NCBI RefSeq assembly: GCF_018279165.1
Contig: NZ_CP047289.1
Span: 1,238,501 to 1,302,500, forward strand
Direction: 5' to 3'
Origin: Falsirhodobacter algicola
Lineage (GTDB): Bacteria > Pseudomonadota > Alphaproteobacteria > Rhodobacterales > Rhodobacteraceae
Length of the DNA: 64,000 nt
In this document: in pieces, positions 1 to 64,000 of the stretch
How positions within the stretch are numbered: position 1 is the first letter of the stretch
Layout of the letters: the number at the start of each line of letters is the position of its first letter
Notes under the pieces: generated by a model
What the model was told of the DNA's origin: nothing
Seen by the model: the letters and a program-made list of their open reading frames with translations, nothing else
Databases searched by the model: none
Translations under genes and position numbers: made by a program

Positions 1-752
1 AGGATGGGTATCATCTTCTCGACAGCCTCGTGGTGTTTGCAGGGATCGGGGATACGCTGTCGGGCACCGAAGCGGAGGATCTGACCCTCTCCGTCAGCGG
101 CCCCGAGGCCGAGGCCCTGCGCGACGAGCCCGACAATCTGGTGCTGCGCGCCGCCCGCCTGATGGGCGGACGGGCATCGCTGCGGCTGGAAAAGGTGCTG
201 CCCGTCGCCTCGGGCATCGGCGGCGGATCGGCGGATGCGGCGGCGGCGCTGAAGGTGATGGCCGGGCTGACCGGACGCTCGCTTCCCCGGCCGGAGGATG
301 TGGTGGCCCTTGGCGCCGATGTCCCCGTCTGCCTGAACGCGCAGGCGGTGCGGATGTCGGGCATCGGAGAGCGGCTTTATCCGGTGCTGATGCCGAAGGC
401 GTGGCTGGTGCTGGCGAACCCGCGGGTTCCCGTGCCGACGGGGCAGGTTTTCGCGCGGCTTGGCGGGTTCGGCGCGCCGATGCCGGACATTCCGGTGTTC
501 CCCACGGTGATCGAACTGGCCCGCTGGCTGCGCGGCATGCGCAACGATCTCGAGGAACCCGCCCGGCAGGTCGCGCCGATCATCGGCACGGTGCGGGATG
601 CGCTCGATGCGCTGCCCGGCTGCCTTATGGCGCGGATGTCGGGATCGGGGGCCACCTGTTTCGGCCTATTCTCCACCGAGGCCGAGGCCCGGGCCGGGGC
701 CGCGCGCCTGCCCGCCGCATGGTGGACCGCCGCCGCCCCGTTGGAGGCCTGA
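1..752 (+). CDS. ispE: 4-diphosphocytidyl-2-C-methyl-D-erythritol kinase, 5' truncated by the window edge
   Basis: IspE phosphorylates CDP-methylerythritol with ATP in the non-mevalonate isoprenoid pathway in the cytoplasm. The reading frame is already open at base 3 ([13 protein letters not shown]), so the N-terminus lies outside the window; 249 residues are visible. The GHMP-kinase glycine-rich loop [17 protein letters not shown] and the C-terminal [10 protein letters not shown] glycine segment are both present, which identifies the family well. It ends with TGA four bases before the convergent polyprenyl synthase stop, so the two mRNAs probably overlap at their 3' ends; no separate terminator is visible. 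Apart from the missing start nothing is odd. Confidence 0.95.
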
Positions 753-756
753 CCCC

Positions 757-1752
757 TTAGCGGATGCGGGCTACCACGTAATCGGCCAGATCCACCAGCA
801 TGTCGCGCAGATCATGCGCCGGCAGCGGATCGAGGGCGGATTTCGCCCGCTCGGCCCAAGCGATGGCATCGGCGCGCGCCGCCTCCATCGCGCCGTGACG
901 GGCAAGGATCTCCTGCGCGCGGGACAGATCGCCCTCGGCCTGATCGCCCTCGGCGATGGTGCGCTGCCAGAAGGCCGTTTCGTCGGCATCGGCCAAGGCC
1001 ACCGCCTTGATCACCGGCAGCGTCAGCTTGCGCTCGCGGAAATCGTCGCCGGTGTTCTTGCCGATGGTTTCGGCGACGCCGCCGTAATCCAGTAGATCGT
1101 CCACGATCTGGAACGCGATGCCCAGCGCATCGCCATAATCGCGCAGCCCCGCGACCTGCGCCGGGGTGGCGTCCGCGATCATGCCGCCGACTTCGGCCGC
1201 AGCGGCGAACAGCGCCGCCGTCTTGCCGCGCACCACCTGAAGATAGATCTCTTCGGTCGTCGCCAGATCCTGCGCAGCGGTCAGTTGCAGCACCTCACCT
1301 TCGGCGATCGTCGCCGAGGCGTTGCACAGCACGTCGAGCACATCCATCCGCCCCGGTTCGACCATCAGCTGGAAGGACCGCGCAAACAGATAATCCCCCA
1401 CCAGCACCGAGGATTTGTTGTCCCACAGAAGGTTGGCCGTCGGGCGGCCCCGGCGCTGCGCGCTTTCGTCCACCACGTCGTCGTGCAGGAGGGTGGCCGT
1501 GTGAATGAACTCCACCGTGGCGGCGAGGTGGACGTGGAACGGGCCGTCATAGCCGCACATCCGCGCCGCCGCGAGCACCAGCATGGGGCGCAGACGTTTG
1601 CCCCCCGCCTCCACCAGATGGGCGGTCACTTCCGGGATGCGGGGTGCGTGCCGAGAGGCCATCCGATCCCGGATCAGGACGTTCACCCGGTCCATGTCCG
1701 GGGCAAGCCACGCCCCCAGCCGGTCATGCGGCTTCTGCGAAACGTCGTCCAC
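757..1752 (-). CDS. ispB: polyprenyl (octa/decaprenyl) diphosphate synthase
   Basis: A trans-prenyltransferase that extends farnesyl/geranylgeranyl diphosphate with isopentenyl units to make the ubiquinone side chain. Both aspartate-rich motifs are visible: DDVVD after LLH (first DDxxD) and DDLLD after FQIV (second), as well as GGKRLRP for substrate binding. I place the start at GTG 1752 because a GGGG ribosome site lies six bases upstream, giving 331 residues beginning MDDVSQKPHDRL; an in-frame ATG farther upstream (codon 1 at 1851) would add an implausible Arg/Cys-rich leader that overlaps the divergent gene. It is divergent from the DUF2007 gene across 50 bp. Chain length of the product (C40 or C50) cannot be told from the sequence. 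Confidence 0.92.
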   Translation of the reverse strand: MDDVSQKPHDRLGAWLAPDMDRVNVLIRDRMASRHAPRIPEVTAHLVEAGGKRLRPMLVLAAARMCGYDGPFHVHLAATVEFIHTATLLHDDVVDESAQRRGRPTANLLWDNKSSVLVGDYLFARSFQLMVEPGRMDVLDVLCNASATIAEGEVLQLTAAQDLATTEEIYLQVVRGKTAALFAAAAEVGGMIADATPAQVAGLRDYGDALGIAFQIVDDLLDYGGVAETIGKNTGDDFRERKLTLPVIKAVALADADETAFWQRTIAEGDQAEGDLSRAQEILARHGAMEAARADAIAWAERAKSALDPLPAHDLRDMLVDLADYVVARIR

Positions 1753-1802
1753 GTCAATCCCCGATCCTCGACAAACCGATGTCTGCCGCATATCCTTTTG
1801 GC

Positions 1803-2012
1803 ATGAAAGAGCTTCTGCGCACCACCGACCCAACCGAGATCGCCTTCGCACAGGCGCTGCTTCACGGCGAGGGTATAGACGTGTTTGTCATGGACGTCCA
1901 CATGAGCATCCTTGACGGCGGCATCGGCGCCCTGCCCCGGCGGATGATGGTGCATCAGGACGATCACGAACGTGCGGTCCGCATTCTGGCGGACAACGAC
2001 ATCGGGACATGA
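1803..2012 (+). CDS. DUF2007 family small protein (putative signal-transducing/ACT-like)
   Basis: A 69-residue protein beginning MKELLRTTDP and containing the family's typical core (AQALLHGEGIDVFVMD, then a basic RRMMV strand). DUF2007 proteins are small alpha/beta proteins of unknown role; in Rhodobacterales they commonly precede this methyltransferase. The stop overlaps the next start in an ATGA (2009-2012), so the two are almost certainly translated together. The promoter must lie in the 50 bp shared with the divergent polyprenyl synthase gene. Function is unassigned. Confidence 0.88.
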   Translation: MKELLRTTDPTEIAFAQALLHGEGIDVFVMDVHMSILDGGIGALPRRMMVHQDDHERAVRILADNDIGT

Positions 2013-2770
2013 TCACCGAGGACGGCTTTCTGGGGGGCCGGCTGCGCATCCGGCAGCCGGGGGCGGGATATCGCGCCGCAACGGACCCGGTGTTCCTTGC
2101 CGCTGCCGTGCCCGCCACCGCAGGACAGCGCGTGCTGGAAATGGGCTGCGGCGTCGGTGTCGCGGCGCTGTGCCTTGCCGCGCGGACGGGCGCGGCCGTC
2201 ACGGGGGTGGAGGTGCAGCCCGCCTATGCCGAACTCGCCCGCGGGAATGCGGCGCTGAACGGCCTGCCGTTGACCGTGATCGAAGGGGACATCGCCGCCC
2301 TGCGCCTGACGGACGATTTCGACCATGTCATGGCCAACCCGCCCTATTACACGGGCGGCACCCCCGCCCGCGATCCGGGCCGCGACAAGGCCCTGCGCGA
2401 AGATCTGCCGCTGGGCCGCTGGATCGCGATCATGGCGCGGCGGCTGCGTCCGGGGGGCACGATGACGCTGATCTTCGGGGCGGCGCGCCTGCCCGATGCG
2501 CTGCGCGATTGGCCGGCGGCCCTCGGCTCCATCACCGTTCTGCCCTTGGCCGCGCGCGCGGGGCGCGCCCCCAAGCGTCTGATCCTGCAGGCCCGCAAAG
2601 GCGGGCGCGGGGATTTCGTCATGACCGCCCCGGCCATCCTGCACGAAGGCCCGCATCACGCGGGCGATCACGACGACGCCACCGCCCTTGCCCGATCCAT
2701 CCTGCGCGAGGGCGGCGGCTTTCCGCAGCCCCTGTCGGCCGGTCCCTGCCCGCCCTTCGCCACCCCCTGA
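2009..2770 (+). CDS. tRNA1(Val) (adenine-N6)-methyltransferase-like (TrmN6/YfiC family)
   Basis: A class I SAM-dependent methyltransferase of 253 residues. Motif I is VLEMGCGVGVAAL and the catalytic N6-adenine motif is NPPYY within MANPPYYTGG, which is the diagnostic feature of TrmN6/HemK-type N6 methylases. By family it would methylate adenine 37 of a tRNA, but the exact substrate is inferred. It is translationally coupled to the DUF2007 gene. After the stop there is a 69-bp gap before the DUF465 gene, which has its own strong ribosome site. Confidence 0.85.
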   Translation: MITEDGFLGGRLRIRQPGAGYRAATDPVFLAAAVPATAGQRVLEMGCGVGVAALCLAARTGAAVTGVEVQPAYAELARGNAALNGLPLTVIEGDIAALRLTDDFDHVMANPPYYTGGTPARDPGRDKALREDLPLGRWIAIMARRLRPGGTMTLIFGAARLPDALRDWPAALGSITVLPLAARAGRAPKRLILQARKGGRGDFVMTAPAILHEGPHHAGDHDDATALARSILREGGGFPQPLSAGPCPPFATP

Positions 2771-2839
2771 AAGAAATGCGTGACACGACTCGCAGAGCGT
2801 GTTGCAATTCCTTCATACGCAATCACTCAGGAGGTCGTC

Positions 2840-3007
2840 ATGTCCGTCGCTTCGCATCTGCAAGAACTGCGCCGCAAACACGATTCGCTCTCGAACACCG
2901 TACTGTGGGAACAGCGCCAGCCCGCAACCGACACGTTGAAGATTGCCACCCTCAAACGACAGAAACTCCGCCTGAAGGAGGAGATCAACCGGCTGTCCCG
3001 GATCTGA
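2840..3007 (+). CDS. DUF465 (YdcH) family small coiled-coil protein
   Basis: A 55-residue protein starting MSVASHLQELRRKHDSLS, which is the usual DUF465 N-terminus, followed by a KRQKLRLKEEI helix. The ATG at 2840 is chosen because AGGAGG sits at 2829-2834, five bases upstream; a longer in-frame start at 2780 has no such site. DUF465 proteins are abundant small cytosolic proteins of unknown role. The gene is monocistronic and is closed by a strong hairpin at 3019-3041. Confidence 0.9.
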   Translation: MSVASHLQELRRKHDSLSNTVLWEQRQPATDTLKIATLKRQKLRLKEEINRLSRI

Positions 3008-3018
3008 ATTCACAGCGC

Positions 3019-3041
3019 ACAGGCGCCGCATCGGCGCCTGT
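3019..3041. terminator. bidirectional hairpin between DUF465 and EAL genes
   Basis: A perfect 10-bp stem (ACAGGCGCCG / CGGCGCCTGT) with a 3-base loop lies between the convergent DUF465 and EAL genes; the last stem base is the first base of the EAL stop codon. There is no long T run, so termination may be only partly intrinsic. Confidence 0.65.
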
Positions 3042-3865
3042 CATCCTGTCATGCGCAGGCTTTCCTTGTCCCAGTCCACACGGGTGGACGGGGCACCGAA
3101 CAGATAGCCCTGAAGACAGTCGACGCCGATCCCGCGCAGGAACTCCGCCTCGGCCACCGTCTCCACCGATTCCGCCACCACGACCATCTCGAAATGCCGC
3201 CCGATGGAGGCGAGCGCCTGCGTCAGCACCTGATTGTCGCGGCTGCGATCGATGCCGCGAATGAACTGGCCGTCGATCTTCACCATGTCGAAGAAGAAAT
3301 CCTTGAAATAGCGGAAGGCGGTGAAGCCCGCGCCGAAATCGTCCAGCGCAAAGGCGATGCCGTGCTGCTGCAGATCGTCCATGAACGAGGCCACCAGTTC
3401 CGGCACCAGCATGGCCGAGCTTTCGGTGATCTCGAGGATCAACCGCTCGGCGATGGTCACGTCGCGCTTCAGGCCCCGGTGCAGCGCGCGCAGCCACGGC
3501 CCATACCCGATGGAGCGTGCGGACATGTTCACCGCCAGCCGCAGCGTCGGCACCCGCGCCAGCGCGGTCAGGCCCATCTCCAAAGCCGCCACGTCGATCC
3601 GGCGGCCCAGTTCCTGCGTCTCCACCACGTCCATGAAATCGGCGGCGGGGATCACCCGCCCCGTCGTGTCCATCACCCGAATCAACGCCTCGTGAAAGGC
3701 GACGCGGTCCGTATCCGCCGCCGAGACGACCGGCTGGAACGCCAGCTTCAGCCGCTGCTGGTCCAGCGCCTGCGACACCATGTCCAGGGTCCGACGGTCG
3801 TTCGCGTCGACGGCAACGCCCAGCGGCGTCCCCTCGATGCCATGCTTGCGAGGTTTATCCGGCAT
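3041..3865 (-). CDS. EAL-domain cyclic-di-GMP phosphodiesterase
   Basis: A 274-residue stand-alone EAL domain with a short N-terminal extension and no GGDEF, sensor or membrane segment. Key EAL residues are all visible in order: the EAL motif in FHEALIRV, Asn in NMSARS, Glu in EITES, the DDFGAG loop, Lys in VKIDGQF, Glu in AESVET and Gln in LQGYLFG, so it is expected to hydrolyse c-di-GMP to pGpG. The start at 3865 (MPDKPRKHGIEG) has GGAGG upstream; the frame remains open farther upstream but overlaps the divergent tag gene. c-di-GMP control would fit an organism with the flagellar cluster found later in the window, but a link is only inferred. Confidence 0.9.
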   Translation of the reverse strand: MPDKPRKHGIEGTPLGVAVDANDRRTLDMVSQALDQQRLKLAFQPVVSAADTDRVAFHEALIRVMDTTGRVIPAADFMDVVETQELGRRIDVAALEMGLTALARVPTLRLAVNMSARSIGYGPWLRALHRGLKRDVTIAERLILEITESSAMLVPELVASFMDDLQQHGIAFALDDFGAGFTAFRYFKDFFFDMVKIDGQFIRGIDRSRDNQVLTQALASIGRHFEMVVVAESVETVAEAEFLRGIGVDCLQGYLFGAPSTRVDWDKESLRMTG

Positions 3866-3957
3866 TCCATCCTCCGACTCTCTGGATGGACAGCATGCGC
3901 CGGGCTGCGTAAACAACTCCTGAAGATCCACCGCGGATATGAAGGCTGGGCCACGCC

Positions 3958-4551
3958 ATGGACGGGCATCGCTGCGGCTGGTGCGGGACCGATCCGCTCT
4001 ATGTCGCCTATCATGATACCGAATGGGGCCGCCCCGAAACCGATTCGCGCGCCCTGTGGGAAAAGCTGATCCTCGACGGGTTTCAGGCGGGGCTGTCATG
4101 GATCACGATCCTGCGGCGGCGCGAGGGATTCCGCGCGGCGTTCCACGGCTTCGATCCGGCCGTCATCGCCGAATGGGGCGAGGCCGATGTGCAGCGCCTT
4201 CTGGCCGATCCCCGCATCATCCGCCATCGCGGCAAGATCGAGGCGACGATCCTGAACGCCCGCGCCTATGCCGCCATTCCCGATTTCTCGGCCTATCTGT
4301 GGGATCATGTGGGGGGCAGCCCGCTGGTGAACGCCCCCGCAGGCGCGGCGGACATCCCCGCCTTCACCCCGCTGTCGGAGCGCATCTCCAAGGATCTGCG
4401 CAAACGCGGCTTTCGGTTTTGCGGGCCGACCATCACCTATGCCTTCCTGCAGGCGACGGGGCTGGTGAACGATCACATCCTCGGATGCCCCGCCCGCGCG
4501 GCCTGCCTCCTAGCGGGAGAGCGCATCCAGAACGGCAAGCGCATCGGGTGA
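3958..4551 (+). CDS. tag: DNA-3-methyladenine glycosylase I
   Basis: Base-excision repair enzyme that removes 3-methyladenine from alkylated DNA. The protein is 197 residues, the usual length. It begins with the zinc-binding CGWCG stretch, followed by the YHDTEWG signature and a GLSWITIL helix; the C-terminal HILGCPAR supplies the second His-x3-Cys zinc pair. It is divergent from the EAL gene with 92 bp between starts. Its last 42 bases overlap the 3' end of the convergent TlpA-like gene, so both coding ends share DNA. Confidence 0.95.
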   Translation: MDGHRCGWCGTDPLYVAYHDTEWGRPETDSRALWEKLILDGFQAGLSWITILRRREGFRAAFHGFDPAVIAEWGEADVQRLLADPRIIRHRGKIEATILNARAYAAIPDFSAYLWDHVGGSPLVNAPAGAADIPAFTPLSERISKDLRKRGFRFCGPTITYAFLQATGLVNDHILGCPARAACLLAGERIQNGKRIG

Positions 4552-5040
4552 ATCCCATTCGGCATCGCCGGTCAGGCGGGCGACGATCTGCCCCTCGGGG
4601 TTCACCAGCAGCGTCACCGGCAGGCCCATGACGCCGACGCTGCGCGCCAGCGTCTGCCCCGGATCGCGCAGCGCGGTCAGGTGGGTGATGCCCTCCTCCT
4701 TGAAGAATTGCCGCAGCTTGGGCACCGGGTTGCGCCCCGTCGCCACCGCCACCACCGACAGATCGGGGCGCGCGGCCTGCAACCGATCGAGCGAGGGCAT
4801 CTCGTGCCGGCAGGGCGGGCACCATGTCGCCCAGAAGTTCAGCACCGTCCACTGGCCGGTCGGAAGCGCGGCGGGCGCATCGTCCAGCGTCAGCAGATCG
4901 GCCTTCGGCAGCGGGGCCTCGTCGAAGGCCAGCTTGCGCATGTCGCCCGCCTGAACGGCCTTCGCCGCCGTCACATCGGCCATCGCCGCATTTGCGCCAA
5001 GCGCCAAGGCGGTATAGACGACACACAGAACTCGCAGCAT
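4510..5040 (-). CDS. TlpA-like periplasmic thioredoxin-fold protein
   Basis: A 176-residue exported protein with a Sec signal peptide ([21 protein letters not shown], cleavage about residue 21) and a thioredoxin/AhpC-TSA fold. The redox motif is WCPPC in [10 protein letters not shown], and the cis-proline appears in [10 protein letters not shown]. Family members reduce periplasmic disulfides, for example in cytochrome c maturation, but its partner is unknown. The start at 5040 is backed by GGAGG. It is divergent from argH, sharing only 22 bp, so the two may share a promoter zone reaching into either gene. The 3' end overlaps tag by 42 bp. Confidence 0.9.
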
Positions 5041-5062
5041 CAGATCCTCCGAAGGCTTCACC

Positions 5063-6463
5063 ATGACCGCATCCGACAAGACCACCGCCAACGCCATGTG
5101 GGGCGGACGTTTCGCCGCCGGTCCGGACGCGATCATGACGGCGATCAACGCCTCGATCGGGTTCGACAAGCGGATGGCGGCACAGGACATCGCCGGATCG
5201 CGGGCCCATGCGGCCATGCTGGCCGCCCAAGGCATCATCACGGATAACGACGCCGAAGCCATCGGCCAAGGTCTCCTCACGGTGTTGTCAGAGATCGAGG
5301 CCGGTACCTTCCCCTTCCGGGTGGAGCTGGAGGACATCCACATGAACGTGGAGGCCCGCCTGAAGGAGATCATCGGCGAACCCGCAGGCCGCCTGCACAC
5401 CGCCCGCAGCCGCAACGATCAGGTCGCCGTGGATTTCCGCATGTGGGTGCGCGATCAATGCGACGCGGCGATCGACGGCCTTCGGACGCTGATCCGCGCC
5501 TTCGTGGCTCAGGCCGAGGCCGGGGCCGATTGGGTGATGCCCGGCTTCACCCATCTTCAGACCGCGCAGCCCGTGACATGGGGGCATCACATGCTCGCCT
5601 ATGCCGAGATGCTGGGGCGCGATCTGTCGCGCTTCCGAGACGCGCGGGCGCGGATGAACGAATGCCCGCTGGGCGCGGCGGCTCTGGCCGGCACCAGCTT
5701 CCCCATCGACCGTCATGCCACGGCGGCCGCGCTCGGCTTCGACCGGCCGACGGCCAACAGCCTCGATTCGACCGCCGACCGCGATTTCGCGTTGGAGTTC
5801 CTCTCTGCCTCGTCGATCTGCGCGATGCACCTGTCGCGCTTTGCCGAAGAGCTGGTGATCTGGTCCTCGGCGCAGTTCCGCTTCGTGCGCCTGTCCGACC
5901 GCTGGACGACCGGCAGCTCGATCATGCCGCAGAAGAAGAACCCCGACGCCGCCGAACTGCTGCGCGCCAAGGTCGCCCGCATCATGGGCGCGACGGTTGC
6001 GCTCTTCACCGTGATGAAGGGCCTGCCGCTGACCTATTCCAAGGACATGCAGGAGGACAAGGAGCAGGTCTTCGACGCCGCCGACACCCTGATGCTGTGC
6101 CTTGCCGCGATGACCGGCATGGTCGAGGATATGCAGGCCAACACCGAAGAGCTGCGCCGCGCCGCCGCGTCCGGCTTCTCCACCGCCACCGACCTTGCCG
6201 ATTGGCTGGTACGCGAACTGGGCCTGCCCTTCCGCGATGCCCACCACGTCACCGGCACCTTGGTCGCGCTGGCCGAGGGCAAGGGCTGCGATCTGCCGGA
6301 CCTGTCGCTTGCGGATATGCAGGGCGTCCATGCCGGCATCCGCGCCGATGTGTTCGATGTTCTGGGCGTGGACAATTCCGTCCGCTCGCGGCAATCCTAC
6401 GGGGGAACGGCGCCGGATCAGGTCCGCGCGCAGATCGCCCGCTGGAAGGACCTCCTCGGATGA
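5063..6463 (+). CDS. argH: argininosuccinate lyase
   Basis: Last step of arginine biosynthesis: argininosuccinate to arginine and fumarate. 466 residues, the family length. The fumarase/ASL signature [11 protein letters not shown] is present, as are the TARSRNDQ substrate loop and the [13 protein letters not shown] catalytic segment. It heads an operon running through two small lipoproteins into lysA: the argH stop overlaps the first lipoprotein start in an ATGA. Linking arginine and lysine end-step enzymes with small lipoproteins is typical of Rhodobacterales. Confidence 0.97.
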
Positions 6464-6621
6464 AGCATCTCGCCATTCTCGCCCTGCTGCTGCTGACCGC
6501 CTGCGGTCCGGGGCCCGGCCCCCATATCGGGGCGGGCATCGGCATCGGTCCGGGCGGGGTGAACGTCTCCCCTTCGATCGGCGGGCGCATCGGCGATGCC
6601 CGCGTCGTGGTACGGGGCTGA
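6460..6621 (+). CDS. small Gly/Pro-rich lipoprotein between argH and lysA
   Basis: A 53-residue predicted lipoprotein. The N-terminus [15 protein letters not shown] is a signal peptide ending in a lipobox (LTAC), so Cys15 would be lipidated. The mature part is a glycine/proline run ([18 protein letters not shown]) followed by a short V/S/G tail, with no recognisable domain. Its ATG overlaps the argH stop (ATGA at 6460-6463), which makes translational coupling likely. Function unknown; perhaps an envelope tether or spacer. Confidence 0.8.
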
Positions 6622-6627
6622 TCGGCG

Positions 6628-6771
6628 ATGTCCCACCCCCTTCTCATGGCCTGCATTCTGGCCTTCGCAACCCTGATGGCCCTGTCGGGCTGCGGCGTCG
6701 ACGGCCAGCCCGTGGCGCCCGACGGCACCGACGTCTTCCCGGCCGACACCCAACCCGAGATCAACCGCTAG
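6628..6771 (+). CDS. small lipoprotein, LptM (YifL)-like candidate
   Basis: A 47-residue lipoprotein: signal MSHPLLMACILAFATLMALSGC with lipobox LSGC, lipidated Cys at residue 22, then a short proline/aspartate-rich tail ending PEINR. The post-cysteine GCGVDGQPVAPD resembles the GCGLKGPLY-P start of LptM/YifL, the small lipoprotein that assists LptD disulfide maturation, and as with lptM in other proteobacteria it sits next to a diaminopimelate-pathway gene. The TAG stop is directly followed by the lysA ATG. The LptM assignment is inference from motif plus synteny; the gene itself is well supported. Confidence 0.75.
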   Translation: MSHPLLMACILAFATLMALSGCGVDGQPVAPDGTDVFPADTQPEINR

Positions 6772-8037
6772 ATGGATCACTTTCTCTACCGCTCCGGCAC
6801 GCTGCATGCCGAGGATGTGGCGCTGTCGGACATCGCCCGCGTCGTCGGCACGCCGTTCTATTGCTATTCGACCGCCACGCTGACCCGTCATTACCAGCTG
6901 TTCACCGAAGCGCTGTCGCCGATGCCGCATCTGGTGTGCTTTGCGATCAAGTCGCTGTCGAACGTCGCCGTGCTCAAGACGCTGGGGCAGCTTGGCGCGG
7001 GCATGGACGTGGTTTCGGCCGGGGAATATCTGCGCGCCAAGGCCGCCGGCGTGCCGGGCGACCGCATCGTGTTTTCCGGCGTCGGCAAGACGCGCGAGGA
7101 GATGCGCCTCGCCCTCGAGGGCGGCATCCGTCAGTTCAACGTCGAGAGCGAGCCCGAGATGCGCGCCCTCTCCGAGGTGGCGACCGCGATGGGCACCCGT
7201 GCGCCCATCGCGATCCGCGTGAACCCGGACGTGGATGCCCGCACCCACGAGAAGATCGCCACCGGCAAGTCCGAGAACAAGTTCGGCATCCCGATCGCCC
7301 GCGCCTCGGCGGTCTATGCCGAAGCCGCCCGCCTTCCGGGGCTGGAGGTGATGGGCATCGACGTGCATATCGGCAGCCAACTGACCGAGCTGGAGCCGTT
7401 CGAGCAGGCCTATCTGAAGGTCGCCGATCTGACGCGCCGCCTGCGCGCCGAGGGCCACGACATCCGCCGTCTGGATCTGGGCGGCGGGCTCGGCATCCCC
7501 TACAGCCGCAGCAACGAGGCCCCGCCCTTGCCCACCGATTACGGCGCGCTCATCAAGCGCACGGTCGGCGATCTGGGCTGCGAGATCGAGATCGAGCCGG
7601 GCCGCCTGATCGCGGGTAATTCCGGCGTGCTCGTCAGCCGCGTCATCTACGTCAAGAACGGCGAGGACCGGGATTTCCTGATCCTCGACGCGGCGATGAA
7701 CGACCTCGTGCGCCCGTCCATGTACGGCGCGCATCACGACATCGTCGCCGTGGAGGAACCCGCCCCGGGGGCCGAACCGCGCCCCTACGACGTGGTCGGC
7801 CCGGTCTGCGAGACGGGCGATACCTTCGCCAAGGGCCGCGCCCTTCCCGATCTGGCGGAGAATGACCTCGTCGCCTTCCGCTCCGCCGGGGCCTATGGCG
7901 CGGTGATGGCGTCCGAGTACAACACCCGGCCCCTCGTCCCCGAGGTTCTGGTGCATGGCGATCACTATGCCGTCATTCGGGCGCGTCCGACGTTTGACGA
8001 AATCGTGTCGCGAGATACCATACCGGAGTGGCTGTAA
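6772..8037 (+). CDS. lysA: diaminopimelate decarboxylase
   Basis: PLP enzyme that decarboxylates meso-diaminopimelate to L-lysine. 421 residues. The Schiff-base lysine is K60 in CFAIKSLSN; other fold-III motifs are HIGSQL, the phosphate-binding GGGLGIPY and EPGR, and CETGDTFAKGR supplies the active-site cysteine from the partner subunit. The ATG starts on the base after the stop of the preceding small lipoprotein, so it is co-translated with it. No oddities. Confidence 0.97.
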   Translation: MDHFLYRSGTLHAEDVALSDIARVVGTPFYCYSTATLTRHYQLFTEALSPMPHLVCFAIKSLSNVAVLKTLGQLGAGMDVVSAGEYLRAKAAGVPGDRIVFSGVGKTREEMRLALEGGIRQFNVESEPEMRALSEVATAMGTRAPIAIRVNPDVDARTHEKIATGKSENKFGIPIARASAVYAEAARLPGLEVMGIDVHIGSQLTELEPFEQAYLKVADLTRRLRAEGHDIRRLDLGGGLGIPYSRSNEAPPLPTDYGALIKRTVGDLGCEIEIEPGRLIAGNSGVLVSRVIYVKNGEDRDFLILDAAMNDLVRPSMYGAHHDIVAVEEPAPGAEPRPYDVVGPVCETGDTFAKGRALPDLAENDLVAFRSAGAYGAVMASEYNTRPLVPEVLVHGDHYAVIRARPTFDEIVSRDTIPEWL

Positions 8038-8063
8038 CCTCGCGGCCGCGACAGGCAGGTGGG

Positions 8064-10445
8064 ATGTCCGACATTGACGCGACCCTGCGCCGGCTGCGGT
8101 GGCCCCTAAGGCTCACTTGGGCGGGCCTCTGGGCCGAACGGCTCGCGCGGTCCTTCTGGCCGCTGTCTTCGATTGCGATCATCACGGTGGCGATCCTTGC
8201 CTTCGGGGTGCAGGACAGCCTGCCGCTGGAGGTGGTCTGGACATGGATGGTCACGGTCGTCCTTGGCGGGCTGGCGACGATCGTCTGGGGTCTGCGCCGC
8301 TTTCGCATCCCCCGGCGGACCGACGCGGTGGAGCGGCTCGACGCCTCCCTGCCCGACCGCCCCCTTGCCGCGCTGGCCGATACGCAGGCCGTCGGAACCT
8401 CCGATCCCGCCTCCATCGCCGTGTGGGACCGGCATCGCAGCCGCATGGCCGAACGGGCCGGAACGGCGCGCCCCGTGGCTCCGCGCCTCGATCTGCCGCG
8501 CCGCGATCCCTTTGCGCTGCGGTATGTCGCGCTGGTGGCCTTGGTGGTTGCGCTGCTGTTCGGCTCGATCTGGCGGGTGGCGACGGTGGCGGGCCTGCCC
8601 GGCGCAAGTCAGGCCGCGACCGGCCCCATGTGGGAGGGGTGGATCCAGCCCCCCGCCTATACCAGCAAGCCCTCGCTCTATCTCAACGATCTGAACGGCA
8701 CGCTGACGGTTCCGGTCGGCAGCCATGTGCATCTGCGCCTGTACGGATCGGTCGGCGATCTGACCGTGCGCGAGACCGTCTCCGCGCGGACCGAGGCGGC
8801 GACCGCCTCCGCCATGCAGCAGGATTTCGAACTGCGCCAATCGGGCGTGCTGGCCATTGCCGGGGCGGGCGGGCGCGAATGGCCCGTCACCGTGGTGCCC
8901 GACGCGCCGCCCCATATCGGTGTCACCGCCGATCTGGCGCGCGAGCCGACGGGCGAAATGCGCCTGCCGTTCGAGGCGGGGGACGATTACGGCATCACCT
9001 CGGGCCAAGTGGAGATCGCGCTGGACCTGCCGGCCGTCGATCGCCGCTACGGCCTTGCCGCCGCGCCCGAAGCGCGCGATCCGGTGCGCCTCGATCTGCC
9101 GCTGCCCGTCACCGGGGCGCGGACCGAGTTTTCCGACGTGCTGGTGCAGGATCTGGCGCAGCACCCCTTTGCTAACCTACCCGTCACGATCCGGCTGAGC
9201 GCGACCGATGCCGCCGGTCAGACCGGCACGGGCGAGGTCATCCACACCGTGCTGCCCGGTCGCCGCTTCTTCGATCCGCTGGCCTCGGCGCTGATCGAGA
9301 TGCGGCGCGATCTGCTGTGGACGCGGGACAATGCCGAGCGCGTCGATCAGGTGCTGCGCGCGATCACATGGCGCCCCGAGGGGCTGTTCCGCGACGACAG
9401 CACCTTCTTGCGCCTGCGCGCCGTGATGCGCGATCTGGAGGCGAACACCGCCCTGACGGACGACACGCGCGACGCGCTGGCGGCGCAGCTGTGGGACATC
9501 GCCGTGCAGATCGAGGATGGCGATCTCGGTTCGGCCTTGGAACGGATGCGCCGCGCGCAGGATCGTCTGTCGCAGGCGATGCGCGATGGCGCCGATCCGT
9601 CCGAGATCGAGAGCTTGATGCAGGAACTGCGCGACGCGACCGACGGCTATATCCGCGAACTGGCCGAGGATGCCCGCCGCGATCCGGATAGCCGTCAGGC
9701 CAGCGAGGATATGCAGGAACTGTCCGGCGATCAGCTTCAGGGCATGATGGATCAGATCCAGCGCCTGATGGAAGAAGGCCGCATGGCCGATGCGCAGGCC
9801 CTGATGGATCAACTGCGCCAGATGATGGACAACCTTCAGGTGGCCGAAGGCGAAGGCGGCGAAGGCAGCCCCGGCCAGCAGGCGATGCAGGATCTGCAGG
9901 ACACGCTGCGCGATCAGCAGGCCCTGTCGGACGAAGGGTTCGAAGGGATGCAGAACGGCCAGACCGATGGCGACGATCTGGCCGGGCGCCAGCGCGAATT
10001 GCGGGATCGGCTGAACGGGATGGACGCGCCGCAGACCACCGAGGAAGGCCAGCCCTTGGACCGTGCCGGCCGCGCGATGGAGGACGCCGAACGCGCCCTG
10101 CGGCAGGGTGACATGTCCGGCGCCCTCGACCGGCAGGCCGAGGCGATGGAGGCGCTGCGCGAAGGGATGCGGACCCTCTCGCAATCTTTGGCCGAAGAGC
10201 AAAGCCCCGGCGGCGATCAATCGGGCGAGGATGGCCCCGCCGGCAGCCGTCAGGCCGCGCGCGATCCGCTGGGCCGCACGCCCGGCGCTTCGGGCGGCAT
10301 CGGCACGGACGAGGATCTCCTCAGCCAGCAGGATCTGCGTCAGCGCGCCGAAGACCTCCTCGATGAGATCCGCCGCCGCTCGGGCGAGCAGGAGCGTCCG
10401 CGCGAGGAACTGGATTACCTACGCCGCCTGCTCGATTTCTTCTGA
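8064..10445 (+). CDS. DUF4175 / TIGR02302 family large membrane protein
   Basis: A 793-residue protein. The N-terminal 160 residues hold three hydrophobic segments (around FWPLSSIAIITVAILAFG, VVWTWMVTVVLGGLATIVWG and YVALVALVVALLFGSIW). A soluble region of Ig/beta character follows, then from about residue 400 to the end a long helical region rich in Gln, Asp, Met and Arg, with repeated RDLMDQ/LMQEL-type heptads that suggests coiled coil. This layout matches the alphaproteobacterial DUF4175 (TIGR02302) family of unknown function. I prefer ATG 8064 over an in-frame GTG at 8028 that lies inside lysA. It follows lysA by 26 bp and converges with the zinc-ribbon gene with no gap. Confidence 0.85.
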   Translation: MSDIDATLRRLRWPLRLTWAGLWAERLARSFWPLSSIAIITVAILAFGVQDSLPLEVVWTWMVTVVLGGLATIVWGLRRFRIPRRTDAVERLDASLPDRPLAALADTQAVGTSDPASIAVWDRHRSRMAERAGTARPVAPRLDLPRRDPFALRYVALVALVVALLFGSIWRVATVAGLPGASQAATGPMWEGWIQPPAYTSKPSLYLNDLNGTLTVPVGSHVHLRLYGSVGDLTVRETVSARTEAATASAMQQDFELRQSGVLAIAGAGGREWPVTVVPDAPPHIGVTADLAREPTGEMRLPFEAGDDYGITSGQVEIALDLPAVDRRYGLAAAPEARDPVRLDLPLPVTGARTEFSDVLVQDLAQHPFANLPVTIRLSATDAAGQTGTGEVIHTVLPGRRFFDPLASALIEMRRDLLWTRDNAERVDQVLRAITWRPEGLFRDDSTFLRLRAVMRDLEANTALTDDTRDALAAQLWDIAVQIEDGDLGSALERMRRAQDRLSQAMRDGADPSEIESLMQELRDATDGYIRELAEDARRDPDSRQASEDMQELSGDQLQGMMDQIQRLMEEGRMADAQALMDQLRQMMDNLQVAEGEGGEGSPGQQAMQDLQDTLRDQQALSDEGFEGMQNGQTDGDDLAGRQRELRDRLNGMDAPQTTEEGQPLDRAGRAMEDAERALRQGDMSGALDRQAEAMEALREGMRTLSQSLAEEQSPGGDQSGEDGPAGSRQAARDPLGRTPGASGGIGTDEDLLSQQDLRQRAEDLLDEIRRRSGEQERPREELDYLRRLLDFF

Positions 10446-10889
10446 TCAGCGGTCCAGCGTGTCGTGCAGCCAGCGCCGGCCCTGATCGACCGCGTCGGCA
10501 TAGCGTTGGATCGGTTCGGCCAGACCCGGAGCCTGCGCCTTGATCTGCGCAGCCCCGGCATAGATGCCCGCCAGAACCGCCAGCGGCAGCAGCGCAAGGA
10601 ACATCCCCGCCACGAAGCCGCCCTTCTTCGGACGCTCGGCCGCAGGGGGGGCGATGGCGGAACTGCCCTCGGCGCGGCGCTGCGCGGCCTCGCGCTCGGC
10701 CTCCTCGCGCAGGAAGGCGCGGAAATCCGTGGGCGCGGCGGCAGGCGGCGCATCCAGCACCAGCCGCGGCTGCGGGCGGTGATGCCAGCCATGGCCGCAG
10801 GCCGAACACTGCACATCGCGCCCCGCCTCGGGGATGGCCGCGTCCTCGATCTCGTACTCGGCCGCGCAGGTGGGGCACCGCAGACGCAT
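10446..10889 (-). CDS. zinc-ribbon (MJ0042-type) membrane protein
   Basis: A 147-residue protein opening MRLRCPTCAAEYEI with a second CSACGH pair, forming the CxxC...CxxC zinc ribbon called MJ0042. A hydrophilic linker with a charged helix follows, then a single transmembrane helix near residues 93-111 (AGMFLALLPLAVLAGIYAG) and a short C-terminal region. Such proteins are common in alphaproteobacteria upstream of ftsE and are of unknown function. A GAGGAG ribosome site precedes the ATG. It is divergent from ftsE across 118 bp. Confidence 0.85.
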   Translation of the reverse strand: MRLRCPTCAAEYEIEDAAIPEAGRDVQCSACGHGWHHRPQPRLVLDAPPAAAPTDFRAFLREEAEREAAQRRAEGSSAIAPPAAERPKKGGFVAGMFLALLPLAVLAGIYAGAAQIKAQAPGLAEPIQRYADAVDQGRRWLHDTLDR

Positions 10890-11007
10890 CCGCTCTCTCC
10901 TCAGGTTTCGGGTGTTGTAGCAACGCGCGCGATGCTATCCAAGCCTTCGACATTGCAAGGGGCGGTCCTTCGGGGCAAGGATCGGCCGGGAAGATGTGGA
11001 GACACCG

Positions 11008-11679
11008 GTGATTTCGTTCGACAACGTCGCCTATAGCTATGGCGGGGGAAAACTCCTTTCCGACATCAGCCTGTCGCTGCAGCCGGGTTCGTTTCATTTC
11101 CTGACCGGCCCGTCGGGCGCGGGCAAGTCCACCTTTCTGAAGCTCTGCTATGGCGAGCTGCTGGCGACCGAGGGCACCGTCAAGGTTCTGAGCCGCGATC
11201 TGCAAGGCGTGTCGCGCGATGCGCTGGCGCGAATCCGGCGGCGCATCGGCGTCATGCAACAAGATTGCCAGTTCCTCGATCATCTGTCGGTCGCCTCCAA
11301 CGTCACCCTGCCGCTCAGCGTGACGGGGCGCGAAGTTCCGGTGCAGGATCTGTCGGACCTGCTGCACTGGGTCGGCATGGCGCGTCTGGCGCGGGCCTAT
11401 CCGCCGCAACTCTCGGGCGGGGAACGCCAGCGCACCGCCCTTGCGCGCGCCGTGATCGGATCGCCCGACATCCTTCTGGCCGATGAGCCGACGGGCAACC
11501 TCGATTGGGAGATGTCGCTGCGGCTTCTGACGCTGCTGGTGGAGCTGAACCGGATGGGCACGACGATCCTGATCGCCACCCACGATCTGAACCTGATCCG
11601 CAGCGCCAAGGCGCAATTGGCCGCGCGCGTGCTGCGCATCCGTGGCGGCACCATCGAACTGGCGGGGGCCGAACTGTGA
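11008..11679 (+). CDS. ftsE: cell-division ABC transporter ATPase FtsE
   Basis: ATPase partner of FtsX; the complex regulates septal peptidoglycan hydrolases at the divisome. Walker A GPSGAGKST, signature LSGGERQRTALARA and Walker B ILLADEPTGNLD are complete. I take GTG 11008 (MISFDNVAYSYGGG) because GGAG lies six bases upstream and the sequence then matches usual FtsE N-termini, giving 223 residues; GTG 10996 four codons earlier is possible. Its stop overlaps the ftsX start (TGATG), so subunits are co-translated. Confidence 0.93.
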   Translation: MISFDNVAYSYGGGKLLSDISLSLQPGSFHFLTGPSGAGKSTFLKLCYGELLATEGTVKVLSRDLQGVSRDALARIRRRIGVMQQDCQFLDHLSVASNVTLPLSVTGREVPVQDLSDLLHWVGMARLARAYPPQLSGGERQRTALARAVIGSPDILLADEPTGNLDWEMSLRLLTLLVELNRMGTTILIATHDLNLIRSAKAQLAARVLRIRGGTIELAGAEL

Positions 11680-12617
11680 TGACGCGTCTTCTGTCCCTTC
11701 TGGCGGCTTTCCTGCACGGGTTGCGGCAGGCCGTGATGGATCTGACGCGCCCCGATCCGGGGGCCGAGCGTCTGGTCCCGCCCACCGGCACCGGGGTGTG
11801 GCTGACGGTCTTTGCCGCAGGGTCCATGGGGTTCCTGTCGGTCTTTGCGCTGTCGCTATCGCTATCGGCGGGGCATCTGGCGGATCGCTGGGCCGACGCG
11901 CTGGCCCGCACCTCCACCATCCGCATCGACGCCACCGGCGAGGATGGCCGGCAGCAGACCGACGCCGTGCTCCGCCTTCTGGAGACGACCCCCGGCATCG
12001 CCAGCGCCCGCGCCATGAGCGACGAGGAAGAGCGCGCCCTGCTGGCCCCGTGGTTCGGAAACGACCTGCCGCTGGACACCCTGCCCATCCCGCAACTCGT
12101 GGAAGTGACCGAAGAGGGCAACGGCTACGATTCCGAAGGCCTGCGCCAACGCCTCGCGGCCGAAGCGCCGGGCGCCGTCCTCGACGATCATGCTCGCTGG
12201 CGTCAGCCCTTGGCTGCGGCCGCGCTGCGTCTGCGCCTTCTGGGCTGGGCGGCGCTGACGCTGATCCTCGGGACGACGGGGGTCATCATCACGCTGGCCG
12301 CGAACGCCTCGCTCGCCTCCAATGCGCAGGTGCTGCGGGTGCTGCGCCAGATCGGCGCGCAGGACGGCTACATCGCCCGCGCCTTCGTGCGCCGCTTTAC
12401 GCTGCGCACGCTGTTCGGATCGACGGCGGGGATCGCTACGGGGCTGGTGGTGCTGCTCCTCATCCCCTCGCAGACCGGCAGCGGAGAGTTCCTGACCGGC
12501 CTCGGCCTGTCGGGCGGGGACTGGCTGCTGCCATGGCTGGTGCCGGTGATCGCGGCGGCGGTGGCCTTCACCGCGACCCGCGTCGCTGCCTTCCGCACGC
12601 TGAACGGGCTGCCATGA
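11679..12617 (+). CDS. ftsX: cell-division permease-like protein FtsX
   Basis: 312-residue inner-membrane partner of FtsE. It has a first membrane segment at about residues 43-63, a periplasmic loop, and three more helices in the C-terminal half (LGWAALTLILGTTGVIITLAA, GIATGLVVLLLI, WLVPVIAAAVAF), the typical four-helix FtsX layout. The FtsX-conserved AHL and Q-I-G-A-x-x-x-(Y/F)-I segment is recognisable as LRQIGAQDGYIA. It is squeezed between ftsE and the acyltransferase with overlaps on both sides, so the three genes form one operon. Confidence 0.92.
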   Translation: MTRLLSLLAAFLHGLRQAVMDLTRPDPGAERLVPPTGTGVWLTVFAAGSMGFLSVFALSLSLSAGHLADRWADALARTSTIRIDATGEDGRQQTDAVLRLLETTPGIASARAMSDEEERALLAPWFGNDLPLDTLPIPQLVEVTEEGNGYDSEGLRQRLAAEAPGAVLDDHARWRQPLAAAALRLRLLGWAALTLILGTTGVIITLAANASLASNAQVLRVLRQIGAQDGYIARAFVRRFTLRTLFGSTAGIATGLVVLLLIPSQTGSGEFLTGLGLSGGDWLLPWLVPVIAAAVAFTATRVAAFRTLNGLP

Positions 12618-13291
12618 TGCTCCGCTCGATCCTCTTTGGCGCGCAGATGTATGTCGCGATGGGGGTGATGGGGCTGATCGGCCTGCCGCTGGCGCTGACC
12701 CGGCCCGATGGGGCGCTGCGGGTCTGCAAGGCCTATTGCCGCTGGGTGCTGTGGACGGCCCGCGCGCTGCTGGGTCTGGAGGGGCGGATCCTTGGCGAGG
12801 TGCCGACGGGGCCGGTCCTCGTCGCGGCCAAGCATCAGTCGTTCCTCGATGTGATCCTGCTGTTCCACGCCCTGCCCCAGCCCCGCTTCATCATGAAGTC
12901 GGATCTTGCGCGCCTGCCGCTCTTTGGTTGGTACACTCGGCGGCTGGGCTGCATTCCCGTCAGCCGGGGCGGCGGCGCGGAGGCCGTGGCCCGTCTGCTG
13001 GATGCGGCGGGCGGCGAGGGGCAGATCGTGATCTATCCGCAGGGCACCCGCGTTCCGGTGGGGGATATCGCGCCCTACAAATACGGCGTTGCGGCGCTCT
13101 ATGCCCATCTGGGCCGGCCCTGCGTTCCGGCGGCGACGAATGCGGGCCGTGTCTGGCCGCGCGGGGTGCGCCGACATGCGGGCGTGGCGGTGATGGAGTT
13201 CCTTCCCCCCATCGCCCCCGGCCTTGCGGCCGAGGATGTGCTTCAGCTTTTGGAACGCCGGATCGAAGCCGCGTCGAACCGTCTGGCTTAG
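12614..13291 (+). CDS. plsC: 1-acyl-sn-glycerol-3-phosphate acyltransferase (PlsC-like)
   Basis: 225-residue membrane-associated acyltransferase for phosphatidic acid synthesis. The catalytic HX4D motif appears as KHQSFLD, the acceptor-binding motif as YPQGTR (a variant of FPEGTR, with Q replacing E), and the G-C-I-P-V-x-R block as LGCIPVSR. An N-terminal hydrophobic stretch covers residues 9-30. It overlaps ftsX by four bases, placing lipid synthesis in the division operon. Its TAG stop overlaps the convergent accA stop by four bases. The paralogue role (PlsC versus another lysophospholipid acyltransferase) is not certain. Confidence 0.88.
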
Positions 13292-14247
13292 GCCGCGAGG
13301 CTCTTGCTGCCCATGGCGAGGAACTTGCGGCGGCGATCGTCGATCAGCGCCTTGGCATCCATGCCGGAGAGGTCCTTCAGCATGTTGGCGATGGCCTTGC
13401 CGACCGCTTCGATCGTCTCGGTGCGGCTGCGTTGCGCGCCGCCCAGCGGTTCCTGAATGATCCGGTCGATCACGCCCAGCTTTTGCAGATCCTGCGCGGT
13501 CAGGCGCAGGGCGTCGGCGGCTTCGCGCATCTTCTCGGCATCCTTCCACAGGATGGAGGCGCAGCCCTCCGGCGAGATCACCGAATAGACCGAATGTTCC
13601 AGCATCGCCACGCGGTTCGCGGCGGCAAAGGCCACGGCGCCGCCGGACCCACCCTCGCCGATGACGGTAGCCAGCACGGGCACGCCGATCTCGAGGCATT
13701 TCTGGGTGGAGCGGGCGATCGCTTCGGACTGGCCGCGTTCCTCGGCGCCCTTGCCCGGATAGGCGCCGGGCGTGTCGATCAGCGTGATGACCGGCAGGCC
13801 GAAGCGGTGCGCCATGTCCATCAGGCGGATCGCCTTGCGATAGCCTTCGGGGCGGGCCATGCCGAAGTTCCGTTCGATCCGCGACTTGGTGTCATGGCCC
13901 TTTTCATGGCCGATCACCACGACGGGCTTGTCGCCGAAACGGGCAAGGCCGCCCATGACGGCGTGATCGTCGGCGAAGTTCCGGTCCCCCGCCAGCGGCG
14001 TGTATTCGGTGAACAACGCCTCGATGTAATCCGAGCAGTGCGGACGATCCGGGTGGCGTGCCACCTGCGTCTTCTGCCAAGCGGTCAGACCCTTGTAGAG
14101 GTCGCGCAGCATCCCTTCGGCCTTGCGGTCGAGAGCGGCGGCCTCCTTCTCCATGTCCATCGCTTCGTTCTGGCGCGCAAGTGCCCGAAGTTCTTCGGCC
14201 TTGCCCTCGATCTCGGCAAGCGGCTTTTCGAATTCCAGATACTGCAT
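13288..14247 (-). CDS. accA: acetyl-CoA carboxylase carboxyltransferase subunit alpha
   Basis: Alpha subunit of the carboxyltransferase that makes malonyl-CoA with AccD. 319 residues. Typical blocks are the N-terminal [17 protein letters not shown], the crotonase-like [10 protein letters not shown] oxyanion region, and [11 protein letters not shown]. The start at 14247 (MQYLEF) is the family start; the frame stays open upstream but codes a non-homologous stretch. It is transcribed leftward from the 421-bp gap and converges on plsC. Confidence 0.97.
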
Positions 14248-14668
14248 GGCCCTCGGTCCCTGATGGTGCTTTCGGCTATATGCCCGGCCCGCGCGCGTGA
14301 TGCAACAGCAAGGCCCGCAACAGGCAACGCCCCGAGGCTTCCCCCGAGGCGCGCCATCCTCCCCTTGTGGCCATCGCAGCCTCCCCGCAGCGATGACCGG
14401 GTATTCTTTCTGCCGTTCGTTTGATCGGCCGTGAGGAGAGAATGATCGCGCATCGGGCATCCTGTCAACAATTCTTTACGCGCATGTCATATAAATTCCG
14501 CATAGCCGTATCTTGCGCCCGATGCGGTCCCTGCCGCAGGATGTTGCACGGTAATGCATCAAGGCCGAAGGTTCTTCGAAAACGTGCCATCACGGGCGAT
14601 CACATCAAGAAGATTCGCCGGGATATCTGACGTAAGGTAACGTGACCTGCGGCTCAAAGGAGAGATCC
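14248..14668. other. 421-bp intergenic region, AT-enriched relative to its neighbours
   Basis: Divergent promoter region for accA (leftward) and dgcN (rightward). It contains an AT-rich patch around 14470-14515 unlike the flanking genes. A candidate short gene runs 14442-14630 (+): 62 residues, very basic, with a CARCGPC cysteine cluster, preceded by GAGGAG at only 3-base spacing. Its codons (tca, tat, aaa, ata, gta, agg, cga) are rare in the neighbouring genes, so it is either foreign or not coding. I see no tRNA, terminator or repeat. Confidence 0.4.
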
Positions 14669-15670
14669 ATGATCGACACCCCGTACCTTCTGTTTCTCGG
14701 CGATGCCCCCGACCCGCTGGCCGCCAAGGTGGCGCAGGGCATCAAGGACTGGCGCCCCGAATTCGCCAAGGGGCAGCTGCGGATGGATGGGTGCAAGGCC
14801 GATATGGGCCTGACCGACATGACCGTGGACGAGGCCCTTGCCGCCGGCGTCAAGACGCTGGTCATCGGGGTTGCGAACCGCGGCGGGATCATCAGCCCGG
14901 CATGGAAGGCCGTGCTGGTGGAGGCACTCGAAAAGGGCCTCGACATCGCATCGGGGCTGCACAACCTCTTGCGCGACGAACCCGAACTGGTTGCCGCCGC
15001 CGCCGCCCATGGCCGCACGCTGCATGATGTGCGCGTTCCTTCGGTTCAGTATCCGATCGCGAACGGCGTGAAGCGCAGCGGCAAGCGGATGCTGGCGGTC
15101 GGGACCGATTGCTCCATCGGCAAGATGTACACTGCCCTCTGCGTCGAAAAGGAAATGCGCGCCCGCGGCATGAAGGCCGATTTCCGCGCCACCGGGCAGA
15201 CCGGCATCCTGATCACCGGCGGCGGCGTGCCGCTGGATGCGGTGATCGCCGATTTCATGGCCGGGTCGATCGAATATCTGACGCCGGACAACGACGCCGA
15301 CCACTGGGACCTGATCGAGGGTCAGGGCTCGCTGTTCCACGTCTCCTATTCGGGGGTGACGCTGGCACTGATCCATGGCGGCCAGCCCGACGCGCTGGTG
15401 ATCTGCCACGAGCCGACGCGCGATCACATGCGCGGCCTGCCCGGATACAGCCTGCCGAGCCTCGAGGCCGTGCGCGACATGGCGCTGGCGCTGGCGCGCG
15501 TTGCCAATCCCGCCTGCACCGTGGCCGGTTATTCGATCAACACCCAGCACATGGCCGAGGATGAGGCGAAAGCCTACCTCGCCAAGGTCGAGGCCGATCT
15601 GGGCCTGCCCGCGACCGACCCCTTCCGCTTCGGGGCCGGCAAGCTGGTCGATGCGCTGGACGCGATCTGA
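14669..15670 (+). CDS. dgcN: D-glutamate N-acetyltransferase DgcN (DUF1611 family)
   Basis: 333 residues of the DUF1611 family: an N-terminal Rossmann-like domain (about 1-130) and a C-terminal P-loop-type domain whose nucleotide/CoA-binding loop is GTDCSIGKMYT at residues 145-155. DgcN acetylates D-glutamate so that the neighbouring racemase DgcA can turn N-acetyl-D-glutamate into N-acetyl-L-glutamate. The pairing with dgcA is the main reason for this specific name; DUF1611 members elsewhere were long annotated as uncharacterised. AAAGGAG precedes the ATG. It begins a three-gene operon with dgcA and a D-amino-acid aminotransferase. Confidence 0.85.
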   Translation: MIDTPYLLFLGDAPDPLAAKVAQGIKDWRPEFAKGQLRMDGCKADMGLTDMTVDEALAAGVKTLVIGVANRGGIISPAWKAVLVEALEKGLDIASGLHNLLRDEPELVAAAAAHGRTLHDVRVPSVQYPIANGVKRSGKRMLAVGTDCSIGKMYTALCVEKEMRARGMKADFRATGQTGILITGGGVPLDAVIADFMAGSIEYLTPDNDADHWDLIEGQGSLFHVSYSGVTLALIHGGQPDALVICHEPTRDHMRGLPGYSLPSLEAVRDMALALARVANPACTVAGYSINTQHMAEDEAKAYLAKVEADLGLPATDPFRFGAGKLVDALDAI

Positions 15671-15676
15671 AACCAA

Positions 15677-15696
15677 GGGGGGCCGCTGCGCCCCCC
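15677..15696 (+). other. G-run/C-run hairpin between dgcN and dgcA
   Basis: A perfect 7-bp stem (GGGGGGC / GCCCCCC) with a 6-base loop begins six bases after the dgcN stop and ends 20 bases before the dgcA ATG. No T run follows, so it is more likely an mRNA-stability or partial-attenuation element than a full terminator. Confidence 0.45.
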
Positions 15697-15716
15697 GCAA
15701 TACAGGGGAGGTCGGC

Positions 15717-16679
15717 ATGATCGACGTTCTGGCCGAGACCTTCAAGCTGGCGCAGGTCTTCACCATCAGCCGCGGATCGCGCACCGAGGCGCGGGTCATC
15801 ACCGTGAAGGTGACGCGCGGCGGCGTGACCGGCCTTGGGGAATGCGTCCCCTATGCCCGCTACGGCGAGACGCTGGAAAGCGTGGCCGATCAGATCGCCA
15901 CCCTGCCCGCCAACGTGACGCGCGCCGAACTTCAGGGCCTGCTGCCCGCCGGGGCCGCCCGCAACGCCGTCGATTGCGCGCTGTGGGATCTAGAGGCGAA
16001 GGCCGCAGGACGCCGCGTGTGGGAACTGGCGGGCCTGCCCGCGCCGGGGCCGGAGATCACGGCCTATACCCTCTCGCTCGACACGCCGGAAAACATGCGC
16101 GCCGCCGCCGCCAAGAACGCGCATCGCCCGCTCTTGAAGATCAAGCTCGGCACCGCCGACGACATGGCCCGGCTGGAGGCCGTCCGCGCCGGAGCACCCG
16201 GCACCAAGATCATCGTCGATGCCAACGAGGGCTGGACCGCCGAGGTCTATTCCGACCTTGCCCCGCATCTGCTGCGCCTTGGCGTTGCGCTGGTGGAACA
16301 GCCGCTGCCCGCGGGCAAGGACGACATGCTGGCCGAGATCGCCCGCCCCCTGCCCGTCTGCGCCGACGAATCCTGTCACGACCGGGCCAGCCTGCCGGGG
16401 CTGCGCGGTAAATACGACGTCATCAACATCAAGCTCGACAAGACCGGGGGCCTGACCGAGGCGCTGGAACTCAAACGCGCCGCGCTGGACGAAGGGTATG
16501 GCCTGATGGTCGGCTGCATGGTCGGCACCAGCCTTGCGATGGCCCCCGCCCTTCTGGTGGCGCAGGGCGCGCTGGTGACGGACCTTGACGGCCCGCTCCT
16601 GCTGGCCGAAGACCGTGACCACCCGCTGACCTTCGACGAGGCCGGCGTCCACCCGTCCGATACGAAACTCTGGGGATGA
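15717..16679 (+). CDS. dgcA: N-acetyl-D-glutamate racemase DgcA (enolase superfamily)
   Basis: 320-residue member of the muconate-lactonizing/dipeptide-epimerase branch of the enolase superfamily. The catalytic KxK is KIK at residues 141-143; metal ligands are D168 (IVDANEG), E194 (VEQP) and D217 (CADES); the opposing lysine is K239 in INIKLDKTGG. These fit a two-base 1,1-proton-transfer racemase/epimerase. Next to dgcN it most likely racemises N-acetyl-D-glutamate; an Ala-Glu dipeptide epimerase (ycjG-like) is the alternative and would also concern peptidoglycan amino acids. Start ATG 15717 has GGGGAGG upstream; the stop overlaps the next reading frame. Confidence 0.85.
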   Translation: MIDVLAETFKLAQVFTISRGSRTEARVITVKVTRGGVTGLGECVPYARYGETLESVADQIATLPANVTRAELQGLLPAGAARNAVDCALWDLEAKAAGRRVWELAGLPAPGPEITAYTLSLDTPENMRAAAAKNAHRPLLKIKLGTADDMARLEAVRAGAPGTKIIVDANEGWTAEVYSDLAPHLLRLGVALVEQPLPAGKDDMLAEIARPLPVCADESCHDRASLPGLRGKYDVINIKLDKTGGLTEALELKRAALDEGYGLMVGCMVGTSLAMAPALLVAQGALVTDLDGPLLLAEDRDHPLTFDEAGVHPSDTKLWG

Positions 16680-16681
16680 CC

Positions 16682-17542
16682 ATGACGCGCACTGTCTATG
16701 TGAACGGCGAATACCTGCCGGAAACCGAGGCCAAGGTCTCGATCTTCGACCGCGGCTTCCTGATGGGCGATGCCGTCTACGAAGTGACCTCGGTGCTGGA
16801 CGGCAAGCTGCTGGACTATGCCGGGCACGAGGCGCGGCTGGCGCGGTCGCTGGCGGAACTCGACATGCGCAACCCCCTTTCGGCGGCGGAACTGCTGGAG
16901 GTGCACCGCGAACTGGTGACGCGCAACGAGATCGGCAACGGCCTCGTCTATCTGCAGATCTCGCGCGGCAGCGCCGGGGATCGCAACTTCCTCTATCCGG
17001 ACGAATCGGTGCCGGGGACGGCCGTGCTCTTCACGCAATCGGTGCCCGATCTTGCGATGCCCCCCGCCGCCGAACGCGGGATCAAGGTCATCGCCTTCGA
17101 CGATCTGCGCTGGGGCCGCCGCGACATCAAGACGGTGCAGCTTCTCTGGCCCTCCATGGCCAAGATGGCGGCCAAGAAGGCCGGCTGCGACGACGCTTTC
17201 TTCGTGAAGGACGGGGTGGTGACGGAAGGCTCGGCCTCCAACGCCTATATCGTGAAGGGCAACCGCATCATCACGCGGCCCCTGTCGAACGACATCCTGC
17301 ACGGGATCACGCGCGCCTCGCTTCTGGTCTATGCCGCCGAGGCGCAGTTCGAGATCGAGGAGCGCGCCTTCACGATCGAAGAGGCGCAGGCCGCCGACGA
17401 GGCGTTCATCACGGGCGCATCGACCTTCGTGATGCCGGTGATCGAAGTGGACGGCAAACCCGTCGGCGCGGGCAAACCGGGCAAGGTCGCCCGCCGTCTG
17501 CGCGAAATCTACGTCGAGGCGGCGCGCAAGGCCGCCATCTAA
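16682..17542 (+). CDS. dat: D-amino-acid aminotransferase (class IV, PLP)
   Basis: 286-residue fold-IV aminotransferase. The N-terminal VYVNGEYLP..EAKVSIFDRGF and the catalytic lysine in DIKTVQLLWP are characteristic of D-alanine/D-amino-acid transaminases, and the C-terminal GASTFVMPV phosphate-binding segment is intact. It interconverts D-alanine or other D-amino acids with D-glutamate, which would feed DgcN. I choose ATG 16682 because GGGGA lies five bases upstream; ATG 16676, two codons earlier, overlaps the dgcA stop and is also possible. Branched-chain aminotransferase specificity is the main alternative but the context argues for D-amino acids. Confidence 0.87.
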   Translation: MTRTVYVNGEYLPETEAKVSIFDRGFLMGDAVYEVTSVLDGKLLDYAGHEARLARSLAELDMRNPLSAAELLEVHRELVTRNEIGNGLVYLQISRGSAGDRNFLYPDESVPGTAVLFTQSVPDLAMPPAAERGIKVIAFDDLRWGRRDIKTVQLLWPSMAKMAAKKAGCDDAFFVKDGVVTEGSASNAYIVKGNRIITRPLSNDILHGITRASLLVYAAEAQFEIEERAFTIEEAQAADEAFITGASTFVMPVIEVDGKPVGAGKPGKVARRLREIYVEAARKAAI

Positions 17543-17718
17543 CGACGCGGCTCGCTTTCGCGCAGCCATATCTCGGCGGCGTCCTCCCCGCGCGCGGCAT
17601 TCGTGCGGGGGCTCGTCCGGGGGGCCGTACGGTCCACCCCGGTGATGCCGGAAGGCGGGTCGGCCAAGGCGGGCCCGCCGAGCCCCAAGCAGATAACGGC
17701 GGCAAGCAATCGAAGCAT
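17539..17718 (-). CDS. small secreted protein, 59 residues, unknown function
   Basis: An open frame of 60 codons with a clear Sec signal peptide (MLRLLAAVICLGLGGPALA, predicted cleavage after ALA at residue 19) and a short hydrophilic mature part of about 40 residues rich in Arg, Pro and Thr, ending [15 protein letters not shown] lies upstream of the ATG at good spacing. It is downstream of, and on the same strand as, the N-formylglutamate amidohydrolase-family gene (68 bp gap), and its stop overlaps the end of the convergent aminotransferase by four bases. No family recognised. Confidence 0.65.
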   Translation of the reverse strand: MLRLLAAVICLGLGGPALADPPSGITGVDRTAPRTSPRTNAARGEDAAEIWLRESEPRR

Positions 17719-17786
17719 CTCGGCTCTCCTTCACGGGGACGAAGATGGCGGCGATCGCCGATCACGTCAAAACGCCGCTTCGTGAT

Positions 17787-18521
17787 CTAGGCGATATCCG
17801 CCACCGCCCCCGCGATGATGGGCGCCAGCCGCGCCGCCCATGCCGCCTGCGCCTCGGCGGTGCCGATCAGATCGTTGCGCACCTCGATCAACGTGTTGTG
17901 CCGCCCGGTCTGCAGGGCATGCCGGTCGATCGCATCGCCCGGCAGATGCCCATCATAAGGCTCGTTATCCCCGATCACGAGGTCCGGCTCCGCCCGCAGC
18001 CGCGCGATCAGCGCCAGCGACAAGCGGCTGTCGCAATGCGAATGCAGGATGCCCACATGCCACGGACGCAGCCCCCGCCCGTTCAGGCGCGGGGTGAAGC
18101 TGTGAACCGCCACGATCACCGTATCCGTCCGCCGCGCCGCAAGGCGGGCCAGTTCGGCGTGATAGGGGCGGTGCAGCAGGTTCAGCCGCCGCGCCACCTC
18201 GGCGGCGTCCACATGGCGGTTCGCCGGGATCACCGTCCCGTCATAGAGGCGCATGACCAGCGTCGGATCATCCTCGCCCCGGTTCGGATCGATCACCAGC
18301 CGCGAGAAATCCGACAGGATCGCCGTCGCCTCCAGCGCATCGGCCAGCGCCGTCGCCAACCCCGCCGCGCCCACGTCGAAGGCGATGTGACGACCCATAT
18401 CGGCGGCGGCGATTCCCAGATCGCCCCCGTTCACCGCCTCCGGCACCCGATTCGTCGCATGATCGCAGGTGATCAGAATCCGGGAATTGCGCGATTCTCC
18501 GTGAACGGTGAACGGTTGCAC
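17787..18521 (-). CDS. N-formylglutamate amidohydrolase family protein
   Basis: 244-residue member of the FGase family (PF05013), zinc-dependent amidases that in histidine degradation cut N-formylglutamate to glutamate and formate. Recognisable blocks are LITCDHATNRVPEA near the N-terminus, DFSRLVIDPNR, and VHSFTPRLNG, whose His and neighbouring acids likely hold the metal. The start is set at GTG 18521, where AAGGAG sits five bases upstream; ATG 18539 lacks a ribosome site. No hut genes are nearby, and it faces the dgcN-dgcA-dat operon, so an N-acylglutamate deacylase role in that pathway is an attractive inference. Confidence 0.85.
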   Translation of the reverse strand: MQPFTVHGESRNSRILITCDHATNRVPEAVNGGDLGIAAADMGRHIAFDVGAAGLATALADALEATAILSDFSRLVIDPNRGEDDPTLVMRLYDGTVIPANRHVDAAEVARRLNLLHRPYHAELARLAARRTDTVIVAVHSFTPRLNGRGLRPWHVGILHSHCDSRLSLALIARLRAEPDLVIGDNEPYDGHLPGDAIDRHALQTGRHNTLIEVRNDLIGTAEAQAAWAARLAPIIAGAVADIA

Positions 18522-18652
18522 ATCAGCTCCTTGTCGCATTTCGTTGCACTTCGCTGTATATGCCGCGACGAAGACTAGGATGCCAGTTGCAGCGGATGTT
18601 GTACGCTAACATGAAAACGGGCAGAACATCCGCGATGACAAGGGAGATTATC

Positions 18653-20098
18653 ATGAGACGCCTTCGCAACGTGAAGATCGTGGCCACGCTGGGGCCCGCC
18701 TCCAGCAGCTACGAGGTGATCCGCGCCCTGTTCGAGGCCGGTGCCGACGTGTTCCGGCTGAACATGAGCCATGGCAGCCACGACGACATCCGCGAACGGC
18801 ACGAGATCATCCGCAAGATCGAGGCCGATACCGGGCGTCCCATCGGCATCCTCGCCGACCTTCAGGGCCCGAAGCTGCGCGTGGGCGTGTTTGCGAACGG
18901 CCCCGAGGAACTGGTGGAAGGCGCGAACTTCCGGCTGGATCTGTCGGACGAGCCGGGCGATGCCCGCCGCGTGAACCTGCCCCACCCCGAGATCTTCGCG
19001 GCGCTGGAACCGGGCGCGACGCTTCTGGTCAATGACGGCAAGATCCGCCTGCGCGTGCGCGAATGCGGCGCCGATTTCGCCGATTGCGTGGTCGAGGTCG
19101 GCGGCGCCATCTCCAACCGCAAGGGCGTGAACGTGCCGGACGTGGTGCTGCCCCTCGCCGCGCTGTCGGAGAAGGACCGCAAGGATCTGGAATTCGTGTG
19201 CGAACTCGGCTGCGACTGGCTGGCCTTGTCCTTCGTGCAGCGCCCCGAGGACGTTCTGGAGGCCCGCGAACTGGCCAAGGGCCGCGCCGCGATCCTGTCC
19301 AAGATCGAAAAGCCGGCGGCCGTGAAGGCCTATGACGCGATCCTCGAAGTGTCCGACGGCATCATGGTCGCCCGCGGCGATCTGGGCGTGGAACTGCCGG
19401 TTCAGGACGTGCCGCCGATCCAGAAGCGCCTCGTGCGCGGGGCGCGTGCGGCGGCCAAGCCGGTGATCGTGGCGACGCAGATGCTCGAATCCATGATCGA
19501 TTCGCCCGTTCCGACGCGGGCCGAAGTGTCCGACGTGTCCGGCGCGATCTACGAGGGCGCGGACGCCGTCATGCTCTCGGCCGAATCTGCGGCGGGCAGC
19601 TATCCGGTCGAAGCCGTGCGCACGATGAACAACGTCGCCATTTCGATTGAGAGCGACCGGACCTACCGCGAGGTCATCGAGGCCAGCCGCCGCGCCAAGC
19701 GTTCGACCGTGGCCGACGCCATCGTCGCCGCCTCGCGCGAGATCGCGGAAAGCACGCCGATCAAGGCGATCTGCTGCTTCTCCCAGACCGGCACCACGGT
19801 GTCGCTGGTGGCCCGCGAACGCCCCCGCGTTCCGATCATCGCGCTGACCCCGCTGATGGAGACCGCGCGCCGCATGACCCTGACCTGGGGCACGCATTGC
19901 GCCATCTCCGAGGTGCAGCACCGCTTCAAGGGCGCCGTTCTGGCGGCTGCGAAATCGGCGCGCGATGCGGGCTTTGCCACCACCGAAGAGTTCATCGTCG
20001 TCATGGCGGGCGTTCCCTTCAACCGCGCCGGCACGACGAACATCCTGCGCGTCGCGCCCTGCGACGAATCGAAGATCACGAACGCCGAAACGGAATGA
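18653..20098 (+). CDS. pyk: pyruvate kinase
   Basis: Glycolytic enzyme converting phosphoenolpyruvate and ADP to pyruvate and ATP. 481 residues. The substrate/metal signature ILSKIEKPAAV contains the catalytic lysine; MVARGDLGVELP and ATQMLESM are also typical. The start at 18653 (MRRLRNVKIVATLGP) has AGGGAG upstream; the longer in-frame ATGs upstream encode non-homologous sequence. It is divergent from the FGase-family gene and followed by a strong hairpin (20105-20140) before rpmI. Confidence 0.97.
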   Translation: MRRLRNVKIVATLGPASSSYEVIRALFEAGADVFRLNMSHGSHDDIRERHEIIRKIEADTGRPIGILADLQGPKLRVGVFANGPEELVEGANFRLDLSDEPGDARRVNLPHPEIFAALEPGATLLVNDGKIRLRVRECGADFADCVVEVGGAISNRKGVNVPDVVLPLAALSEKDRKDLEFVCELGCDWLALSFVQRPEDVLEARELAKGRAAILSKIEKPAAVKAYDAILEVSDGIMVARGDLGVELPVQDVPPIQKRLVRGARAAAKPVIVATQMLESMIDSPVPTRAEVSDVSGAIYEGADAVMLSAESAAGSYPVEAVRTMNNVAISIESDRTYREVIEASRRAKRSTVADAIVAASREIAESTPIKAICCFSQTGTTVSLVARERPRVPIIALTPLMETARRMTLTWGTHCAISEVQHRFKGAVLAAAKSARDAGFATTEEFIVVMAGVPFNRAGTTNILRVAPCDESKITNAETE

Positions 20099-20104
20099 CC
20101 CTTG

Positions 20105-20140
20105 CAGGGGGCGGCGTTCGCCTTTATACGCCGCCCCCTG
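20105..20140 (+). terminator. 13-bp hairpin after pyk, no U tract
   Basis: Perfect 13-bp inverted repeat (CAGGGGGCGGCGT / ACGCCGCCCCCTG) with a 10-base loop, starting six bases after the pyk stop. No T run follows, so it could act as a 3' stabiliser or weak terminator, or as part of the rpmI leader 70 bp downstream. Confidence 0.55.
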
Positions 20141-20209
20141 ATTACCCGCGCGCCCGGCCGATGTGGCATTGCCGTGGCGCGCGTTCACCACTCGCAAGAG
20201 GAGATGAAA

Positions 20210-20410
20210 ATGCCCAAGATGAAGACCAAATCGGCCGCGAAGAAGCGTTTCAGCTTCACGGCCACCGGCAAGGTGAAGGCCGGCCCCGCCGGCAAGCGCC
20301 ACGGCATGATCAAACGCTCGACGAAATTCATCCGCGACGTCACGGGGACCATGATCCTGTGCGATTCGGACGAGAAGATCGTCAAGAAATACATGCCCTA
20401 TAACCGGTAA
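20210..20410 (+). CDS. rpmI: 50S ribosomal protein L35
   Basis: 66 residues beginning [14 protein letters not shown], the canonical bL35 N-terminus, ending KKYMPYNR; highly basic as expected. The ATG at 20210 has AAGAGGAG upstream. It lies 11 bp before rplT, the universal L35-L20 pair. The promoter is likely in the 20141-20200 stretch, although read-through from pyk is possible. Confidence 0.97.
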
Positions 20411-20421
20411 GGAGAGCGTAG

Positions 20422-20784
20422 ATGTCCCGCGTCAAATCCGGCGTTGTCACGCACGCCCGTCACCGTAAAGTCATCAAGGCGGCCAAAGGCTACTACGCCG
20501 CCCGTTCGACGAACTTCCGCACCGCGACTCAGGCCGTCGACAAGGCGAACCAGTACGCGACCCGCGACCGCAAGACCCGCAAGCGCACGTTCCGCGCCCT
20601 GTGGATCCAGCGTATCAACGCGGCCGTGCGCCTGTTCGACGCTGAGATGACCTATTCGCGCTTCATCAACGGTCTGGCCAAGGCCGGGATCGAAGTGGAC
20701 CGCAAGGTTCTGGCCGATCTGGCCGTCCGCGAGCCCGAGGCGTTCAACGCCATCGCGGCACAGGCCAAGAAGGCCCTCGCCTGA
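20422..20784 (+). CDS. rplT: 50S ribosomal protein L20
   Basis: 120-residue bL20, with the basic N-terminal extension [23 protein letters not shown] and the globular C-terminal domain ([24 protein letters not shown]). Binds 23S rRNA early in assembly and in many bacteria represses its own operon. GGAGAG precedes the start. A classic terminator follows eight bases after the stop. Confidence 0.97.
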
Positions 20785-20792
20785 TCTGATGA

Positions 20793-20817
20793 AACCCCGC
20801 TTCGGCGGGGTTTTTTC
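20793..20817 (+). terminator. intrinsic terminator of rpmI-rplT
   Basis: 8-bp stem AACCCCGC / GCGGGGTT closed by a UUCG tetraloop and followed directly by a run of T (20811-20816). A textbook rho-independent terminator. Confidence 0.92.
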
Positions 20818-20880
20818 TTGGCTGTCCTTGCCAGCCTGCCCCTCGGGCGGTAATCCGAAGCCGGACTTACGGAGGCCGGC

Positions 20881-21963
20881 ATGGACGGGATCGACACGCT
20901 TCGCGACACTTACCTGAACCGCATCAAGGATGCGGGGGACGAGGCCGCGGTGGAAGAGCTCCGCCTCTCCGCCCTCGGCAAGAAGGGCGAAATCAGCCTG
21001 AAGATGCGGGAACTGGGCCGGATGAGCCCGGAGGAGCGTCAGACGACCGGCGCCGCCCTGAACCGCCTGAAGGACGAGATCGACGCCGCCCTGCGCGCGC
21101 GCAAGGCCAGCCTTGCCGATGCCGCATTGGAACAGCGCCTCGCGGCCGAATGGCTGGACGTGACGCTGCCGGGCCGCCCGCGCCGCATGGGCACGCTGCA
21201 TCCCGTCTCGCAGGTCATGGAAGAGCTGACGGCCATCTTCGCCGATATGGGCTTTTCCGTGGCCGAAGGCCCGCAGGTCGAAAGCGACTGGTACAATTTC
21301 GACGCACTGAACATCCCGCCCGAGCATCCCGCCCGGCAGGAGCACGACACCTTCTTCATGCACCGGGCGGGCGGCGATGACCGCCCGCCCCATGTGCTGC
21401 GCACCCACACCTCGCCCGTGCAGATCCGCGCGATGATGGATCAGGGGGCCCCGATCCGCGTGATCGCCCCCGGCCGCGTCTATCGTATGGACATGGACCA
21501 GACGCACACGCCCATGTTCCATCAGGTCGAAGGCTTGGCGCTGGACAAGAACATCTCCATGGCGAACCTCAAATGGGTTCTGGAGGAGTTCTGCCGCGCC
21601 TTCTTCGAGGTTCCCTCGGTGGAGCTGCGCTTCCGCGCCTCGCATTTCCCCTTCACCGAACCCTCGGCCGAGGTGGATATCCGCTGCTCATGGCAGAACG
21701 GACAGCTGAAGATCGGCGAAGGCGACAGCTGGATGGAGATCCTCGGCTCGGGCATGGTGCACCCCAAGGTGCTGACCGCCGCCGGCATCGACCCCGCCGA
21801 ATGGCAAGGCTTCGCCTTCGGCATGGGCATCGACCGCATCGCCATGCTGAAATACGGCATCCCCGATCTGCGCGCCTTCTTCGAAAGCGACTTGCGCTGG
21901 CTGCGCCATTACGGCTTTGCCGCACTGGACATGCCGGACCTCGCTGGGGGCCTCAGCCGGTGA
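20881..21963 (+). CDS. pheS: phenylalanine-tRNA ligase subunit alpha
   Basis: 360-residue catalytic subunit of PheRS. Class II motif 2 (FHQVEGL) and motif 3 ([18 protein letters not shown]) are present, preceded by the N-terminal coiled-coil arm (residues 1-90). GGAGG lies before the ATG. Between pheS and pheT a small yrhK-family gene is inserted and coupled to pheS by a GTGA overlap. Confidence 0.97.
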
Positions 21964-22253
21964 GCCTGTCCAAACACCTCTTCCGGCACGAGAACCGCGA
22001 GGGCAGCGAACACGCCCGCCGCCTCTATGCCCGCTACGAGATCGCGCGCACGGCGGTCGAATTCGCCGCAGCGATCTGCTTCCTCGTCGGGTCGGTGTTC
22101 TTCTTCTACGATGCGCTGATGACGGCGGCGACGTGGCTGTTCACCATCGGCTCCGTCCTGTTCGCGGCGCGCCCCACCCTGAAACTCGTTCGCGAAATCC
22201 GGCTCTACCGCATGGGCAAGACCGGCAAGCTCGCCCGTGATACCGCTTCCTGA
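21960..22253 (+). CDS. YrhK-family small membrane protein
   Basis: 97 residues, starting from GTG 21960 that overlaps the pheS stop. An N-terminal basic segment ([22 protein letters not shown]) is followed by two predicted transmembrane helices ([19 protein letters not shown] and [16 protein letters not shown]) and a basic tail. This matches the YrhK domain (PF14145), whose function is unknown. Its location inside the pheS-pheT operon, with pheT starting 13 bp later, means its expression is tied to PheRS. Confidence 0.85.
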
Positions 22254-22266
22254 TGGAGTCGACCCG

Positions 22267-24663
22267 ATGAAATTCACCCTCTCCTGGCTCAAGACCCATC
22301 TCGAGACCGAGGCCAGCCTCGACGACATCACCTATGCCCTGACCGATCTGGGCCTCGAGGTGGAGGAGGTCCGCGACCCCGCCGCCAAGCTGGCGCCCTT
22401 CACGCTGGCCAAGGTGCTGGGGGCCGAGCCGCATCCCGATGCCGACCGTCTGCGCGTGTGCCGCGTGGCCACGGACGAGGGCGAGAAGCAGATCGTCTGC
22501 GGCGCACCCAATGCCCGCGAAGGCATCACCGTCGTCCTGTGCAAGCCGGGCGATCATGTGCCGGGCATCGACGTGACGCTGGGCGTCGGCAAGATCCGCG
22601 GCGTCGAATCCCACGGCATGATGGCCTCCGAACGGGAGCTCGAGCTCTCGGAGGAGCATGACGGCATCATCGAACTGCCCTCGGGCGAGGTTGGGGAGCG
22701 GTTCGTGGACTGGCTCGCGGCCCATGCGCCGGACAAGGTCGATCCGATGATCCATATCAAGATCACGCCGAACCGGCCCGACGCCCTTGGCGTGCGGGGC
22801 ATCGCGCGCGATCTGGCGGCGCGCGGCCTCGGCACCCTGAAACCGCTGACGGTGGAGCCGGTGCCCGGCGCCTTCCCGAACCCGATCACGGTGCGGACCG
22901 AAACGCCCGCCTGCCCGCTCTTTGCCGGCCGGGTGATCCGCGGCGTGCGCAACGGCCCCTCCCCCGCATGGCTGCAAGCGCGGCTGAAGGCGATTGGCCT
23001 GCGCCCGATTTCGGCGCTGGTGGACATCACCAACTTCTTCACCTTCGATCTGAACCGCCCGCTGCATGTCTTCGACGCGGCCAAGGTTCGCGGCGATCTG
23101 ACCGTCCGCGAGGCCGCCGAGGGCGAGGAGCTTCTGGCCCTCGACGGCAAGACCTATGCCCTGCGCCCCGGCATGATCGTCATCGCCGACGCGGCGGGCG
23201 TGGAATCGCTGGGCGGCGTGATGGGCGGCGAGGTCTCGGGCTGTGACGAGACGACGCGCGATGTCTATCTCGAAGCCGCCTATTTCGATCCGATCACCAC
23301 CGCGACCACCGGCCGCGCGCTGAAGATCAATTCCGATGCCCGCTACCGTTTCGAGCGTGGGATCGACCCGGCCTTCACGCTAGACGGGATGGAGCTTGCG
23401 ACGCGCATGATCCTCGATCTCTGCGGCGGAGAGGCGTCGGAGGTGCAGATCGCGGGCGAGGTGCCGGATACCAGCCGCGCCTACCGCCTCGACACAGACC
23501 GCGTGGTCAGCCTCGTCGGCATGGAGATCGCCCCCGAGGAGCAGCGCCGCACGCTGGAGGCCCTCGGCTTTCGGCTGGAGGGCGACATGGCCCATGTCCC
23601 CAGCTGGCGCCCCGATGTTCTGGGCGAGGCGGATCTCGTCGAAGAGATCGCCCGCGTCGCCTCGCTGACCCGGCTGACGGGCACGCCGCTGCCGCGGGCC
23701 ATCCCCGGTGTGCCGCGCCCGATCCTGACGCCGCTGCAACAGCGCGAACGGGCGGCGCGGCGGATGCTGGCCGCGCTCGGTTATCACGAATGCGTCAGCT
23801 ACAGCTTCATCAACGCCGGTGATGCCGCATTGTTCGGCGGCGGGGCGAATGCGGTGCGGGTGGAAAACCCCATCAGCTCCGAAATGACGCATCTGCGGCC
23901 GGACCTGCTGCCGGGCCTTCTGCGCGCGGCGGCCCGCAATCAGGCGCGCGGCTTCGCCGATCTGGCGCTGTTCGAGGTCGGCCCCGCCTTCACCGGCGGC
24001 GAGCCGGGCGATCAGGTGCTTCAGGCAACCGGCCTTCTGATCGGGGCCACGGCGGCGCGCGATCCCTTCGGCTCGCGCCGCAGCGTGGACACGTTCGACG
24101 CCAAGGCGGATGTGGAGGCGGTGCTGGCGACGCTCGGCGTGCCGTCCAAGGTGCAGATCGGCCGCAAGGTGCCGGGCTGGTGGCATCCGGGCCGTTCGGG
24201 CGTGATCGGCCTTGGGCCGAAGGCGCTGGCCACATTCGGCGAGGTGCATCCGCGCATCCTGCGCATGCTGGACATCAAGGGCCCGGCCGTCGCCTTCACC
24301 GTGAACATCGCGGCGATTCCGCTGCCCAAGGTCCGCACCCCCACGCGGCCCGCGCTGAAGCTGTCGGACCTGCAGGCGGTGGACCGGGACTTTGCGTTCG
24401 TGGTCGATGCCGGGGTGGAGGCGCTGACGCTGGTGAACGCCGCCGCCGGGGCCGACAAGGCGCTGATCGACAGCGTGCAGGTGTTCGACCAATTCACTGG
24501 CGAAAAGGCCGAGGCGCAGATGGGCGCGGGCAAGAAGTCCATCGCGCTGACGGTGCGTCTGCAACCGACCGAACGCACCCTGACCGACAAGGACATCGAA
24601 GCGGTCAGTGCGAAGATCGTCGAAAAGGTCGCCAAAGCCACCGGCGGCACCCTTCGGACCTAA
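22267..24663 (+). CDS. pheT: phenylalanine-tRNA ligase subunit beta
   Basis: 798-residue beta subunit of PheRS. It has the N-terminal MKFTLSWLKTHLET, the EMAP/tRNA-binding domain (about 40-150, with GAPNAREG), B3/B4 editing domain, B5 domain, the inactive class II core and the C-terminal ferredoxin-fold anticodon-binding domain (DFAFVVD ... TLTDKDIEAV). ATG 22267 with GGAG upstream is chosen over an in-frame upstream codon. It is closed by an unusually long perfect hairpin. Confidence 0.97.
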   Translation: MKFTLSWLKTHLETEASLDDITYALTDLGLEVEEVRDPAAKLAPFTLAKVLGAEPHPDADRLRVCRVATDEGEKQIVCGAPNAREGITVVLCKPGDHVPGIDVTLGVGKIRGVESHGMMASERELELSEEHDGIIELPSGEVGERFVDWLAAHAPDKVDPMIHIKITPNRPDALGVRGIARDLAARGLGTLKPLTVEPVPGAFPNPITVRTETPACPLFAGRVIRGVRNGPSPAWLQARLKAIGLRPISALVDITNFFTFDLNRPLHVFDAAKVRGDLTVREAAEGEELLALDGKTYALRPGMIVIADAAGVESLGGVMGGEVSGCDETTRDVYLEAAYFDPITTATTGRALKINSDARYRFERGIDPAFTLDGMELATRMILDLCGGEASEVQIAGEVPDTSRAYRLDTDRVVSLVGMEIAPEEQRRTLEALGFRLEGDMAHVPSWRPDVLGEADLVEEIARVASLTRLTGTPLPRAIPGVPRPILTPLQQRERAARRMLAALGYHECVSYSFINAGDAALFGGGANAVRVENPISSEMTHLRPDLLPGLLRAAARNQARGFADLALFEVGPAFTGGEPGDQVLQATGLLIGATAARDPFGSRRSVDTFDAKADVEAVLATLGVPSKVQIGRKVPGWWHPGRSGVIGLGPKALATFGEVHPRILRMLDIKGPAVAFTVNIAAIPLPKVRTPTRPALKLSDLQAVDRDFAFVVDAGVEALTLVNAAAGADKALIDSVQVFDQFTGEKAEAQMGAGKKSIALTVRLQPTERTLTDKDIEAVSAKIVEKVAKATGGTLRT

Positions 24664-24702
24664 GGAAAAGGCGCGGATCCTGCGATCCGCGCCTTTTCCT
24701 TA
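24661..24702. terminator. 19-bp perfect bidirectional terminator hairpin
   Basis: A perfect 19-bp inverted repeat with a four-base loop (CTGC) starts within the pheT stop codon and ends within the stop codon of the convergent L,D-transpeptidase gene. Each arm carries an AAGGAAAAGG / CCTTTTCCTT end, giving a T-rich 3' side in both directions. Confidence 0.9.
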
Positions 24703-25434
24703 TCCGGCCGAGGCCATCTGCACCGGCGCCGTCCACCCCGGCGGGTGAATGTCGCCATTGGCATCCTCCACCCATTCGCCCTCATAGGCGCGGCTTTCGG
24801 CTTCCGTGCGGACCTTCACGCGCGTGCCGACATCCACCCGCTCATACAGATCCATGATGTCCTGATTGAACAGACGGATGCACCCGGCCGAGCTGGCCCG
24901 CCCGATGGAGCGGTTGTCGATCGTGCCGTGGATCCGGTAATAGGTGTCGCGCCCATAGCGGTAGAGATAGAGCGCCCGCGCGCCGAGCGGGTTTTCCAGC
25001 CCACCGGGAAGGCCCGCCGCATATTCGGCATAAAGCTCCGGCTGCGTGCGGATCATGTTCTGCGTCGGCGTCCAACGCGGCCATTCGGCCTTGCGACCGA
25101 TGCGGGCATTGCCGCGGAAGGCCTTGCCCTCAGGGCCGACGCCCACGGCATAGCGCATGGCGCGGCCATTCGGCAGGACGTAGTACAGGCGCCGTGCGAA
25201 GGGATCGACGACGATGGTGTTCGCCTCCTCGGGGCCGGTGTAATCCACCTCCTGGCGCACCTTTTCCGGCGTCAGGAAGGCCGGGTTCACGGCCGGGATC
25301 ATGAAGTCCCCATCCTGAACGGCGGCGTAATCGGGATTGACGGGTGCCCGCGTCACCTGGGTTTGGGACGCACCGCACCCGGCCAGAACGGCCAAGGTCA
25401 GAAGCGCGGCGAATTGACGTAAGGTGGAGCGCAC
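24700..25434 (-). CDS. L,D-transpeptidase (YkuD/ErfK family) lipoprotein
   Basis: 244 residues with a lipoprotein signal (LAVLAGC, lipidated Cys20). The catalytic YkuD domain runs from about residue 72 to 210 with the His-x(n)-Ser-x-Gly-Cys motif: HG at 169-170 and SSAGCIR with nucleophile Cys185. Such enzymes make 3-3 crosslinks in peptidoglycan or attach lipoproteins to it. The start is GTG 25434 with AAGGGA upstream. It sits 100 bp downstream of fliP on the same strand but is probably not part of the flagellar regulon. Confidence 0.92.
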   Translation of the reverse strand: MRSTLRQFAALLTLAVLAGCGASQTQVTRAPVNPDYAAVQDGDFMIPAVNPAFLTPEKVRQEVDYTGPEEANTIVVDPFARRLYYVLPNGRAMRYAVGVGPEGKAFRGNARIGRKAEWPRWTPTQNMIRTQPELYAEYAAGLPGGLENPLGARALYLYRYGRDTYYRIHGTIDNRSIGRASSAGCIRLFNQDIMDLYERVDVGTRVKVRTEAESRAYEGEWVEDANGDIHPPGWTAPVQMASAG

Positions 25435-25534
25435 CGGAAATCCCTTCTTCTACTCGATATCTCGGGCTCAAAGCTGCGTCCGGATGCCCTGAGGTCAAGG
25501 CGAAGCGCGCGTTACCGTGTCATATTCGTCACAT

Positions 25535-26251
25535 TCACCCGTAGCTGCGCACCAAGGCAGAGGCGATCAGCGACCAGCCATCGGCCACCACGAAGAAGGC
25601 CAGTTTGAACGGCAAGGAGACGACTGCGGGCGGCACCATCATCATCCCCATCGACATCAGCACCGCCGAAACGACCAGATCGATGATCAGGAACGGCAGG
25701 TAGATGAGAAAGCCGATTTCGAACGCCCGCTGGATTTCCGATAGAAGGAAGGACGGTACCAGCACCGACAGCGGCACGTCCGGCAGCGCCGGCTGGCCAA
25801 GATCGGGCCGCAGATCCAGCAGCGTCTGCAACGCATCGGGATCGAGCCGCGCCGACATGAAGCCGCGAAACGGCCCGACGATCAGCGGCCATGCCGCCGT
25901 CAGGTCCAACTCGCCCCTTGCCAGCGGGCCCGCCCCCTGTTGCCATGCCTGCGTCAGCACCGGATCCATCACGAACCACGTCAGGAACAGCGCGAGGCTG
26001 ACGATCAGCATGTTCGGCGGGGCCTGTTGCAGGCCGATCGCTTGCCGCAGGATCGACAGGACCGTCACCATGAACGGGAAGCAGGTCACCATGATGGCAA
26101 GCGCGGGCGCGAGGCTCAGCACCGTGATCAAGGCGATCAACTGGATGCTGCGCCCCGCCAGCGATCCGTCGCCAAGGTTCACCGCAATATCCTGCGCCTG
26201 AAGCATCGAGGGGATCAGCAGCGCCGGAAGAAGAAGGAGCCAGATCCTCAC
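25535..26251 (-). CDS. fliP: flagellar type III export membrane protein FliP
   Basis: 238 residues. Signal-like N-terminus (MRIWLLLLPALLIPSMLQAQ), then four membrane helices with the FliP signatures CFPFMVTVLSILRQAIG and PFLIIDLVVSAVLMSMGM, and a central periplasmic loop. FliP forms the export gate with FliQ and FliR (both elsewhere in this cluster). The GTG start overlaps the fliN stop (GTGA), so it is the last gene of the fliF-fliH-fliN-fliP operon. Confidence 0.96.
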   Translation of the reverse strand: MRIWLLLLPALLIPSMLQAQDIAVNLGDGSLAGRSIQLIALITVLSLAPALAIMVTCFPFMVTVLSILRQAIGLQQAPPNMLIVSLALFLTWFVMDPVLTQAWQQGAGPLARGELDLTAAWPLIVGPFRGFMSARLDPDALQTLLDLRPDLGQPALPDVPLSVLVPSFLLSEIQRAFEIGFLIYLPFLIIDLVVSAVLMSMGMMMVPPAVVSLPFKLAFFVVADGWSLIASALVRSYG

Positions 26252-26502
26252 ACGCCGCCATCCGTCGGTACGACCTCGGTCAGGCGGACGGCCAGCGTGC
26301 CATCCACCTCCTGCAATTCGCCCCGCGCGATCAGCTTCTCGCCGACGTAAAGCTCCACCGGGTCGTCGATCCGGCGGTCGAGGACGAGCACCGCATCTTG
26401 CTGCAACCGCAGCAGATCGCGAACCTTGGGCCGGGCGCGCCCGACGGAAATCGTCACCTCGATCGGGACATCGGCGAACGGGGTTTGCAATGTATCAGGC
26501 AT
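26248..26502 (-). CDS. fliN: flagellar motor switch protein FliN
   Basis: 84 residues forming a single SpoA (surface presentation of antigens) domain: VPIEVTISVGRARPKVRDLL, then VELYVGEKLIARGELQEVDG and RLTEVV. This is the minimal FliN of the C-ring, without an N-terminal extension. It overlaps the FliH-like gene by 8 bp and fliP by 4 bp. FliM and FliG, its C-ring partners, are not in this window. Confidence 0.94.
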   Translation of the reverse strand: MPDTLQTPFADVPIEVTISVGRARPKVRDLLRLQQDAVLVLDRRIDDPVELYVGEKLIARGELQEVDGTLAVRLTEVVPTDGGV

Positions 26503-27067
26503 GCAGGCGGACCTCGGTGTTGAGGGCGAAGAAATCGGCGATGGCGGCCAGCGCCTCCTCCGCCGCGCGCGATGGAGCGATCACCGTTTCCGGCGCATGG
26601 GGAAGGCGCACCGCGCCCCGCGGCAGATCCGCATCCTCCATCACGAGGAAGGGGAGCGGGGTCTGCAGCCCGTCCAGACAGCCGCGATCCGCGGGATGGA
26701 CGGCGATGCGCAGCGGCGCCTCTGTGGCGGTGATCAGGGGCGGCATCAGGCGGTCGGCCACATGCGCGACGAGCGTCAGCCGCGCGGCCTCCGGCAGAAG
26801 GCGCGACAAAAGCGCCTCCATCACCGGGCCAAGCTGCGAGAGGATATGCTGGCGCGCCTCGTGATAGCCGAAGGACCAGTCGGACAGCGTATCGGCCAAG
26901 GCGCGGGCGGCGGCGGCGTGCAGCGCGGCGGTTTCGGCCAAGGCGGCGGCATGGCCTGCGGCCTCGCCCTCGGCCCGCGCGGCGCGGCGGATCTCCTCCA
27001 ATTCGTCGGTGGTGATCAGGCGGGCGGCATCCTCGGCATCGAAGGAGCGCAGGCGGAGGGCGGTCAT
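26495..27067 (-). CDS. fliH: FliH-like flagellar export apparatus protein
   Basis: 190 residues, predicted helical and rich in Ala and Glu in the first 110 residues (EEIRRAARAEGEAAGHAAAL is a typical FliH coiled coil), followed by an alpha/beta C-terminal domain (RIAVHPADRG ... EDADLPRGAVRL). FliH binds the FliI ATPase and FliN. The start at 27067 overlaps the fliF stop as ATGA. Sequence similarity to classical FliH is modest, so the name rests on the coiled-coil plus C-terminal domain pattern and position. Confidence 0.75.
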   Translation of the reverse strand: MTALRLRSFDAEDAARLITTDELEEIRRAARAEGEAAGHAAALAETAALHAAAARALADTLSDWSFGYHEARQHILSQLGPVMEALLSRLLPEAARLTLVAHVADRLMPPLITATEAPLRIAVHPADRGCLDGLQTPLPFLVMEDADLPRGAVRLPHAPETVIAPSRAAEEALAAIADFFALNTEVRLHA

Positions 27068-28569
27068 GCGCGCTCCTCCTCGGTCATCCAGCCGCGCAGC
27101 ACCTCGACCGATTCGACCTGACGGGCCTCGATCAGACGGCGCAGACGGGCAACGGGCTCTTCCTCCGCCGGTGCTTCGACGAGTTCGGCATCTGGCGGCA
27201 CGGTTCCGGGCAGCGCCAGAAGGGGCGCGGGCGGGGGCAGCGCCTCGCGCCGCGCCGTCAGAATCGGGCGCAGCACGAACAGCCCCAGCACCAGCGCCAC
27301 CAGCGCGAGCACCCCAAGCTGCAGCGCCTGCATCGGCCGGATCGCCTGCCGCCAACCGGCCGCGCCCTCGGCCAGCGTGCCCTGGGGGGCCGCCGCTTCG
27401 AACTGCAGCGACCGCAGCGTCAGCACGTCCCCCCGCGCGGTATCCAGCCCGACGGCCGAGGCGACCAGATCGCGCAGCGCGGTCAGCTCCTCCTCGGGGC
27501 GGGGCTGCCATTGCGGCACGCCCTGGGCATCCGGGACCTGCACCCCATCCACCAGCACGGCGATGCCCAGCTTGCGGATCGCGCCCGGAACGCGCAGCAC
27601 GTCGCGCTGCGTCTCGGACACTTCGTAATTCACCGTTTCGCGGGTTTCGTCGTTCTGGCTTTGGCGGGGGTCGGCACCGGCATCGCCCTCCGGCAGGTTG
27701 GACGCGACCGTCACCGCGCCCGAGGCACCCGAATCCCGGCTCGACCGCTCGCTCGTTTCGGAGGAGATGGCGACGCGCCCCTGCGGATCGAATCGCCGCT
27801 CGGTGATCTGCTCGCGCTCCGTCTCCACGTCGACGGACACCTCCACCACCGCGCGGCCGGGGCCGACACGGGCCTCCAGCAGGCGTTCGACATTGCGGCG
27901 CAGTGTCTCGGCCCGGTCGGCGCTCGGGGCTGCGGCGGCCGGTTCGATCAGGCCCGCGACCGCATCGATCACCGCGACATCGGCCGTCTGAAGCCCGGGC
28001 ACCGCCCCCGCCACCAGATGTTTCAACGCATCGGCCTGCGTCTGCGTCAGCACCCCCTGCCCCATCGTCACCGTGACCGAGGCCGTGGGCCGCACATCGC
28101 GCCGGAACGGCTGGGCCTGCGGCGCCGCCAGATGAACCCGCGCCGCCCGCAGCCCCGGCATCGCAAGGATGGTGCGGGCCAGCTCCCCTTCCTTTGCGCG
28201 CAGATACGCCGCGTCGAACATCTGCGAGGTGGTGCCGAAACCCGACAGGCCGTCCAGAATCTCGTACCCTGCGATGCCTGTTGCGGGCAGACCCTGCGTC
28301 GCCAGCATCAGGCGCAGGCGGTCGCGCTGCGTAGCATCGACGCGGATCGCGTTGCCCTGCACGTCGTAGACGGCGCCCGCCTGTTCCAGCGCGGCCACGA
28401 CCTCCCCCGCCGCCGAGGCGTCGAGCCCGCTATAGAGCAGCGCCATGTCCGGTTGCGCCGCAAGCCGCGACAGGCCGATGATCGCAAGGAACATCGCAAC
28501 CGTCGCGCCCCCCACGATGATGCGCCGCCCCAGCGTCAGGGCGCGCCACTGCGCCAGCACGTTCTGCAC
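27064..28569 (-). CDS. fliF: flagellar M-ring protein FliF
   Basis: 501 residues when started at GTG 28569, chosen for the GGAGG five bases upstream; a GTG at 28611 would add 14 residues without a ribosome site. It has the two transmembrane helices of FliF (about residues 16-38 and 410-432), the ring-building motifs (LYSGLDASAAGEVVAAL, FDAAYLRAKEGELARTI, RAARVHLAAPQ), a disordered central insertion (SSRDSGASG), and a cytoplasmic tail for FliG binding. It opens the leftward operon; a CtrA-like site lies 58 bp upstream. Confidence 0.95.
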   Translation of the reverse strand: MQNVLAQWRALTLGRRIIVGGATVAMFLAIIGLSRLAAQPDMALLYSGLDASAAGEVVAALEQAGAVYDVQGNAIRVDATQRDRLRLMLATQGLPATGIAGYEILDGLSGFGTTSQMFDAAYLRAKEGELARTILAMPGLRAARVHLAAPQAQPFRRDVRPTASVTVTMGQGVLTQTQADALKHLVAGAVPGLQTADVAVIDAVAGLIEPAAAAPSADRAETLRRNVERLLEARVGPGRAVVEVSVDVETEREQITERRFDPQGRVAISSETSERSSRDSGASGAVTVASNLPEGDAGADPRQSQNDETRETVNYEVSETQRDVLRVPGAIRKLGIAVLVDGVQVPDAQGVPQWQPRPEEELTALRDLVASAVGLDTARGDVLTLRSLQFEAAAPQGTLAEGAAGWRQAIRPMQALQLGVLALVALVLGLFVLRPILTARREALPPPAPLLALPGTVPPDAELVEAPAEEEPVARLRRLIEARQVESVEVLRGWMTEEERA

Positions 28570-28626
28570 ATCACCCTCCGGTCCAAGCGGGATTTTCCCG
28601 TTCTGGTCCACTCTGCCGGATCGGCC

Positions 28627-28641
28627 TTAACAATCGGTTAG
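28627..28641. promoter_or_regulatory. CtrA-like binding site in the fliF/fliL divergent promoter
   Basis: TTAA-N7-TTAG (spacer CAATCGG), one mismatch from the CtrA consensus TTAA-N7-TTAA. It is centred in the 118 bp between the fliF and fliL starts, the only AT-rich patch there. The same form occurs upstream of flagellin. Confidence 0.6.
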
Positions 28642-28687
28642 TGACCCCGGCGTTATGAACGAGCCAACGCAGAAAGGCGGAGGGATC

Positions 28688-29149
28688 ATGGCGGATATGG
28701 CCGTGGCGCAGGACGCGCCCAAGACACGCTCGAAAGGGCCGCTCCTCGTGGGGTTGGTGCTGGCGCTGGCGCTGGGGGGTGGGGGATTCTACGCCACCTA
28801 TGCCGGGCTGGTGCCGCTGCCCGCCCGCCATGCCTCGGTGGATCTTCCGGCCATCGCCTTCGTTCCGCTGGAACCGACGGTCATCTCGCTCGGCCGCGAA
28901 TCGGGGCGCCAGCATCTGCGCTTCACCGCCGAACTGGAGGTCGCGCCCGAATACGAGGCCGAGGTCGCGCTGCTGAAGCCGCGCGTTCTGGACGTGCTGA
29001 ACGGCTATCTCCGCGCCGTCTCGGTGGAGGAGTTGGAGGACCCGGCGGAATTGGTCCGCCTGCGGGCACAGATGCTGCGCCGGGTGCAGATGGTGACGGG
29101 CGAAGGGCGCGTGCGCGATCTTCTCGTCACCGAATTCGTGATCAACTGA
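28688..29149 (+). CDS. fliL: flagellar basal-body-associated protein FliL
   Basis: 153 residues: a short cytoplasmic N-terminus, one membrane helix at about 18-40 (GPLLVGLVLALALGGGGFYA), and a periplasmic FliL domain with FVPLEPTVISLG, LRFTAELEV and the C-terminal VRDLLVTEFVIN. FliL stabilises stator units around the motor. ATG 28688 has GGAGGG upstream. First gene of the rightward operon, 46 bp from the CtrA-like site. Confidence 0.93.
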   Translation: MADMAVAQDAPKTRSKGPLLVGLVLALALGGGGFYATYAGLVPLPARHASVDLPAIAFVPLEPTVISLGRESGRQHLRFTAELEVAPEYEAEVALLKPRVLDVLNGYLRAVSVEELEDPAELVRLRAQMLRRVQMVTGEGRVRDLLVTEFVIN

Positions 29150-29161
29150 CGGGGGCCGACG

Positions 29162-29455
29162 ATGGACGTGATTGCGGACATCCTGCTGGCCGCCGGTGCG
29201 CTTGGGGCGGCGATCTATTGCGCGGTCCTGTCGGCGCGGCTGAAGCGGTTCGCCTCGCTCGACAGTGGGATGGGCGGCGCGATCGCCATCCTTTCGGCCC
29301 AGGTGGAGGAGTTGAGCCGCGCCCTCACCACCGCGCAGGCCGTGGCCGGGCAACAGGCGGCGCATGTGACCGAAGTTTCGGCCCGGGCCGAGGCTGCCGC
29401 CAAGCGGCTGGAGCTTCTGGTCGCCTCGCTCCACGATCTGGAGGTGACGCCATGA
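29162..29455 (+). CDS. small membrane-anchored coiled-coil protein in the fliL-motE interval (DUF6468-like)
   Basis: 97 residues: one N-terminal transmembrane helix (DVIADILLAAGALGAAIYCAVL) followed by a helical, Ala/Glu-rich segment that looks like a coiled coil (AQVEELSRALTTAQ ... SARAEAAAKRLELLV). It resembles the DUF6468 proteins found beside fliL in alphaproteobacteria, but I am not certain of the family. It is coupled to motE by an ATGA overlap, so a role in stator or basal-body assembly is inferred. Confidence 0.75.
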   Translation: MDVIADILLAAGALGAAIYCAVLSARLKRFASLDSGMGGAIAILSAQVEELSRALTTAQAVAGQQAAHVTEVSARAEAAAKRLELLVASLHDLEVTP

Positions 29456-30000
29456 AGCCCGCACGGATCGGGGCGCTGGCGGTGCTGGCGCTGCTTCTGG
29501 CCTCCTCCGGGGCGTTGCGGCTGGGATCGGGGATCGGGGCGGCGCTGGCGCGCACGCCCGAACCCGCCGCCGCCGCGCCCGTGATCTGCCCCGCGACGCC
29601 CGCGGCGCTGGTGCAGGCCCTGAACGCGCGCGAAAGCCAAGTCGCCGTGCAGGAGGCCGCCTTGGCCCAACGTCAGGCCAGCCTCGACGCCGCCGCGACC
29701 GCGATACAGGACCGCATGGCCGCCCTCGCCGAGGCCGAGGCCCGGCTGTCGGACACGCTGGCGCGGGCCGACGGCGCGGCGGAAGGCGATCTCGCCCGGC
29801 TGACGGCCGTGTACGAGGCGATGAAGCCCAAGGATGCCGCCACCCTCTTCGGCACGATGGAGCCCGATTTCGCCGCGGGTTTCATCGGCCGGATGCGTCC
29901 CGACGCCGCCGGCGCCGTGCTGGCCGGCCTTCCGGCCGAACAGGCCTATGCCATCAGCGTGCTTCTGGCCGGGCGCAACGCGCTCGTCCCGAAGGAGTGA
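29452..30000 (+). CDS. motE: MotE-family periplasmic flagellar protein
   Basis: 182 residues: signal/anchor helix (residues 7-25), a coiled-coil region (residues about 58-115 with AQRQASLDAAATAIQDRMAA), and a C-terminal MgtE-N/FliG-middle-like domain (YEAMKPKDAATLFGTME ... AAGFIGRMRPDAAGAVLAGL). This arrangement is that of MotE, described in Sinorhizobium as the chaperone of the periplasmic motor protein MotC. A large periplasmic protein two genes downstream could be its client. Coupled to the preceding gene. Confidence 0.82.
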   Translation: MKPARIGALAVLALLLASSGALRLGSGIGAALARTPEPAAAAPVICPATPAALVQALNARESQVAVQEAALAQRQASLDAAATAIQDRMAALAEAEARLSDTLARADGAAEGDLARLTAVYEAMKPKDAATLFGTMEPDFAAGFIGRMRPDAAGAVLAGLPAEQAYAISVLLAGRNALVPKE

Positions 30001-30045
30001 ACAGTCACAAATGTCGCCGAGGCGCGATTGTCAGGAGGAACCGAC

Positions 30046-30912
30046 ATGATCGGAATGATCGGGATCGCCGTGGTCTTCGTCATGGTGTTCGGCGGCTATG
30101 TCGTGGCCGGTGGAAAGCTGGGGGTGGTGATGCATGCCCTGCCCTATGAAATGGCGATGATCGGTGGCGCGGCCATCGGTGCGTTCCTTCTGGGCAACGA
30201 CATCGGCACGGTGAAGACGACGCTGCGCGACATCGGCAAGGTGTTCCGCGGCGCACGCTGGAAACCGGGCGACTATCAGGATCTGCTCTGCCTTTTGTTC
30301 GCGCTGGTGCGTCTGGCCCGCTCCAACCCCGTCGCACTGGAGGAGCATATCGAGGGGCCGGGGTCCTCCGCGCTCTTTGCGCGCTATCCGCGCATCGCCG
30401 CCGATCACGAGGCGGTGGATCTGATCTGCGACACGCTGCGCGCCGCCTCCATGAACTACGACGATCCCCATCAGGTGGAGGAGATGCTGGACAAGCGGAT
30501 GGAGGCTGCGGGCCATCACGCCCTCGCCTCCAGCCACGCGCTGCAATCCATGGCCGATGCGCTGCCCGCGCTTGGGATCGTGGCGGCGGTGCTGGGCGTC
30601 ATCAAGACGATGAGCGCGATCGATCAGCCGCCGGAGGTTCTGGGCGGCATGATCGGCGGCGCGTTGGTCGGTACGTTCCTCGGGGTGTTTCTGGCCTATG
30701 GCATTGTCGCCCCCTTCGCGACCCGGCTGAAGGCCGTCGCCGAAGAGGACGGCCATTTCTACATCCTGATCCGAGAGGTGCTGGTGGCGAACCTGCATGC
30801 CCATCCGGCGAATATCTGCGTCGAGGTCGGCCGCCAGAACACGCCCCATGACAAACGTCCCAGCTTCGCCGATATCGAAGGCGCCCTGCGCGCCGCGAAG
30901 GAGGCTGCGTGA
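30046..30912 (+). CDS. motA: flagellar stator protein MotA
   Basis: 288-residue proton-channel stator subunit with four membrane helices: IGMIGIAVVFVMVFGGYV, EMAMIGGAAIGAFLLG, LPALGIVAAVLGVIKTM (with the conserved proline that couples proton flow to torque) and GALVGTFLGVFLAYGIVAPF. The cytoplasmic loop carries charged residues for FliG contact. AGGAGG precedes ATG 30046. Its TGA overlaps the next ATG. Unusually there is no motB beside it. Confidence 0.96.
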   Translation: MIGMIGIAVVFVMVFGGYVVAGGKLGVVMHALPYEMAMIGGAAIGAFLLGNDIGTVKTTLRDIGKVFRGARWKPGDYQDLLCLLFALVRLARSNPVALEEHIEGPGSSALFARYPRIAADHEAVDLICDTLRAASMNYDDPHQVEEMLDKRMEAAGHHALASSHALQSMADALPALGIVAAVLGVIKTMSAIDQPPEVLGGMIGGALVGTFLGVFLAYGIVAPFATRLKAVAEEDGHFYILIREVLVANLHAHPANICVEVGRQNTPHDKRPSFADIEGALRAAKEAA

Positions 30913-32822
30913 TGCGCTGGCTTCTGGCGGTCCTTCTGATGAGCGGCGCGGCGCAGGCCGATGTCCTCGTCCGCTCGGGCGAGCATGGCAGCTACACCCG
31001 CCTCGCCTTCGATCTACCGACGGCGCGGGCGTGGAGGATGGGACGTGTGGCGGACGGCTATGCCCTGCGGCTCGATCCCGCGGTCACGCTCGATATGTCG
31101 CGCATCTATCGCCGGATCGGGCGCGGGCGGATCGCCGGGGTCGGGGTGGATGCTGCGACAGGCGATGTCCTTCTGCGGCTTGGCTGCGCCTGCTATGCCA
31201 CGGCCTTCGAGAGCCGTCCGGGCACCGTGGTGATCGACGTGCATCCCGGCGCGGCCAAACCGGGATCGCGCTTCGAGCTGTCGCTCGATCCGCCGCCCCC
31301 GCCGAAGCCGGTGGTGCGGACCGCCGGCTACGATTGGACCGACATCACCCGCACGCCGCCGGATCTGCCGATGGCCCCCGCGCTCGATCCGTTCCGCGAT
31401 GCGGTGCTGCGCCAGCTTGCGGCGGGCGCGGCGCGGGGCGTCGTCGATATGGTGGACCGCCCGCCGCCTTTGCCGCCCCTTCCCCTGCCCGAACAGGTCC
31501 GCATCGCCGAAGAGCCGGGCTTCGTCGCCGATCCCGATCAGCCGCTGACCACCGACGGGCTGGCCTGCATTCCGGACGCCGACCTCGCTTTGGGCGATTG
31601 GGGCGCGGACGGCCCCGCTGCACTGACGCTGGCCAGCGGCCGCGGCGGGCTGGAGGGGGAGTTCGACCGCCCCGACCCGGAGGCCGTGACCCGCGCGATC
31701 CGCTATCACCTGTTCCTCGGTTTCGGGGCGGAGGCGCGGCAGATCGCGCAAGTCTATGCGCCGAACGCCGAAGGCCGGGCGCTCTGGTCCGATCTTGGGC
31801 ATCTGGTCGATGCCGAGGAGGCGACGGCGGGCATCCTGCCCCCGATGGCCGGTTGCGACGGGGCGGCCGCGCTCTGGGGCATCCTGTCCCTGCCCCGCCC
31901 GCAGCCCGGCGCCCCCGAGAATGCGGGCGCCGCGCTTCAGGCCTTCACCGCCCTGCCGCAGCATCTGCGCCGCGACATCGGCCCGATGCTGGTGGAACGG
32001 TTCACCGCGCGGCATGACGACGCCTCGGCCATGCGGGTGCGCGATGCAATCCTTCGGGCCGAACCCGCCCCCGATGCGCCCCTGCGCACGCTGACCGCCG
32101 CTCCGGGGGCCGAGGGGGACAGCGCGCTGGCCGCCATCGTCGCCGAAGGCGGACGCGACACCGACGAGGCGCGGATCACGCTTGCGGACCGGCGGCTCAG
32201 CGCGCGCCAACCGGTGGACGAGCCGACACGCCTTGCCCTAGAGGCGCTGCTGCACGAAGCGCGCGGCGGCCCGGACGAGGCACGTCTGGCGCGCCTCGTG
32301 GCCCTTGCCCGCGCCGCGACGCAGGATTTCGACACCGCCTTCGCCGAGGCACCGGCTTCCACCGAAGCCGAGCTTTGGGCATGGCTGGCCGAGGCGGGGG
32401 GCGATGACGCGATCCTGACCCATGGCGTGCTGGCGGACGGGACGGCCCGCCCGATCGTCCCGCGCGAGGTGCGGCTTGCGATGGCCCGCCGCCTGACGGA
32501 TCTGGGCCTGCCCGATCCCGCCCTTCGCTGGCTGGACACAGACCCGGCTGCCGCGCCGGAAGACGAACGCCTGATCGCCGCCCGCGCGCATCTGGCCCGG
32601 CAGGACGGCCTTGATGCGCAGCGATGGCTGGGGGGACTGGACACGGCGGAGGCGACCGCGCTGCGCACCGCTGCCGCGCGCCAGCTTGCCGGCCCCAGTG
32701 CCGAGGTATCGGTACCCACCGTCGCGCCTGCGCAGCCGATGACGCCGCTGGCACAGGGGCGCGCGCTGACCGCCGATTCCGATGCCGTGCGCCAACAGAT
32801 TGAGGCGCTTCTGACACGCTAA
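30912..32822 (+). CDS. large periplasmic flagellar-cluster protein, MotC-like candidate with AMIN-like N-terminus
   Basis: 636 residues. Sec signal MMRWLLAVLLMSGAAQA. Residues about 18-115 look like an AMIN-type beta domain (YTRLAFDLP at the start, GTVVIDVHPG at the end), a fold that binds peptidoglycan in AmiC and PilQ. A proline-rich linker (PPPPPKP, PPPLPPLPLP) follows, then a long Ala/Leu/Arg-rich helical region of repeat character to residue about 600. It follows motA with a TGATG overlap, downstream of motE. By position and export it could be the counterpart of MotC; sequence proof is lacking. Confidence 0.7.
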   Translation: MRWLLAVLLMSGAAQADVLVRSGEHGSYTRLAFDLPTARAWRMGRVADGYALRLDPAVTLDMSRIYRRIGRGRIAGVGVDAATGDVLLRLGCACYATAFESRPGTVVIDVHPGAAKPGSRFELSLDPPPPPKPVVRTAGYDWTDITRTPPDLPMAPALDPFRDAVLRQLAAGAARGVVDMVDRPPPLPPLPLPEQVRIAEEPGFVADPDQPLTTDGLACIPDADLALGDWGADGPAALTLASGRGGLEGEFDRPDPEAVTRAIRYHLFLGFGAEARQIAQVYAPNAEGRALWSDLGHLVDAEEATAGILPPMAGCDGAAALWGILSLPRPQPGAPENAGAALQAFTALPQHLRRDIGPMLVERFTARHDDASAMRVRDAILRAEPAPDAPLRTLTAAPGAEGDSALAAIVAEGGRDTDEARITLADRRLSARQPVDEPTRLALEALLHEARGGPDEARLARLVALARAATQDFDTAFAEAPASTEAELWAWLAEAGGDDAILTHGVLADGTARPIVPREVRLAMARRLTDLGLPDPALRWLDTDPAAAPEDERLIAARAHLARQDGLDAQRWLGGLDTAEATALRTAAARQLAGPSAEVSVPTVAPAQPMTPLAQGRALTADSDAVRQQIEALLTR

Positions 32823-32893
32823 CGAAATCGAAAGACTCGCGGGGGCAGGATGGGCGGTGAAGCGGCCAAGCCGCGCGATGGCGGGTGAAACCC

Positions 32894-33538
32894 ATGATGC
32901 GGATCTTTCTGGCGCTTGCCGTGATTCTGGCCCCGGCCGCCGCATGCGCGATGCAGGATCCCGCCGTCCTGTGCGAAAACGCGGCCGCCGATGCCGCGCG
33001 CCGCGTGGGCGTGCCGGTCGATGTGATGATGGCGCTGACGCTGGCCGAAACGGGGCGTCAATCGGGCGGGCGTCTGCGCCCGTGGCCTTGGGCGATCAAC
33101 CGCGGCGGCGAGGGGGCTTGGTTCGCCTCGCAGGCCGAAGCCATGGCCTTTGCCGAAACCTCGCTGCGCGAAGGGCGGCGCAATTTCGACATCGGCTGCT
33201 TTCAGATCAATCACCGCTGGCACGCGGATGGTTTCCCGAACCTCGCAGCGATGTTCGACCCCGAGACGAACGCCCTCTATGCCGCGCGTTTCCTGCGCCA
33301 GCATTACGACCGGACGGGCGATTGGGCGCAGGCCGCAGGTGCCTACCACTCGCTGACACCCGAATTCGCCGACCGCTACATGCAGCGTTTCGCCGCCCTG
33401 CGCCGGGGCGAAGGCAGCGCGCCCGTCATGCCTGCCGTCGCGCGCCTCAACGCCTTTCCGCTGCTGAATGGCGGGCGCGGCCATGCCGGATCGCTGGTGC
33501 CGCTGGGATCGGCCGCCCGCCGCCTGATCGGAGACTGA
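32894..33538 (+). CDS. soluble lytic transglycosylase of the flagellar cluster (SltF-like)
   Basis: 214 residues: signal peptide (MMRIFLALAVILAPAAACA) and an SLT/lysozyme-like domain with catalytic Glu52 in LTLAETGRQ, the substrate-groove motif NFDIGCFQINHRWH, and AAGAYHSLTPEFADRYM. In Rhodobacter sphaeroides a similar enzyme, SltF, opens peptidoglycan for the rod because FlgJ lacks its own muramidase domain; here too FlgJ is a single short domain. Start could be ATG 32894 or GTG 32885, three codons earlier. It lies two bases before flhA. Confidence 0.88.
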   Translation: MMRIFLALAVILAPAAACAMQDPAVLCENAAADAARRVGVPVDVMMALTLAETGRQSGGRLRPWPWAINRGGEGAWFASQAEAMAFAETSLREGRRNFDIGCFQINHRWHADGFPNLAAMFDPETNALYAARFLRQHYDRTGDWAQAAGAYHSLTPEFADRYMQRFAALRRGEGSAPVMPAVARLNAFPLLNGGRGHAGSLVPLGSAARRLIGD

Positions 33539-33539
33539 G

Positions 33540-35591
33540 ATGACCCTGCGCAGCCTTTACCAGCCGACGGTCCTGATGGCGCTGGCGCTGACGGCGATCG
33601 TCGTGATGATGATCCTGCCCGTCCCCGCTTGGATGCTGGACATGGGCCTTGCGCTGTCCTTCGCGCTGGCGATCCTGATGCTGACGGTGACGCTGTTCAT
33701 CGAACGCCCGCTCGATTTCTCGGCCTTTCCGACGGTGCTGCTGGCCTCGCTGATGCTGCGCCTTGCGCTCAATGTCAGCTCGACCAAACTGATCATCGGA
33801 CAGGGCCATACCGGCACCGCCGCCGCCGGCCATGTGATCGAAGGGTTCGCCAATTTCATCATGAACGGCAACCTCGCGCTTGGGATCGTGGTCTTCTGCG
33901 TGCTGCTGATCGTCAACTTCGTCGTCATCACCAAAGGCGCGGGCCGCATGGCCGAGGTGGGGGCGCGCTTTGCCCTCGACGGGATGCCCGGCAAGCAGTT
34001 GGCGATCGACGCCGACATGGCCGCCGGTGCCATCGACCATGCCGAGGCGAAGGCCCGGCGCGAACGGGAATTGGCGGAGACGACCTTCTTCGGCGCGCTC
34101 GATGGGGTGTCGAAATTCGTAAAGGGCGATGCCGTCGCGGGGCTGCTGATCACCGCGCTGAACATCGTGGTCGGCCTTGGCGTCGGGATCGGGGTGCATT
34201 CCATGGCCCCGGGCGAGGCGCTGCGCACCTATGCCGTGCTGACGGTCGGCGATGGTCTGGTGGGGCAGATCCCGGCGGTCCTCATCTCCATCGCGGCGGC
34301 GCTCTTGCTGACGCGGGGCGGCGCGACGGGGGCGGCGGATGTCGCGTTCTTCCGCCAGCTTGGCCGCTATCCGGCGGCGCTTGGTACGGTGGCGGCGCTG
34401 ATGGCGGCCTTTGCGGTGGTGCCGGGCCTGCCCTTCATTCCGTTCATGGCCGGGGCGCTGGCGCTAGCCGCCGCCGCATGGGCCGGGTATCGCCGCGCCG
34501 CGATCCCCGCCCCCGTGCCGGAGCCGGAGGTTCCGGCCGCCGCGCGCCCCCTTGGCGATGTTCTGGATTTCGACGACATCCATATCGAATTCGCCTCGGA
34601 CCTCGTGCCCTTGGTGCTGGACCCGGCCACCGGGATGGACGCGCGCATCACCTCCATGCGGCTGCATATGGCGACGGCCTTCGGCCTGATCCTGCCCGAA
34701 ATGCGCCTGACGGATGAACCGAGCCTGCCGCCCGGCACCTACCGCATCCGCCTGCAGGGCGTGGAGAAGGCGCGGGACCGGTTGCAGCCCACGCGCGTTC
34801 TGGTGCTGACTTCCGAGGCCATTCCCGCCCCGCCGGGAGAGGATGTGCGCGAGCCGGTCTATGGCGCGCCCGCCCGTTGGATCGACCGCGCCCGGCAGGA
34901 GGACGCTGCCTTTGCCGGTCTGACCGTCGTTTCCCCCGCCGAGGTGCTGGCGACGCATCTGCTGGAGGTGCTGCGCGCCAACCTCGCCCGGCTTCTGACG
35001 CTGAAGGGGCTGCGCCGCCTGCTGGACGAATTCGTGAACCTCTCCGATCCCGTCCGGGCCGCAGCCAACCGGCGCCTTCTGGACGAGCTTGTGCCCGACA
35101 AGGTGCCGGTCGATCTGCTCTTGCAGGTGCTCCGCCTCCTGCTGGAGGAGCGGGTGTCGATCCGCAACCTGCCCCTGATCCTCGAGGCCGTGGCCGAGGC
35201 CCGCGCCCTGCATGCCCCCGAAGCCGTGTGCGAGCATGTGCGTCAGCGGCTCGGCTTCCAGATGGTCGCCGAAATCCGCCGCGCCGATGGGACGATCCCG
35301 CTGATCCAACTGGCCCCGGAATGGGAGCAGGCCTTCGCGCGGCATCAGATGGATGGCGGGCAGAACGTCGCGCTGCCGCCCGATCTCTTTGCACGGCTCG
35401 CGGCGGGGCTGACGGACAAGCTGAACCGCGCGGCCGAGAATGGGGTGCAGCCCGCCCTCATCACCTCGGCGGCGCGGCGGCGCTTCTTGCGCACCGTCGT
35501 CGCCGCCAAGGGCTTCGGCGCGCCCGTCCTCTCCTTCGAGGAGATCGGGCTGGAGGGGCGGCCCTCCATGGTTGGCGTGGTGCCGCCATGA
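33540..35591 (+). CDS. flhA: flagellar type III export protein FlhA
   Basis: 683 residues. Eight membrane helices occupy roughly residues 10-320, with the conserved cytoplasmic loop (GMPGKQLAIDADMAAGAI, the FHIPEP-type signature) and a large cytosolic domain from about 345 to the end that forms the export docking ring. The sequence GDGLVGQIPAVLISIAAALLLTR is typical. It overlaps fliR by four bases (ATGA). Confidence 0.97.
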   Translation: MTLRSLYQPTVLMALALTAIVVMMILPVPAWMLDMGLALSFALAILMLTVTLFIERPLDFSAFPTVLLASLMLRLALNVSSTKLIIGQGHTGTAAAGHVIEGFANFIMNGNLALGIVVFCVLLIVNFVVITKGAGRMAEVGARFALDGMPGKQLAIDADMAAGAIDHAEAKARRERELAETTFFGALDGVSKFVKGDAVAGLLITALNIVVGLGVGIGVHSMAPGEALRTYAVLTVGDGLVGQIPAVLISIAAALLLTRGGATGAADVAFFRQLGRYPAALGTVAALMAAFAVVPGLPFIPFMAGALALAAAAWAGYRRAAIPAPVPEPEVPAAARPLGDVLDFDDIHIEFASDLVPLVLDPATGMDARITSMRLHMATAFGLILPEMRLTDEPSLPPGTYRIRLQGVEKARDRLQPTRVLVLTSEAIPAPPGEDVREPVYGAPARWIDRARQEDAAFAGLTVVSPAEVLATHLLEVLRANLARLLTLKGLRRLLDEFVNLSDPVRAAANRRLLDELVPDKVPVDLLLQVLRLLLEERVSIRNLPLILEAVAEARALHAPEAVCEHVRQRLGFQMVAEIRRADGTIPLIQLAPEWEQAFARHQMDGGQNVALPPDLFARLAAGLTDKLNRAAENGVQPALITSAARRRFLRTVVAAKGFGAPVLSFEEIGLEGRPSMVGVVPP

Positions 35592-36340
35592 TGCCGCTGT
35601 ATCAGACGCTGGCCGAATTGACGGGCCTTGTCACGGATGGCGCCCCGACGGTGCTGGCGGTGTTCCTGCGGGTCGGCGCGATCATGGCGCTGTTGCCCGG
35701 ATTCGGGGAGGCGACGGTGCCGATGCGCATCCGTCTGGCGGTGACGCTGGCCTTCACCGCGATCGCCGCGCCGCTGGTGACGGTGCCGCCGCTTGGCCTT
35801 GGCGGCTATGGCGGCGAAGTTCTGGTGGGGCTGCTTCTGGGCATGGGTCTGCGCCTGTTCGTGCTGGCGCTTCAGACGGCGGCGAGCATTGCGGCGCAGG
35901 CCGCCTCGCTCTCCCAACTGATCGGCGGCGCGGGGGAGCCGCAGCCCGCCCTCGGCCACCTGCTGCTGTCGGCGGGGCTAGCACTGGCGATGGCCGCGGG
36001 CCTGCATCTGCGGGTGGTGGAACTGATCGTCGGCTCCTATGCGGCGCTGCCGGCGGGGCAGATCCCGGCGGCGGCGGATATCGCCGGATGGGGGGTGCCG
36101 CAGGTCGCCCATGCATTCAGCCTCGGCTTTCAACTGGCCCTGCCCTTCGTTGCCGGGGCGCTGATCTACAACATCGCCATCGGCGTCATCAACCGGGCCA
36201 TGCCTCAACTGATGGTGACGATGATCGGCGCACCGGCGCTGGTCCTCGGGGCCATGGCGCTGCTGCTCGTCGCCGCGCCGGTGATCCTGACGCTGTGGCT
36301 GGGTCAGTTCCACACATGGCTCGCCAATCCCTATGAGTGA
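35588..36340 (+). CDS. fliR: flagellar export gate protein FliR
   Basis: 250-residue membrane protein with about six helices, including VLAVFLRVGAIMALLPGFGEATVP, FVLALQTAASIAAQ and the C-terminal LVLGAMALLLVAAPVILTLWL. Part of the FliP5-FliQ4-FliR1 gate. Start ATG 35588 overlaps the flhA stop; a second ATG follows immediately. Its last 8 bases overlap flhB. Confidence 0.95.
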   Translation: MMPLYQTLAELTGLVTDGAPTVLAVFLRVGAIMALLPGFGEATVPMRIRLAVTLAFTAIAAPLVTVPPLGLGGYGGEVLVGLLLGMGLRLFVLALQTAASIAAQAASLSQLIGGAGEPQPALGHLLLSAGLALAMAAGLHLRVVELIVGSYAALPAGQIPAAADIAGWGVPQVAHAFSLGFQLALPFVAGALIYNIAIGVINRAMPQLMVTMIGAPALVLGAMALLLVAAPVILTLWLGQFHTWLANPYE

Positions 36341-37403
36341 CGAGGGCGAGAAGGAGTTCGCCGCCTCCCGCCAGCGGCTCGACGAGGCCCGCAAGAAGGG
36401 TGAGATCCCCCGCTCGACCGATCTGACGTGGGCCGGGGCCTGCGCCGGGCTGGTGCTGGCGGCCACCCTGTCTGGGCCGGGCCTGCGCAAAGCCGGAGGC
36501 ATCCTGCAGACGGTCATTGCGCAGGCGGACCGCATGGCCCCGATGATGCGGGACGGCGCGGCGCCGGTGCTGAGCGATGTGGTGGGCGCGCTGCTGGGGG
36601 CGCTGGCCCCGCTTTTCGCCCTACCGCTGCTTGGAGCGGTGCTGGCGCTGGGGCTGCAACGCGCGTTTCTGTTCACCCCGTCGCGGCTTGCGCCGAAGCT
36701 GGACCGGATCTCACCGCTCGCGGCGGCGAAGAACCGTTTCGGGCGGCAGGGTCTGTCGGAGTTCGGCAAGAGCCTTGCAAAGATGCTGGTCGTCGGGGTC
36801 GTGCTGACGCTGTTCCTGAAGGCTCGGCTTCCCACCCTGTTGATCACGATCGAAACCGACCCGGGCATCGGCGTTGCGCTGCTGCTGCGGATGATCCTGC
36901 ATTTCCTCGGGGTCGTGCTGGTGATCGCGCTGGCCTTCGGCGCGGCCGATTACCTGTGGCAGCGGCACGAACATGGGCGGCGCAACCGCATGTCCCGGCA
37001 AGAGATGATGGACGAGCACAAGACCGCCGAGGGCGATCCCCACATGAAGGCGCAGCGGCGGCAGCGCGGGATGGATATGGCGATGAACCAGATGCTGGCC
37101 GATGTGCCCAAGGCCGACGTCGTACTAGTGAACCCGACGCATTACGCCGTGGCGCTGGCATGGGACCGCGCCTCGGGCCGGGCGCCGGTCTGCGTGGCCA
37201 AGGGCACGGACGCCATCGCCGCCCGCATCCGCGAGGCGGCGGCCACGGCCGGCGTGCCCATTCACCGCGATCCCCCCACCGCGCGGGTTCTGCACGCCGC
37301 GCTGGCCATCGGGGATGAAATCCACCCCGACCATTACCGCGCAGTGGCGGCGGCCATCCGCTTTGCCGAAACGCTGCGCCGCCGCGCAAAGGACCGAGGA
37401 TGA
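36333..37403 (+). CDS. flhB: flagellar export switch protein FlhB
   Basis: 356 residues with four membrane helices and a C-terminal cytosolic domain that contains the self-cleaving NPTHY motif at residues 267-271, the feature that switches export from rod/hook to filament proteins. The N-terminus EKEFAASRQRLDEARKKGEIPRS is typical. FliK, which triggers the switch, is encoded at 46.8 kb. The stop overlaps the next ATG. Confidence 0.97.
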   Translation: MSDEGEKEFAASRQRLDEARKKGEIPRSTDLTWAGACAGLVLAATLSGPGLRKAGGILQTVIAQADRMAPMMRDGAAPVLSDVVGALLGALAPLFALPLLGAVLALGLQRAFLFTPSRLAPKLDRISPLAAAKNRFGRQGLSEFGKSLAKMLVVGVVLTLFLKARLPTLLITIETDPGIGVALLLRMILHFLGVVLVIALAFGAADYLWQRHEHGRRNRMSRQEMMDEHKTAEGDPHMKAQRRQRGMDMAMNQMLADVPKADVVLVNPTHYAVALAWDRASGRAPVCVAKGTDAIAARIREAAATAGVPIHRDPPTARVLHAALAIGDEIHPDHYRAVAAAIRFAETLRRRAKDRG

Positions 37404-37711
37404 CCCCGTTCGACCGCCTGACCCGCATTGCGGACCTTCTGCTACAATCCCGCCTTGCGCGCTTGCGCGAAAGTGCGGCCGCGCGCGACCGGTCCCGCAT
37501 GGCGCTGACCGCGCTGGATGTGCCCCGGCGCGAGGGCGATCCGGTGGCCGAGGCGCAGATCGCGCTGCGCTACCAATCCTGGGCCGATGCGCGGCGGGCG
37601 GAGATCAACCTGACGCTGGCCCGGCAGACGGCCGATTGGCTGCGCGCGCAAGAGGAGGCCCGCATCGCCTTCGGCAAGGTGCAGGTGCTGCGGCAGATGC
37701 GAAAGAAGTGA
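37400..37711 (+). CDS. small helical flagellar-cluster protein, unknown (FliJ-like position)
   Basis: 103 residues, wholly helical and Arg/Ala-rich (LLLQSRLARLRESAAARDRSRMALTAL ... QEEARIAFGKVQVLRQ broken by a short loop), with no signal or membrane segment. FliJ, the coiled-coil cofactor of the export ATPase, would have this character but is usually longer (about 140 residues), so the assignment is open. It is coupled to flhB and ends exactly where the convergent FliL-like gene ends. Confidence 0.7.
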   Translation: MTPFDRLTRIADLLLQSRLARLRESAAARDRSRMALTALDVPRREGDPVAEAQIALRYQSWADARRAEINLTLARQTADWLRAQEEARIAFGKVQVLRQMRKK

Positions 37712-38155
37712 TCACGCATCCTGGCGCATGATATCCACGATCAGCACGTCCGAGACGATATCCCCGAGCACCCTCTGCGCCGCCTCCAGCAGCGAGCGGC
37801 GCAGCACGACGAGATTGTCGGCATCGGTGAAGCTGTTGTCGAAACCACCGGTATTGGCGTGATCGAACAGTACCTTGAGGAAGCTGTCTCGCAGCTTCGG
37901 CTCGCGCGCGTAGACGGTGGCCGAGGAATCGGGCACCGTTTCGAGGCTGAGCGACAGGATGACCATGGCCGTCACCCGCCCCCGGTTCAGCACCGGCACG
38001 ACGAACTGGTTGCTCAGCTTCACATAATCATGGGCGGTATCGGCGGCCGGGGCTGGGGCCTCTTCGGCCTCGGAGGCGGGGCGCAGGGCATAGCCCGCGC
38101 CCACGCCGCCCACGAGCGCCACCACCGCAAGCAGGATCGGAACCAGCGCGCGCAT
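37712..38155 (-). CDS. second FliL-like membrane protein
   Basis: 147 residues: one N-terminal helix (residues 4-25, VPILLAVVALVGGVGAGYAL), a short Ala/Pro/Glu linker and a periplasmic domain (DYVKLSNQFVVPVL ... VTAMVILSLSLETV ... LRDSFLKVLFDHANTGGF ... LRRSLLEAAQRVLGD). The order resembles FliL-family proteins but it diverges strongly from the fliL at 28.7 kb. It is coupled to flgH by overlap and is the last gene of the leftward flgB-to-flgH operon. Confidence 0.8.
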   Translation of the reverse strand: MRALVPILLAVVALVGGVGAGYALRPASEAEEAPAPAADTAHDYVKLSNQFVVPVLNRGRVTAMVILSLSLETVPDSSATVYAREPKLRDSFLKVLFDHANTGGFDNSFTDADNLVVLRRSLLEAAQRVLGDIVSDVLIVDIMRQDA

Positions 38156-38874
38156 CAGAACGGCAACACGATGTCGGTGATCTGCTGGCCATAGCGCGGC
38201 TGCTGCACATCGGTGATCTGCCCGCGCCCGCCATAGGAAATGCGCGCCCCGGCAATCTTGTCATAGGTGATCTCGTTCTGCCGCGTGATGTCGGCGGGCC
38301 GGACATAGCCGGTCACGATCAGTTGGCGCAGCTCGAAGTTCACGCGGACCTCCTGTTCGCCCTCGATCCGCAGGACGCCGTTCGGCAGCTCCTCCACCAC
38401 GGTGGCGGCGACGCGCAGGGTCAGTTTCTCGTTCCGTTTCACCGACCCATCCCCTTCATAGCTGTGCGTCGAGGATGTGTTGACCGCATCGGCCATCGTC
38501 GCCCCATCCGGCAGCTTGCGATCCAACCGCTGCGGCAACCCGACGAGCGAGGGAATCTTCATCGAGTCGCTTCCGGCGCGCGAGCGATCGGTGCTGTTAG
38601 AGATCTCGGCCTTGTCGTCGATCTCGATCACGACGGTCAGGATGTCGCCCCGATGCTCGGCCCGCCGGTCGTTGAAGAGCGAGGCCCGCCCCCCCGTCCA
38701 AAGCGAGGACGCCGCGACCGGCGTGTCGGGATCGACCGAATCCGGCATCGGTGTCGAATAGATGGCGTGATATTCGGAACTCCCCTCCAGCGGGGTGAAA
38801 TCGGGTGCCTTGCCCACTTGGGACAGCCGGCCGCACCCCGCCAGAAGGATCAACAGGACGATCAGGGAACGCAT
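38155..38874 (-). CDS. flgH: flagellar L-ring protein FlgH
   Basis: 239-residue lipoprotein (lipobox LLAGC, Cys14) that forms the outer-membrane L-ring. Conserved FlgH blocks are SLW..GRASLFNDRRA, RGDILTVVIEIDDKAEISN and the C-terminal GYVRPADI. AGGAG is present before the start. FlgI, the P-ring partner, is absent from the window. Confidence 0.95.
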   Translation of the reverse strand: MRSLIVLLILLAGCGRLSQVGKAPDFTPLEGSSEYHAIYSTPMPDSVDPDTPVAASSLWTGGRASLFNDRRAEHRGDILTVVIEIDDKAEISNSTDRSRAGSDSMKIPSLVGLPQRLDRKLPDGATMADAVNTSSTHSYEGDGSVKRNEKLTLRVAATVVEELPNGVLRIEGEQEVRVNFELRQLIVTGYVRPADITRQNEITYDKIAGARISYGGRGQITDVQQPRYGQQITDIVLPF

Positions 38875-38884
38875 GGGGGGACTC

Positions 38885-39304
38885 CTAGGGGTTCGGCCCG
38901 ACGATCACGCCGCCATCCGGAGTGACGCGGCCCGTCACGGTGGTGCGCGAGGCAAGATTCATGACGCGGATCACATCACCGACCCCGCCGCGGCCCAGCG
39001 CCCGCCCTTCGGTCAGGATGGACAGGGTGCCGCTGTGAAAGGACAGGGACACGAGTTGATTGCGATCGACGAGCGCGGGCGGCCCGAGATCTTCGGGCCG
39101 GATCGGGCGGTTCGCATAGAGGGTCACGCGGGCCTCCATCCCGACGGCAAGGCGCGGATCGTCGAGCGCGCCCTCCGTATCCTGCGGCAGCAGCGCCAGA
39201 TCGGTGGCCGCCAGCACGGTGTCGGCGCGGATCGTGCGGCTGGCGACGACCGTATCGGCCAGCGCCGGTCCCGGCAGCAACAGAAGGGCGAACAGCCACC
39301 TCAT
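38885..39304 (-). CDS. flgA: flagellar P-ring assembly chaperone FlgA
   Basis: 139 residues with a Sec signal (MRWLFALLLLPGPALA) and a SAF-type domain (VVASRTIRADTVLAATDL ... NRPIRPEDLGPPALVDRNQLV). Short compared with enterobacterial FlgA (about 220), as is usual in alphaproteobacteria, where only the C-terminal half is kept. Start overlaps the flgG stop. Confidence 0.9.
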   Translation of the reverse strand: MRWLFALLLLPGPALADTVVASRTIRADTVLAATDLALLPQDTEGALDDPRLAVGMEARVTLYANRPIRPEDLGPPALVDRNQLVSLSFHSGTLSILTEGRALGRGGVGDVIRVMNLASRTTVTGRVTPDGGVIVGPNP

Positions 39305-40086
39305 CGGACCTGCGCCGTCGTCGACAGCATCTGATCCGCCGCAGTGATGACCTTTGAATTCAGCTCGTAGCCGCGCTGCGCCTTGATGAGTTCGGTCACC
39401 TCGCGCACCGCATCGACGGAGCTTTCCTCGAGATAGCCTTGGCGCAGGGTACCAAGCCCGTCTTCGCCCGCAACGCCGGTCAGCGGCGGGCCGGACGCCT
39501 CGGATTCGAGAAACAGGTTCGAGCCCGTCGCCTCCAGCCCCTTGGCATTGGTGAACCCGACGAGGTTCATCTGCCCCAGAAGCTGCGGCTGCACCGTGTC
39601 CGAGAAATAGGCGTAAACTTCGCCCGAGGCGCTGATCGACACGCTGCGCGCATCGTCCGGGATGGTGATGCCGGGCGCCACCTCATACCCGTCGGCGGTC
39701 ACGATCAGGCCATCGGCCGACCGTTTCAGCGCGCCGTCGCGGGTATAGGCGGAGGTGCCGCTCGGCAGGGAGACTTCCAGATAGCCGCTCCCCTCGATCG
39801 CGACATCGAGATCGCCGCCCGTCTGCTCCAGCGAGCCCTGCGCCAGCACCACCGACACCGCAGCCGGGCGCACGCCAAGGCCCAGTTGGATGCCCGTCGG
39901 CATCATGCTCCCATCTTCGGAGGTGACGGTGCCGGGACGGGCCAGCTGCTGATAATGCAGGTCCGCAAACTCCGCGCGGCGGGCGTTGTATCCGGTGGTC
40001 GACATGTTCGCGAGGTTGTTGGACACCACGTCCACCCGCATCTGCTGGGCCGCCATGCCGGAGGCCGCGATCTGAAGCGCCTTCAT
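39301..40086 (-). CDS. flgG: flagellar distal rod protein FlgG
   Basis: 261 residues with the N-terminal rod signature MKALQIAASGMAAQQMRVDVVSNNLANMSTTGYN and the C-terminal helix (SVDAVREVTELIKAQRGYELNSKVI). Length and motifs are typical. AGGAG precedes the start; it follows flgF by 9 bp. Confidence 0.96.
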   Translation of the reverse strand: MKALQIAASGMAAQQMRVDVVSNNLANMSTTGYNARRAEFADLHYQQLARPGTVTSEDGSMMPTGIQLGLGVRPAAVSVVLAQGSLEQTGGDLDVAIEGSGYLEVSLPSGTSAYTRDGALKRSADGLIVTADGYEVAPGITIPDDARSVSISASGEVYAYFSDTVQPQLLGQMNLVGFTNAKGLEATGSNLFLESEASGPPLTGVAGEDGLGTLRQGYLEESSVDAVREVTELIKAQRGYELNSKVITAADQMLSTTAQVR

Positions 40087-40095
40087 TCCTGTCTC

Positions 40096-40806
40096 CTACT
40101 GTCCAAGCGTCTGGAGGACGCCTCGCAGGCGCTCATCCTCCCGGTCCAGGAAGCCCTGGCCCAGTTCATAGGCGCGCTGCACCTCGATCATGCGAGCGAC
40201 CTCGGCCACCGGATCGACGTTCGATTCCTCCAGCATGCCCTGATGGATCGTCGCCCCTTCGGCCGGTTCGGTCTCGGACGCGCTGAAGAGCGTGCCGCCA
40301 TCATGGCGCAGCGACATCGGATCGGTCGGCTGCACCACCCCCACCCGGCCCAGCGGCTGCCCACCGGCGGAGAGCGTTCCATCCGCCGCGATCGCCACTG
40401 GCCCCGCATCGGGCGGCACGAACAGCGGCGCGCCGCCATCGTCGAGCAGCAGATCGCCATCGGGGTTCACGAGCTCCCCCTCGGCCGAGGGGGTGAAGCT
40501 TCCGGCCCGTGTCAGACGCTCCCCTTCCGGGGTCTGAAGGGCGAAGAACCCCTCCCCCTGAATCGCGAGATCGAACGTGCCGCCGGTGGAGGTCAGCCCC
40601 GCCTGCCCCAAATCCACATGCCGCGCCGAGGCCGTGGCCATCGAGAGCGAGGGCGCATCGTCCAGCGCCCGGACGAATTCGGTGAAGACCACCCCCTCCC
40701 GGCGAAACCCGGTGGTGGAGATGTTGGCGATGTTGTTCGCAACCGCCTGCATCTCGCGCATCAGGCCCGATTGCCGCGTCAGCGTGACGTAACCCGTGGC
40801 GTCCAT
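40096..40806 (-). CDS. flgF: flagellar proximal rod protein FlgF
   Basis: 236 residues. Rod-type N-terminus (LMREMQAVANNIANISTTGFRREGVVF) and C-terminus (EVARMIEVQRAYELGQGFLDRED), with a central beta domain (GQPLGRVGVV). Starts one base after the fliQ stop and lies directly ahead of flgG. Confidence 0.93.
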   Translation of the reverse strand: MDATGYVTLTRQSGLMREMQAVANNIANISTTGFRREGVVFTEFVRALDDAPSLSMATASARHVDLGQAGLTSTGGTFDLAIQGEGFFALQTPEGERLTRAGSFTPSAEGELVNPDGDLLLDDGGAPLFVPPDAGPVAIAADGTLSAGGQPLGRVGVVQPTDPMSLRHDGGTLFSASETEPAEGATIHQGMLEESNVDPVAEVARMIEVQRAYELGQGFLDREDERLRGVLQTLGQ

Positions 40807-40807
40807 C

Positions 40808-41074
40808 CTACTGCCCCGCGATCTGCGGCAGGATCACCGCATGAAAAAAGGTAATCAGCGTGGAGGTCATGAAGCTCATCGACACCCAGAACACCGCCAG
40901 CATCGCGCCCACCTTCGGCACGAAGGTCAGCGTCATCTCCTGCACCGAGGTCAGGGCCTGCAGCAGGCCGATCACCACCCCGGCGATCAGCGCCACGATC
41001 AGCAGCGGCGCCGACATCTGGATCGCGATCCAGATCGCCTGACGCAGCGCATCGAAGATCGCGGCCTCGGTCAT
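40808..41074 (-). CDS. fliQ: flagellar export gate protein FliQ
   Basis: 88 residues, two membrane helices (LLIVALIAGVVIGLLQALTS and VGAMLAVFWVSMSFMTSTLITFF) around the conserved QEMTLTFVPK loop. Standard FliQ. The start overlaps the fliE stop. Confidence 0.96.
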   Translation of the reverse strand: MTEAAIFDALRQAIWIAIQMSAPLLIVALIAGVVIGLLQALTSVQEMTLTFVPKVGAMLAVFWVSMSFMTSTLITFFHAVILPQIAGQ

Positions 41075-41343
41075 ACCTGCATCCTTAGGATGTCCTGATA
41101 CGCCTCGACGACCTTGTCGCGCACGGTCACCACCGTCTCCACCGCCAGTTCGGAGGCCGACAGCGCCTGCACCAGCGCTTGCGGTTCGGCCCCCCCGGTC
41201 ATGACGGCGGTGGCGGTCTGTTCGCCCTGCGCCAGCGTGCGGGCGAAATCGCCGACGAGCGCGCCGATCCCCCCTTCTTGCGGCTGGGTGGCGGGGCGGG
41301 CGCGCGCATAACTCTGCGCGGCAAGGCTGGCGGTGATGTCCAT
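41071..41343 (-). CDS. fliE: flagellar hook-basal body protein FliE
   Basis: 90-residue adapter between MS-ring and rod. Conserved C-terminal block ALSASELAVETVVTVRDKVVEAYQDILRMQV. GGGGAG lies upstream of the ATG. Flanked by flgC and fliQ in one operon. Confidence 0.94.
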   Translation of the reverse strand: MDITASLAAQSYARARPATQPQEGGIGALVGDFARTLAQGEQTATAVMTGGAEPQALVQALSASELAVETVVTVRDKVVEAYQDILRMQV

Positions 41344-41355
41344 GGCGGAACTCCC

Positions 41356-41733
41356 CTATCGGCGAAGAAGCTCGAGCAGGCCCTGCGTCATCTGACGCGC
41401 CTGATCGAACATGCGAAGATTGGCGTCGTAGCTGCGCTGCGCCTCTCGGGCGTCGGCGATCTCCACCACGAGGTCCACGTTGGAGCCGTCGTAATGGCCC
41501 GTGGCATCGGCCAGCGGATGGCCGGGGTCGTAGACACTGTCGAGCGCGCGCCGATCGAGCCGCACCGGCCCCGCCGCCACGCCGCCGGCCACCGTCTCGG
41601 CAAAGCTGATCGTCTTGCGGTGATAGCCGGGCGTGTCCGCGTTCGCGATATTCTCGGACACATGGCGCAGGCGCTGGCCCTGCGCCTCCATCCCCGAGGC
41701 GGCGATGCCGAGGCTCTGCATGAGGTCGGCCAT
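41356..41733 (-). CDS. flgC: flagellar proximal rod protein FlgC
   Basis: 125 residues. Rod N-terminus SLGIAASGMEAQGQRLRHVSENIANADTPGYHRK and C-terminal helix with YDANLRMFDQARQM. Start overlaps the flgB stop. Confidence 0.95.
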   Translation of the reverse strand: MADLMQSLGIAASGMEAQGQRLRHVSENIANADTPGYHRKTISFAETVAGGVAAGPVRLDRRALDSVYDPGHPLADATGHYDGSNVDLVVEIADAREAQRSYDANLRMFDQARQMTQGLLELLRR

Positions 41734-42101
41734 CAGCCCCTCCCCAATGCGGTGCGCAGGATGTCGGTCGTCGCGCGATAGACGGTCAGGGCGATGTCAT
41801 GCTCCTGCTTGATATCGGCGGCGCGCAGCATCTCCGTCTCCAACGAGACGGTGTTGCCGTTCGGATCGGCCATGGCGGTGGTGGAGACCGCAGGCACCGT
41901 ATCGGCGACCGCTGTCAGATGCGCGGGCCGCGTCGTGCGCAGGGCGCCGCCTTCGTAGATGTCGGCGAAGGGCGCGAGGTCGCGCGCCTTGAAGCCCGGC
42001 GTGTCGGCATTGGCGACGTTCTGCGCCGCGAGCGCCTGCCGTTCCCCGGCATGCTGGGCCATGGCCTGCGCCATGCGTGACAAGATGATCATATCGAACA
42101 T
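41733..42101 (-). CDS. flgB: flagellar proximal rod protein FlgB
   Basis: 122 residues. The start is set at ATG 42101 (MFDMIILSRMAQAMAQ) because GAGGGAGAAG lies upstream; the frame can be extended 10 codons to 42131 but without homology. QNVANADTPGFKARDLAPF is the rod motif. It heads the long leftward rod operon and is divergent from fliI across 80 bp containing a repeat element. Confidence 0.94.
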   Translation of the reverse strand: MFDMIILSRMAQAMAQHAGERQALAAQNVANADTPGFKARDLAPFADIYEGGALRTTRPAHLTAVADTVPAVSTTAMADPNGNTVSLETEMLRAADIKQEHDIALTVYRATTDILRTALGRG

Positions 42102-42132
42102 CGGGGCTTCTCCCTCGATCCGTTTCATCAAG

Positions 42133-42154
42133 CCTTAAGGGTGATTCCTTTAGG
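42133..42154. promoter_or_regulatory. imperfect direct repeat in the flgB/fliI divergent promoter
   Basis: CCTTAAGG (42133-42140), six bases, then CCTTTAGG (42147-42154): two near-identical octamers 14 bp apart, the only AT-containing patch between flgB and fliI. The first octamer is itself palindromic. The TTAA half could be a CtrA half-site, but the second half is not at 7-base spacing, so another regulator is possible. Confidence 0.4.
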
Positions 42155-42181
42155 AAGGGTTGACGAACGAAAGGGAAACGC

Positions 42182-43477
42182 ATGCCGCAGCATTTCGAGG
42201 GGCTGATCGCCCAGCTGAACAGCCTTCAGGTGGCCCGCCGCATCGGCCGCATCGCCGCGCTGGAGGCTGGGCGTATCCGGGTGACCGGCCTGTCGGACGT
42301 TGCGGCCCTCGGCGATCGTCTGCGCCTGAACGGGCGCGAGGGCGAGGTGATCGGCCTGTCCGCCAGCGACCTGATCGTCCTGCCGGAGGAGCCGCCGGAG
42401 GGGTTGGCGATCGGCGGCCCGGTGGAGCATCTGGGACCGCCGATGCTGGCCCCAGACGATGCGTGGATCGGCCGCATCGTTGATCCGCTGGGCCGCCCGC
42501 TGGATGGGCGCCCCCTGCTGCCGGGGGCTGCGCCGCGCCCCTTCACGGCGCCGCCGCCCCCCGCTGCGCAGCGCCGCGCCCTCGGCCATCGGCTGACCAC
42601 GGGGCTGGCGCTGTTCAACACCCTCCTCCCCCTCGTGACCGGGCAGCGCATCGGCCTGTTCGCGGGCTCGGGCGTCGGGAAATCGACGCTGCTGGCGCAG
42701 TTGGCCCGCGGGATCGAGGCCGATATCGTGGTGATCGCCCTGATCGGCGAACGGGGGCGCGAGGTGCGCGAATTCGTGGAGGAGGTTCTTGGCCCCGAGG
42801 GTATGGCCCGCGCGGTCGTCGTCGCCGCCACCTCCGACCAGTCGCCCCTGATGCGGCGGCGCTGCGCGTTGGCCGCCATGGCCGTGGCCGAGCATTTCCG
42901 CGATCGGGGCCGCCATGTGCTGCTTTTGGCCGATTCGATCACCCGTTTCGCCGAAGCGCATCGCGAGGTCGCCACCGCCGCCGGAGAGGCGGCGAGCCTG
43001 CGGGGATTTCCCCCCTCCACATCCCACGCGATCATGTCGCTGGCCGAACGGGCCGGGCCGGGCCGGGCGGATCAGGGGGACATCACGGCGGTCTTCACGG
43101 TGCTCGTCGCAGGCTCGGACATGGACGAACCTGTGGCCGACATTCTGCGCGGCACGATCGACGGGCATGTCGTGATGGATCGGGCCATCGCGGAACGGGG
43201 GCGCTTTCCGGCGGTGGACGTGCTCCGCTCCGTCTCGCGCAGCCTGCCCGCGGCGGCCACGCCCGAAGAGAATGCTCAGATACAGGCGGCGCGCCGCGTG
43301 CTTGGCGCATGGGACCGGGCCGAGATGATGGTGCAGGCCGGGCTCTATGCCAAAGGGTCCGACCCTGCGGTGGATGAGGCGTTGCGCATCTGGCCGCATC
43401 TCGATGCGTTCTGCGCCGGAACGGCCGGCGACATTCCAAGCGCCTTTGCCGGGCTTGCCGCCTGCCTCAAACGATGA
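42182..43477 (+). CDS. fliI: flagellum-specific export ATPase FliI
   Basis: 431 residues, F1-ATPase beta-like. Walker A is AGSGVGKST, Walker B HVLLLADS, and the FliI/SctN signature PSTSHAIMSLAERAG. It energises export with FliH. It lies alone rightward between two leftward operons, and its last 11 bases overlap the end of the convergent DUF1217 gene. Confidence 0.97.
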   Translation: MPQHFEGLIAQLNSLQVARRIGRIAALEAGRIRVTGLSDVAALGDRLRLNGREGEVIGLSASDLIVLPEEPPEGLAIGGPVEHLGPPMLAPDDAWIGRIVDPLGRPLDGRPLLPGAAPRPFTAPPPPAAQRRALGHRLTTGLALFNTLLPLVTGQRIGLFAGSGVGKSTLLAQLARGIEADIVVIALIGERGREVREFVEEVLGPEGMARAVVVAATSDQSPLMRRRCALAAMAVAEHFRDRGRHVLLLADSITRFAEAHREVATAAGEAASLRGFPPSTSHAIMSLAERAGPGRADQGDITAVFTVLVAGSDMDEPVADILRGTIDGHVVMDRAIAERGRFPAVDVLRSVSRSLPAAATPEENAQIQAARRVLGAWDRAEMMVQAGLYAKGSDPAVDEALRIWPHLDAFCAGTAGDIPSAFAGLAACLKR

Positions 43478-44288
43478 TGGACAGGATGGAGGATGCCGAA
43501 CCGCTGCCCGACAGCAGCGAAAGCGCCGTCGCGCCGGGGGACGTGCTCGACACGCCATCCTGAAGCTGCGCCATCGCAAGGAAACGCCGCAGCAGCTTGT
43601 CGAACACCTCCGGGTCGGCATAGGCCGCGGGCGAGGTGCTTCCGGTCAACCCGCGCGACCTCTCCTTCAGGACGGACAGCTGCTGATCGAGGTCGATGGA
43701 GGCAAAGCTGTCCGGCAGCCCGAAGGCGGTCTGGAACAGTTCCCGCAGCGGCTCCGATCCGAGGACCGAATACCACATGGTGTTCTCGGACCCGCCGCTG
43801 GCGGCGAGTTCCGGCAGATCGACCTGCGCATTCATGGCGACGCGTAGGGTTACGTCCTGATCGCCGACGGCAATCATGAACTGCTTGTCGACATAGCGTG
43901 ACAGGATCTGATCGGCGAAGCCCGCCTCCCCCGTCGCTGCCGTACCGCCAAAGCCGAAGGCCTTCGCCATCGCGGCATAACGATCGTCCGAGAGCCGGTT
44001 CGCAAGCGAACTGTCATCCCCCAGATCGCTGTCGAGCACCTTGCGGATGAAGTATTTGTTGTTGATGTCGTCATCCAGTCCGAAGGCTCCCAGCGCCACC
44101 TCCAGCAGGCGGCGATCGGCCACCAGTTCCGCCCCCGTGGTGATGCTGCCGATCTTTTCGCGAAAGTAGTCCTCGCTCCTCTGAACGGTGGCGGAGCCTT
44201 CGAAGGCGGCCTTCTGCGCCGGAAGCGTGCGCTGCAGAAAAGCCCAGCCGCCATAACCGCTCATCGGAAGGACGGGTGTGAAGCTCAT
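43467..44288 (-). CDS. DUF1217 flagellar-cluster protein
   Basis: 273 residues with the DUF1217 pattern: GYGGWAFLQRTLPAQ at the start, SEDYFREKIGSITTGAELVADRRLLEVALGAFGL, and the repeated DxxDINNKYFIRKVL segment. Members occur in alphaproteobacterial flagellar clusters and are of uncertain function, possibly exported or filament-associated. It follows flbT with an ATGA overlap, so it belongs to the flagellin operon. Confidence 0.88.
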   Translation of the reverse strand: MSFTPVLPMSGYGGWAFLQRTLPAQKAAFEGSATVQRSEDYFREKIGSITTGAELVADRRLLEVALGAFGLDDDINNKYFIRKVLDSDLGDDSSLANRLSDDRYAAMAKAFGFGGTAATGEAGFADQILSRYVDKQFMIAVGDQDVTLRVAMNAQVDLPELAASGGSENTMWYSVLGSEPLRELFQTAFGLPDSFASIDLDQQLSVLKERSRGLTGSTSPAAYADPEVFDKLLRRFLAMAQLQDGVSSTSPGATALSLLSGSGSASSILSIIV

Positions 44289-44680
44289 TGCGCCAGCAGC
44301 CGTTCCTCGCGCGGGAGCAGGGCCCGCAGGGCCCGCAGCGCGGCATAGGGCTGATCGGCCAGCGCCGCCGCCGTCGCCTGCGTCAGCAGCGAGCGGCTGT
44401 CCTGATCGATCAGCGCTTGGCTCAGCTGTTCGATACCGCAGAGGAGCTGACGACGGCCCGCCCCCGGTTCGGCATCGCCCGACAGCATCAGTTGCGCGAT
44501 ATAGCAGACACGGCGCACCGGCGTCGTGACCTGATCGGGATGCAGCGCATCGCGCAGGCGCAGGATCTTCACATCCGGGCTGCGGATCGTCAGCCGGGTG
44601 CGCCGGTCGCCATTTTCGATCACGGCGCCGTTAATCAGCACGCGTTCGTTGGGGCCGAGCTTCAAGACGAGGCCGCTCAT
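44285..44680 (-). CDS. flbT: flagellin post-transcriptional repressor FlbT
   Basis: 131 residues. In Caulobacter FlbT binds the flagellin mRNA leader and lowers its translation until the hook is complete. Recognisable blocks: LVLKLGPNERVLINGAVIEN, RSPDVKILRLRDAL, and RRVCYIAQLMLSGD. ATG 44680 overlaps the flaF stop. The 126-bp flagellin leader upstream of fliC would be its target. Confidence 0.92.
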   Translation of the reverse strand: MSGLVLKLGPNERVLINGAVIENGDRRTRLTIRSPDVKILRLRDALHPDQVTTPVRRVCYIAQLMLSGDAEPGAGRRQLLCGIEQLSQALIDQDSRSLLTQATAAALADQPYAALRALRALLPREERLLAQ

Positions 44681-45045
44681 ATCCCCGCATCCCCGCGCAA
44701 GCCGCGCATGACAGCGGTGTTGATCTCGATCAGCGCGCCCACCTCGGCGGTGCGGCGCAGAACCCTGGCGCTGTGCTGCGCGGTGAAATCGGCCAATCCG
44801 ATCAGGCGGGCGCGCAACGAAATGGGAAGGGCGTTCCCCTCCTGCATCAGGTCGCGGCGCAGCAGCACCCATAGGCGGCGATTGGCGTCCAATGCGGCGG
44901 CAAGCGCGGGGAAATTCCCGGACTCTTCGGCATGGGCGATGTCTTTGGTGACGCGCACGAAGGCGTCGTACTCGATGCCTCGGGCATCGCGGGCCGGGGA
45001 TCCCGGCTCGGCATAGGCGTTGCGGTGGGGGGCAAGGGCAGTCAA
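44677..45045 (-). CDS. flaF: flagellin assembly factor FlaF
   Basis: 122 residues of the FlaF family (helical; YDAFVRVTKDIAHAEE, NRRLWVLLRRDL, LRARLIGLADFTAQHSARVL), which helps flagellin secretion and opposes FlbT. The start codon is TTG at 45045, supported by AGGAGAAG seven to eight bases upstream and the expected N-terminus. It follows fliC by 64 bp, which hold a terminator-like hairpin, so flaF-flbT may depend on read-through. Confidence 0.9.
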   Translation of the reverse strand: MTALAPHRNAYAEPGSPARDARGIEYDAFVRVTKDIAHAEESGNFPALAAALDANRRLWVLLRRDLMQEGNALPISLRARLIGLADFTAQHSARVLRRTAEVGALIEINTAVMRGLRGDAGI

Positions 45046-45075
45046 TCCGGCTTCTCCTGATTGGTGGCATCACGA

Positions 45076-45101
45076 ACCGGGGCGGACGAATCCGCCCCGG
45101 T
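45076..45101 (-). terminator. hairpin downstream of flagellin
   Basis: Perfect 11-bp stem (ACCGGGGCGGA / TCCGCCCCGGT) closed by a UUCG tetraloop when read on the minus strand, nine bases past the fliC stop. No T run follows, so it may be a partial terminator or 3' stabiliser that sets a high fliC to flaF ratio. Confidence 0.6.
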
Positions 45102-45109
45102 CTGGTGCA

Positions 45110-45997
45110 TCAGCGGAACAGCGACAGGATGTTCTGCGGCGACTCGTTCGCGATGGACAGCGCCTGCACGCCCAGCTGCTGCTGAACTTGAAGCGCCGAG
45201 AGGCGGGCCGAAGCCTCCTCCATATCCGCATCGACGAGCGAGCCGACGCCCGACGTCATCGCGTCCGACAGCTTGGACACGAAGTCCTGCTGCATCGACA
45301 GACGGTTCTCGGACGAGCCGAAGGAGGCCGCCGCGTTCGTCGCGACTTTGATCAGGCCTTCGATGGTGTCGAGTGCGGACTCGGCGCCCGATGGGGATGC
45401 CGCATCCGCCGCCGCGGCCGTGACGTCGATCGTCCAGATATCGGCAAGACCGCCCGAGGCCGTGCCACCGTCGGCGGGATCGGTGCCCATCGACAGATCT
45501 TGACGATCCACGGAGATGTGGTTCGGACTGACCTTCTGGTCGGAACTGCGATCCAGCGACGCAAGAACCTTCATCGGATCCGTGCTGGTGCCGTTCACGA
45601 GGTTCAGCCCGTTGAACTGGGCCGAACCGACCACCGTCCCGATCTGATCGCGCAGCGAGGAGATGTCCCGCTGCAGCGATTCGCGGTCCACGTTCTCGCC
45701 CTGTGCCGAGACGATCTTTTCCTTCATCTGGGTCAGCAGGTCGGTCACGGTTTCCGACGCTTGGCGCGCCACCGACACGGTGGACTGGCCGAGCGACAGG
45801 CTTTCGCCGATGGTGTCGAACCCCGCGACATCCGATTCCATCGTCTTGGAGATCGCCCAGATCGCGGCGTTGTCCTTGGAGGAGGAGACGGATTTCCCCG
45901 TCGAAATCTCGCTCTGCACCTGCGTCAGGTTGCTGTTGATGCCCTTCATCGTCTGGAGGGCGACCATGGCGCTGGTGTTGGTCAGGATCGAAGACAT
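45110..45997 (-). CDS. fliC: flagellin
   Basis: 295 residues, a short flagellin. N-terminal D0/D1 (MSSILTNTSAMVALQTMKGINSNL), the middle variable domain is only about 70 residues (155-225), and the C-terminal D0 ends LGVQALSIANESPQNILSLFR. Single flagellin copy in this window. An AAGGGAAAAG stretch lies upstream of the ATG. A CtrA-like site is 126 bp upstream, leaving a long leader as expected for FlbT control. Confidence 0.97.
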   Translation of the reverse strand: MSSILTNTSAMVALQTMKGINSNLTQVQSEISTGKSVSSSKDNAAIWAISKTMESDVAGFDTIGESLSLGQSTVSVARQASETVTDLLTQMKEKIVSAQGENVDRESLQRDISSLRDQIGTVVGSAQFNGLNLVNGTSTDPMKVLASLDRSSDQKVSPNHISVDRQDLSMGTDPADGGTASGGLADIWTIDVTAAAADAASPSGAESALDTIEGLIKVATNAAASFGSSENRLSMQQDFVSKLSDAMTSGVGSLVDADMEEASARLSALQVQQQLGVQALSIANESPQNILSLFR

Positions 45998-46123
45998 GTC
46001 TTTTCCCTTCGGGCCGTCGTTTCGCGGCCAAATGCCGTTTCCGGCGGGTCGTGGCGTTCTGTCCCTGCGGTCTTGGCCGCGCCACCCCGTGTGGGATGCC
46101 CCTCCTGACTGCGGCCAACGCCC

Positions 46124-46138
46124 CTAAGAAACGTTTAA
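46124..46138 (-). promoter_or_regulatory. CtrA-like site upstream of flagellin
   Basis: On the minus strand TTAA-N7-TTAG (spacer ACGTTTC), the same form as the fliF/fliL site. It lies 127 bp upstream of the fliC ATG and would overlap the -35 area of its promoter. Confidence 0.6.
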
Positions 46139-46167
46139 TGCCGCCGGGAAGTTAGATTGCATTCGAT

Positions 46168-46485
46168 TCAAAACCGCCGGGTCAGCCGAGCCGAGCCGTC
46201 CTGCTCCGTCCGCCGCCCCGCCCCGTCATAGGTGACAAGCTGGCGACCGCCCTCGCCCATGGCGCGGATGTCCTGCAGGCGCCAGCGCGCGGCCTGAAGC
46301 CCTTCCATCACCGCCTCCAGCCGCCGCGACAGGCGGGCGCTGCGGGCGCGCAGGCGGCGTAGCGTGGCGGGATCGGTGCCGCAGCCCCGCGTCGCCGCCT
46401 CCAGCGGGCCGGCCAGCGCCGCGAGCGCCGACAGATCGCCATCCTTCAGCGCGCGCTCCGCCGCGTCGAAAATCTCATCCGGCAT
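46168..46485 (-). CDS. small helical flagellar protein, FlgN-like by position
   Basis: 105 residues, helical and Arg/Ala-rich (EIFDAAERALKDGDLSALAAL, then RRLRARSARLSRRLEAVMEGLQAARWRL), ending with a flexible TYDGAGRRTEQDG tail. FlgN, the export chaperone for hook-associated proteins, has this kind of helical character and commonly follows flgJ, but I see no decisive motif. Start ATG 46485 lies inside the flgJ 3' end (11-bp overlap). Confidence 0.7.
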   Translation of the reverse strand: MPDEIFDAAERALKDGDLSALAALAGPLEAATRGCGTDPATLRRLRARSARLSRRLEAVMEGLQAARWRLQDIRAMGEGGRQLVTYDGAGRRTEQDGSARLTRRF

Positions 46486-46729
46486 CCTGCCCTCCCATCG
46501 CGCGGAACAGCGATTCGGCCAGACCGATGCCGCCCTTGGCCACCATCGCATCCGCCTGCGCCTCGCGCAGGAACGAGGCGAACTGCTCCTCCCCAATCCC
46601 GCCCCCCGAAGAGGTGGCATCGAGGCCGGCATGGCCCAGCATCTCGGCCAAAAAGGCCGATTCGAGTTGTCGCGCCTTCACCCGCAGCGGATCGGCCTGC
46701 GGGGTGGCGGGGGATAGGGGCGTGATCAT
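46475..46729 (-). CDS. flgJ: rod-binding protein FlgJ (single domain)
   Basis: 84 residues equivalent only to the N-terminal rod-capping domain of FlgJ (PF10135): KARQLESAFLAEMLGHAG, EEQFASFLREAQADAMVAKGGIGLAESLF. The muramidase domain of enterobacterial FlgJ is absent, which is why a separate lytic transglycosylase is expected (see 32.9 kb). GGGAG precedes the ATG. Confidence 0.9.
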   Translation of the reverse strand: MITPLSPATPQADPLRVKARQLESAFLAEMLGHAGLDATSSGGGIGEEQFASFLREAQADAMVAKGGIGLAESLFRAMGGQDAG

Positions 46730-46765
46730 CTGGCATCTCCCGTTTTTTCGGTGATGGCCCGGCGG

Positions 46766-46785
46766 CGGTAAAGATTCCGGTAATG
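46766..46785. promoter_or_regulatory. weak direct repeat in the flgJ/fliK divergent promoter
   Basis: CGGTAAAG and CGGTAATG are spaced 12 bp apart between the divergent flgJ and fliK starts. Read on the minus strand it is TTAC-N8-TTAC, at best a degenerate CtrA-type site. Low confidence. Confidence 0.3.
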
Positions 46786-46825
46786 GCTGGCCGGTATTCT
46801 GCGTGGGATCTTGCAGGGACGATCG

Positions 46826-47596
46826 ATGCAGCTTCCCCTCATTGCCCCCCAGCCGCGCATGGCCGCGCCCACCCCCGCCCCCACCGGGGATGCGGAGGCG
46901 GAGCCGTTCCAACTGCAAGAGGCGGAGGCCGAGGATGAGCCGCAGGAGGATGCCCCCGCGCTTCCGATGCCGGATGCCTCAGCGCTGCTGATCGTCCTCC
47001 CGGTTCCGATCCCGCAGGTCGTGCCGCCCGAACCTGTGCCCGAGGGCGAAGGCGAAGACGTGCCTCCCCCGACCGCCGCCGTACCCGTGCCGATGGCGGA
47101 GGATGCGGCCCTACCCCTTCCGGCCGAGGCCGCCCCCGCCGACGGGACGGACGCGCCGCCCACGGTCGATGCCCCCGACCTGCCCCCACCTCAGCCCGCC
47201 GCGCCGGCCCAGACCGCCCCGGTACCGCCCGCCCCGCCGCCAGAGGCGTCGCCCGACACACCGGACGCCCCCGCCGCCGATGCGCCTACCCCCGACATGC
47301 CCGATTGGGACGATGCCCCGCCCGCGCTGCCCGAGGACGACGCCTTGGGCGAGGTCAGCATCGATGTGCAGCAGGATGGCGACCGGCTGCGGATCGTCCT
47401 TCTGGCCGAACGGCCCGACACGCTGGACCTGATGCGCCGCCATGCCGGTCAGCTGCAGGCCGATCTGCAACGTGAAGGCTTCGGCGGGGCGACCGTCCTT
47501 TTCACCGGCCCCGGCGGCGATGCCGCGACCGAGGCCAGCCCCCTTCCCCGCCCGCCCCCCGTGGCGGGCAGCACCACACTCGACCTTCGGCTTTGA
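46826..47596 (+). CDS. fliK: flagellar hook-length control protein FliK
   Basis: 256 residues. The first 170 are low-complexity, rich in Pro, Ala and acidic residues (a molecular-ruler region), and the C-terminal 70 form the Flg_hook domain: GEVSIDVQQDGDRLRIVLLAE ... LMRRHAGQLQADLQREGF. FliK measures the hook and triggers FlhB switching. ATG 46826 with AGGGA upstream; a TTG five codons earlier is less likely. fliK is followed by flgD after 10 bp. Confidence 0.87.
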   Translation: MQLPLIAPQPRMAAPTPAPTGDAEAEPFQLQEAEAEDEPQEDAPALPMPDASALLIVLPVPIPQVVPPEPVPEGEGEDVPPPTAAVPVPMAEDAALPLPAEAAPADGTDAPPTVDAPDLPPPQPAAPAQTAPVPPAPPPEASPDTPDAPAADAPTPDMPDWDDAPPALPEDDALGEVSIDVQQDGDRLRIVLLAERPDTLDLMRRHAGQLQADLQREGFGGATVLFTGPGGDAATEASPLPRPPPVAGSTTLDLRL

Positions 47597-47606
47597 GGAT
47601 ATCGCT

Positions 47607-48251
47607 ATGGATGTGACCGCAACGACCTCCGTCACCACGACCACGTCGGCCTCGGGCAGCGCGTCGTCGCAATCGGATTACCAGACCTTCCTGAAGATGC
47701 TGACGACGCAGCTTCAGTATCAAGACCCGACCTCGCCGATGGATTCGTCCGATTTTGCGGTGCAGCTCGCCACCTTTTCGGGGGTGGAGCAGCAAACCGT
47801 CACCAACCAGACGTTGGCGGAGATCAGCGCCAAGCTAGACGCGCTTGGCCTGAACGATCTGTCGCCTTGGGTCGGCACCGAGGTGGAGGTGGACGGCCCG
47901 GTGGCGGTGAACGGACAGCCCGTCATCCTGCGCCCCGAGATCGACGCCAGCGCCGATAGCGCCGTACTGGTGGTGCGCTATGCAGCGGGCGCGACGGTGG
48001 CGCGGCAGGCGCTGGACGTAACGGCGGATGAGTTCTACTGGCAGCCGGTCGATGCGACGGGTGCCGCGCTGACCGCAGGCACCTATGCGGTCAGCGCCGA
48101 AAGCTATCAGGGGGACACCTTGCTTGGCACGGGGGCGGTCCGCCATTCGGCCACCGTGGCCGAGGCGCGGAACGATGCGCAGGGCGTCACCCTCGTGCTG
48201 GATGACGGGCAGGAAGTCGCGGCGCAGTCGGTGACCGCGCCGCGCAGTTAG
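47607..48251 (+). CDS. flgD: flagellar hook cap / assembly protein FlgD
   Basis: 214 residues. N-terminal FlgD_N block SDYQTFLKMLTTQLQYQDPTSPMDSSDFAVQLATFSGVEQQ, then the FlgD Ig-like domain and a Tudor-like region (LSPWVGTEVEVDGPVAVNGQ). It caps the growing hook; FlgE itself is not in the window. Its stop overlaps the convergent ubiB stop. Confidence 0.95.
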   Translation: MDVTATTSVTTTTSASGSASSQSDYQTFLKMLTTQLQYQDPTSPMDSSDFAVQLATFSGVEQQTVTNQTLAEISAKLDALGLNDLSPWVGTEVEVDGPVAVNGQPVILRPEIDASADSAVLVVRYAAGATVARQALDVTADEFYWQPVDATGAALTAGTYAVSAESYQGDTLLGTGAVRHSATVAEARNDAQGVTLVLDDGQEVAAQSVTAPRS

Positions 48252-49768
48252 AACAGCGTTCCGATCGCGACACCGGCCAGCGCCGCCAGCGCCCCCACGG
48301 CGACCCATGCGGCCCTCGACGGGGCGCGGACGATCACCGTCGGTTCGGGATCGTCGCGGATCAGACGCGCCTCCACCAGTTCGGGCAGGCGCGGGCCAAA
48401 GCGGGCCAGCACCCGCGCCGTCCGCGCCAGATCGCGCATCGCGGCGCGCGGGCCGACATTCTCGCGGATATAGGCCTCAACGACCGGGCGCGCGACCTGC
48501 CAGATGTTGATATGCGGATCGAGCGAGCGAGCCACCCCTTCCACCACCACCATCGTGCGTTGCAGCAGGATCAGTTCGGTGCGGGTGCGCATGCCGAACC
48601 GTTCCGTCACCTCGAACAGATAGGACAGCAGCCGTGCCATGGAGATGTGCGAGGCGTCCATGCCGAAGATCGGCTCTCCGATGACGCGCAGGGCGCGGGC
48701 GAATTCGTCGATGTCACGATCGCGCGGGACATAGCCCGCTTCGAAATGTACCTCGGCCACGCGGCGATAATCGCGGCGGATGAAGCCATAGAGGATCTCG
48801 GCATAGACGCGGCGGGTATAGAGATCGAGCCGCCCCATGATCCCGAAATCATAGGCGATGATCGCCCCGTCCGGCCCCACCTTCAGGTTGCCGTGATGCA
48901 TGTCGGCATGAAAGAAACCGTCGCGCAGCGCGTGGTTCAGGAACAGTTGCAGCACGCGCGAGGCAAGGATGACGCGGTTGTGCCCGGCCGCGTCGATCGC
49001 GGCGGTGTCGGCAAGGCCCACGCCCTCCACCCAGTCCATCACCATCACGGTGCGGCCCGACAGGTTCCAGACCGGCGCAGGCAGGCGGAAGCCTTCGTCC
49101 CCGGCGGTGTTCACGGCGAATTCGCCGGCGGCGGCGGCCTCCAGCCGCAGGTCCAACTCCCCCATCACCACGCCGTCGAAATGGCGCACCACATCCGTCG
49201 GACGCAGCCGGCGCGAGGAGGGAAGGAACGCCTCCACCATGCGCGCACCGGTGTAGAAGGCATCGACATCCACACGGAACGCCCGCTCGATATCCGGGCG
49301 CAGCACCTTAACCGCCACGTCGCGCCCGTCGATCAGCCGGGCATGGTGCACCTGCGCGATGGACGCGGCGGCAACGGGTTCGGAAAACTCGGTGAACGCC
49401 TCGAACGAGCCGGGGCCGAGTTCGGCCTCGATCCGGGCGCGGGCTTCGGCGGTGGGAAAGGGCGGCAGCCGATCCTGAAGATAGCGCAGCTGCATCGCGA
49501 GATCCCCGCCCACGATGTCGGGGCGGGTGGACAGGATCTGCCCGAACTTGATGTAGGCCGGACCAAGCGCCGTGATCGCCCGCACCACCGGCGGCAGCGA
49601 GGGATCGCCCTTCAGGCCCAGCCATGTGAAGGGCCATGCGAGGATGTGGGCGGCCAGCCGCAGACGGGCCGGCGCTTCGGCCTGCGAAAGGATTACCGGC
49701 AGTGCCCCCGTCCGCTGGAACGTGGCCAGCGTGCGGATCAGGCGCAGGATGTTGTGCGGCCCCCTCAC
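48248..49768 (-). CDS. ubiB: ubiquinone biosynthesis kinase-like protein UbiB
   Basis: 506 residues of the UbiB/ADCK family, an atypical kinase-like ATPase needed for ubiquinone synthesis. The nucleotide-fold family motif KxGQ appears as YIKFGQILSTRPD; HADMHHGNLKV and YDFGIMGRL are the catalytic and metal loops. A membrane-spanning C-terminal helix (AAWVAVGALAALAGVAIGTLF) is present. The start is GTG 49768, one base after the ubiE stop, so ubiE-ubiB is one unit. Confidence 0.95.
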   Translation of the reverse strand: MRGPHNILRLIRTLATFQRTGALPVILSQAEAPARLRLAAHILAWPFTWLGLKGDPSLPPVVRAITALGPAYIKFGQILSTRPDIVGGDLAMQLRYLQDRLPPFPTAEARARIEAELGPGSFEAFTEFSEPVAAASIAQVHHARLIDGRDVAVKVLRPDIERAFRVDVDAFYTGARMVEAFLPSSRRLRPTDVVRHFDGVVMGELDLRLEAAAAGEFAVNTAGDEGFRLPAPVWNLSGRTVMVMDWVEGVGLADTAAIDAAGHNRVILASRVLQLFLNHALRDGFFHADMHHGNLKVGPDGAIIAYDFGIMGRLDLYTRRVYAEILYGFIRRDYRRVAEVHFEAGYVPRDRDIDEFARALRVIGEPIFGMDASHISMARLLSYLFEVTERFGMRTRTELILLQRTMVVVEGVARSLDPHINIWQVARPVVEAYIRENVGPRAAMRDLARTARVLARFGPRLPELVEARLIRDDPEPTVIVRAPSRAAWVAVGALAALAGVAIGTLF

Positions 49769-49769
49769 A

Positions 49770-50513
49770 TCAGACCTTCCAGCCCGAATGCAGCGCCGCG
49801 ATGCCCATCGACAGGTTGCGATACTTCACCAGATCGAAGCCCGCCTGACGGATCATGGCGGCAAAGCTCTCCTGATCGGGGAATTTTCGGATCGATTCGA
49901 CGAGGTACTGATAGCTGTCGCGGTCCCCCGTCACCAGCTTGCCCATCGGCGGGATCACGTTGAAGCTGTAGAGATCGTAGGCCTTCTGCATCGCCGGGTT
50001 CGGCAACTGGCTGAATTCCAGCACCACCAGCCGCCCGCCGGGGCGCAGCACGCGGTAGGCCTCGTTCAGGGCGTCCTGCACTCGGGTGACGTTCCGGATG
50101 CCGAAGCTGATCGTATAGACATCGAAGCTGTTGGACGGCAGCGGCAGCGCCATCGCATCGCCCACCACCCAATCCAGACGTTCGGCCATGCTGTCGGCAT
50201 CGGCGCGCTGACGCCCCGCCACCAGCATGGATTCGGTCATGTCGAGCACCACGGCCTTCGAGCCCGGCGCACGTTTCAGAAAGCGGAACGCGATGTCGCC
50301 GGTGCCGCCGGCCACGTCCAGAAGGCGCTGGCCCGGACGCGGCGCGAGCCAGTCCATCATCGCGTCCTTCCACAGGCGGTGCACGCCCGCCGACATCAGG
50401 TCGTTCATCACGTCATAGCGCGACGCCACCGAGGAGAACACGCCATGCACAAGGCCCGCCTTCTCGGCCTCCTCGACCGTGCGAAAGCCGAAATGGGTGG
50501 TCTTGTCGCTCAT
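49770..50513 (-). CDS. ubiE: ubiquinone/menaquinone methyltransferase UbiE
   Basis: 247-residue C-methyltransferase that acts in ubiquinone (and menaquinone) synthesis. SAM motif [15 protein letters not shown], the UbiE signatures [18 protein letters not shown] and [24 protein letters not shown]. Start ATG 50513 with GGAGGG upstream. Divergent from mutM, with 106 bp between the starts. Confidence 0.97.
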
Positions 50514-50619
50514 CTGCGCCCTCCGTGTCCTGCCGAATGGGTATATGGTGCGGCCGCAAAGGAAAACCGCTTTGTGGCCCGGCCTTCGCACATATATAGC
50601 GGGACGCCGGAGGTCGCCC

Positions 50620-51462
50620 ATGCCCGAATTGCCCGAAGTCGAAACCGTCCGCCGCGGGCTGGAACCTGCGATGACGGGTCATGTCATCACCCATGCGGCG
50701 GTGAACCGCCCGGACCTGCGCTGGCCCTTCCCGCCGGACATGGCCGCGCGGCTGACCGGGGCGCGAGTGCTGGGGCTGCGGCGCCGCTCGAAATACATCC
50801 TCGCCGATCTGGACCGCGGAGAGACGCTGCTGATCCATCTGGGCATGTCCGGCCGGATGCTCGTCTCCGGGGTCAAGGTGGGGGAGTTCCATCACCCCCA
50901 TCCGGTGCCCGAAAAGCATGACCACGTCGTTCTGACGATGGAAACGGGGGCGCGCATCACCTTCAACGACGCCCGCCGTTTCGGCGCGATGGACCTGATG
51001 ACGACGGGGGAGGATCATCCGCTGCTCGCCGCCCTCGGGCCGGAGCCGCTGGGCAATGCCTTCGACGCCGATCACCTCGCCGCCCGGTTGCGGGGGCGCG
51101 GCACGCCGATCAAATCGGCGCTGCTGGATCAGCGGATCGTGGCGGGGCTGGGCAACATCTACGTCTGCGAGGCGCTGCACCGCGCCCGCCTCGATCCGCG
51201 GCGGCTGGCGGGCAGCCTGACGGAGGCGGAGATCGCCCGCCTCGTCCCTGTGATCCGCGACGTGCTGGAGGAGGCGATCACCGCCGGCGGCTCCTCGCTG
51301 CGCGATTATCGGCAGGCGGGCGGGGAGCTGGGCTACTTCCAGCACAGCTTCCGCGTCTATGGCCGCGAGGGCGCGCCCTGCCCCGAATGCGGTGCCCCGG
51401 TGGCCCGGATGGTGCAGTCCGGACGGTCCACCTTCTTCTGCCCGGACTGCCAAAGCGCTTGA
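50620..51462 (+). CDS. mutM: formamidopyrimidine-DNA glycosylase
   Basis: 280-residue base-excision repair enzyme for 8-oxoguanine and formamidopyrimidines. The catalytic N-terminal proline is in [17 protein letters not shown]2TH motif around [19 protein letters not shown]-terminal zinc finger CPECG ... CPDCQ. ATG 50620 has GGAGG upstream. The promoter of the following rpsT gene overlaps the mutM stop. Confidence 0.97.
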
Positions 51463-51486
51463 CTCATGCCTGAATCGGGCATAAAG
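51459..51486 (+). promoter_or_regulatory. sigma70-type promoter for rpsT
   Basis: TTGACT (51459-51464), a 16-bp spacer, then ATAAAG (51481-51486), lying over the mutM stop and 45 bp before the rpsT ATG. The -35 is good, the -10 only fair. Confidence 0.45.
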
Positions 51487-51531
51487 ACCCGGCTTCAAGA
51501 TTAGAACCCCGACAACACCGGAAACCGATTA

Positions 51532-51804
51532 ATGGCAAACACGCCCCAGTCCAAGAAGCGCGCCCGGCAGTCCGAGGCACGCTATGCCGTGAACAAGGCG
51601 CGCCGTTCGCGGATCCGCACCTTCCTGCGCAAAGTCGAAGAAGCCATCGCGTCCGGCGATCAGGCTGCTGCCTCCGAAGCGCTGCGTGCGGCTCAGCCCG
51701 AGATGTCCCGTGGTGTGACCAAAGGTGTCCTGCACAAGAACACCGTTGCGCGCAAGATGTCGCGCCTGTCCTCCCGCGTGAAGGCCATCGGCGTCGCCGC
51801 CTGA
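51532..51804 (+). CDS. rpsT: 30S ribosomal protein S20
   Basis: 90 residues starting [31 protein letters not shown], the canonical bS20 N-terminus; basic throughout. No strong ribosome site precedes the ATG (leader ..GGAAACCGATTA), which is common for the autoregulated S20 gene. A strong terminator follows. Confidence 0.97.
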
Positions 51805-51830
51805 GGCCACTGCGTTAACCAATTGAAAAG

Positions 51831-51854
51831 GCGCGCCTTTCGGCGCGCTTTTTT
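51831..51854 (+). terminator. intrinsic terminator of rpsT
   Basis: Stem GCGCGCC / GGCGCGC with a 4-base TTTC loop, extended by AAAAG/TTTTT pairs and followed by TTTTTT (51849-51854). Classical rho-independent terminator. Confidence 0.9.
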
Positions 51855-52272
51855 CGTGTCCGACACCCCCGTTGTGGCACCGTTTCCACCGTTCCGGATT
51901 CGGCCCAGCCAAATTTCTGTCAACAGCGAAGTTCGGTTGCGGAGGCTCCCGATCCGGGGCTAGCGTCTGGAAGCGATTCACCTGTCCTGGGGGACATGAC
52001 GCGATCGCGTTCCGCTGCGGCCCGGCTGCCATACCGTCGCTTACCCAAGCGATCAGGGCCGTCGGCGGAATGCGATCCCTGCAAGACTTTGACGGGGTGC
52101 CGTTGCACCTTTCATTCGGCGCGGAGGACGATTTCCGCGTGGTTCGTCTTGTTGTCTCGGCCTGTCGGCACCGCCGGCGGGTCATCCCCCGCGGCATGCC
52201 GTCCTTCGGGCAGGTGAGCACAAGAACAATCGGGCGAATGCCCGCGCGGCGGATGGAGCGGTCAGGACTACC
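51855..52272. other. 418-bp leader region upstream of dnaA
   Basis: I see no DnaA boxes (TTATNCACA), no AT-rich unwinding stretch and no tandem repeats, so this is unlikely to be oriC. A weak promoter candidate is TTGACG (52089-52094), 16 bp, TTCATT (52111-52116). An open frame across most of it that ends over the dnaA start looks non-coding. The region probably carries the dnaA promoter and a long regulated leader. Confidence 0.55.
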
Positions 52273-53643
52273 ATGACGAACGACACATGGACGAAGTTGC
52301 GTGAAGACCTGCTGCTTCATGTTGGCCGGAACAACTACCTCACTTGGATCGAGCCGCTGAAGCTCACCCATCTGGCCGAAGGCCGGGCCGAGTTCGAGGT
52401 GCCGACCTCGTTCTTCGGCAACTGGGTGCAGCGCAACTTCGCCGACAAGATTCGCCACCGGCTGAACGAAGCGGGCATCGATGTCTCGCGCATCGACTTC
52501 TCGGTCGCGCGCGGTGCGCCCGCCGCGCCGCAGGCCGCCGTTCAGGCACAGCCCGCGCCCGCCCCGATGCCCGCCGCCGCCGCCCCCCGCCGCGACGACG
52601 AGATCGCGAGCGCGCCGCTCGATGCGCGCTTCACCTTCGACAGCTTCGTCGTGGGCAAGCCGAACGCGCTGGCCCATGCCGCCGCGCGCCGCGTGGCCGA
52701 AGGCGGCCCGGTGACGTTCAACCCGCTCTTCCTCTATGGCGGCGTGGGCCTCGGCAAGACGCACCTGATGCACGCCATCGCGCACGAACTCCAACTGCGC
52801 CAGCCGCATCTGCGCGTGCTGTACCTCTCGGCCGAACAGTTCATGTACCGCTTCGTGCAGGCCCTGCGCGAACGCCAGATCATGGACTTCAAGGAGATGT
52901 TCCGCAGCGTGGACGTGCTGATGGTCGACGATGTGCAATTCATCGCCGGCAAGGATTCGACGCAGGAAGAGTTCTTCCACACGTTCAACGCCCTCGTGGA
53001 TCAGAACAAGCAAATCGTCATCTCCGCCGACCGCGCACCGGGAGAGATCAAGGATCTGGAAGACCGCATCAAGTCGCGCCTGCAATGCGGCCTCGTGGTG
53101 GATCTGCATCCGACCGATTACGAACTGCGCCTCGGCGTTCTGCAGCAGAAGGCCGAGCAGTACCGCCGCCAGATGGGCGATCTGGTGATCGCCGATGGCG
53201 TTCTGGAATTCCTCGCCCACCGCATCACGACGAACGTACGCGTGCTCGAAGGCGCGCTGACGCGGCTCTTCGCCTTCGCCAATCTGGTCGGGCGTGCGGT
53301 GACGCTGGATGTGACGCAGGAATGTCTTTCGGACATTCTGCGCGCCTCGGACCGCAAGGTCACGATCGAGGAGATCCAGCGCAAGGTGGCCGAACATTAC
53401 AACGTCCGCCTCTCGGACATGATCGGCCCGAAGCGTGTGCGCACCATCGCCCGCCCGCGTCAGGTCGCGATGTATCTGGCCAAGCAGCTGACCCCCCGCT
53501 CCCTCCCCGAGATTGGCCGTCGCTTCGGCGGGCGGGATCACACCACCATCATGCACGGCGTGAAGAAGGTGGAGGAGTTGATGGCCACGGATTCGCAACT
53601 GGCCGACGATCTTCAGATGCTTCGCCGCCTGCTTCAGGGATAA
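52273..53643 (+). CDS. dnaA: chromosomal replication initiator DnaA
   Basis: 456 residues: N-terminal domain I, an Ala/Pro-rich flexible domain II (residues about 82-115), AAA+ domain with Walker A GGVGLGKTHLMHAI and Walker B VDVLMVDDVQFI, and the C-terminal box-binding domain IV with RSLPEIGRRFGGRDHTTIMHG. AGGA lies five bases before the ATG. First of the dnaA-dnaN-recF-gyrB series. Confidence 0.98.
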   Translation: MTNDTWTKLREDLLLHVGRNNYLTWIEPLKLTHLAEGRAEFEVPTSFFGNWVQRNFADKIRHRLNEAGIDVSRIDFSVARGAPAAPQAAVQAQPAPAPMPAAAAPRRDDEIASAPLDARFTFDSFVVGKPNALAHAAARRVAEGGPVTFNPLFLYGGVGLGKTHLMHAIAHELQLRQPHLRVLYLSAEQFMYRFVQALRERQIMDFKEMFRSVDVLMVDDVQFIAGKDSTQEEFFHTFNALVDQNKQIVISADRAPGEIKDLEDRIKSRLQCGLVVDLHPTDYELRLGVLQQKAEQYRRQMGDLVIADGVLEFLAHRITTNVRVLEGALTRLFAFANLVGRAVTLDVTQECLSDILRASDRKVTIEEIQRKVAEHYNVRLSDMIGPKRVRTIARPRQVAMYLAKQLTPRSLPEIGRRFGGRDHTTIMHGVKKVEELMATDSQLADDLQMLRRLLQG

Positions 53644-53715
53644 GCGGCCGACCTTGACGCCCGGCGCGATCAAGGGGAAAGTCGCCCGACAGATTCCGCC
53701 AATGGAAAGACGGCA

Positions 53716-54834
53716 ATGAAGATCAGCATCGAACGCGGCACACTCCTGAAGGCGGTCTCGCAGGCCCAGTCGGTTGTGGAACGCCGCAACACGATCCCGA
53801 TCCTCGCCAACGTCTTGATCGAGACGCAGGGCGATGGCGTGTCCTTCCGCGCCACGGATCTGGATATCGAGGTGATCGACCGCGCCCCGGCGCAGGTCGA
53901 ACGCGCGGGCGCGACCACCGTATCGGCCACCATGCTCCATGAGATCGTCCGCAAGCTGCCGGACGGCGCGCTGGTCGGCCTGTCCGAAGATGCGGCCTCC
54001 GGTCGGCTGGTGGTGACGGCGGGGCGCTCGAACTTCAGCCTCGCGACCCTTCCGCGCGAAGATTTCCCGGTGATGGCCACGTCCGAATACGCGACCAGCT
54101 TCCGCGCGAACGCGCAAGTGCTGCGCCGCCTCTTCGACAAGGCGAAATTCGCCATCTCCACCGAAGAGACGCGCTATTACCTGAACGGCGTCTACATGCA
54201 TGTCGCGACCGCCGATGACGGCCCGGTCCTGCGCTGCGTGGCGACCGATGGCCACCGTCTGGCCCGGATCGACGCCCCCCTGCCCGACGGCGCGCAGGGC
54301 ATGGCCGGCATCATCGTCCCCCGCAAAACCGTGGGAGAGCTGCGCAAGCTGCTGGACGACGACGATATCGAGATCACAGTGTCCGTCTCGGAAACGAAGG
54401 TGCGCTTCGCCACGCCGTCCATCACCATGACCTCCAAGGTGATCGACGGGACGTTCCCCGACTACACCCGCGTGATCCCGCAGCAGAACACCCGCCGCCT
54501 CGAGGTGGACGCCTCGGACTTCGCCAAGGCGGTGGACCGGGTCGCGACCGTCAGCTCCGAGCGTTCGCGCGCCGTGAAGCTGAGCATGGAGGACGATCGC
54601 CTCGTCCTGTCCGTCAATGCCCCCGACAGCGGCGCCGCCGAAGAGGAACTGGCCGTCGCCTATGCCGACGAAAAGCTGGAGATCGGCTTCAACGCCAAAT
54701 ACCTGCTGGAAATCGCAAGTCAGGTGGACCGCGAGAATGCGGTGTTCCTCTTCAACTCCTCGGGCGATCCGACGCTGATGCGCGAGGGCGATGACGCCTC
54801 GGCGGTCTATGTCGTGATGCCGATGCGTGTCTGA
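53716..54834 (+). CDS. dnaN: DNA polymerase III beta sliding clamp
   Basis: 372 residues, three clamp domains. Begins MKISIERGTLLKAVSQAQSVVERRNTIPIL and ends YVVMPMRV, the hallmark C-terminus. It follows dnaA by 72 bp and overlaps recF by 8 bp. Confidence 0.98.
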   Translation: MKISIERGTLLKAVSQAQSVVERRNTIPILANVLIETQGDGVSFRATDLDIEVIDRAPAQVERAGATTVSATMLHEIVRKLPDGALVGLSEDAASGRLVVTAGRSNFSLATLPREDFPVMATSEYATSFRANAQVLRRLFDKAKFAISTEETRYYLNGVYMHVATADDGPVLRCVATDGHRLARIDAPLPDGAQGMAGIIVPRKTVGELRKLLDDDDIEITVSVSETKVRFATPSITMTSKVIDGTFPDYTRVIPQQNTRRLEVDASDFAKAVDRVATVSSERSRAVKLSMEDDRLVLSVNAPDSGAAEEELAVAYADEKLEIGFNAKYLLEIASQVDRENAVFLFNSSGDPTLMREGDDASAVYVVMPMRV

Positions 54835-55903
54835 CGACCGGCCCTTTGCGATCGCCGCGCTGCGGCTGTCGCATTTCCGAAGCCATCGCGCCACGCGGCT
54901 TGCCCTCGATGGGCGGCCGGTGGCGCTGTTCGGGCCGAACGGCGCCGGCAAGACCAATGTTCTGGAGGCCGTCTCGCTCCTCTCGCCCGGGCGCGGACTG
55001 CGGCGCGCGGGGGCCGAGGATCTGGCTCGCCGCCCCGAGGCGATCGGCTGGAAGATCACCGCCGAGGCCGCCGGCCACGAGATCGAGACATGGGCCGAAC
55101 CCGGCGGCGCGCGTCAGGTTCGGATCGACGGCAAGGCCGCGCCGCAGGTCGCGCTTGGCCGGGTGATGCGGCAGGTCTGGCTCGTCCCCTCCATGGATCG
55201 GCTGTGGATCGAGCCCGCCGAGGGCCGCCGCCGCTTTCTGGACCGCATGGTGATGAGCTTCGTTCCCGATCATGCCGATGCAGTGCTGACCTATGAAAAG
55301 GCCATGCGCGAACGCAACCGCCTGCTGCGCGACGATGTGAGCGATCCCGCATGGTATCACGCGCTCGAAGCGCAGATGGCCGATGCCGCCGACGCGATCA
55401 CCGCCAACCGGCATGCGGCGCTGGCCCGCGTGATCGCGGCGCAGGACGGCCCCTTCCCCCGCGCCGAACTCTCGATCACGGATGACGGCGGCTGGCCCGA
55501 GGCGTGGATCGACCGCCGCCGCGACCGGGCGGCGGGCCGCACCCTGCACGGGCCCCACCGCGCCGATCTTCAGGGTGTCTATGCCGCGAAGGCCATGCCC
55601 GCGGCCCAATGCTCCACCGGAGAGCAGAAGGCCCTCCTGATCAGCCTGATCCTCGCCAATGCCCGCGCCCTGTCGGGCGAGGCGCCGGTCGTCGTCCTCT
55701 TGGACGAGGTGGCCGCCCATCTCGATGCGGACCGGCGCGCGGCCCTCTATGCGCAGCTGAGGGATATGCGGGTACAGGTGCTGATGACGGGCACGGGGGC
55801 GGAGCTTTTCGACAGCCTCGGCCCCGATGCGCAGCGCATCGTCGTCACCGAGGCGGCAGAGGGCAGCACCCTAGCCCCCGCCGGCCCCCAAGACCCCGAA
55901 TAA
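54827..55903 (+). CDS. recF: DNA replication and repair protein RecF
   Basis: 358-residue SMC-like ATPase that helps load RecA at gaps. Walker A FGPNGAGKTN, signature STGEQKALLISL and Walker B VVVLLDEVAAHLD. The start is GTG 54827, inside the dnaN 3' end, so translation is coupled to dnaN. A 14-residue Pro/Ala tail ends the protein. Confidence 0.96.
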   Translation: MSDDRPFAIAALRLSHFRSHRATRLALDGRPVALFGPNGAGKTNVLEAVSLLSPGRGLRRAGAEDLARRPEAIGWKITAEAAGHEIETWAEPGGARQVRIDGKAAPQVALGRVMRQVWLVPSMDRLWIEPAEGRRRFLDRMVMSFVPDHADAVLTYEKAMRERNRLLRDDVSDPAWYHALEAQMADAADAITANRHAALARVIAAQDGPFPRAELSITDDGGWPEAWIDRRRDRAAGRTLHGPHRADLQGVYAAKAMPAAQCSTGEQKALLISLILANARALSGEAPVVVLLDEVAAHLDADRRAALYAQLRDMRVQVLMTGTGAELFDSLGPDAQRIVVTEAAEGSTLAPAGPQDPE

Positions 55904-55916
55904 ACGTGCCAATCGC

Positions 55917-55945
55917 GTGACATTGCCCGCATCCGCCTGTATAAG
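55917..55945 (+). promoter_or_regulatory. sigma70-type promoter for gyrB
   Basis: GTGACA (55917-55922), an exact 17-bp spacer, then TATAAG (55940-55945), each one mismatch from consensus; 28 bp before the gyrB ATG. It gives gyrB its own transcript apart from dnaA-dnaN-recF. Confidence 0.75.
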
Positions 55946-55955
55946 ATCGGGGTAA

Positions 55956-58418
<2,463 letters not shown>

Positions 58419-58420
58419 TG

Positions 58421-58452
58421 GAAAAAGCCCCGCCGATCGGCGGGGCTTTTTC
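58421..58452. terminator. bidirectional terminator between gyrB and mlaC
   Basis: Perfect 14-bp inverted repeat (GAAAAAGCCCCGCC / GGCGGGGCTTTTTC) around a GATC centre, with an A5/T5 end on both sides, so it can act for gyrB and for the convergent mlaC. Confidence 0.92.
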
Positions 58453-58455
58453 ATA

Positions 58456-59076
58456 TCAGGCGTTGCGCAGGGCCTGCGTCAGGCGGTCGATGCTGCCGCC
58501 CTGCTGATCGAGGATCGCCTGCACCTCCGTCCGTTCGGAGGCGAGCATGTTCACGCCCTGAATGATGATGTTGAAGAACCGGGGCGAGCTGCCCGAGGTC
58601 GAGACATGCCAGCGCACATCGGCGGGCGAGTTGCCGCGCGTATAGGCGACCGAGCGGACCTCGTAGTAGCTCTTGATCGGGTTCACGCCGGTGACCTCGA
58701 TCTTGCCACCCACGAATTCGCGGAAACGGCGGCCGTATTTGCGTGCGACATAGCCCTGATAGGCCTGCGTATAGGCCTGAAGCTGCGCCGCCGTCGCCTG
58801 CCGTGCCGCCACGCCGAGGGTGGAACGTGCGATCGTCGGCACGTCGGCATATTGGGCGAAGACACGCTCGAAATCGTCGTACATCTCACGCTCGGACTGG
58901 CCCGAGGCGATGATGCGGTTCACGGCGGCCACGGCTTGTTCGACCGCGGCGCGCGCGGCATCCGCGCCGCCCTGCGCGAAGCTCAGCCCCGGAGAGGCCA
59001 GAACGGCCCCGCCTGCAACGAGGCCGACGGCAACCGCGCGGCGGTTCAGAGCGGGGAAGTGAAGATCATTGGGCAT
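58456..59076 (-). CDS. mlaC: MlaC-like periplasmic phospholipid-binding protein
   Basis: 206 residues of the MlaC/Ttg2D family, which shuttles phospholipids between the outer-membrane MlaA and the inner-membrane MlaFEDB complex. The N-terminus NRRAVAVGLVAGGAVLASPGLSFA has two arginines ahead of the hydrophobic core, so Tat export is possible. Core motifs: VFAQYADVPTIARSTLG, YQGYVARKYGRRF, and WHVS.. FFNIIIQGVNMLASER. It overlaps mlaA by 11 bp. No mlaB, D, E or F in the window. Confidence 0.9.
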   Translation of the reverse strand: MPNDLHFPALNRRAVAVGLVAGGAVLASPGLSFAQGGADAARAAVEQAVAAVNRIIASGQSEREMYDDFERVFAQYADVPTIARSTLGVAARQATAAQLQAYTQAYQGYVARKYGRRFREFVGGKIEVTGVNPIKSYYEVRSVAYTRGNSPADVRWHVSTSGSSPRFFNIIIQGVNMLASERTEVQAILDQQGGSIDRLTQALRNA

Positions 59077-59896
59077 TGGTATCCTCGTAGGGATCTATGA
59101 AGTCAGCGGGCGCCGGGGCGGCTGCCCCATCGCCGGACGCATCGGCATACGGATCGATAAACCCGTCATCACCGCCCCCGGTTCCCCCACCCGCATTCTG
59201 CTGCAGCGTGAAGCGGCGGTTCTGCAGATAGGCGAGGCGCGCCTGAGAGTAGCTGTCCGCACTGTCATATAGGAGGTCGTCGATCGTTGCGGAATAGGTG
59301 TAGCGGTCATCCACCAGCTCCCCGCCCTTCGCGGCGGTCGCATAGGTGCTTTCCGGCGACTGGATCAGGAAGTGCAACGGATTCGTGATCGTATCGACGA
59401 TCATGCCCCATGTGTCCCGCTCGGTCGAAGGGCCGAAGAACGGGTTCTCGACATAGACGCCTTCGCCCACGCCCCATGTGTACATCGTCTCGCCGAAATC
59501 GGTCTGCTTGGCGGGCAGGCCGATATGGCTGGCGACATCGAAGATGCCGAAGATGCCGATGGTGGAGTTGACGGCGAAGCGCGCCGTGTTCTGCAGTGCG
59601 TTGACGGGGCGGCCTTGCAGCAGACCGTTGACCGCATCGCTCGGCGCTTCGAGGTTCTCGGCGACGTTGGAGACGCCCGTGCGGATCGGGCCGGGCACCA
59701 CGGTGCCGTATCCGCGCGAAACCGGACGCAGCAGATGGCGGTCGAAGCCCTTGTTGAAGGCATGACGCTCGCGGTTCACCTCTTCTTGCGGATCGTCCAC
59801 GCCGGTCGCGACCGGGGGCGTGCCGCAAGCGGTCAGCGCAAGGAGAGAGCAGCCGATCAGGACCAGACGGCCACGCAACGTTAAATGTTTGTTCAT
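59066..59896 (-). CDS. mlaA: MlaA/VacJ outer-membrane lipoprotein
   Basis: 276 residues. Lipobox LTAC; mature VacJ domain from about residue 40 to 215 (DPQEEVNRERHAFNKGFDRH, GPIRTGVSNVAENLEAPSDAVNGLLQ, and the FGETMYTWGVGEG loop). The C-terminal 60 residues are an acidic, Gly/Ala/Pro-rich tail with two copies of FIDPY, 20 residues apart. Start ATG 59896 (MNKHLTLRGRL) is chosen over an upstream in-frame ATG that lies in the divergent gene. MlaA removes phospholipid from the outer leaflet. Confidence 0.93.
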   Translation of the reverse strand: MNKHLTLRGRLVLIGCSLLALTACGTPPVATGVDDPQEEVNRERHAFNKGFDRHLLRPVSRGYGTVVPGPIRTGVSNVAENLEAPSDAVNGLLQGRPVNALQNTARFAVNSTIGIFGIFDVASHIGLPAKQTDFGETMYTWGVGEGVYVENPFFGPSTERDTWGMIVDTITNPLHFLIQSPESTYATAAKGGELVDDRYTYSATIDDLLYDSADSYSQARLAYLQNRRFTLQQNAGGGTGGGDDGFIDPYADASGDGAAAPAPADFIDPYEDTNAQ

Positions 59897-59956
59897 TACA
59901 ATGACCCTATGCTCACTCAGACTTTCGTGATCCAACCGCGAGGACGTGCAGCGCCA

Positions 59957-59985
59957 GCCATACGTTGGGCCGCCGGCTTTGACAA
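59957..59985 (-). promoter_or_regulatory. candidate promoter for mlaA
   Basis: On the minus strand TTGTCA, exact 17-bp spacer, TATGGC, 60 bp upstream of the mlaA ATG. The -35 is one mismatch from consensus, the -10 three. Confidence 0.35.
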
Positions 59986-60003
59986 CGAGGGACCGGCGCC
60001 GCG

Positions 60004-61728
60004 ATGCGACGAACTGAGGATGAGGCAGGGCGTGCGGAACTGCGCCGCGCCCTTCGCCCGGCACGTTCCCTGATCCTGACGGTGGCGCTTTTCTCGCTCA
60101 CCGTCAACATGTTGATGCTGACCGGCCCGCTTTACATGCTTCAGGTCTATGACCGCGTGCTGGCCGGACGGTCGGAGGCGACGCTGCTGGCCCTGTCGCT
60201 GATCGCGGCGGCGATGTTCCTTGCGATGGCGCTGATCGATCACGCACGGGGCCGGATCGTGGCGCGAATCGGCGCGGCGCTCCAGCAGCGGCTGGATTTG
60301 CGGGTGTTCCGCGCGGCCCTTGCCCGCAGTGCGCGCGTGCCCTCGGACGGGGTCGCCGCCACCGCCCAGCGCGATCTGGAGGCGGTGCAGAAGCTCCTCG
60401 CCTCGCCGGTGTTCCTGGCGATGTGCGATCTGCCATGGGTGCCGATCTTCGTGCTGGGCCTCTTTGCCTTCCACCCCGCGCTCGGGCTGCTGGCGCTTGG
60501 CGGGGCGGGGCTGCTGGTGGCGATGACGCTGGCGAACCAAGCGCTTTCCGTCGCGCCTCTGGCGGAGGCTGCGCGCTGCGGCGTGCGGGCCGACCGTCTG
60601 TCGGACATGCTCAAGGCCGAGGCCGAGACGGTGCAGGCCCTCGGCATGACCGGCGCCGCCTTCGATCGCTGGCAGCGCGGACGCAGCGAGGCCTTGGCCG
60701 CCGCCCTTCGCGCCGCCGATGTCACCGGCGGTTTCGGCGCGGCGATCCGCACGCTGCGGCTGTTCCTGCAATCGGCGACGCTTGGCCTTGGCGCGTGGCT
60801 CGTGCTGAAGGCGGGCCTCAGCGGCGGGGTGATGATCGCAAGCTCGGTTCTGATGGGGCGGGCGCTGGCCCCGATCGACACCGCGATCGGGCATTGGCCG
60901 CTGGTGGCCCATGCATGGCAGGCCCGTGGCCGCCTCGCGGCCCTGCTGACCCGCCAGCCCGAGGCCGCCCCCCGCACCCCCCTTCCCCGCCCGCAGGCCC
61001 GGATCGAGGCGGCGGGCCTGTCGCTGATCCCGCCCGGCGGTGCGGCGCCGGTGCTGCGCAATCTGGCCTTCGCGGTCGGGCCGGGTCAGGCGGTCGGGGT
61101 CATCGGTCCCTCCGGGTCGGGGAAATCCTCGCTCGCGCGCGCGCTGACGGGGCTGTGGATGCCCGCTGCGGGCGACATCCGGCTGGATGGCGCGACGCTG
61201 GATCAATACGGGGCGGACACGCTTGGCCGCCTTGCCGGCTACCTTCCCCAGCGCGTGACGCTCTTCGACGGCACCATCGCCGAGAATATCGCCCGCCTCG
61301 GCGCCCCCGACCCGGAGGCGGTGGTCGCCGCCGCCCGCCGCGCCGCCGCCCATGAGATGATCCTGCGCCTTCCCGCGGGCTATGACACGCCCGTGGCCGC
61401 GATCGGCGGGCGCCTGTCGGGCGGGCAGATCCAGCGCATCGGCCTTGCCCGCGCGATGTATGGCGATCCGGTGTTTCTGGTGCTGGATGAGCCGAACTCC
61501 AACCTCGACAATGACGGCACCATGGCGCTGAACGCCGGTATCCGCGCGGTGAAGGCGGCGGGCGGCACCGTCTTCATCATGGCCCACCGCCCCGCCGCCA
61601 TTCAGGAATGCGAGCTGCTCCTCGTGATCGAAGACGGGCTGCAACGCGCCTTCGGCCCCCGCGACACCGTCCTGCGCGAGATGGTGAAGAACCATACCGA
61701 CATCGTACGCGCCGGGGCCGCGCCATGA
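60004..61728 (+). CDS. type I secretion ABC transporter, PrtD-like ATPase/permease
   Basis: 574 residues. N-terminal half is an ABC-exporter membrane domain with about six helices (first ones LILTVALFSLTVNMLMLTGPLYM and ATLLALSLIAAAMFLAMALI) without a C39 peptidase domain; the C-terminal half has Walker A GPSGSGKSSLARAL, signature LSGGQIQRIGLARAM, Walker B FLVLDEPNSNLD. PrtD/HlyB-type exporters secrete RTX or similar proteins. The HlyD partner overlaps it. No substrate or TolC-like gene nearby. Confidence 0.9.
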   Translation: MRRTEDEAGRAELRRALRPARSLILTVALFSLTVNMLMLTGPLYMLQVYDRVLAGRSEATLLALSLIAAAMFLAMALIDHARGRIVARIGAALQQRLDLRVFRAALARSARVPSDGVAATAQRDLEAVQKLLASPVFLAMCDLPWVPIFVLGLFAFHPALGLLALGGAGLLVAMTLANQALSVAPLAEAARCGVRADRLSDMLKAEAETVQALGMTGAAFDRWQRGRSEALAAALRAADVTGGFGAAIRTLRLFLQSATLGLGAWLVLKAGLSGGVMIASSVLMGRALAPIDTAIGHWPLVAHAWQARGRLAALLTRQPEAAPRTPLPRPQARIEAAGLSLIPPGGAAPVLRNLAFAVGPGQAVGVIGPSGSGKSSLARALTGLWMPAAGDIRLDGATLDQYGADTLGRLAGYLPQRVTLFDGTIAENIARLGAPDPEAVVAAARRAAAHEMILRLPAGYDTPVAAIGGRLSGGQIQRIGLARAMYGDPVFLVLDEPNSNLDNDGTMALNAGIRAVKAAGGTVFIMAHRPAAIQECELLLVIEDGLQRAFGPRDTVLREMVKNHTDIVRAGAAP

Positions 61729-63008
61729 TCCTGTCCGCCCGAAGGTTCGTGATGCTGGGGTTCGTCACCCTTGGGCTGCTGCTGGCCGTCTGTGCCGGCT
61801 GGGGCGCACTGGCGCGGATCGGCGGCGCGGTGATCGCGCCGGGCGCGCTTCGGGTGCAGGATGACCGGCAGGTGGTGCAGCATCCCGATGGCGGGGTCGT
61901 GGATCTGATCGCCGTGCGCGACGGGCAGGCCGTCGCGGCGGGGGATCTGCTGCTGCGCCTCGATGGGGCCGAGCTAGAGAGCGAGCTTGCCATCGTCGAA
62001 GGCCAGTTGTTCGAAACGATGGCCCGGCGCGGCCGTCTGACCGCCGAACGCGCCGCCGCCCCCCGGATCGATTTCCCAGACGAACTCGTGCAGGTCGCCT
62101 CGGGGCGCGCCGACATCGCGGCCCTTCTGGACGGGCAGTCGGCGCTCTTTACCGCGCGGCGCGACACGCTGGATCGGCAGGTCGCTCAGCTGGGCCAACG
62201 GCAGGACCAGATCCGCAGCCAAATCGGCGGGGTGGACGCGCAGATGGCCGCCCTCGTGACGCAGCAGACGCTCATCGCGCAGGAGTTGGAGGCGCAGTGC
62301 AAACTCCTCGCCCTCGGTCTGACGCAGTTGAGCCGGGTGCTGGCGCTGGAGCGGGAGGAGGCGCGCCTTCAGGGCAGCACCGGCGAGTTGACCGCCCAGC
62401 GCGCCGAGGCCGAGGGCCGCATGACCGAATATGCGATGGAGGCCTTGCGCCTCGAAGCCTCGCGCCGCGAAGAGGCGGAAACCGCCCTGCGCGACCTTGG
62501 CCCGCAGGAGATGGAGCTGGCCGAGCGCCGCCGCGCGCTGATCCAGAAACTCTCCCGGCTGGATATCCGGGCGCCGGTGGCGGGCGTCGTTCTGGGCCTG
62601 TCGGTCACGACGCCGCGCGCGGTGCTGCAGGCGGCGCAGCCTGCGCTGTATCTGATCCCGCAGGACCGCCCCCTCGTGGTGGAGGCGCGGCTGCCCGCCA
62701 TCAATATCGACGAGGTGGCGACCGGTCAGCCCGTCCGCGTCCTCTTCACCGCCTTTTCGGGCCGCGCCACGCCCGAACTCGCGGGGCATCTGTCGCTCGT
62801 ATCGGCCGATGCCCTGCGGGACGAGGCGACGGGCGCCAGCTATTACCGAGTGGAGGTGACGCTGGACGACACCGCCGCCCTTGGCGGGCGGGCGCTCGTG
62901 CCCGGCATGCCCGTGGAGGCGTTCATCGCCACCGGCGATCGCAGCCCCCTTGGCTATCTGACGGCCCCGTTCACCGGCTATTTCCGGCACGCCTTCCGGG
63001 AAAGCTGA
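61725..63008 (+). CDS. HlyD-family type I secretion adaptor
   Basis: 427-residue membrane-fusion protein. One transmembrane helix (residues 9-31), a lipoyl-like half-motif (QVVQHPDGGVVDLIAVRDGQAVAAGDLLLRLD), a long coiled coil (about 90-285), the second half-motif (DIRAPVAGVV) and the HlyD C-terminal barrel. It bridges the ABC exporter to an outer-membrane channel. The ATG overlaps the exporter stop. Confidence 0.92.
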   Translation: MILSARRFVMLGFVTLGLLLAVCAGWGALARIGGAVIAPGALRVQDDRQVVQHPDGGVVDLIAVRDGQAVAAGDLLLRLDGAELESELAIVEGQLFETMARRGRLTAERAAAPRIDFPDELVQVASGRADIAALLDGQSALFTARRDTLDRQVAQLGQRQDQIRSQIGGVDAQMAALVTQQTLIAQELEAQCKLLALGLTQLSRVLALEREEARLQGSTGELTAQRAEAEGRMTEYAMEALRLEASRREEAETALRDLGPQEMELAERRRALIQKLSRLDIRAPVAGVVLGLSVTTPRAVLQAAQPALYLIPQDRPLVVEARLPAINIDEVATGQPVRVLFTAFSGRATPELAGHLSLVSADALRDEATGASYYRVEVTLDDTAALGGRALVPGMPVEAFIATGDRSPLGYLTAPFTGYFRHAFRES

Positions 63009-63065
63009 CTTGCCGGGCGGCCCCCGCCCCGTTAGCGTCTGCGCACAAGACAACGGAGCCTGCGC

Positions 63066-63524
63066 ATGACCATCGAAACCCGCCTTGCCGAACTGGGCCT
63101 GACCCTTCCCGACGCCCCGGCACCGGCCGCCAATTATGTGCCCTTCGTGCGCACGGGCAGCCAGCTGTTCATCTCGGGGCAGATCAGCCAGACGGCCGAA
63201 GGTCGGATCACCGGCAAGCTGGGCGCCGACATGACGCTGGAACAGGGCGCCGAGGCCGCGAAGGCCTGCGCGCTGAGCCTGATCGCCCAAGCCCGCGCCG
63301 CCTGCGACGGCGATCTGGAGCGGGTGGTCCGCCTCGTGAAGCTCGTCGGTTTCGTCAACTCCACCCCCGATTTCACGCAGCAGCCGCAGGTCATCAATGG
63401 CGCGTCCGATCTGATGGTCGCGGTCTTTGGCGATGCCGGACGCCATGCCCGCTCCGCCGTCTCTGCCGCCAGCCTGCCGATGGGCGTCGCGGTGGAGATC
63501 GAGGCCGTGTTCGAGATCCGCTGA
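63066..63524 (+). CDS. RidA/YjgF-family protein (YjgH-like)
   Basis: 152 residues of the RidA superfamily, in the YjgH/TdcF-like subgroup by length and sequence (ETRLAELGLTLPDAPAPAANYVPFVRTG, LFISGQI, FVNSTPDF). Archetypal RidA hydrolyses reactive enamine/imine intermediates, but this subgroup often lacks the key arginine; here an R is present near HARSAVSAASLPMG. It overlaps the next gene by one base, so they are an operon. Confidence 0.9.
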   Translation: MTIETRLAELGLTLPDAPAPAANYVPFVRTGSQLFISGQISQTAEGRITGKLGADMTLEQGAEAAKACALSLIAQARAACDGDLERVVRLVKLVGFVNSTPDFTQQPQVINGASDLMVAVFGDAGRHARSAVSAASLPMGVAVEIEAVFEIR

Positions 63525-64000
63525 TGCGCCTGCCCCTGCCCCCTCCGTTCCTGCGCCGCCCCATCGCGCACCGCGCCCTGCATGACCGGGCCGCCGGGCG
63601 GGTGGAAAACTCGCGCGCGGCCATCCGCGCGGCGGTGGAGGCGGGGTACGGCATCGAAATCGATCTGCAACTGTCCTCGGACGGGGTGCCGATGGTGTTC
63701 CACGACGACACGCTCGACCGGCTGACGGAGGCCGCCGGGCCGGTTCGCAGCCGCACCGCCGCCGATCTCGGCGCGCTGACGCTGCGCGATGCCGGCGACG
63801 GCATCCCGACCTTGGCCGAGGTGCTGGGCATCGTCGGAACCGCCGTGCCCCTGCTGATCGAACTCAAGACCCAGTATCCCGCCGATGGCGCGCTGGAGCG
63901 GGCGACCGCCGCCGCGCTGCAACGCCATGCGGGGCCGGTGGCCGTGATGGGCTTTTCGCCCGATTCGGTGGCGCTGATGGCCGAACTCGCCCCCACGATA
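63524..64000 (+). CDS. glycerophosphodiester phosphodiesterase, 3' truncated by the window edge
   Basis: GDPD-family enzyme (TIM barrel) that cleaves glycerophosphodiesters to glycerol-3-phosphate. The first 159 residues are seen: catalytic His-Arg in PIAHRALHD, Glu-x-Asp in YGIEIDLQLS, and HDD in VFHDDTLDRL. ATG 63524 overlaps the RidA stop. The C-terminus lies beyond the window. Confidence 0.92.
   Translation, partial: MRLPLPPPFLRRPIAHRALHDRAAGRVENSRAAIRAAVEAGYGIEIDLQLSSDGVPMVFHDDTLDRLTEAAGPVRSRTAADLGALTLRDAGDGIPTLAEVLGIVGTAVPLLIELKTQYPADGALERATAAALQRHAGPVAVMGFSPDSVALMAELAPTI

Follow-up and report, generated by a model that had tools for sequence, protein, structure and literature searches.

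An ortholog of the flagellar protein MotK with a predicted AMIN-type fold in Falsirhodobacter algicola

The motK Gene and Its Operon

The window analysed here, a stretch of 64,000 nucleotides from Falsirhodobacter algicola (contig NZ_CP047289.1, positions 1,238,501 to 1,302,500), contains a flagellar gene cluster in which all genes lie on the same strand in the order fliL-pflI-motE-motA-motK-SLT-flhA (Table 1). The reading frame of motK runs from the ATG at 30912 to the stop codon at 32820-32822 and encodes 636 residues, as the sequence-only reading of this DNA had described it. That reading had also proposed translational coupling with motA, and the arrangement is consistent with it: the TGA stop of motA (30910-30912) and the ATG of motK share one base (TGATG). 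The gene had further been placed just after motE; motE is indeed nearby in the cluster, but motA intervenes and it is motA that motK directly follows. A genome search found the gene in single copy in F. algicola. Since homologs were present in 83 of the 120 sampled genomes of the family, with no internal stops in frame, and since in each of the 30 best-scoring homologous loci, which were fetched, the gene directly adjoins motA on its 3' side, motK is a real gene and not a chance open reading frame.

The product of motE, which contains one cysteine (C46), matched MgtE_N slightly below the cut-off (E = 3.9e-5) and the NCBIfam FlbB collar family below the cut-off (E = 4.3e-6), while a Pfam scan of the 97-residue PflI homolog gave no match. 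A lytic transglycosylase gene of the SLT type stands between motK and flhA in F. algicola, in Cereibacter sphaeroides and in most of the fetched family loci, so that wall-opening and motor-scaffold genes travel together. The cluster lacks motB, as had been noted earlier: a search of the genome for MotB_plug gave a single match (G000:C1:1352652-1352810), which lies outside the window, about 50 kb past its end. This sole motB is found about 80 kb from motA, next to a gene of the flgE type; it and an exbB/tolQ-like gene are divergently oriented.

Upstream of the operon, the divergent fliF/fliL promoter contains TTAACAATCGGTTAG, which differs by one mismatch from TTAA-N7-TTAA. We call this site CtrA-like because identical 15 bases occupy the corresponding position of the C. 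sphaeroides fliF/fliL promoter (L037:573); in that species the fliL2 operon is published to be under CtrA control; a scan of the window with a stricter CtrA motif that includes a trailing C returned one unrelated site, a number near chance level.

Table 1. Features of the motK region of F. algicola, in window coordinates.
Feature	Position	Strand	Basis
CtrA-box-like site	28627..28641	none	TTAACAATCGGTTAG; divergent fliF/fliL promoter, 5' of the operon
fliL	28655..29149	+	Pfam FliL, E = 6.7e-15; 61% identity to C. sphaeroides
pflI homolog, 97 aa	29162..29455	+	56% identical to the C. sphaeroides gene in the pflI position
motE (FlgY/FlbB-type E-ring protein), 182 aa, exported	29452..30000	+	59% identity to the 185-aa MotE of C. 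sphaeroides
motA (stator)	30046..30912	+	NCBIfam TIGR03818 MotA1 over its cut-off (348 bits); 76% identical to MotA2 of C. sphaeroides
motK	30912..32822	+	636 aa; 38% identity to C. sphaeroides MotK over 569 columns, same operon position
motK signal peptide, residues 1-16	30912..30959	+	MRWLLAVLLMSGAAQA, read by eye; matches the 24-residue one of C. sphaeroides
Modelled AMIN-like beta domain, residues 16-124	30957..31283	+	AlphaFold2; best PDB matches are the AMIN domains of AmiC and PilQ
Proline-rich low-confidence linker, about residues 125-217	31284..31562	+	pLDDT below 50 at 132-153 and 187-206
TPR-like helical solenoid, about residues 218-593	31563..32690	+	Full-length model, TPR matches
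SLT-type lytic transglycosylase gene	32885..33538	+	Pfam SLT, E = 8.2e-6, above cut-off; sltF in Phaeobacter inhibens
flhA	33540..35591	+	Sole FHIPEP match in the genome, 702 bits

Identity of the Protein

The gene is motK, the ortholog of the C. sphaeroides gene. The BLASTP alignment of the two proteins reaches 287 bits (E = 2e-92), and the operon neighbours match those of C. sphaeroides in identical order, with 54-78% identity; orthology and synteny are both established by the present analysis. As the C. sphaeroides reference we take genome G051, which was recognised by published features of MotK and MotE together with the match of a reaction-centre L chain. This L chain, that of R. sphaeroides, matches G051 at 100%. 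In G051, MotK has 652 residues and a 24-residue signal peptide, its gene carries single HincII, ClaI and EcoRV sites, and MotE has 185 residues, all as in the 2024 description of the Fla2 protein MotK by Velez-Gonzalez et al., who reported the operon fliL2-pflI-motE-motA2-motK (PMC10954123).

The two proteins share a signal peptide, putative in F. algicola, the AMIN-like N-terminus, the proline-rich linker and the helical C-terminal part, as well as the position in the operon, the upstream CtrA-like site and all four cysteines. They differ in that the F. algicola copy is slightly shorter (636 versus 652 residues) and that the C-terminal 60-100 residues are poorly conserved between them; judged by the count of FlhA, F. 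algicola has one flagellar system and C. sphaeroides two. Scans of the single F. algicola protein with Pfam, NCBIfam and PHROGs gave nothing above cut-off, and sequence searches of the PDB with it returned only chance or generic repeat-protein matches. The F. algicola protein is an ordinary new member of its family; the family, its MotE partner and the AMIN reading had all been published before, the family and the AMIN reading in 2024.

Domain Structure

The N-terminus of MotK, MRWLLAVLLMSGAAQA/D, looks by eye like a Sec-type signal peptide, so that the protein reads as exported to the periplasm. For the part that follows, the sequence-only reading had suggested an AMIN-like first domain, and the predicted structure supports it. 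AlphaFold2, used without templates on an alignment of 31 family sequences, modelled residues 16-124 as a domain of eight strands with a pLDDT of 93.6 and a pTM of 0.86, and the modelled folds of this domain and of the helical part are established here at the level of prediction. A Foldseek search with this model gave AmiC first (E = 0.008) and PilQ second (E = 0.026), both with modest E-values. In structural alignment (VIA), the model superimposed on PilQ (3jc8) with Z = 11.2 over 99 residues at 3.0 Å and on AmiC (4bin) with Z = 10.9 over 97 residues at an rmsd of 2.4 Å, the 97 residues being exactly the AMIN part of AmiC; the first row of another fold came at Z = 7.5. Comparison with the AmiC and PilQ AMIN domains had been put forward as a check of this suggestion, and these two match the model better than any other entry of the PDB. 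The small heat-shock alpha-crystallin fold was also considered for this domain and ranked below AMIN: its Z was at most 7.5 with about 70 residues aligned, whereas AMIN domains reached 9-11 with 92-99 residues aligned.

With the domain alone as query, 23 of the 31 family members weakly matched the Pfam family AMIN-like and 4 of the 31 matched AMIN. The F. algicola protein itself scored 12.8 bits against Pfam AMIN/AMIN-like, below the cut-off of 27, for which reason we speak of an AMIN-like fold and not of a member of Pfam AMIN. At the level of the predicted fold, residues 16-124 are an AMIN-type domain: they share the AMIN fold of AmiC (4bin) and PilQ (3jc8, 4aqz) over 97-99 residues with Z of 9-11, but at 11-19% identity, and MotK has neither an amidase nor a secretin part. 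Judging from this fold, which is also the ground given in the literature, peptidoglycan is the probable support of the domain. Another use of the same domain, compatible with the identity of the protein as MotK, would be as a protein-protein module that contacts FliL, the stators or other components of the motor instead of peptidoglycan, a possibility that we find doubtful but worth keeping in mind.

The full-length model (pLDDT 86.5) places a disordered proline-rich linker after this domain and then the TPR-like solenoid; the length of the linker is very variable among homologs (alignment columns 150-500). Mature MotK contains four cysteines (C92, C94, C219 and C315). The two in the helical part, C219 (31566-31568) and C315 (31854-31856), are invariant in all 31 sequences. 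The CxC motif of the AMIN-type domain (C92/C94, 31185-31193) has both cysteines in 26 of the 31 sequences and neither in the other five, so that the pair is never half lost, and in two homologs the spacing is CxxC. Five independent losses were considered at first and dropped since two loss events suffice on the tree, which makes the retention or loss of the cysteines as a pair suggestive and not strong. The simplest reading of the cysteine pairs is that they form disulfides; our literature search found no report of either the helical pair or the CxC motif in MotK.

MotK, MotC and the Spoke Protein PflA

In C. sphaeroides, mutants of motK and motE carry flagella that do not rotate, and MotK is a periplasmic protein that binds MotE and MotB2 (PMC10954123). 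It is located at the flagellated pole, where its placement requires stator proteins. MotE is unstable and degraded without MotK, whereas MotK is stable without MotE. These data bear on the earlier proposal that the large periplasmic protein of the window is the natural client of MotE, known in Sinorhizobium as the chaperone of MotC. The part naming MotE as partner stands, as the C. sphaeroides ortholog binds it; the protein is however MotK and not MotC, and the chaperone-client model does not fit, because in C. sphaeroides it is MotE that depends on MotK for its stability and not the reverse. Like MotK, MotC of Sinorhizobium meliloti is a TPR-rich protein of the periplasm that partners MotE, and the literature describes it as needed for rotation; a review of 2026 regards the two as homologs despite their great divergence. 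The same review gives MotC no AMIN domain, whereas the window protein has an AMIN-type one; from this description of MotC and the direct orthology with MotK, we consider it very improbable that the F. algicola protein is a MotC chaperoned by MotE as in Sinorhizobium.

Recent work groups MotE with FlgY and FlbB as an E-ring protein and MotK-type proteins with the PflA spokes; given this placement in the E-ring, MotE probably serves MotK as a ring partner rather than as a chaperone alone. The C. jejuni spoke protein PflA (PMC11870540) resembles MotK, as modelled here, in its AMIN-type beta domain, loop and TPR solenoid, and in being the partner of a MotE-type ring protein, FlgY. In our full-length Foldseek search, chain K of 9hmf, the C. 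jejuni flagellar periplasmic scaffold, ranked sixth; its length (773 residues) indicates that this chain would be PflA. The alignment covers the whole length but is weak (E = 5.1e-3, TM 0.18), sequence similarity between PflA and MotK was not detected, and the PflB and cage of C. jejuni are not known from F. algicola.

Proposed Role in the Flagellar Motor

We propose, with a probability of about 0.88, that MotK is a periplasmic motor scaffold that serves the stators through its AMIN-type domain and TPR-like solenoid. The protein would be secreted to the periplasm, where these two parts would form a scaffold of the flagellar motor and would recruit, position or activate stators; its loss would then stop rotation while filament assembly continued. 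MotK would in this manner link the E-ring, the stators and perhaps peptidoglycan, this last step being drawn from the fold. We infer the binding of peptidoglycan, the spoke-like arrangement and the transfer of the C. sphaeroides findings to F. algicola. A more far-reaching version seems unlikely to us as a whole: a CxC disulfide would lock the AMIN-type domain, which would contact another motor part and not peptidoglycan, MotK and MotE would form the long-known alphaproteobacterial E-ring and spokes, and the variable proline-rich linker would set the distance to the stators.

A different emphasis comes from P. inhibens, in which a 2025 screen found the uncharacterised motility protein CP4 (PGA1_c35690), whose insertion mutants are non-motile (PMC12363192). 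Its gene occupies the same slot, in the order fliL-CP2-CP3-motA-CP4-sltF-flhA, and by gene order CP4 is probably MotK, although that paper does not mention MotK in its text; the same order suggests that CP2, CP3 and CP4 (PGA1_c35660, c35670 and c35690) are PflI, MotE and MotK. The CP4 mutant has a reduced flagellar exoproteome (PMC12363192), on account of which MotK may possibly act in assembly as well as in rotation. That it would be mainly a factor for the assembly of hook and filament, and not a scaffold for stators, appears quite improbable to us, even if the CP4 mutant secreted fewer flagellar proteins, as FliC, FlgE and FlgK were still secreted by this mutant and the motK mutants of C. 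sphaeroides keep flagella, which do not turn. No flagella were observed on the CP2 and CP3 mutants (PMC12363192), in contrast to C. sphaeroides, whose motE mutant is flagellated.

Distribution and Significance

Among the 120 sampled genomes of the family, the FlhA scores fall into two classes, separated by a boundary drawn by eye, and the FlhA of F. algicola belongs to the lower-scoring one. A motK homolog was found in 82 of the 91 genomes of this class and in one of the 29 genomes that have only the other class or none, the single match there being short and weak; related genomes in these counts are not independent. The genomes of the F. algicola class in which motK had no match are G008, G023, G028, G039, G054, G069, G098, G099 and G113, and these nine absences may reflect incomplete assembly, divergence or true loss. 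Across the family, MotK goes with a single class of flagellum, which is the vertically inherited one of CtrA type. These results add another genus to the range of a motor component that was discovered only recently, and the gene order offers names for three so far uncharacterised proteins of P. inhibens, CP2, CP3 and CP4.
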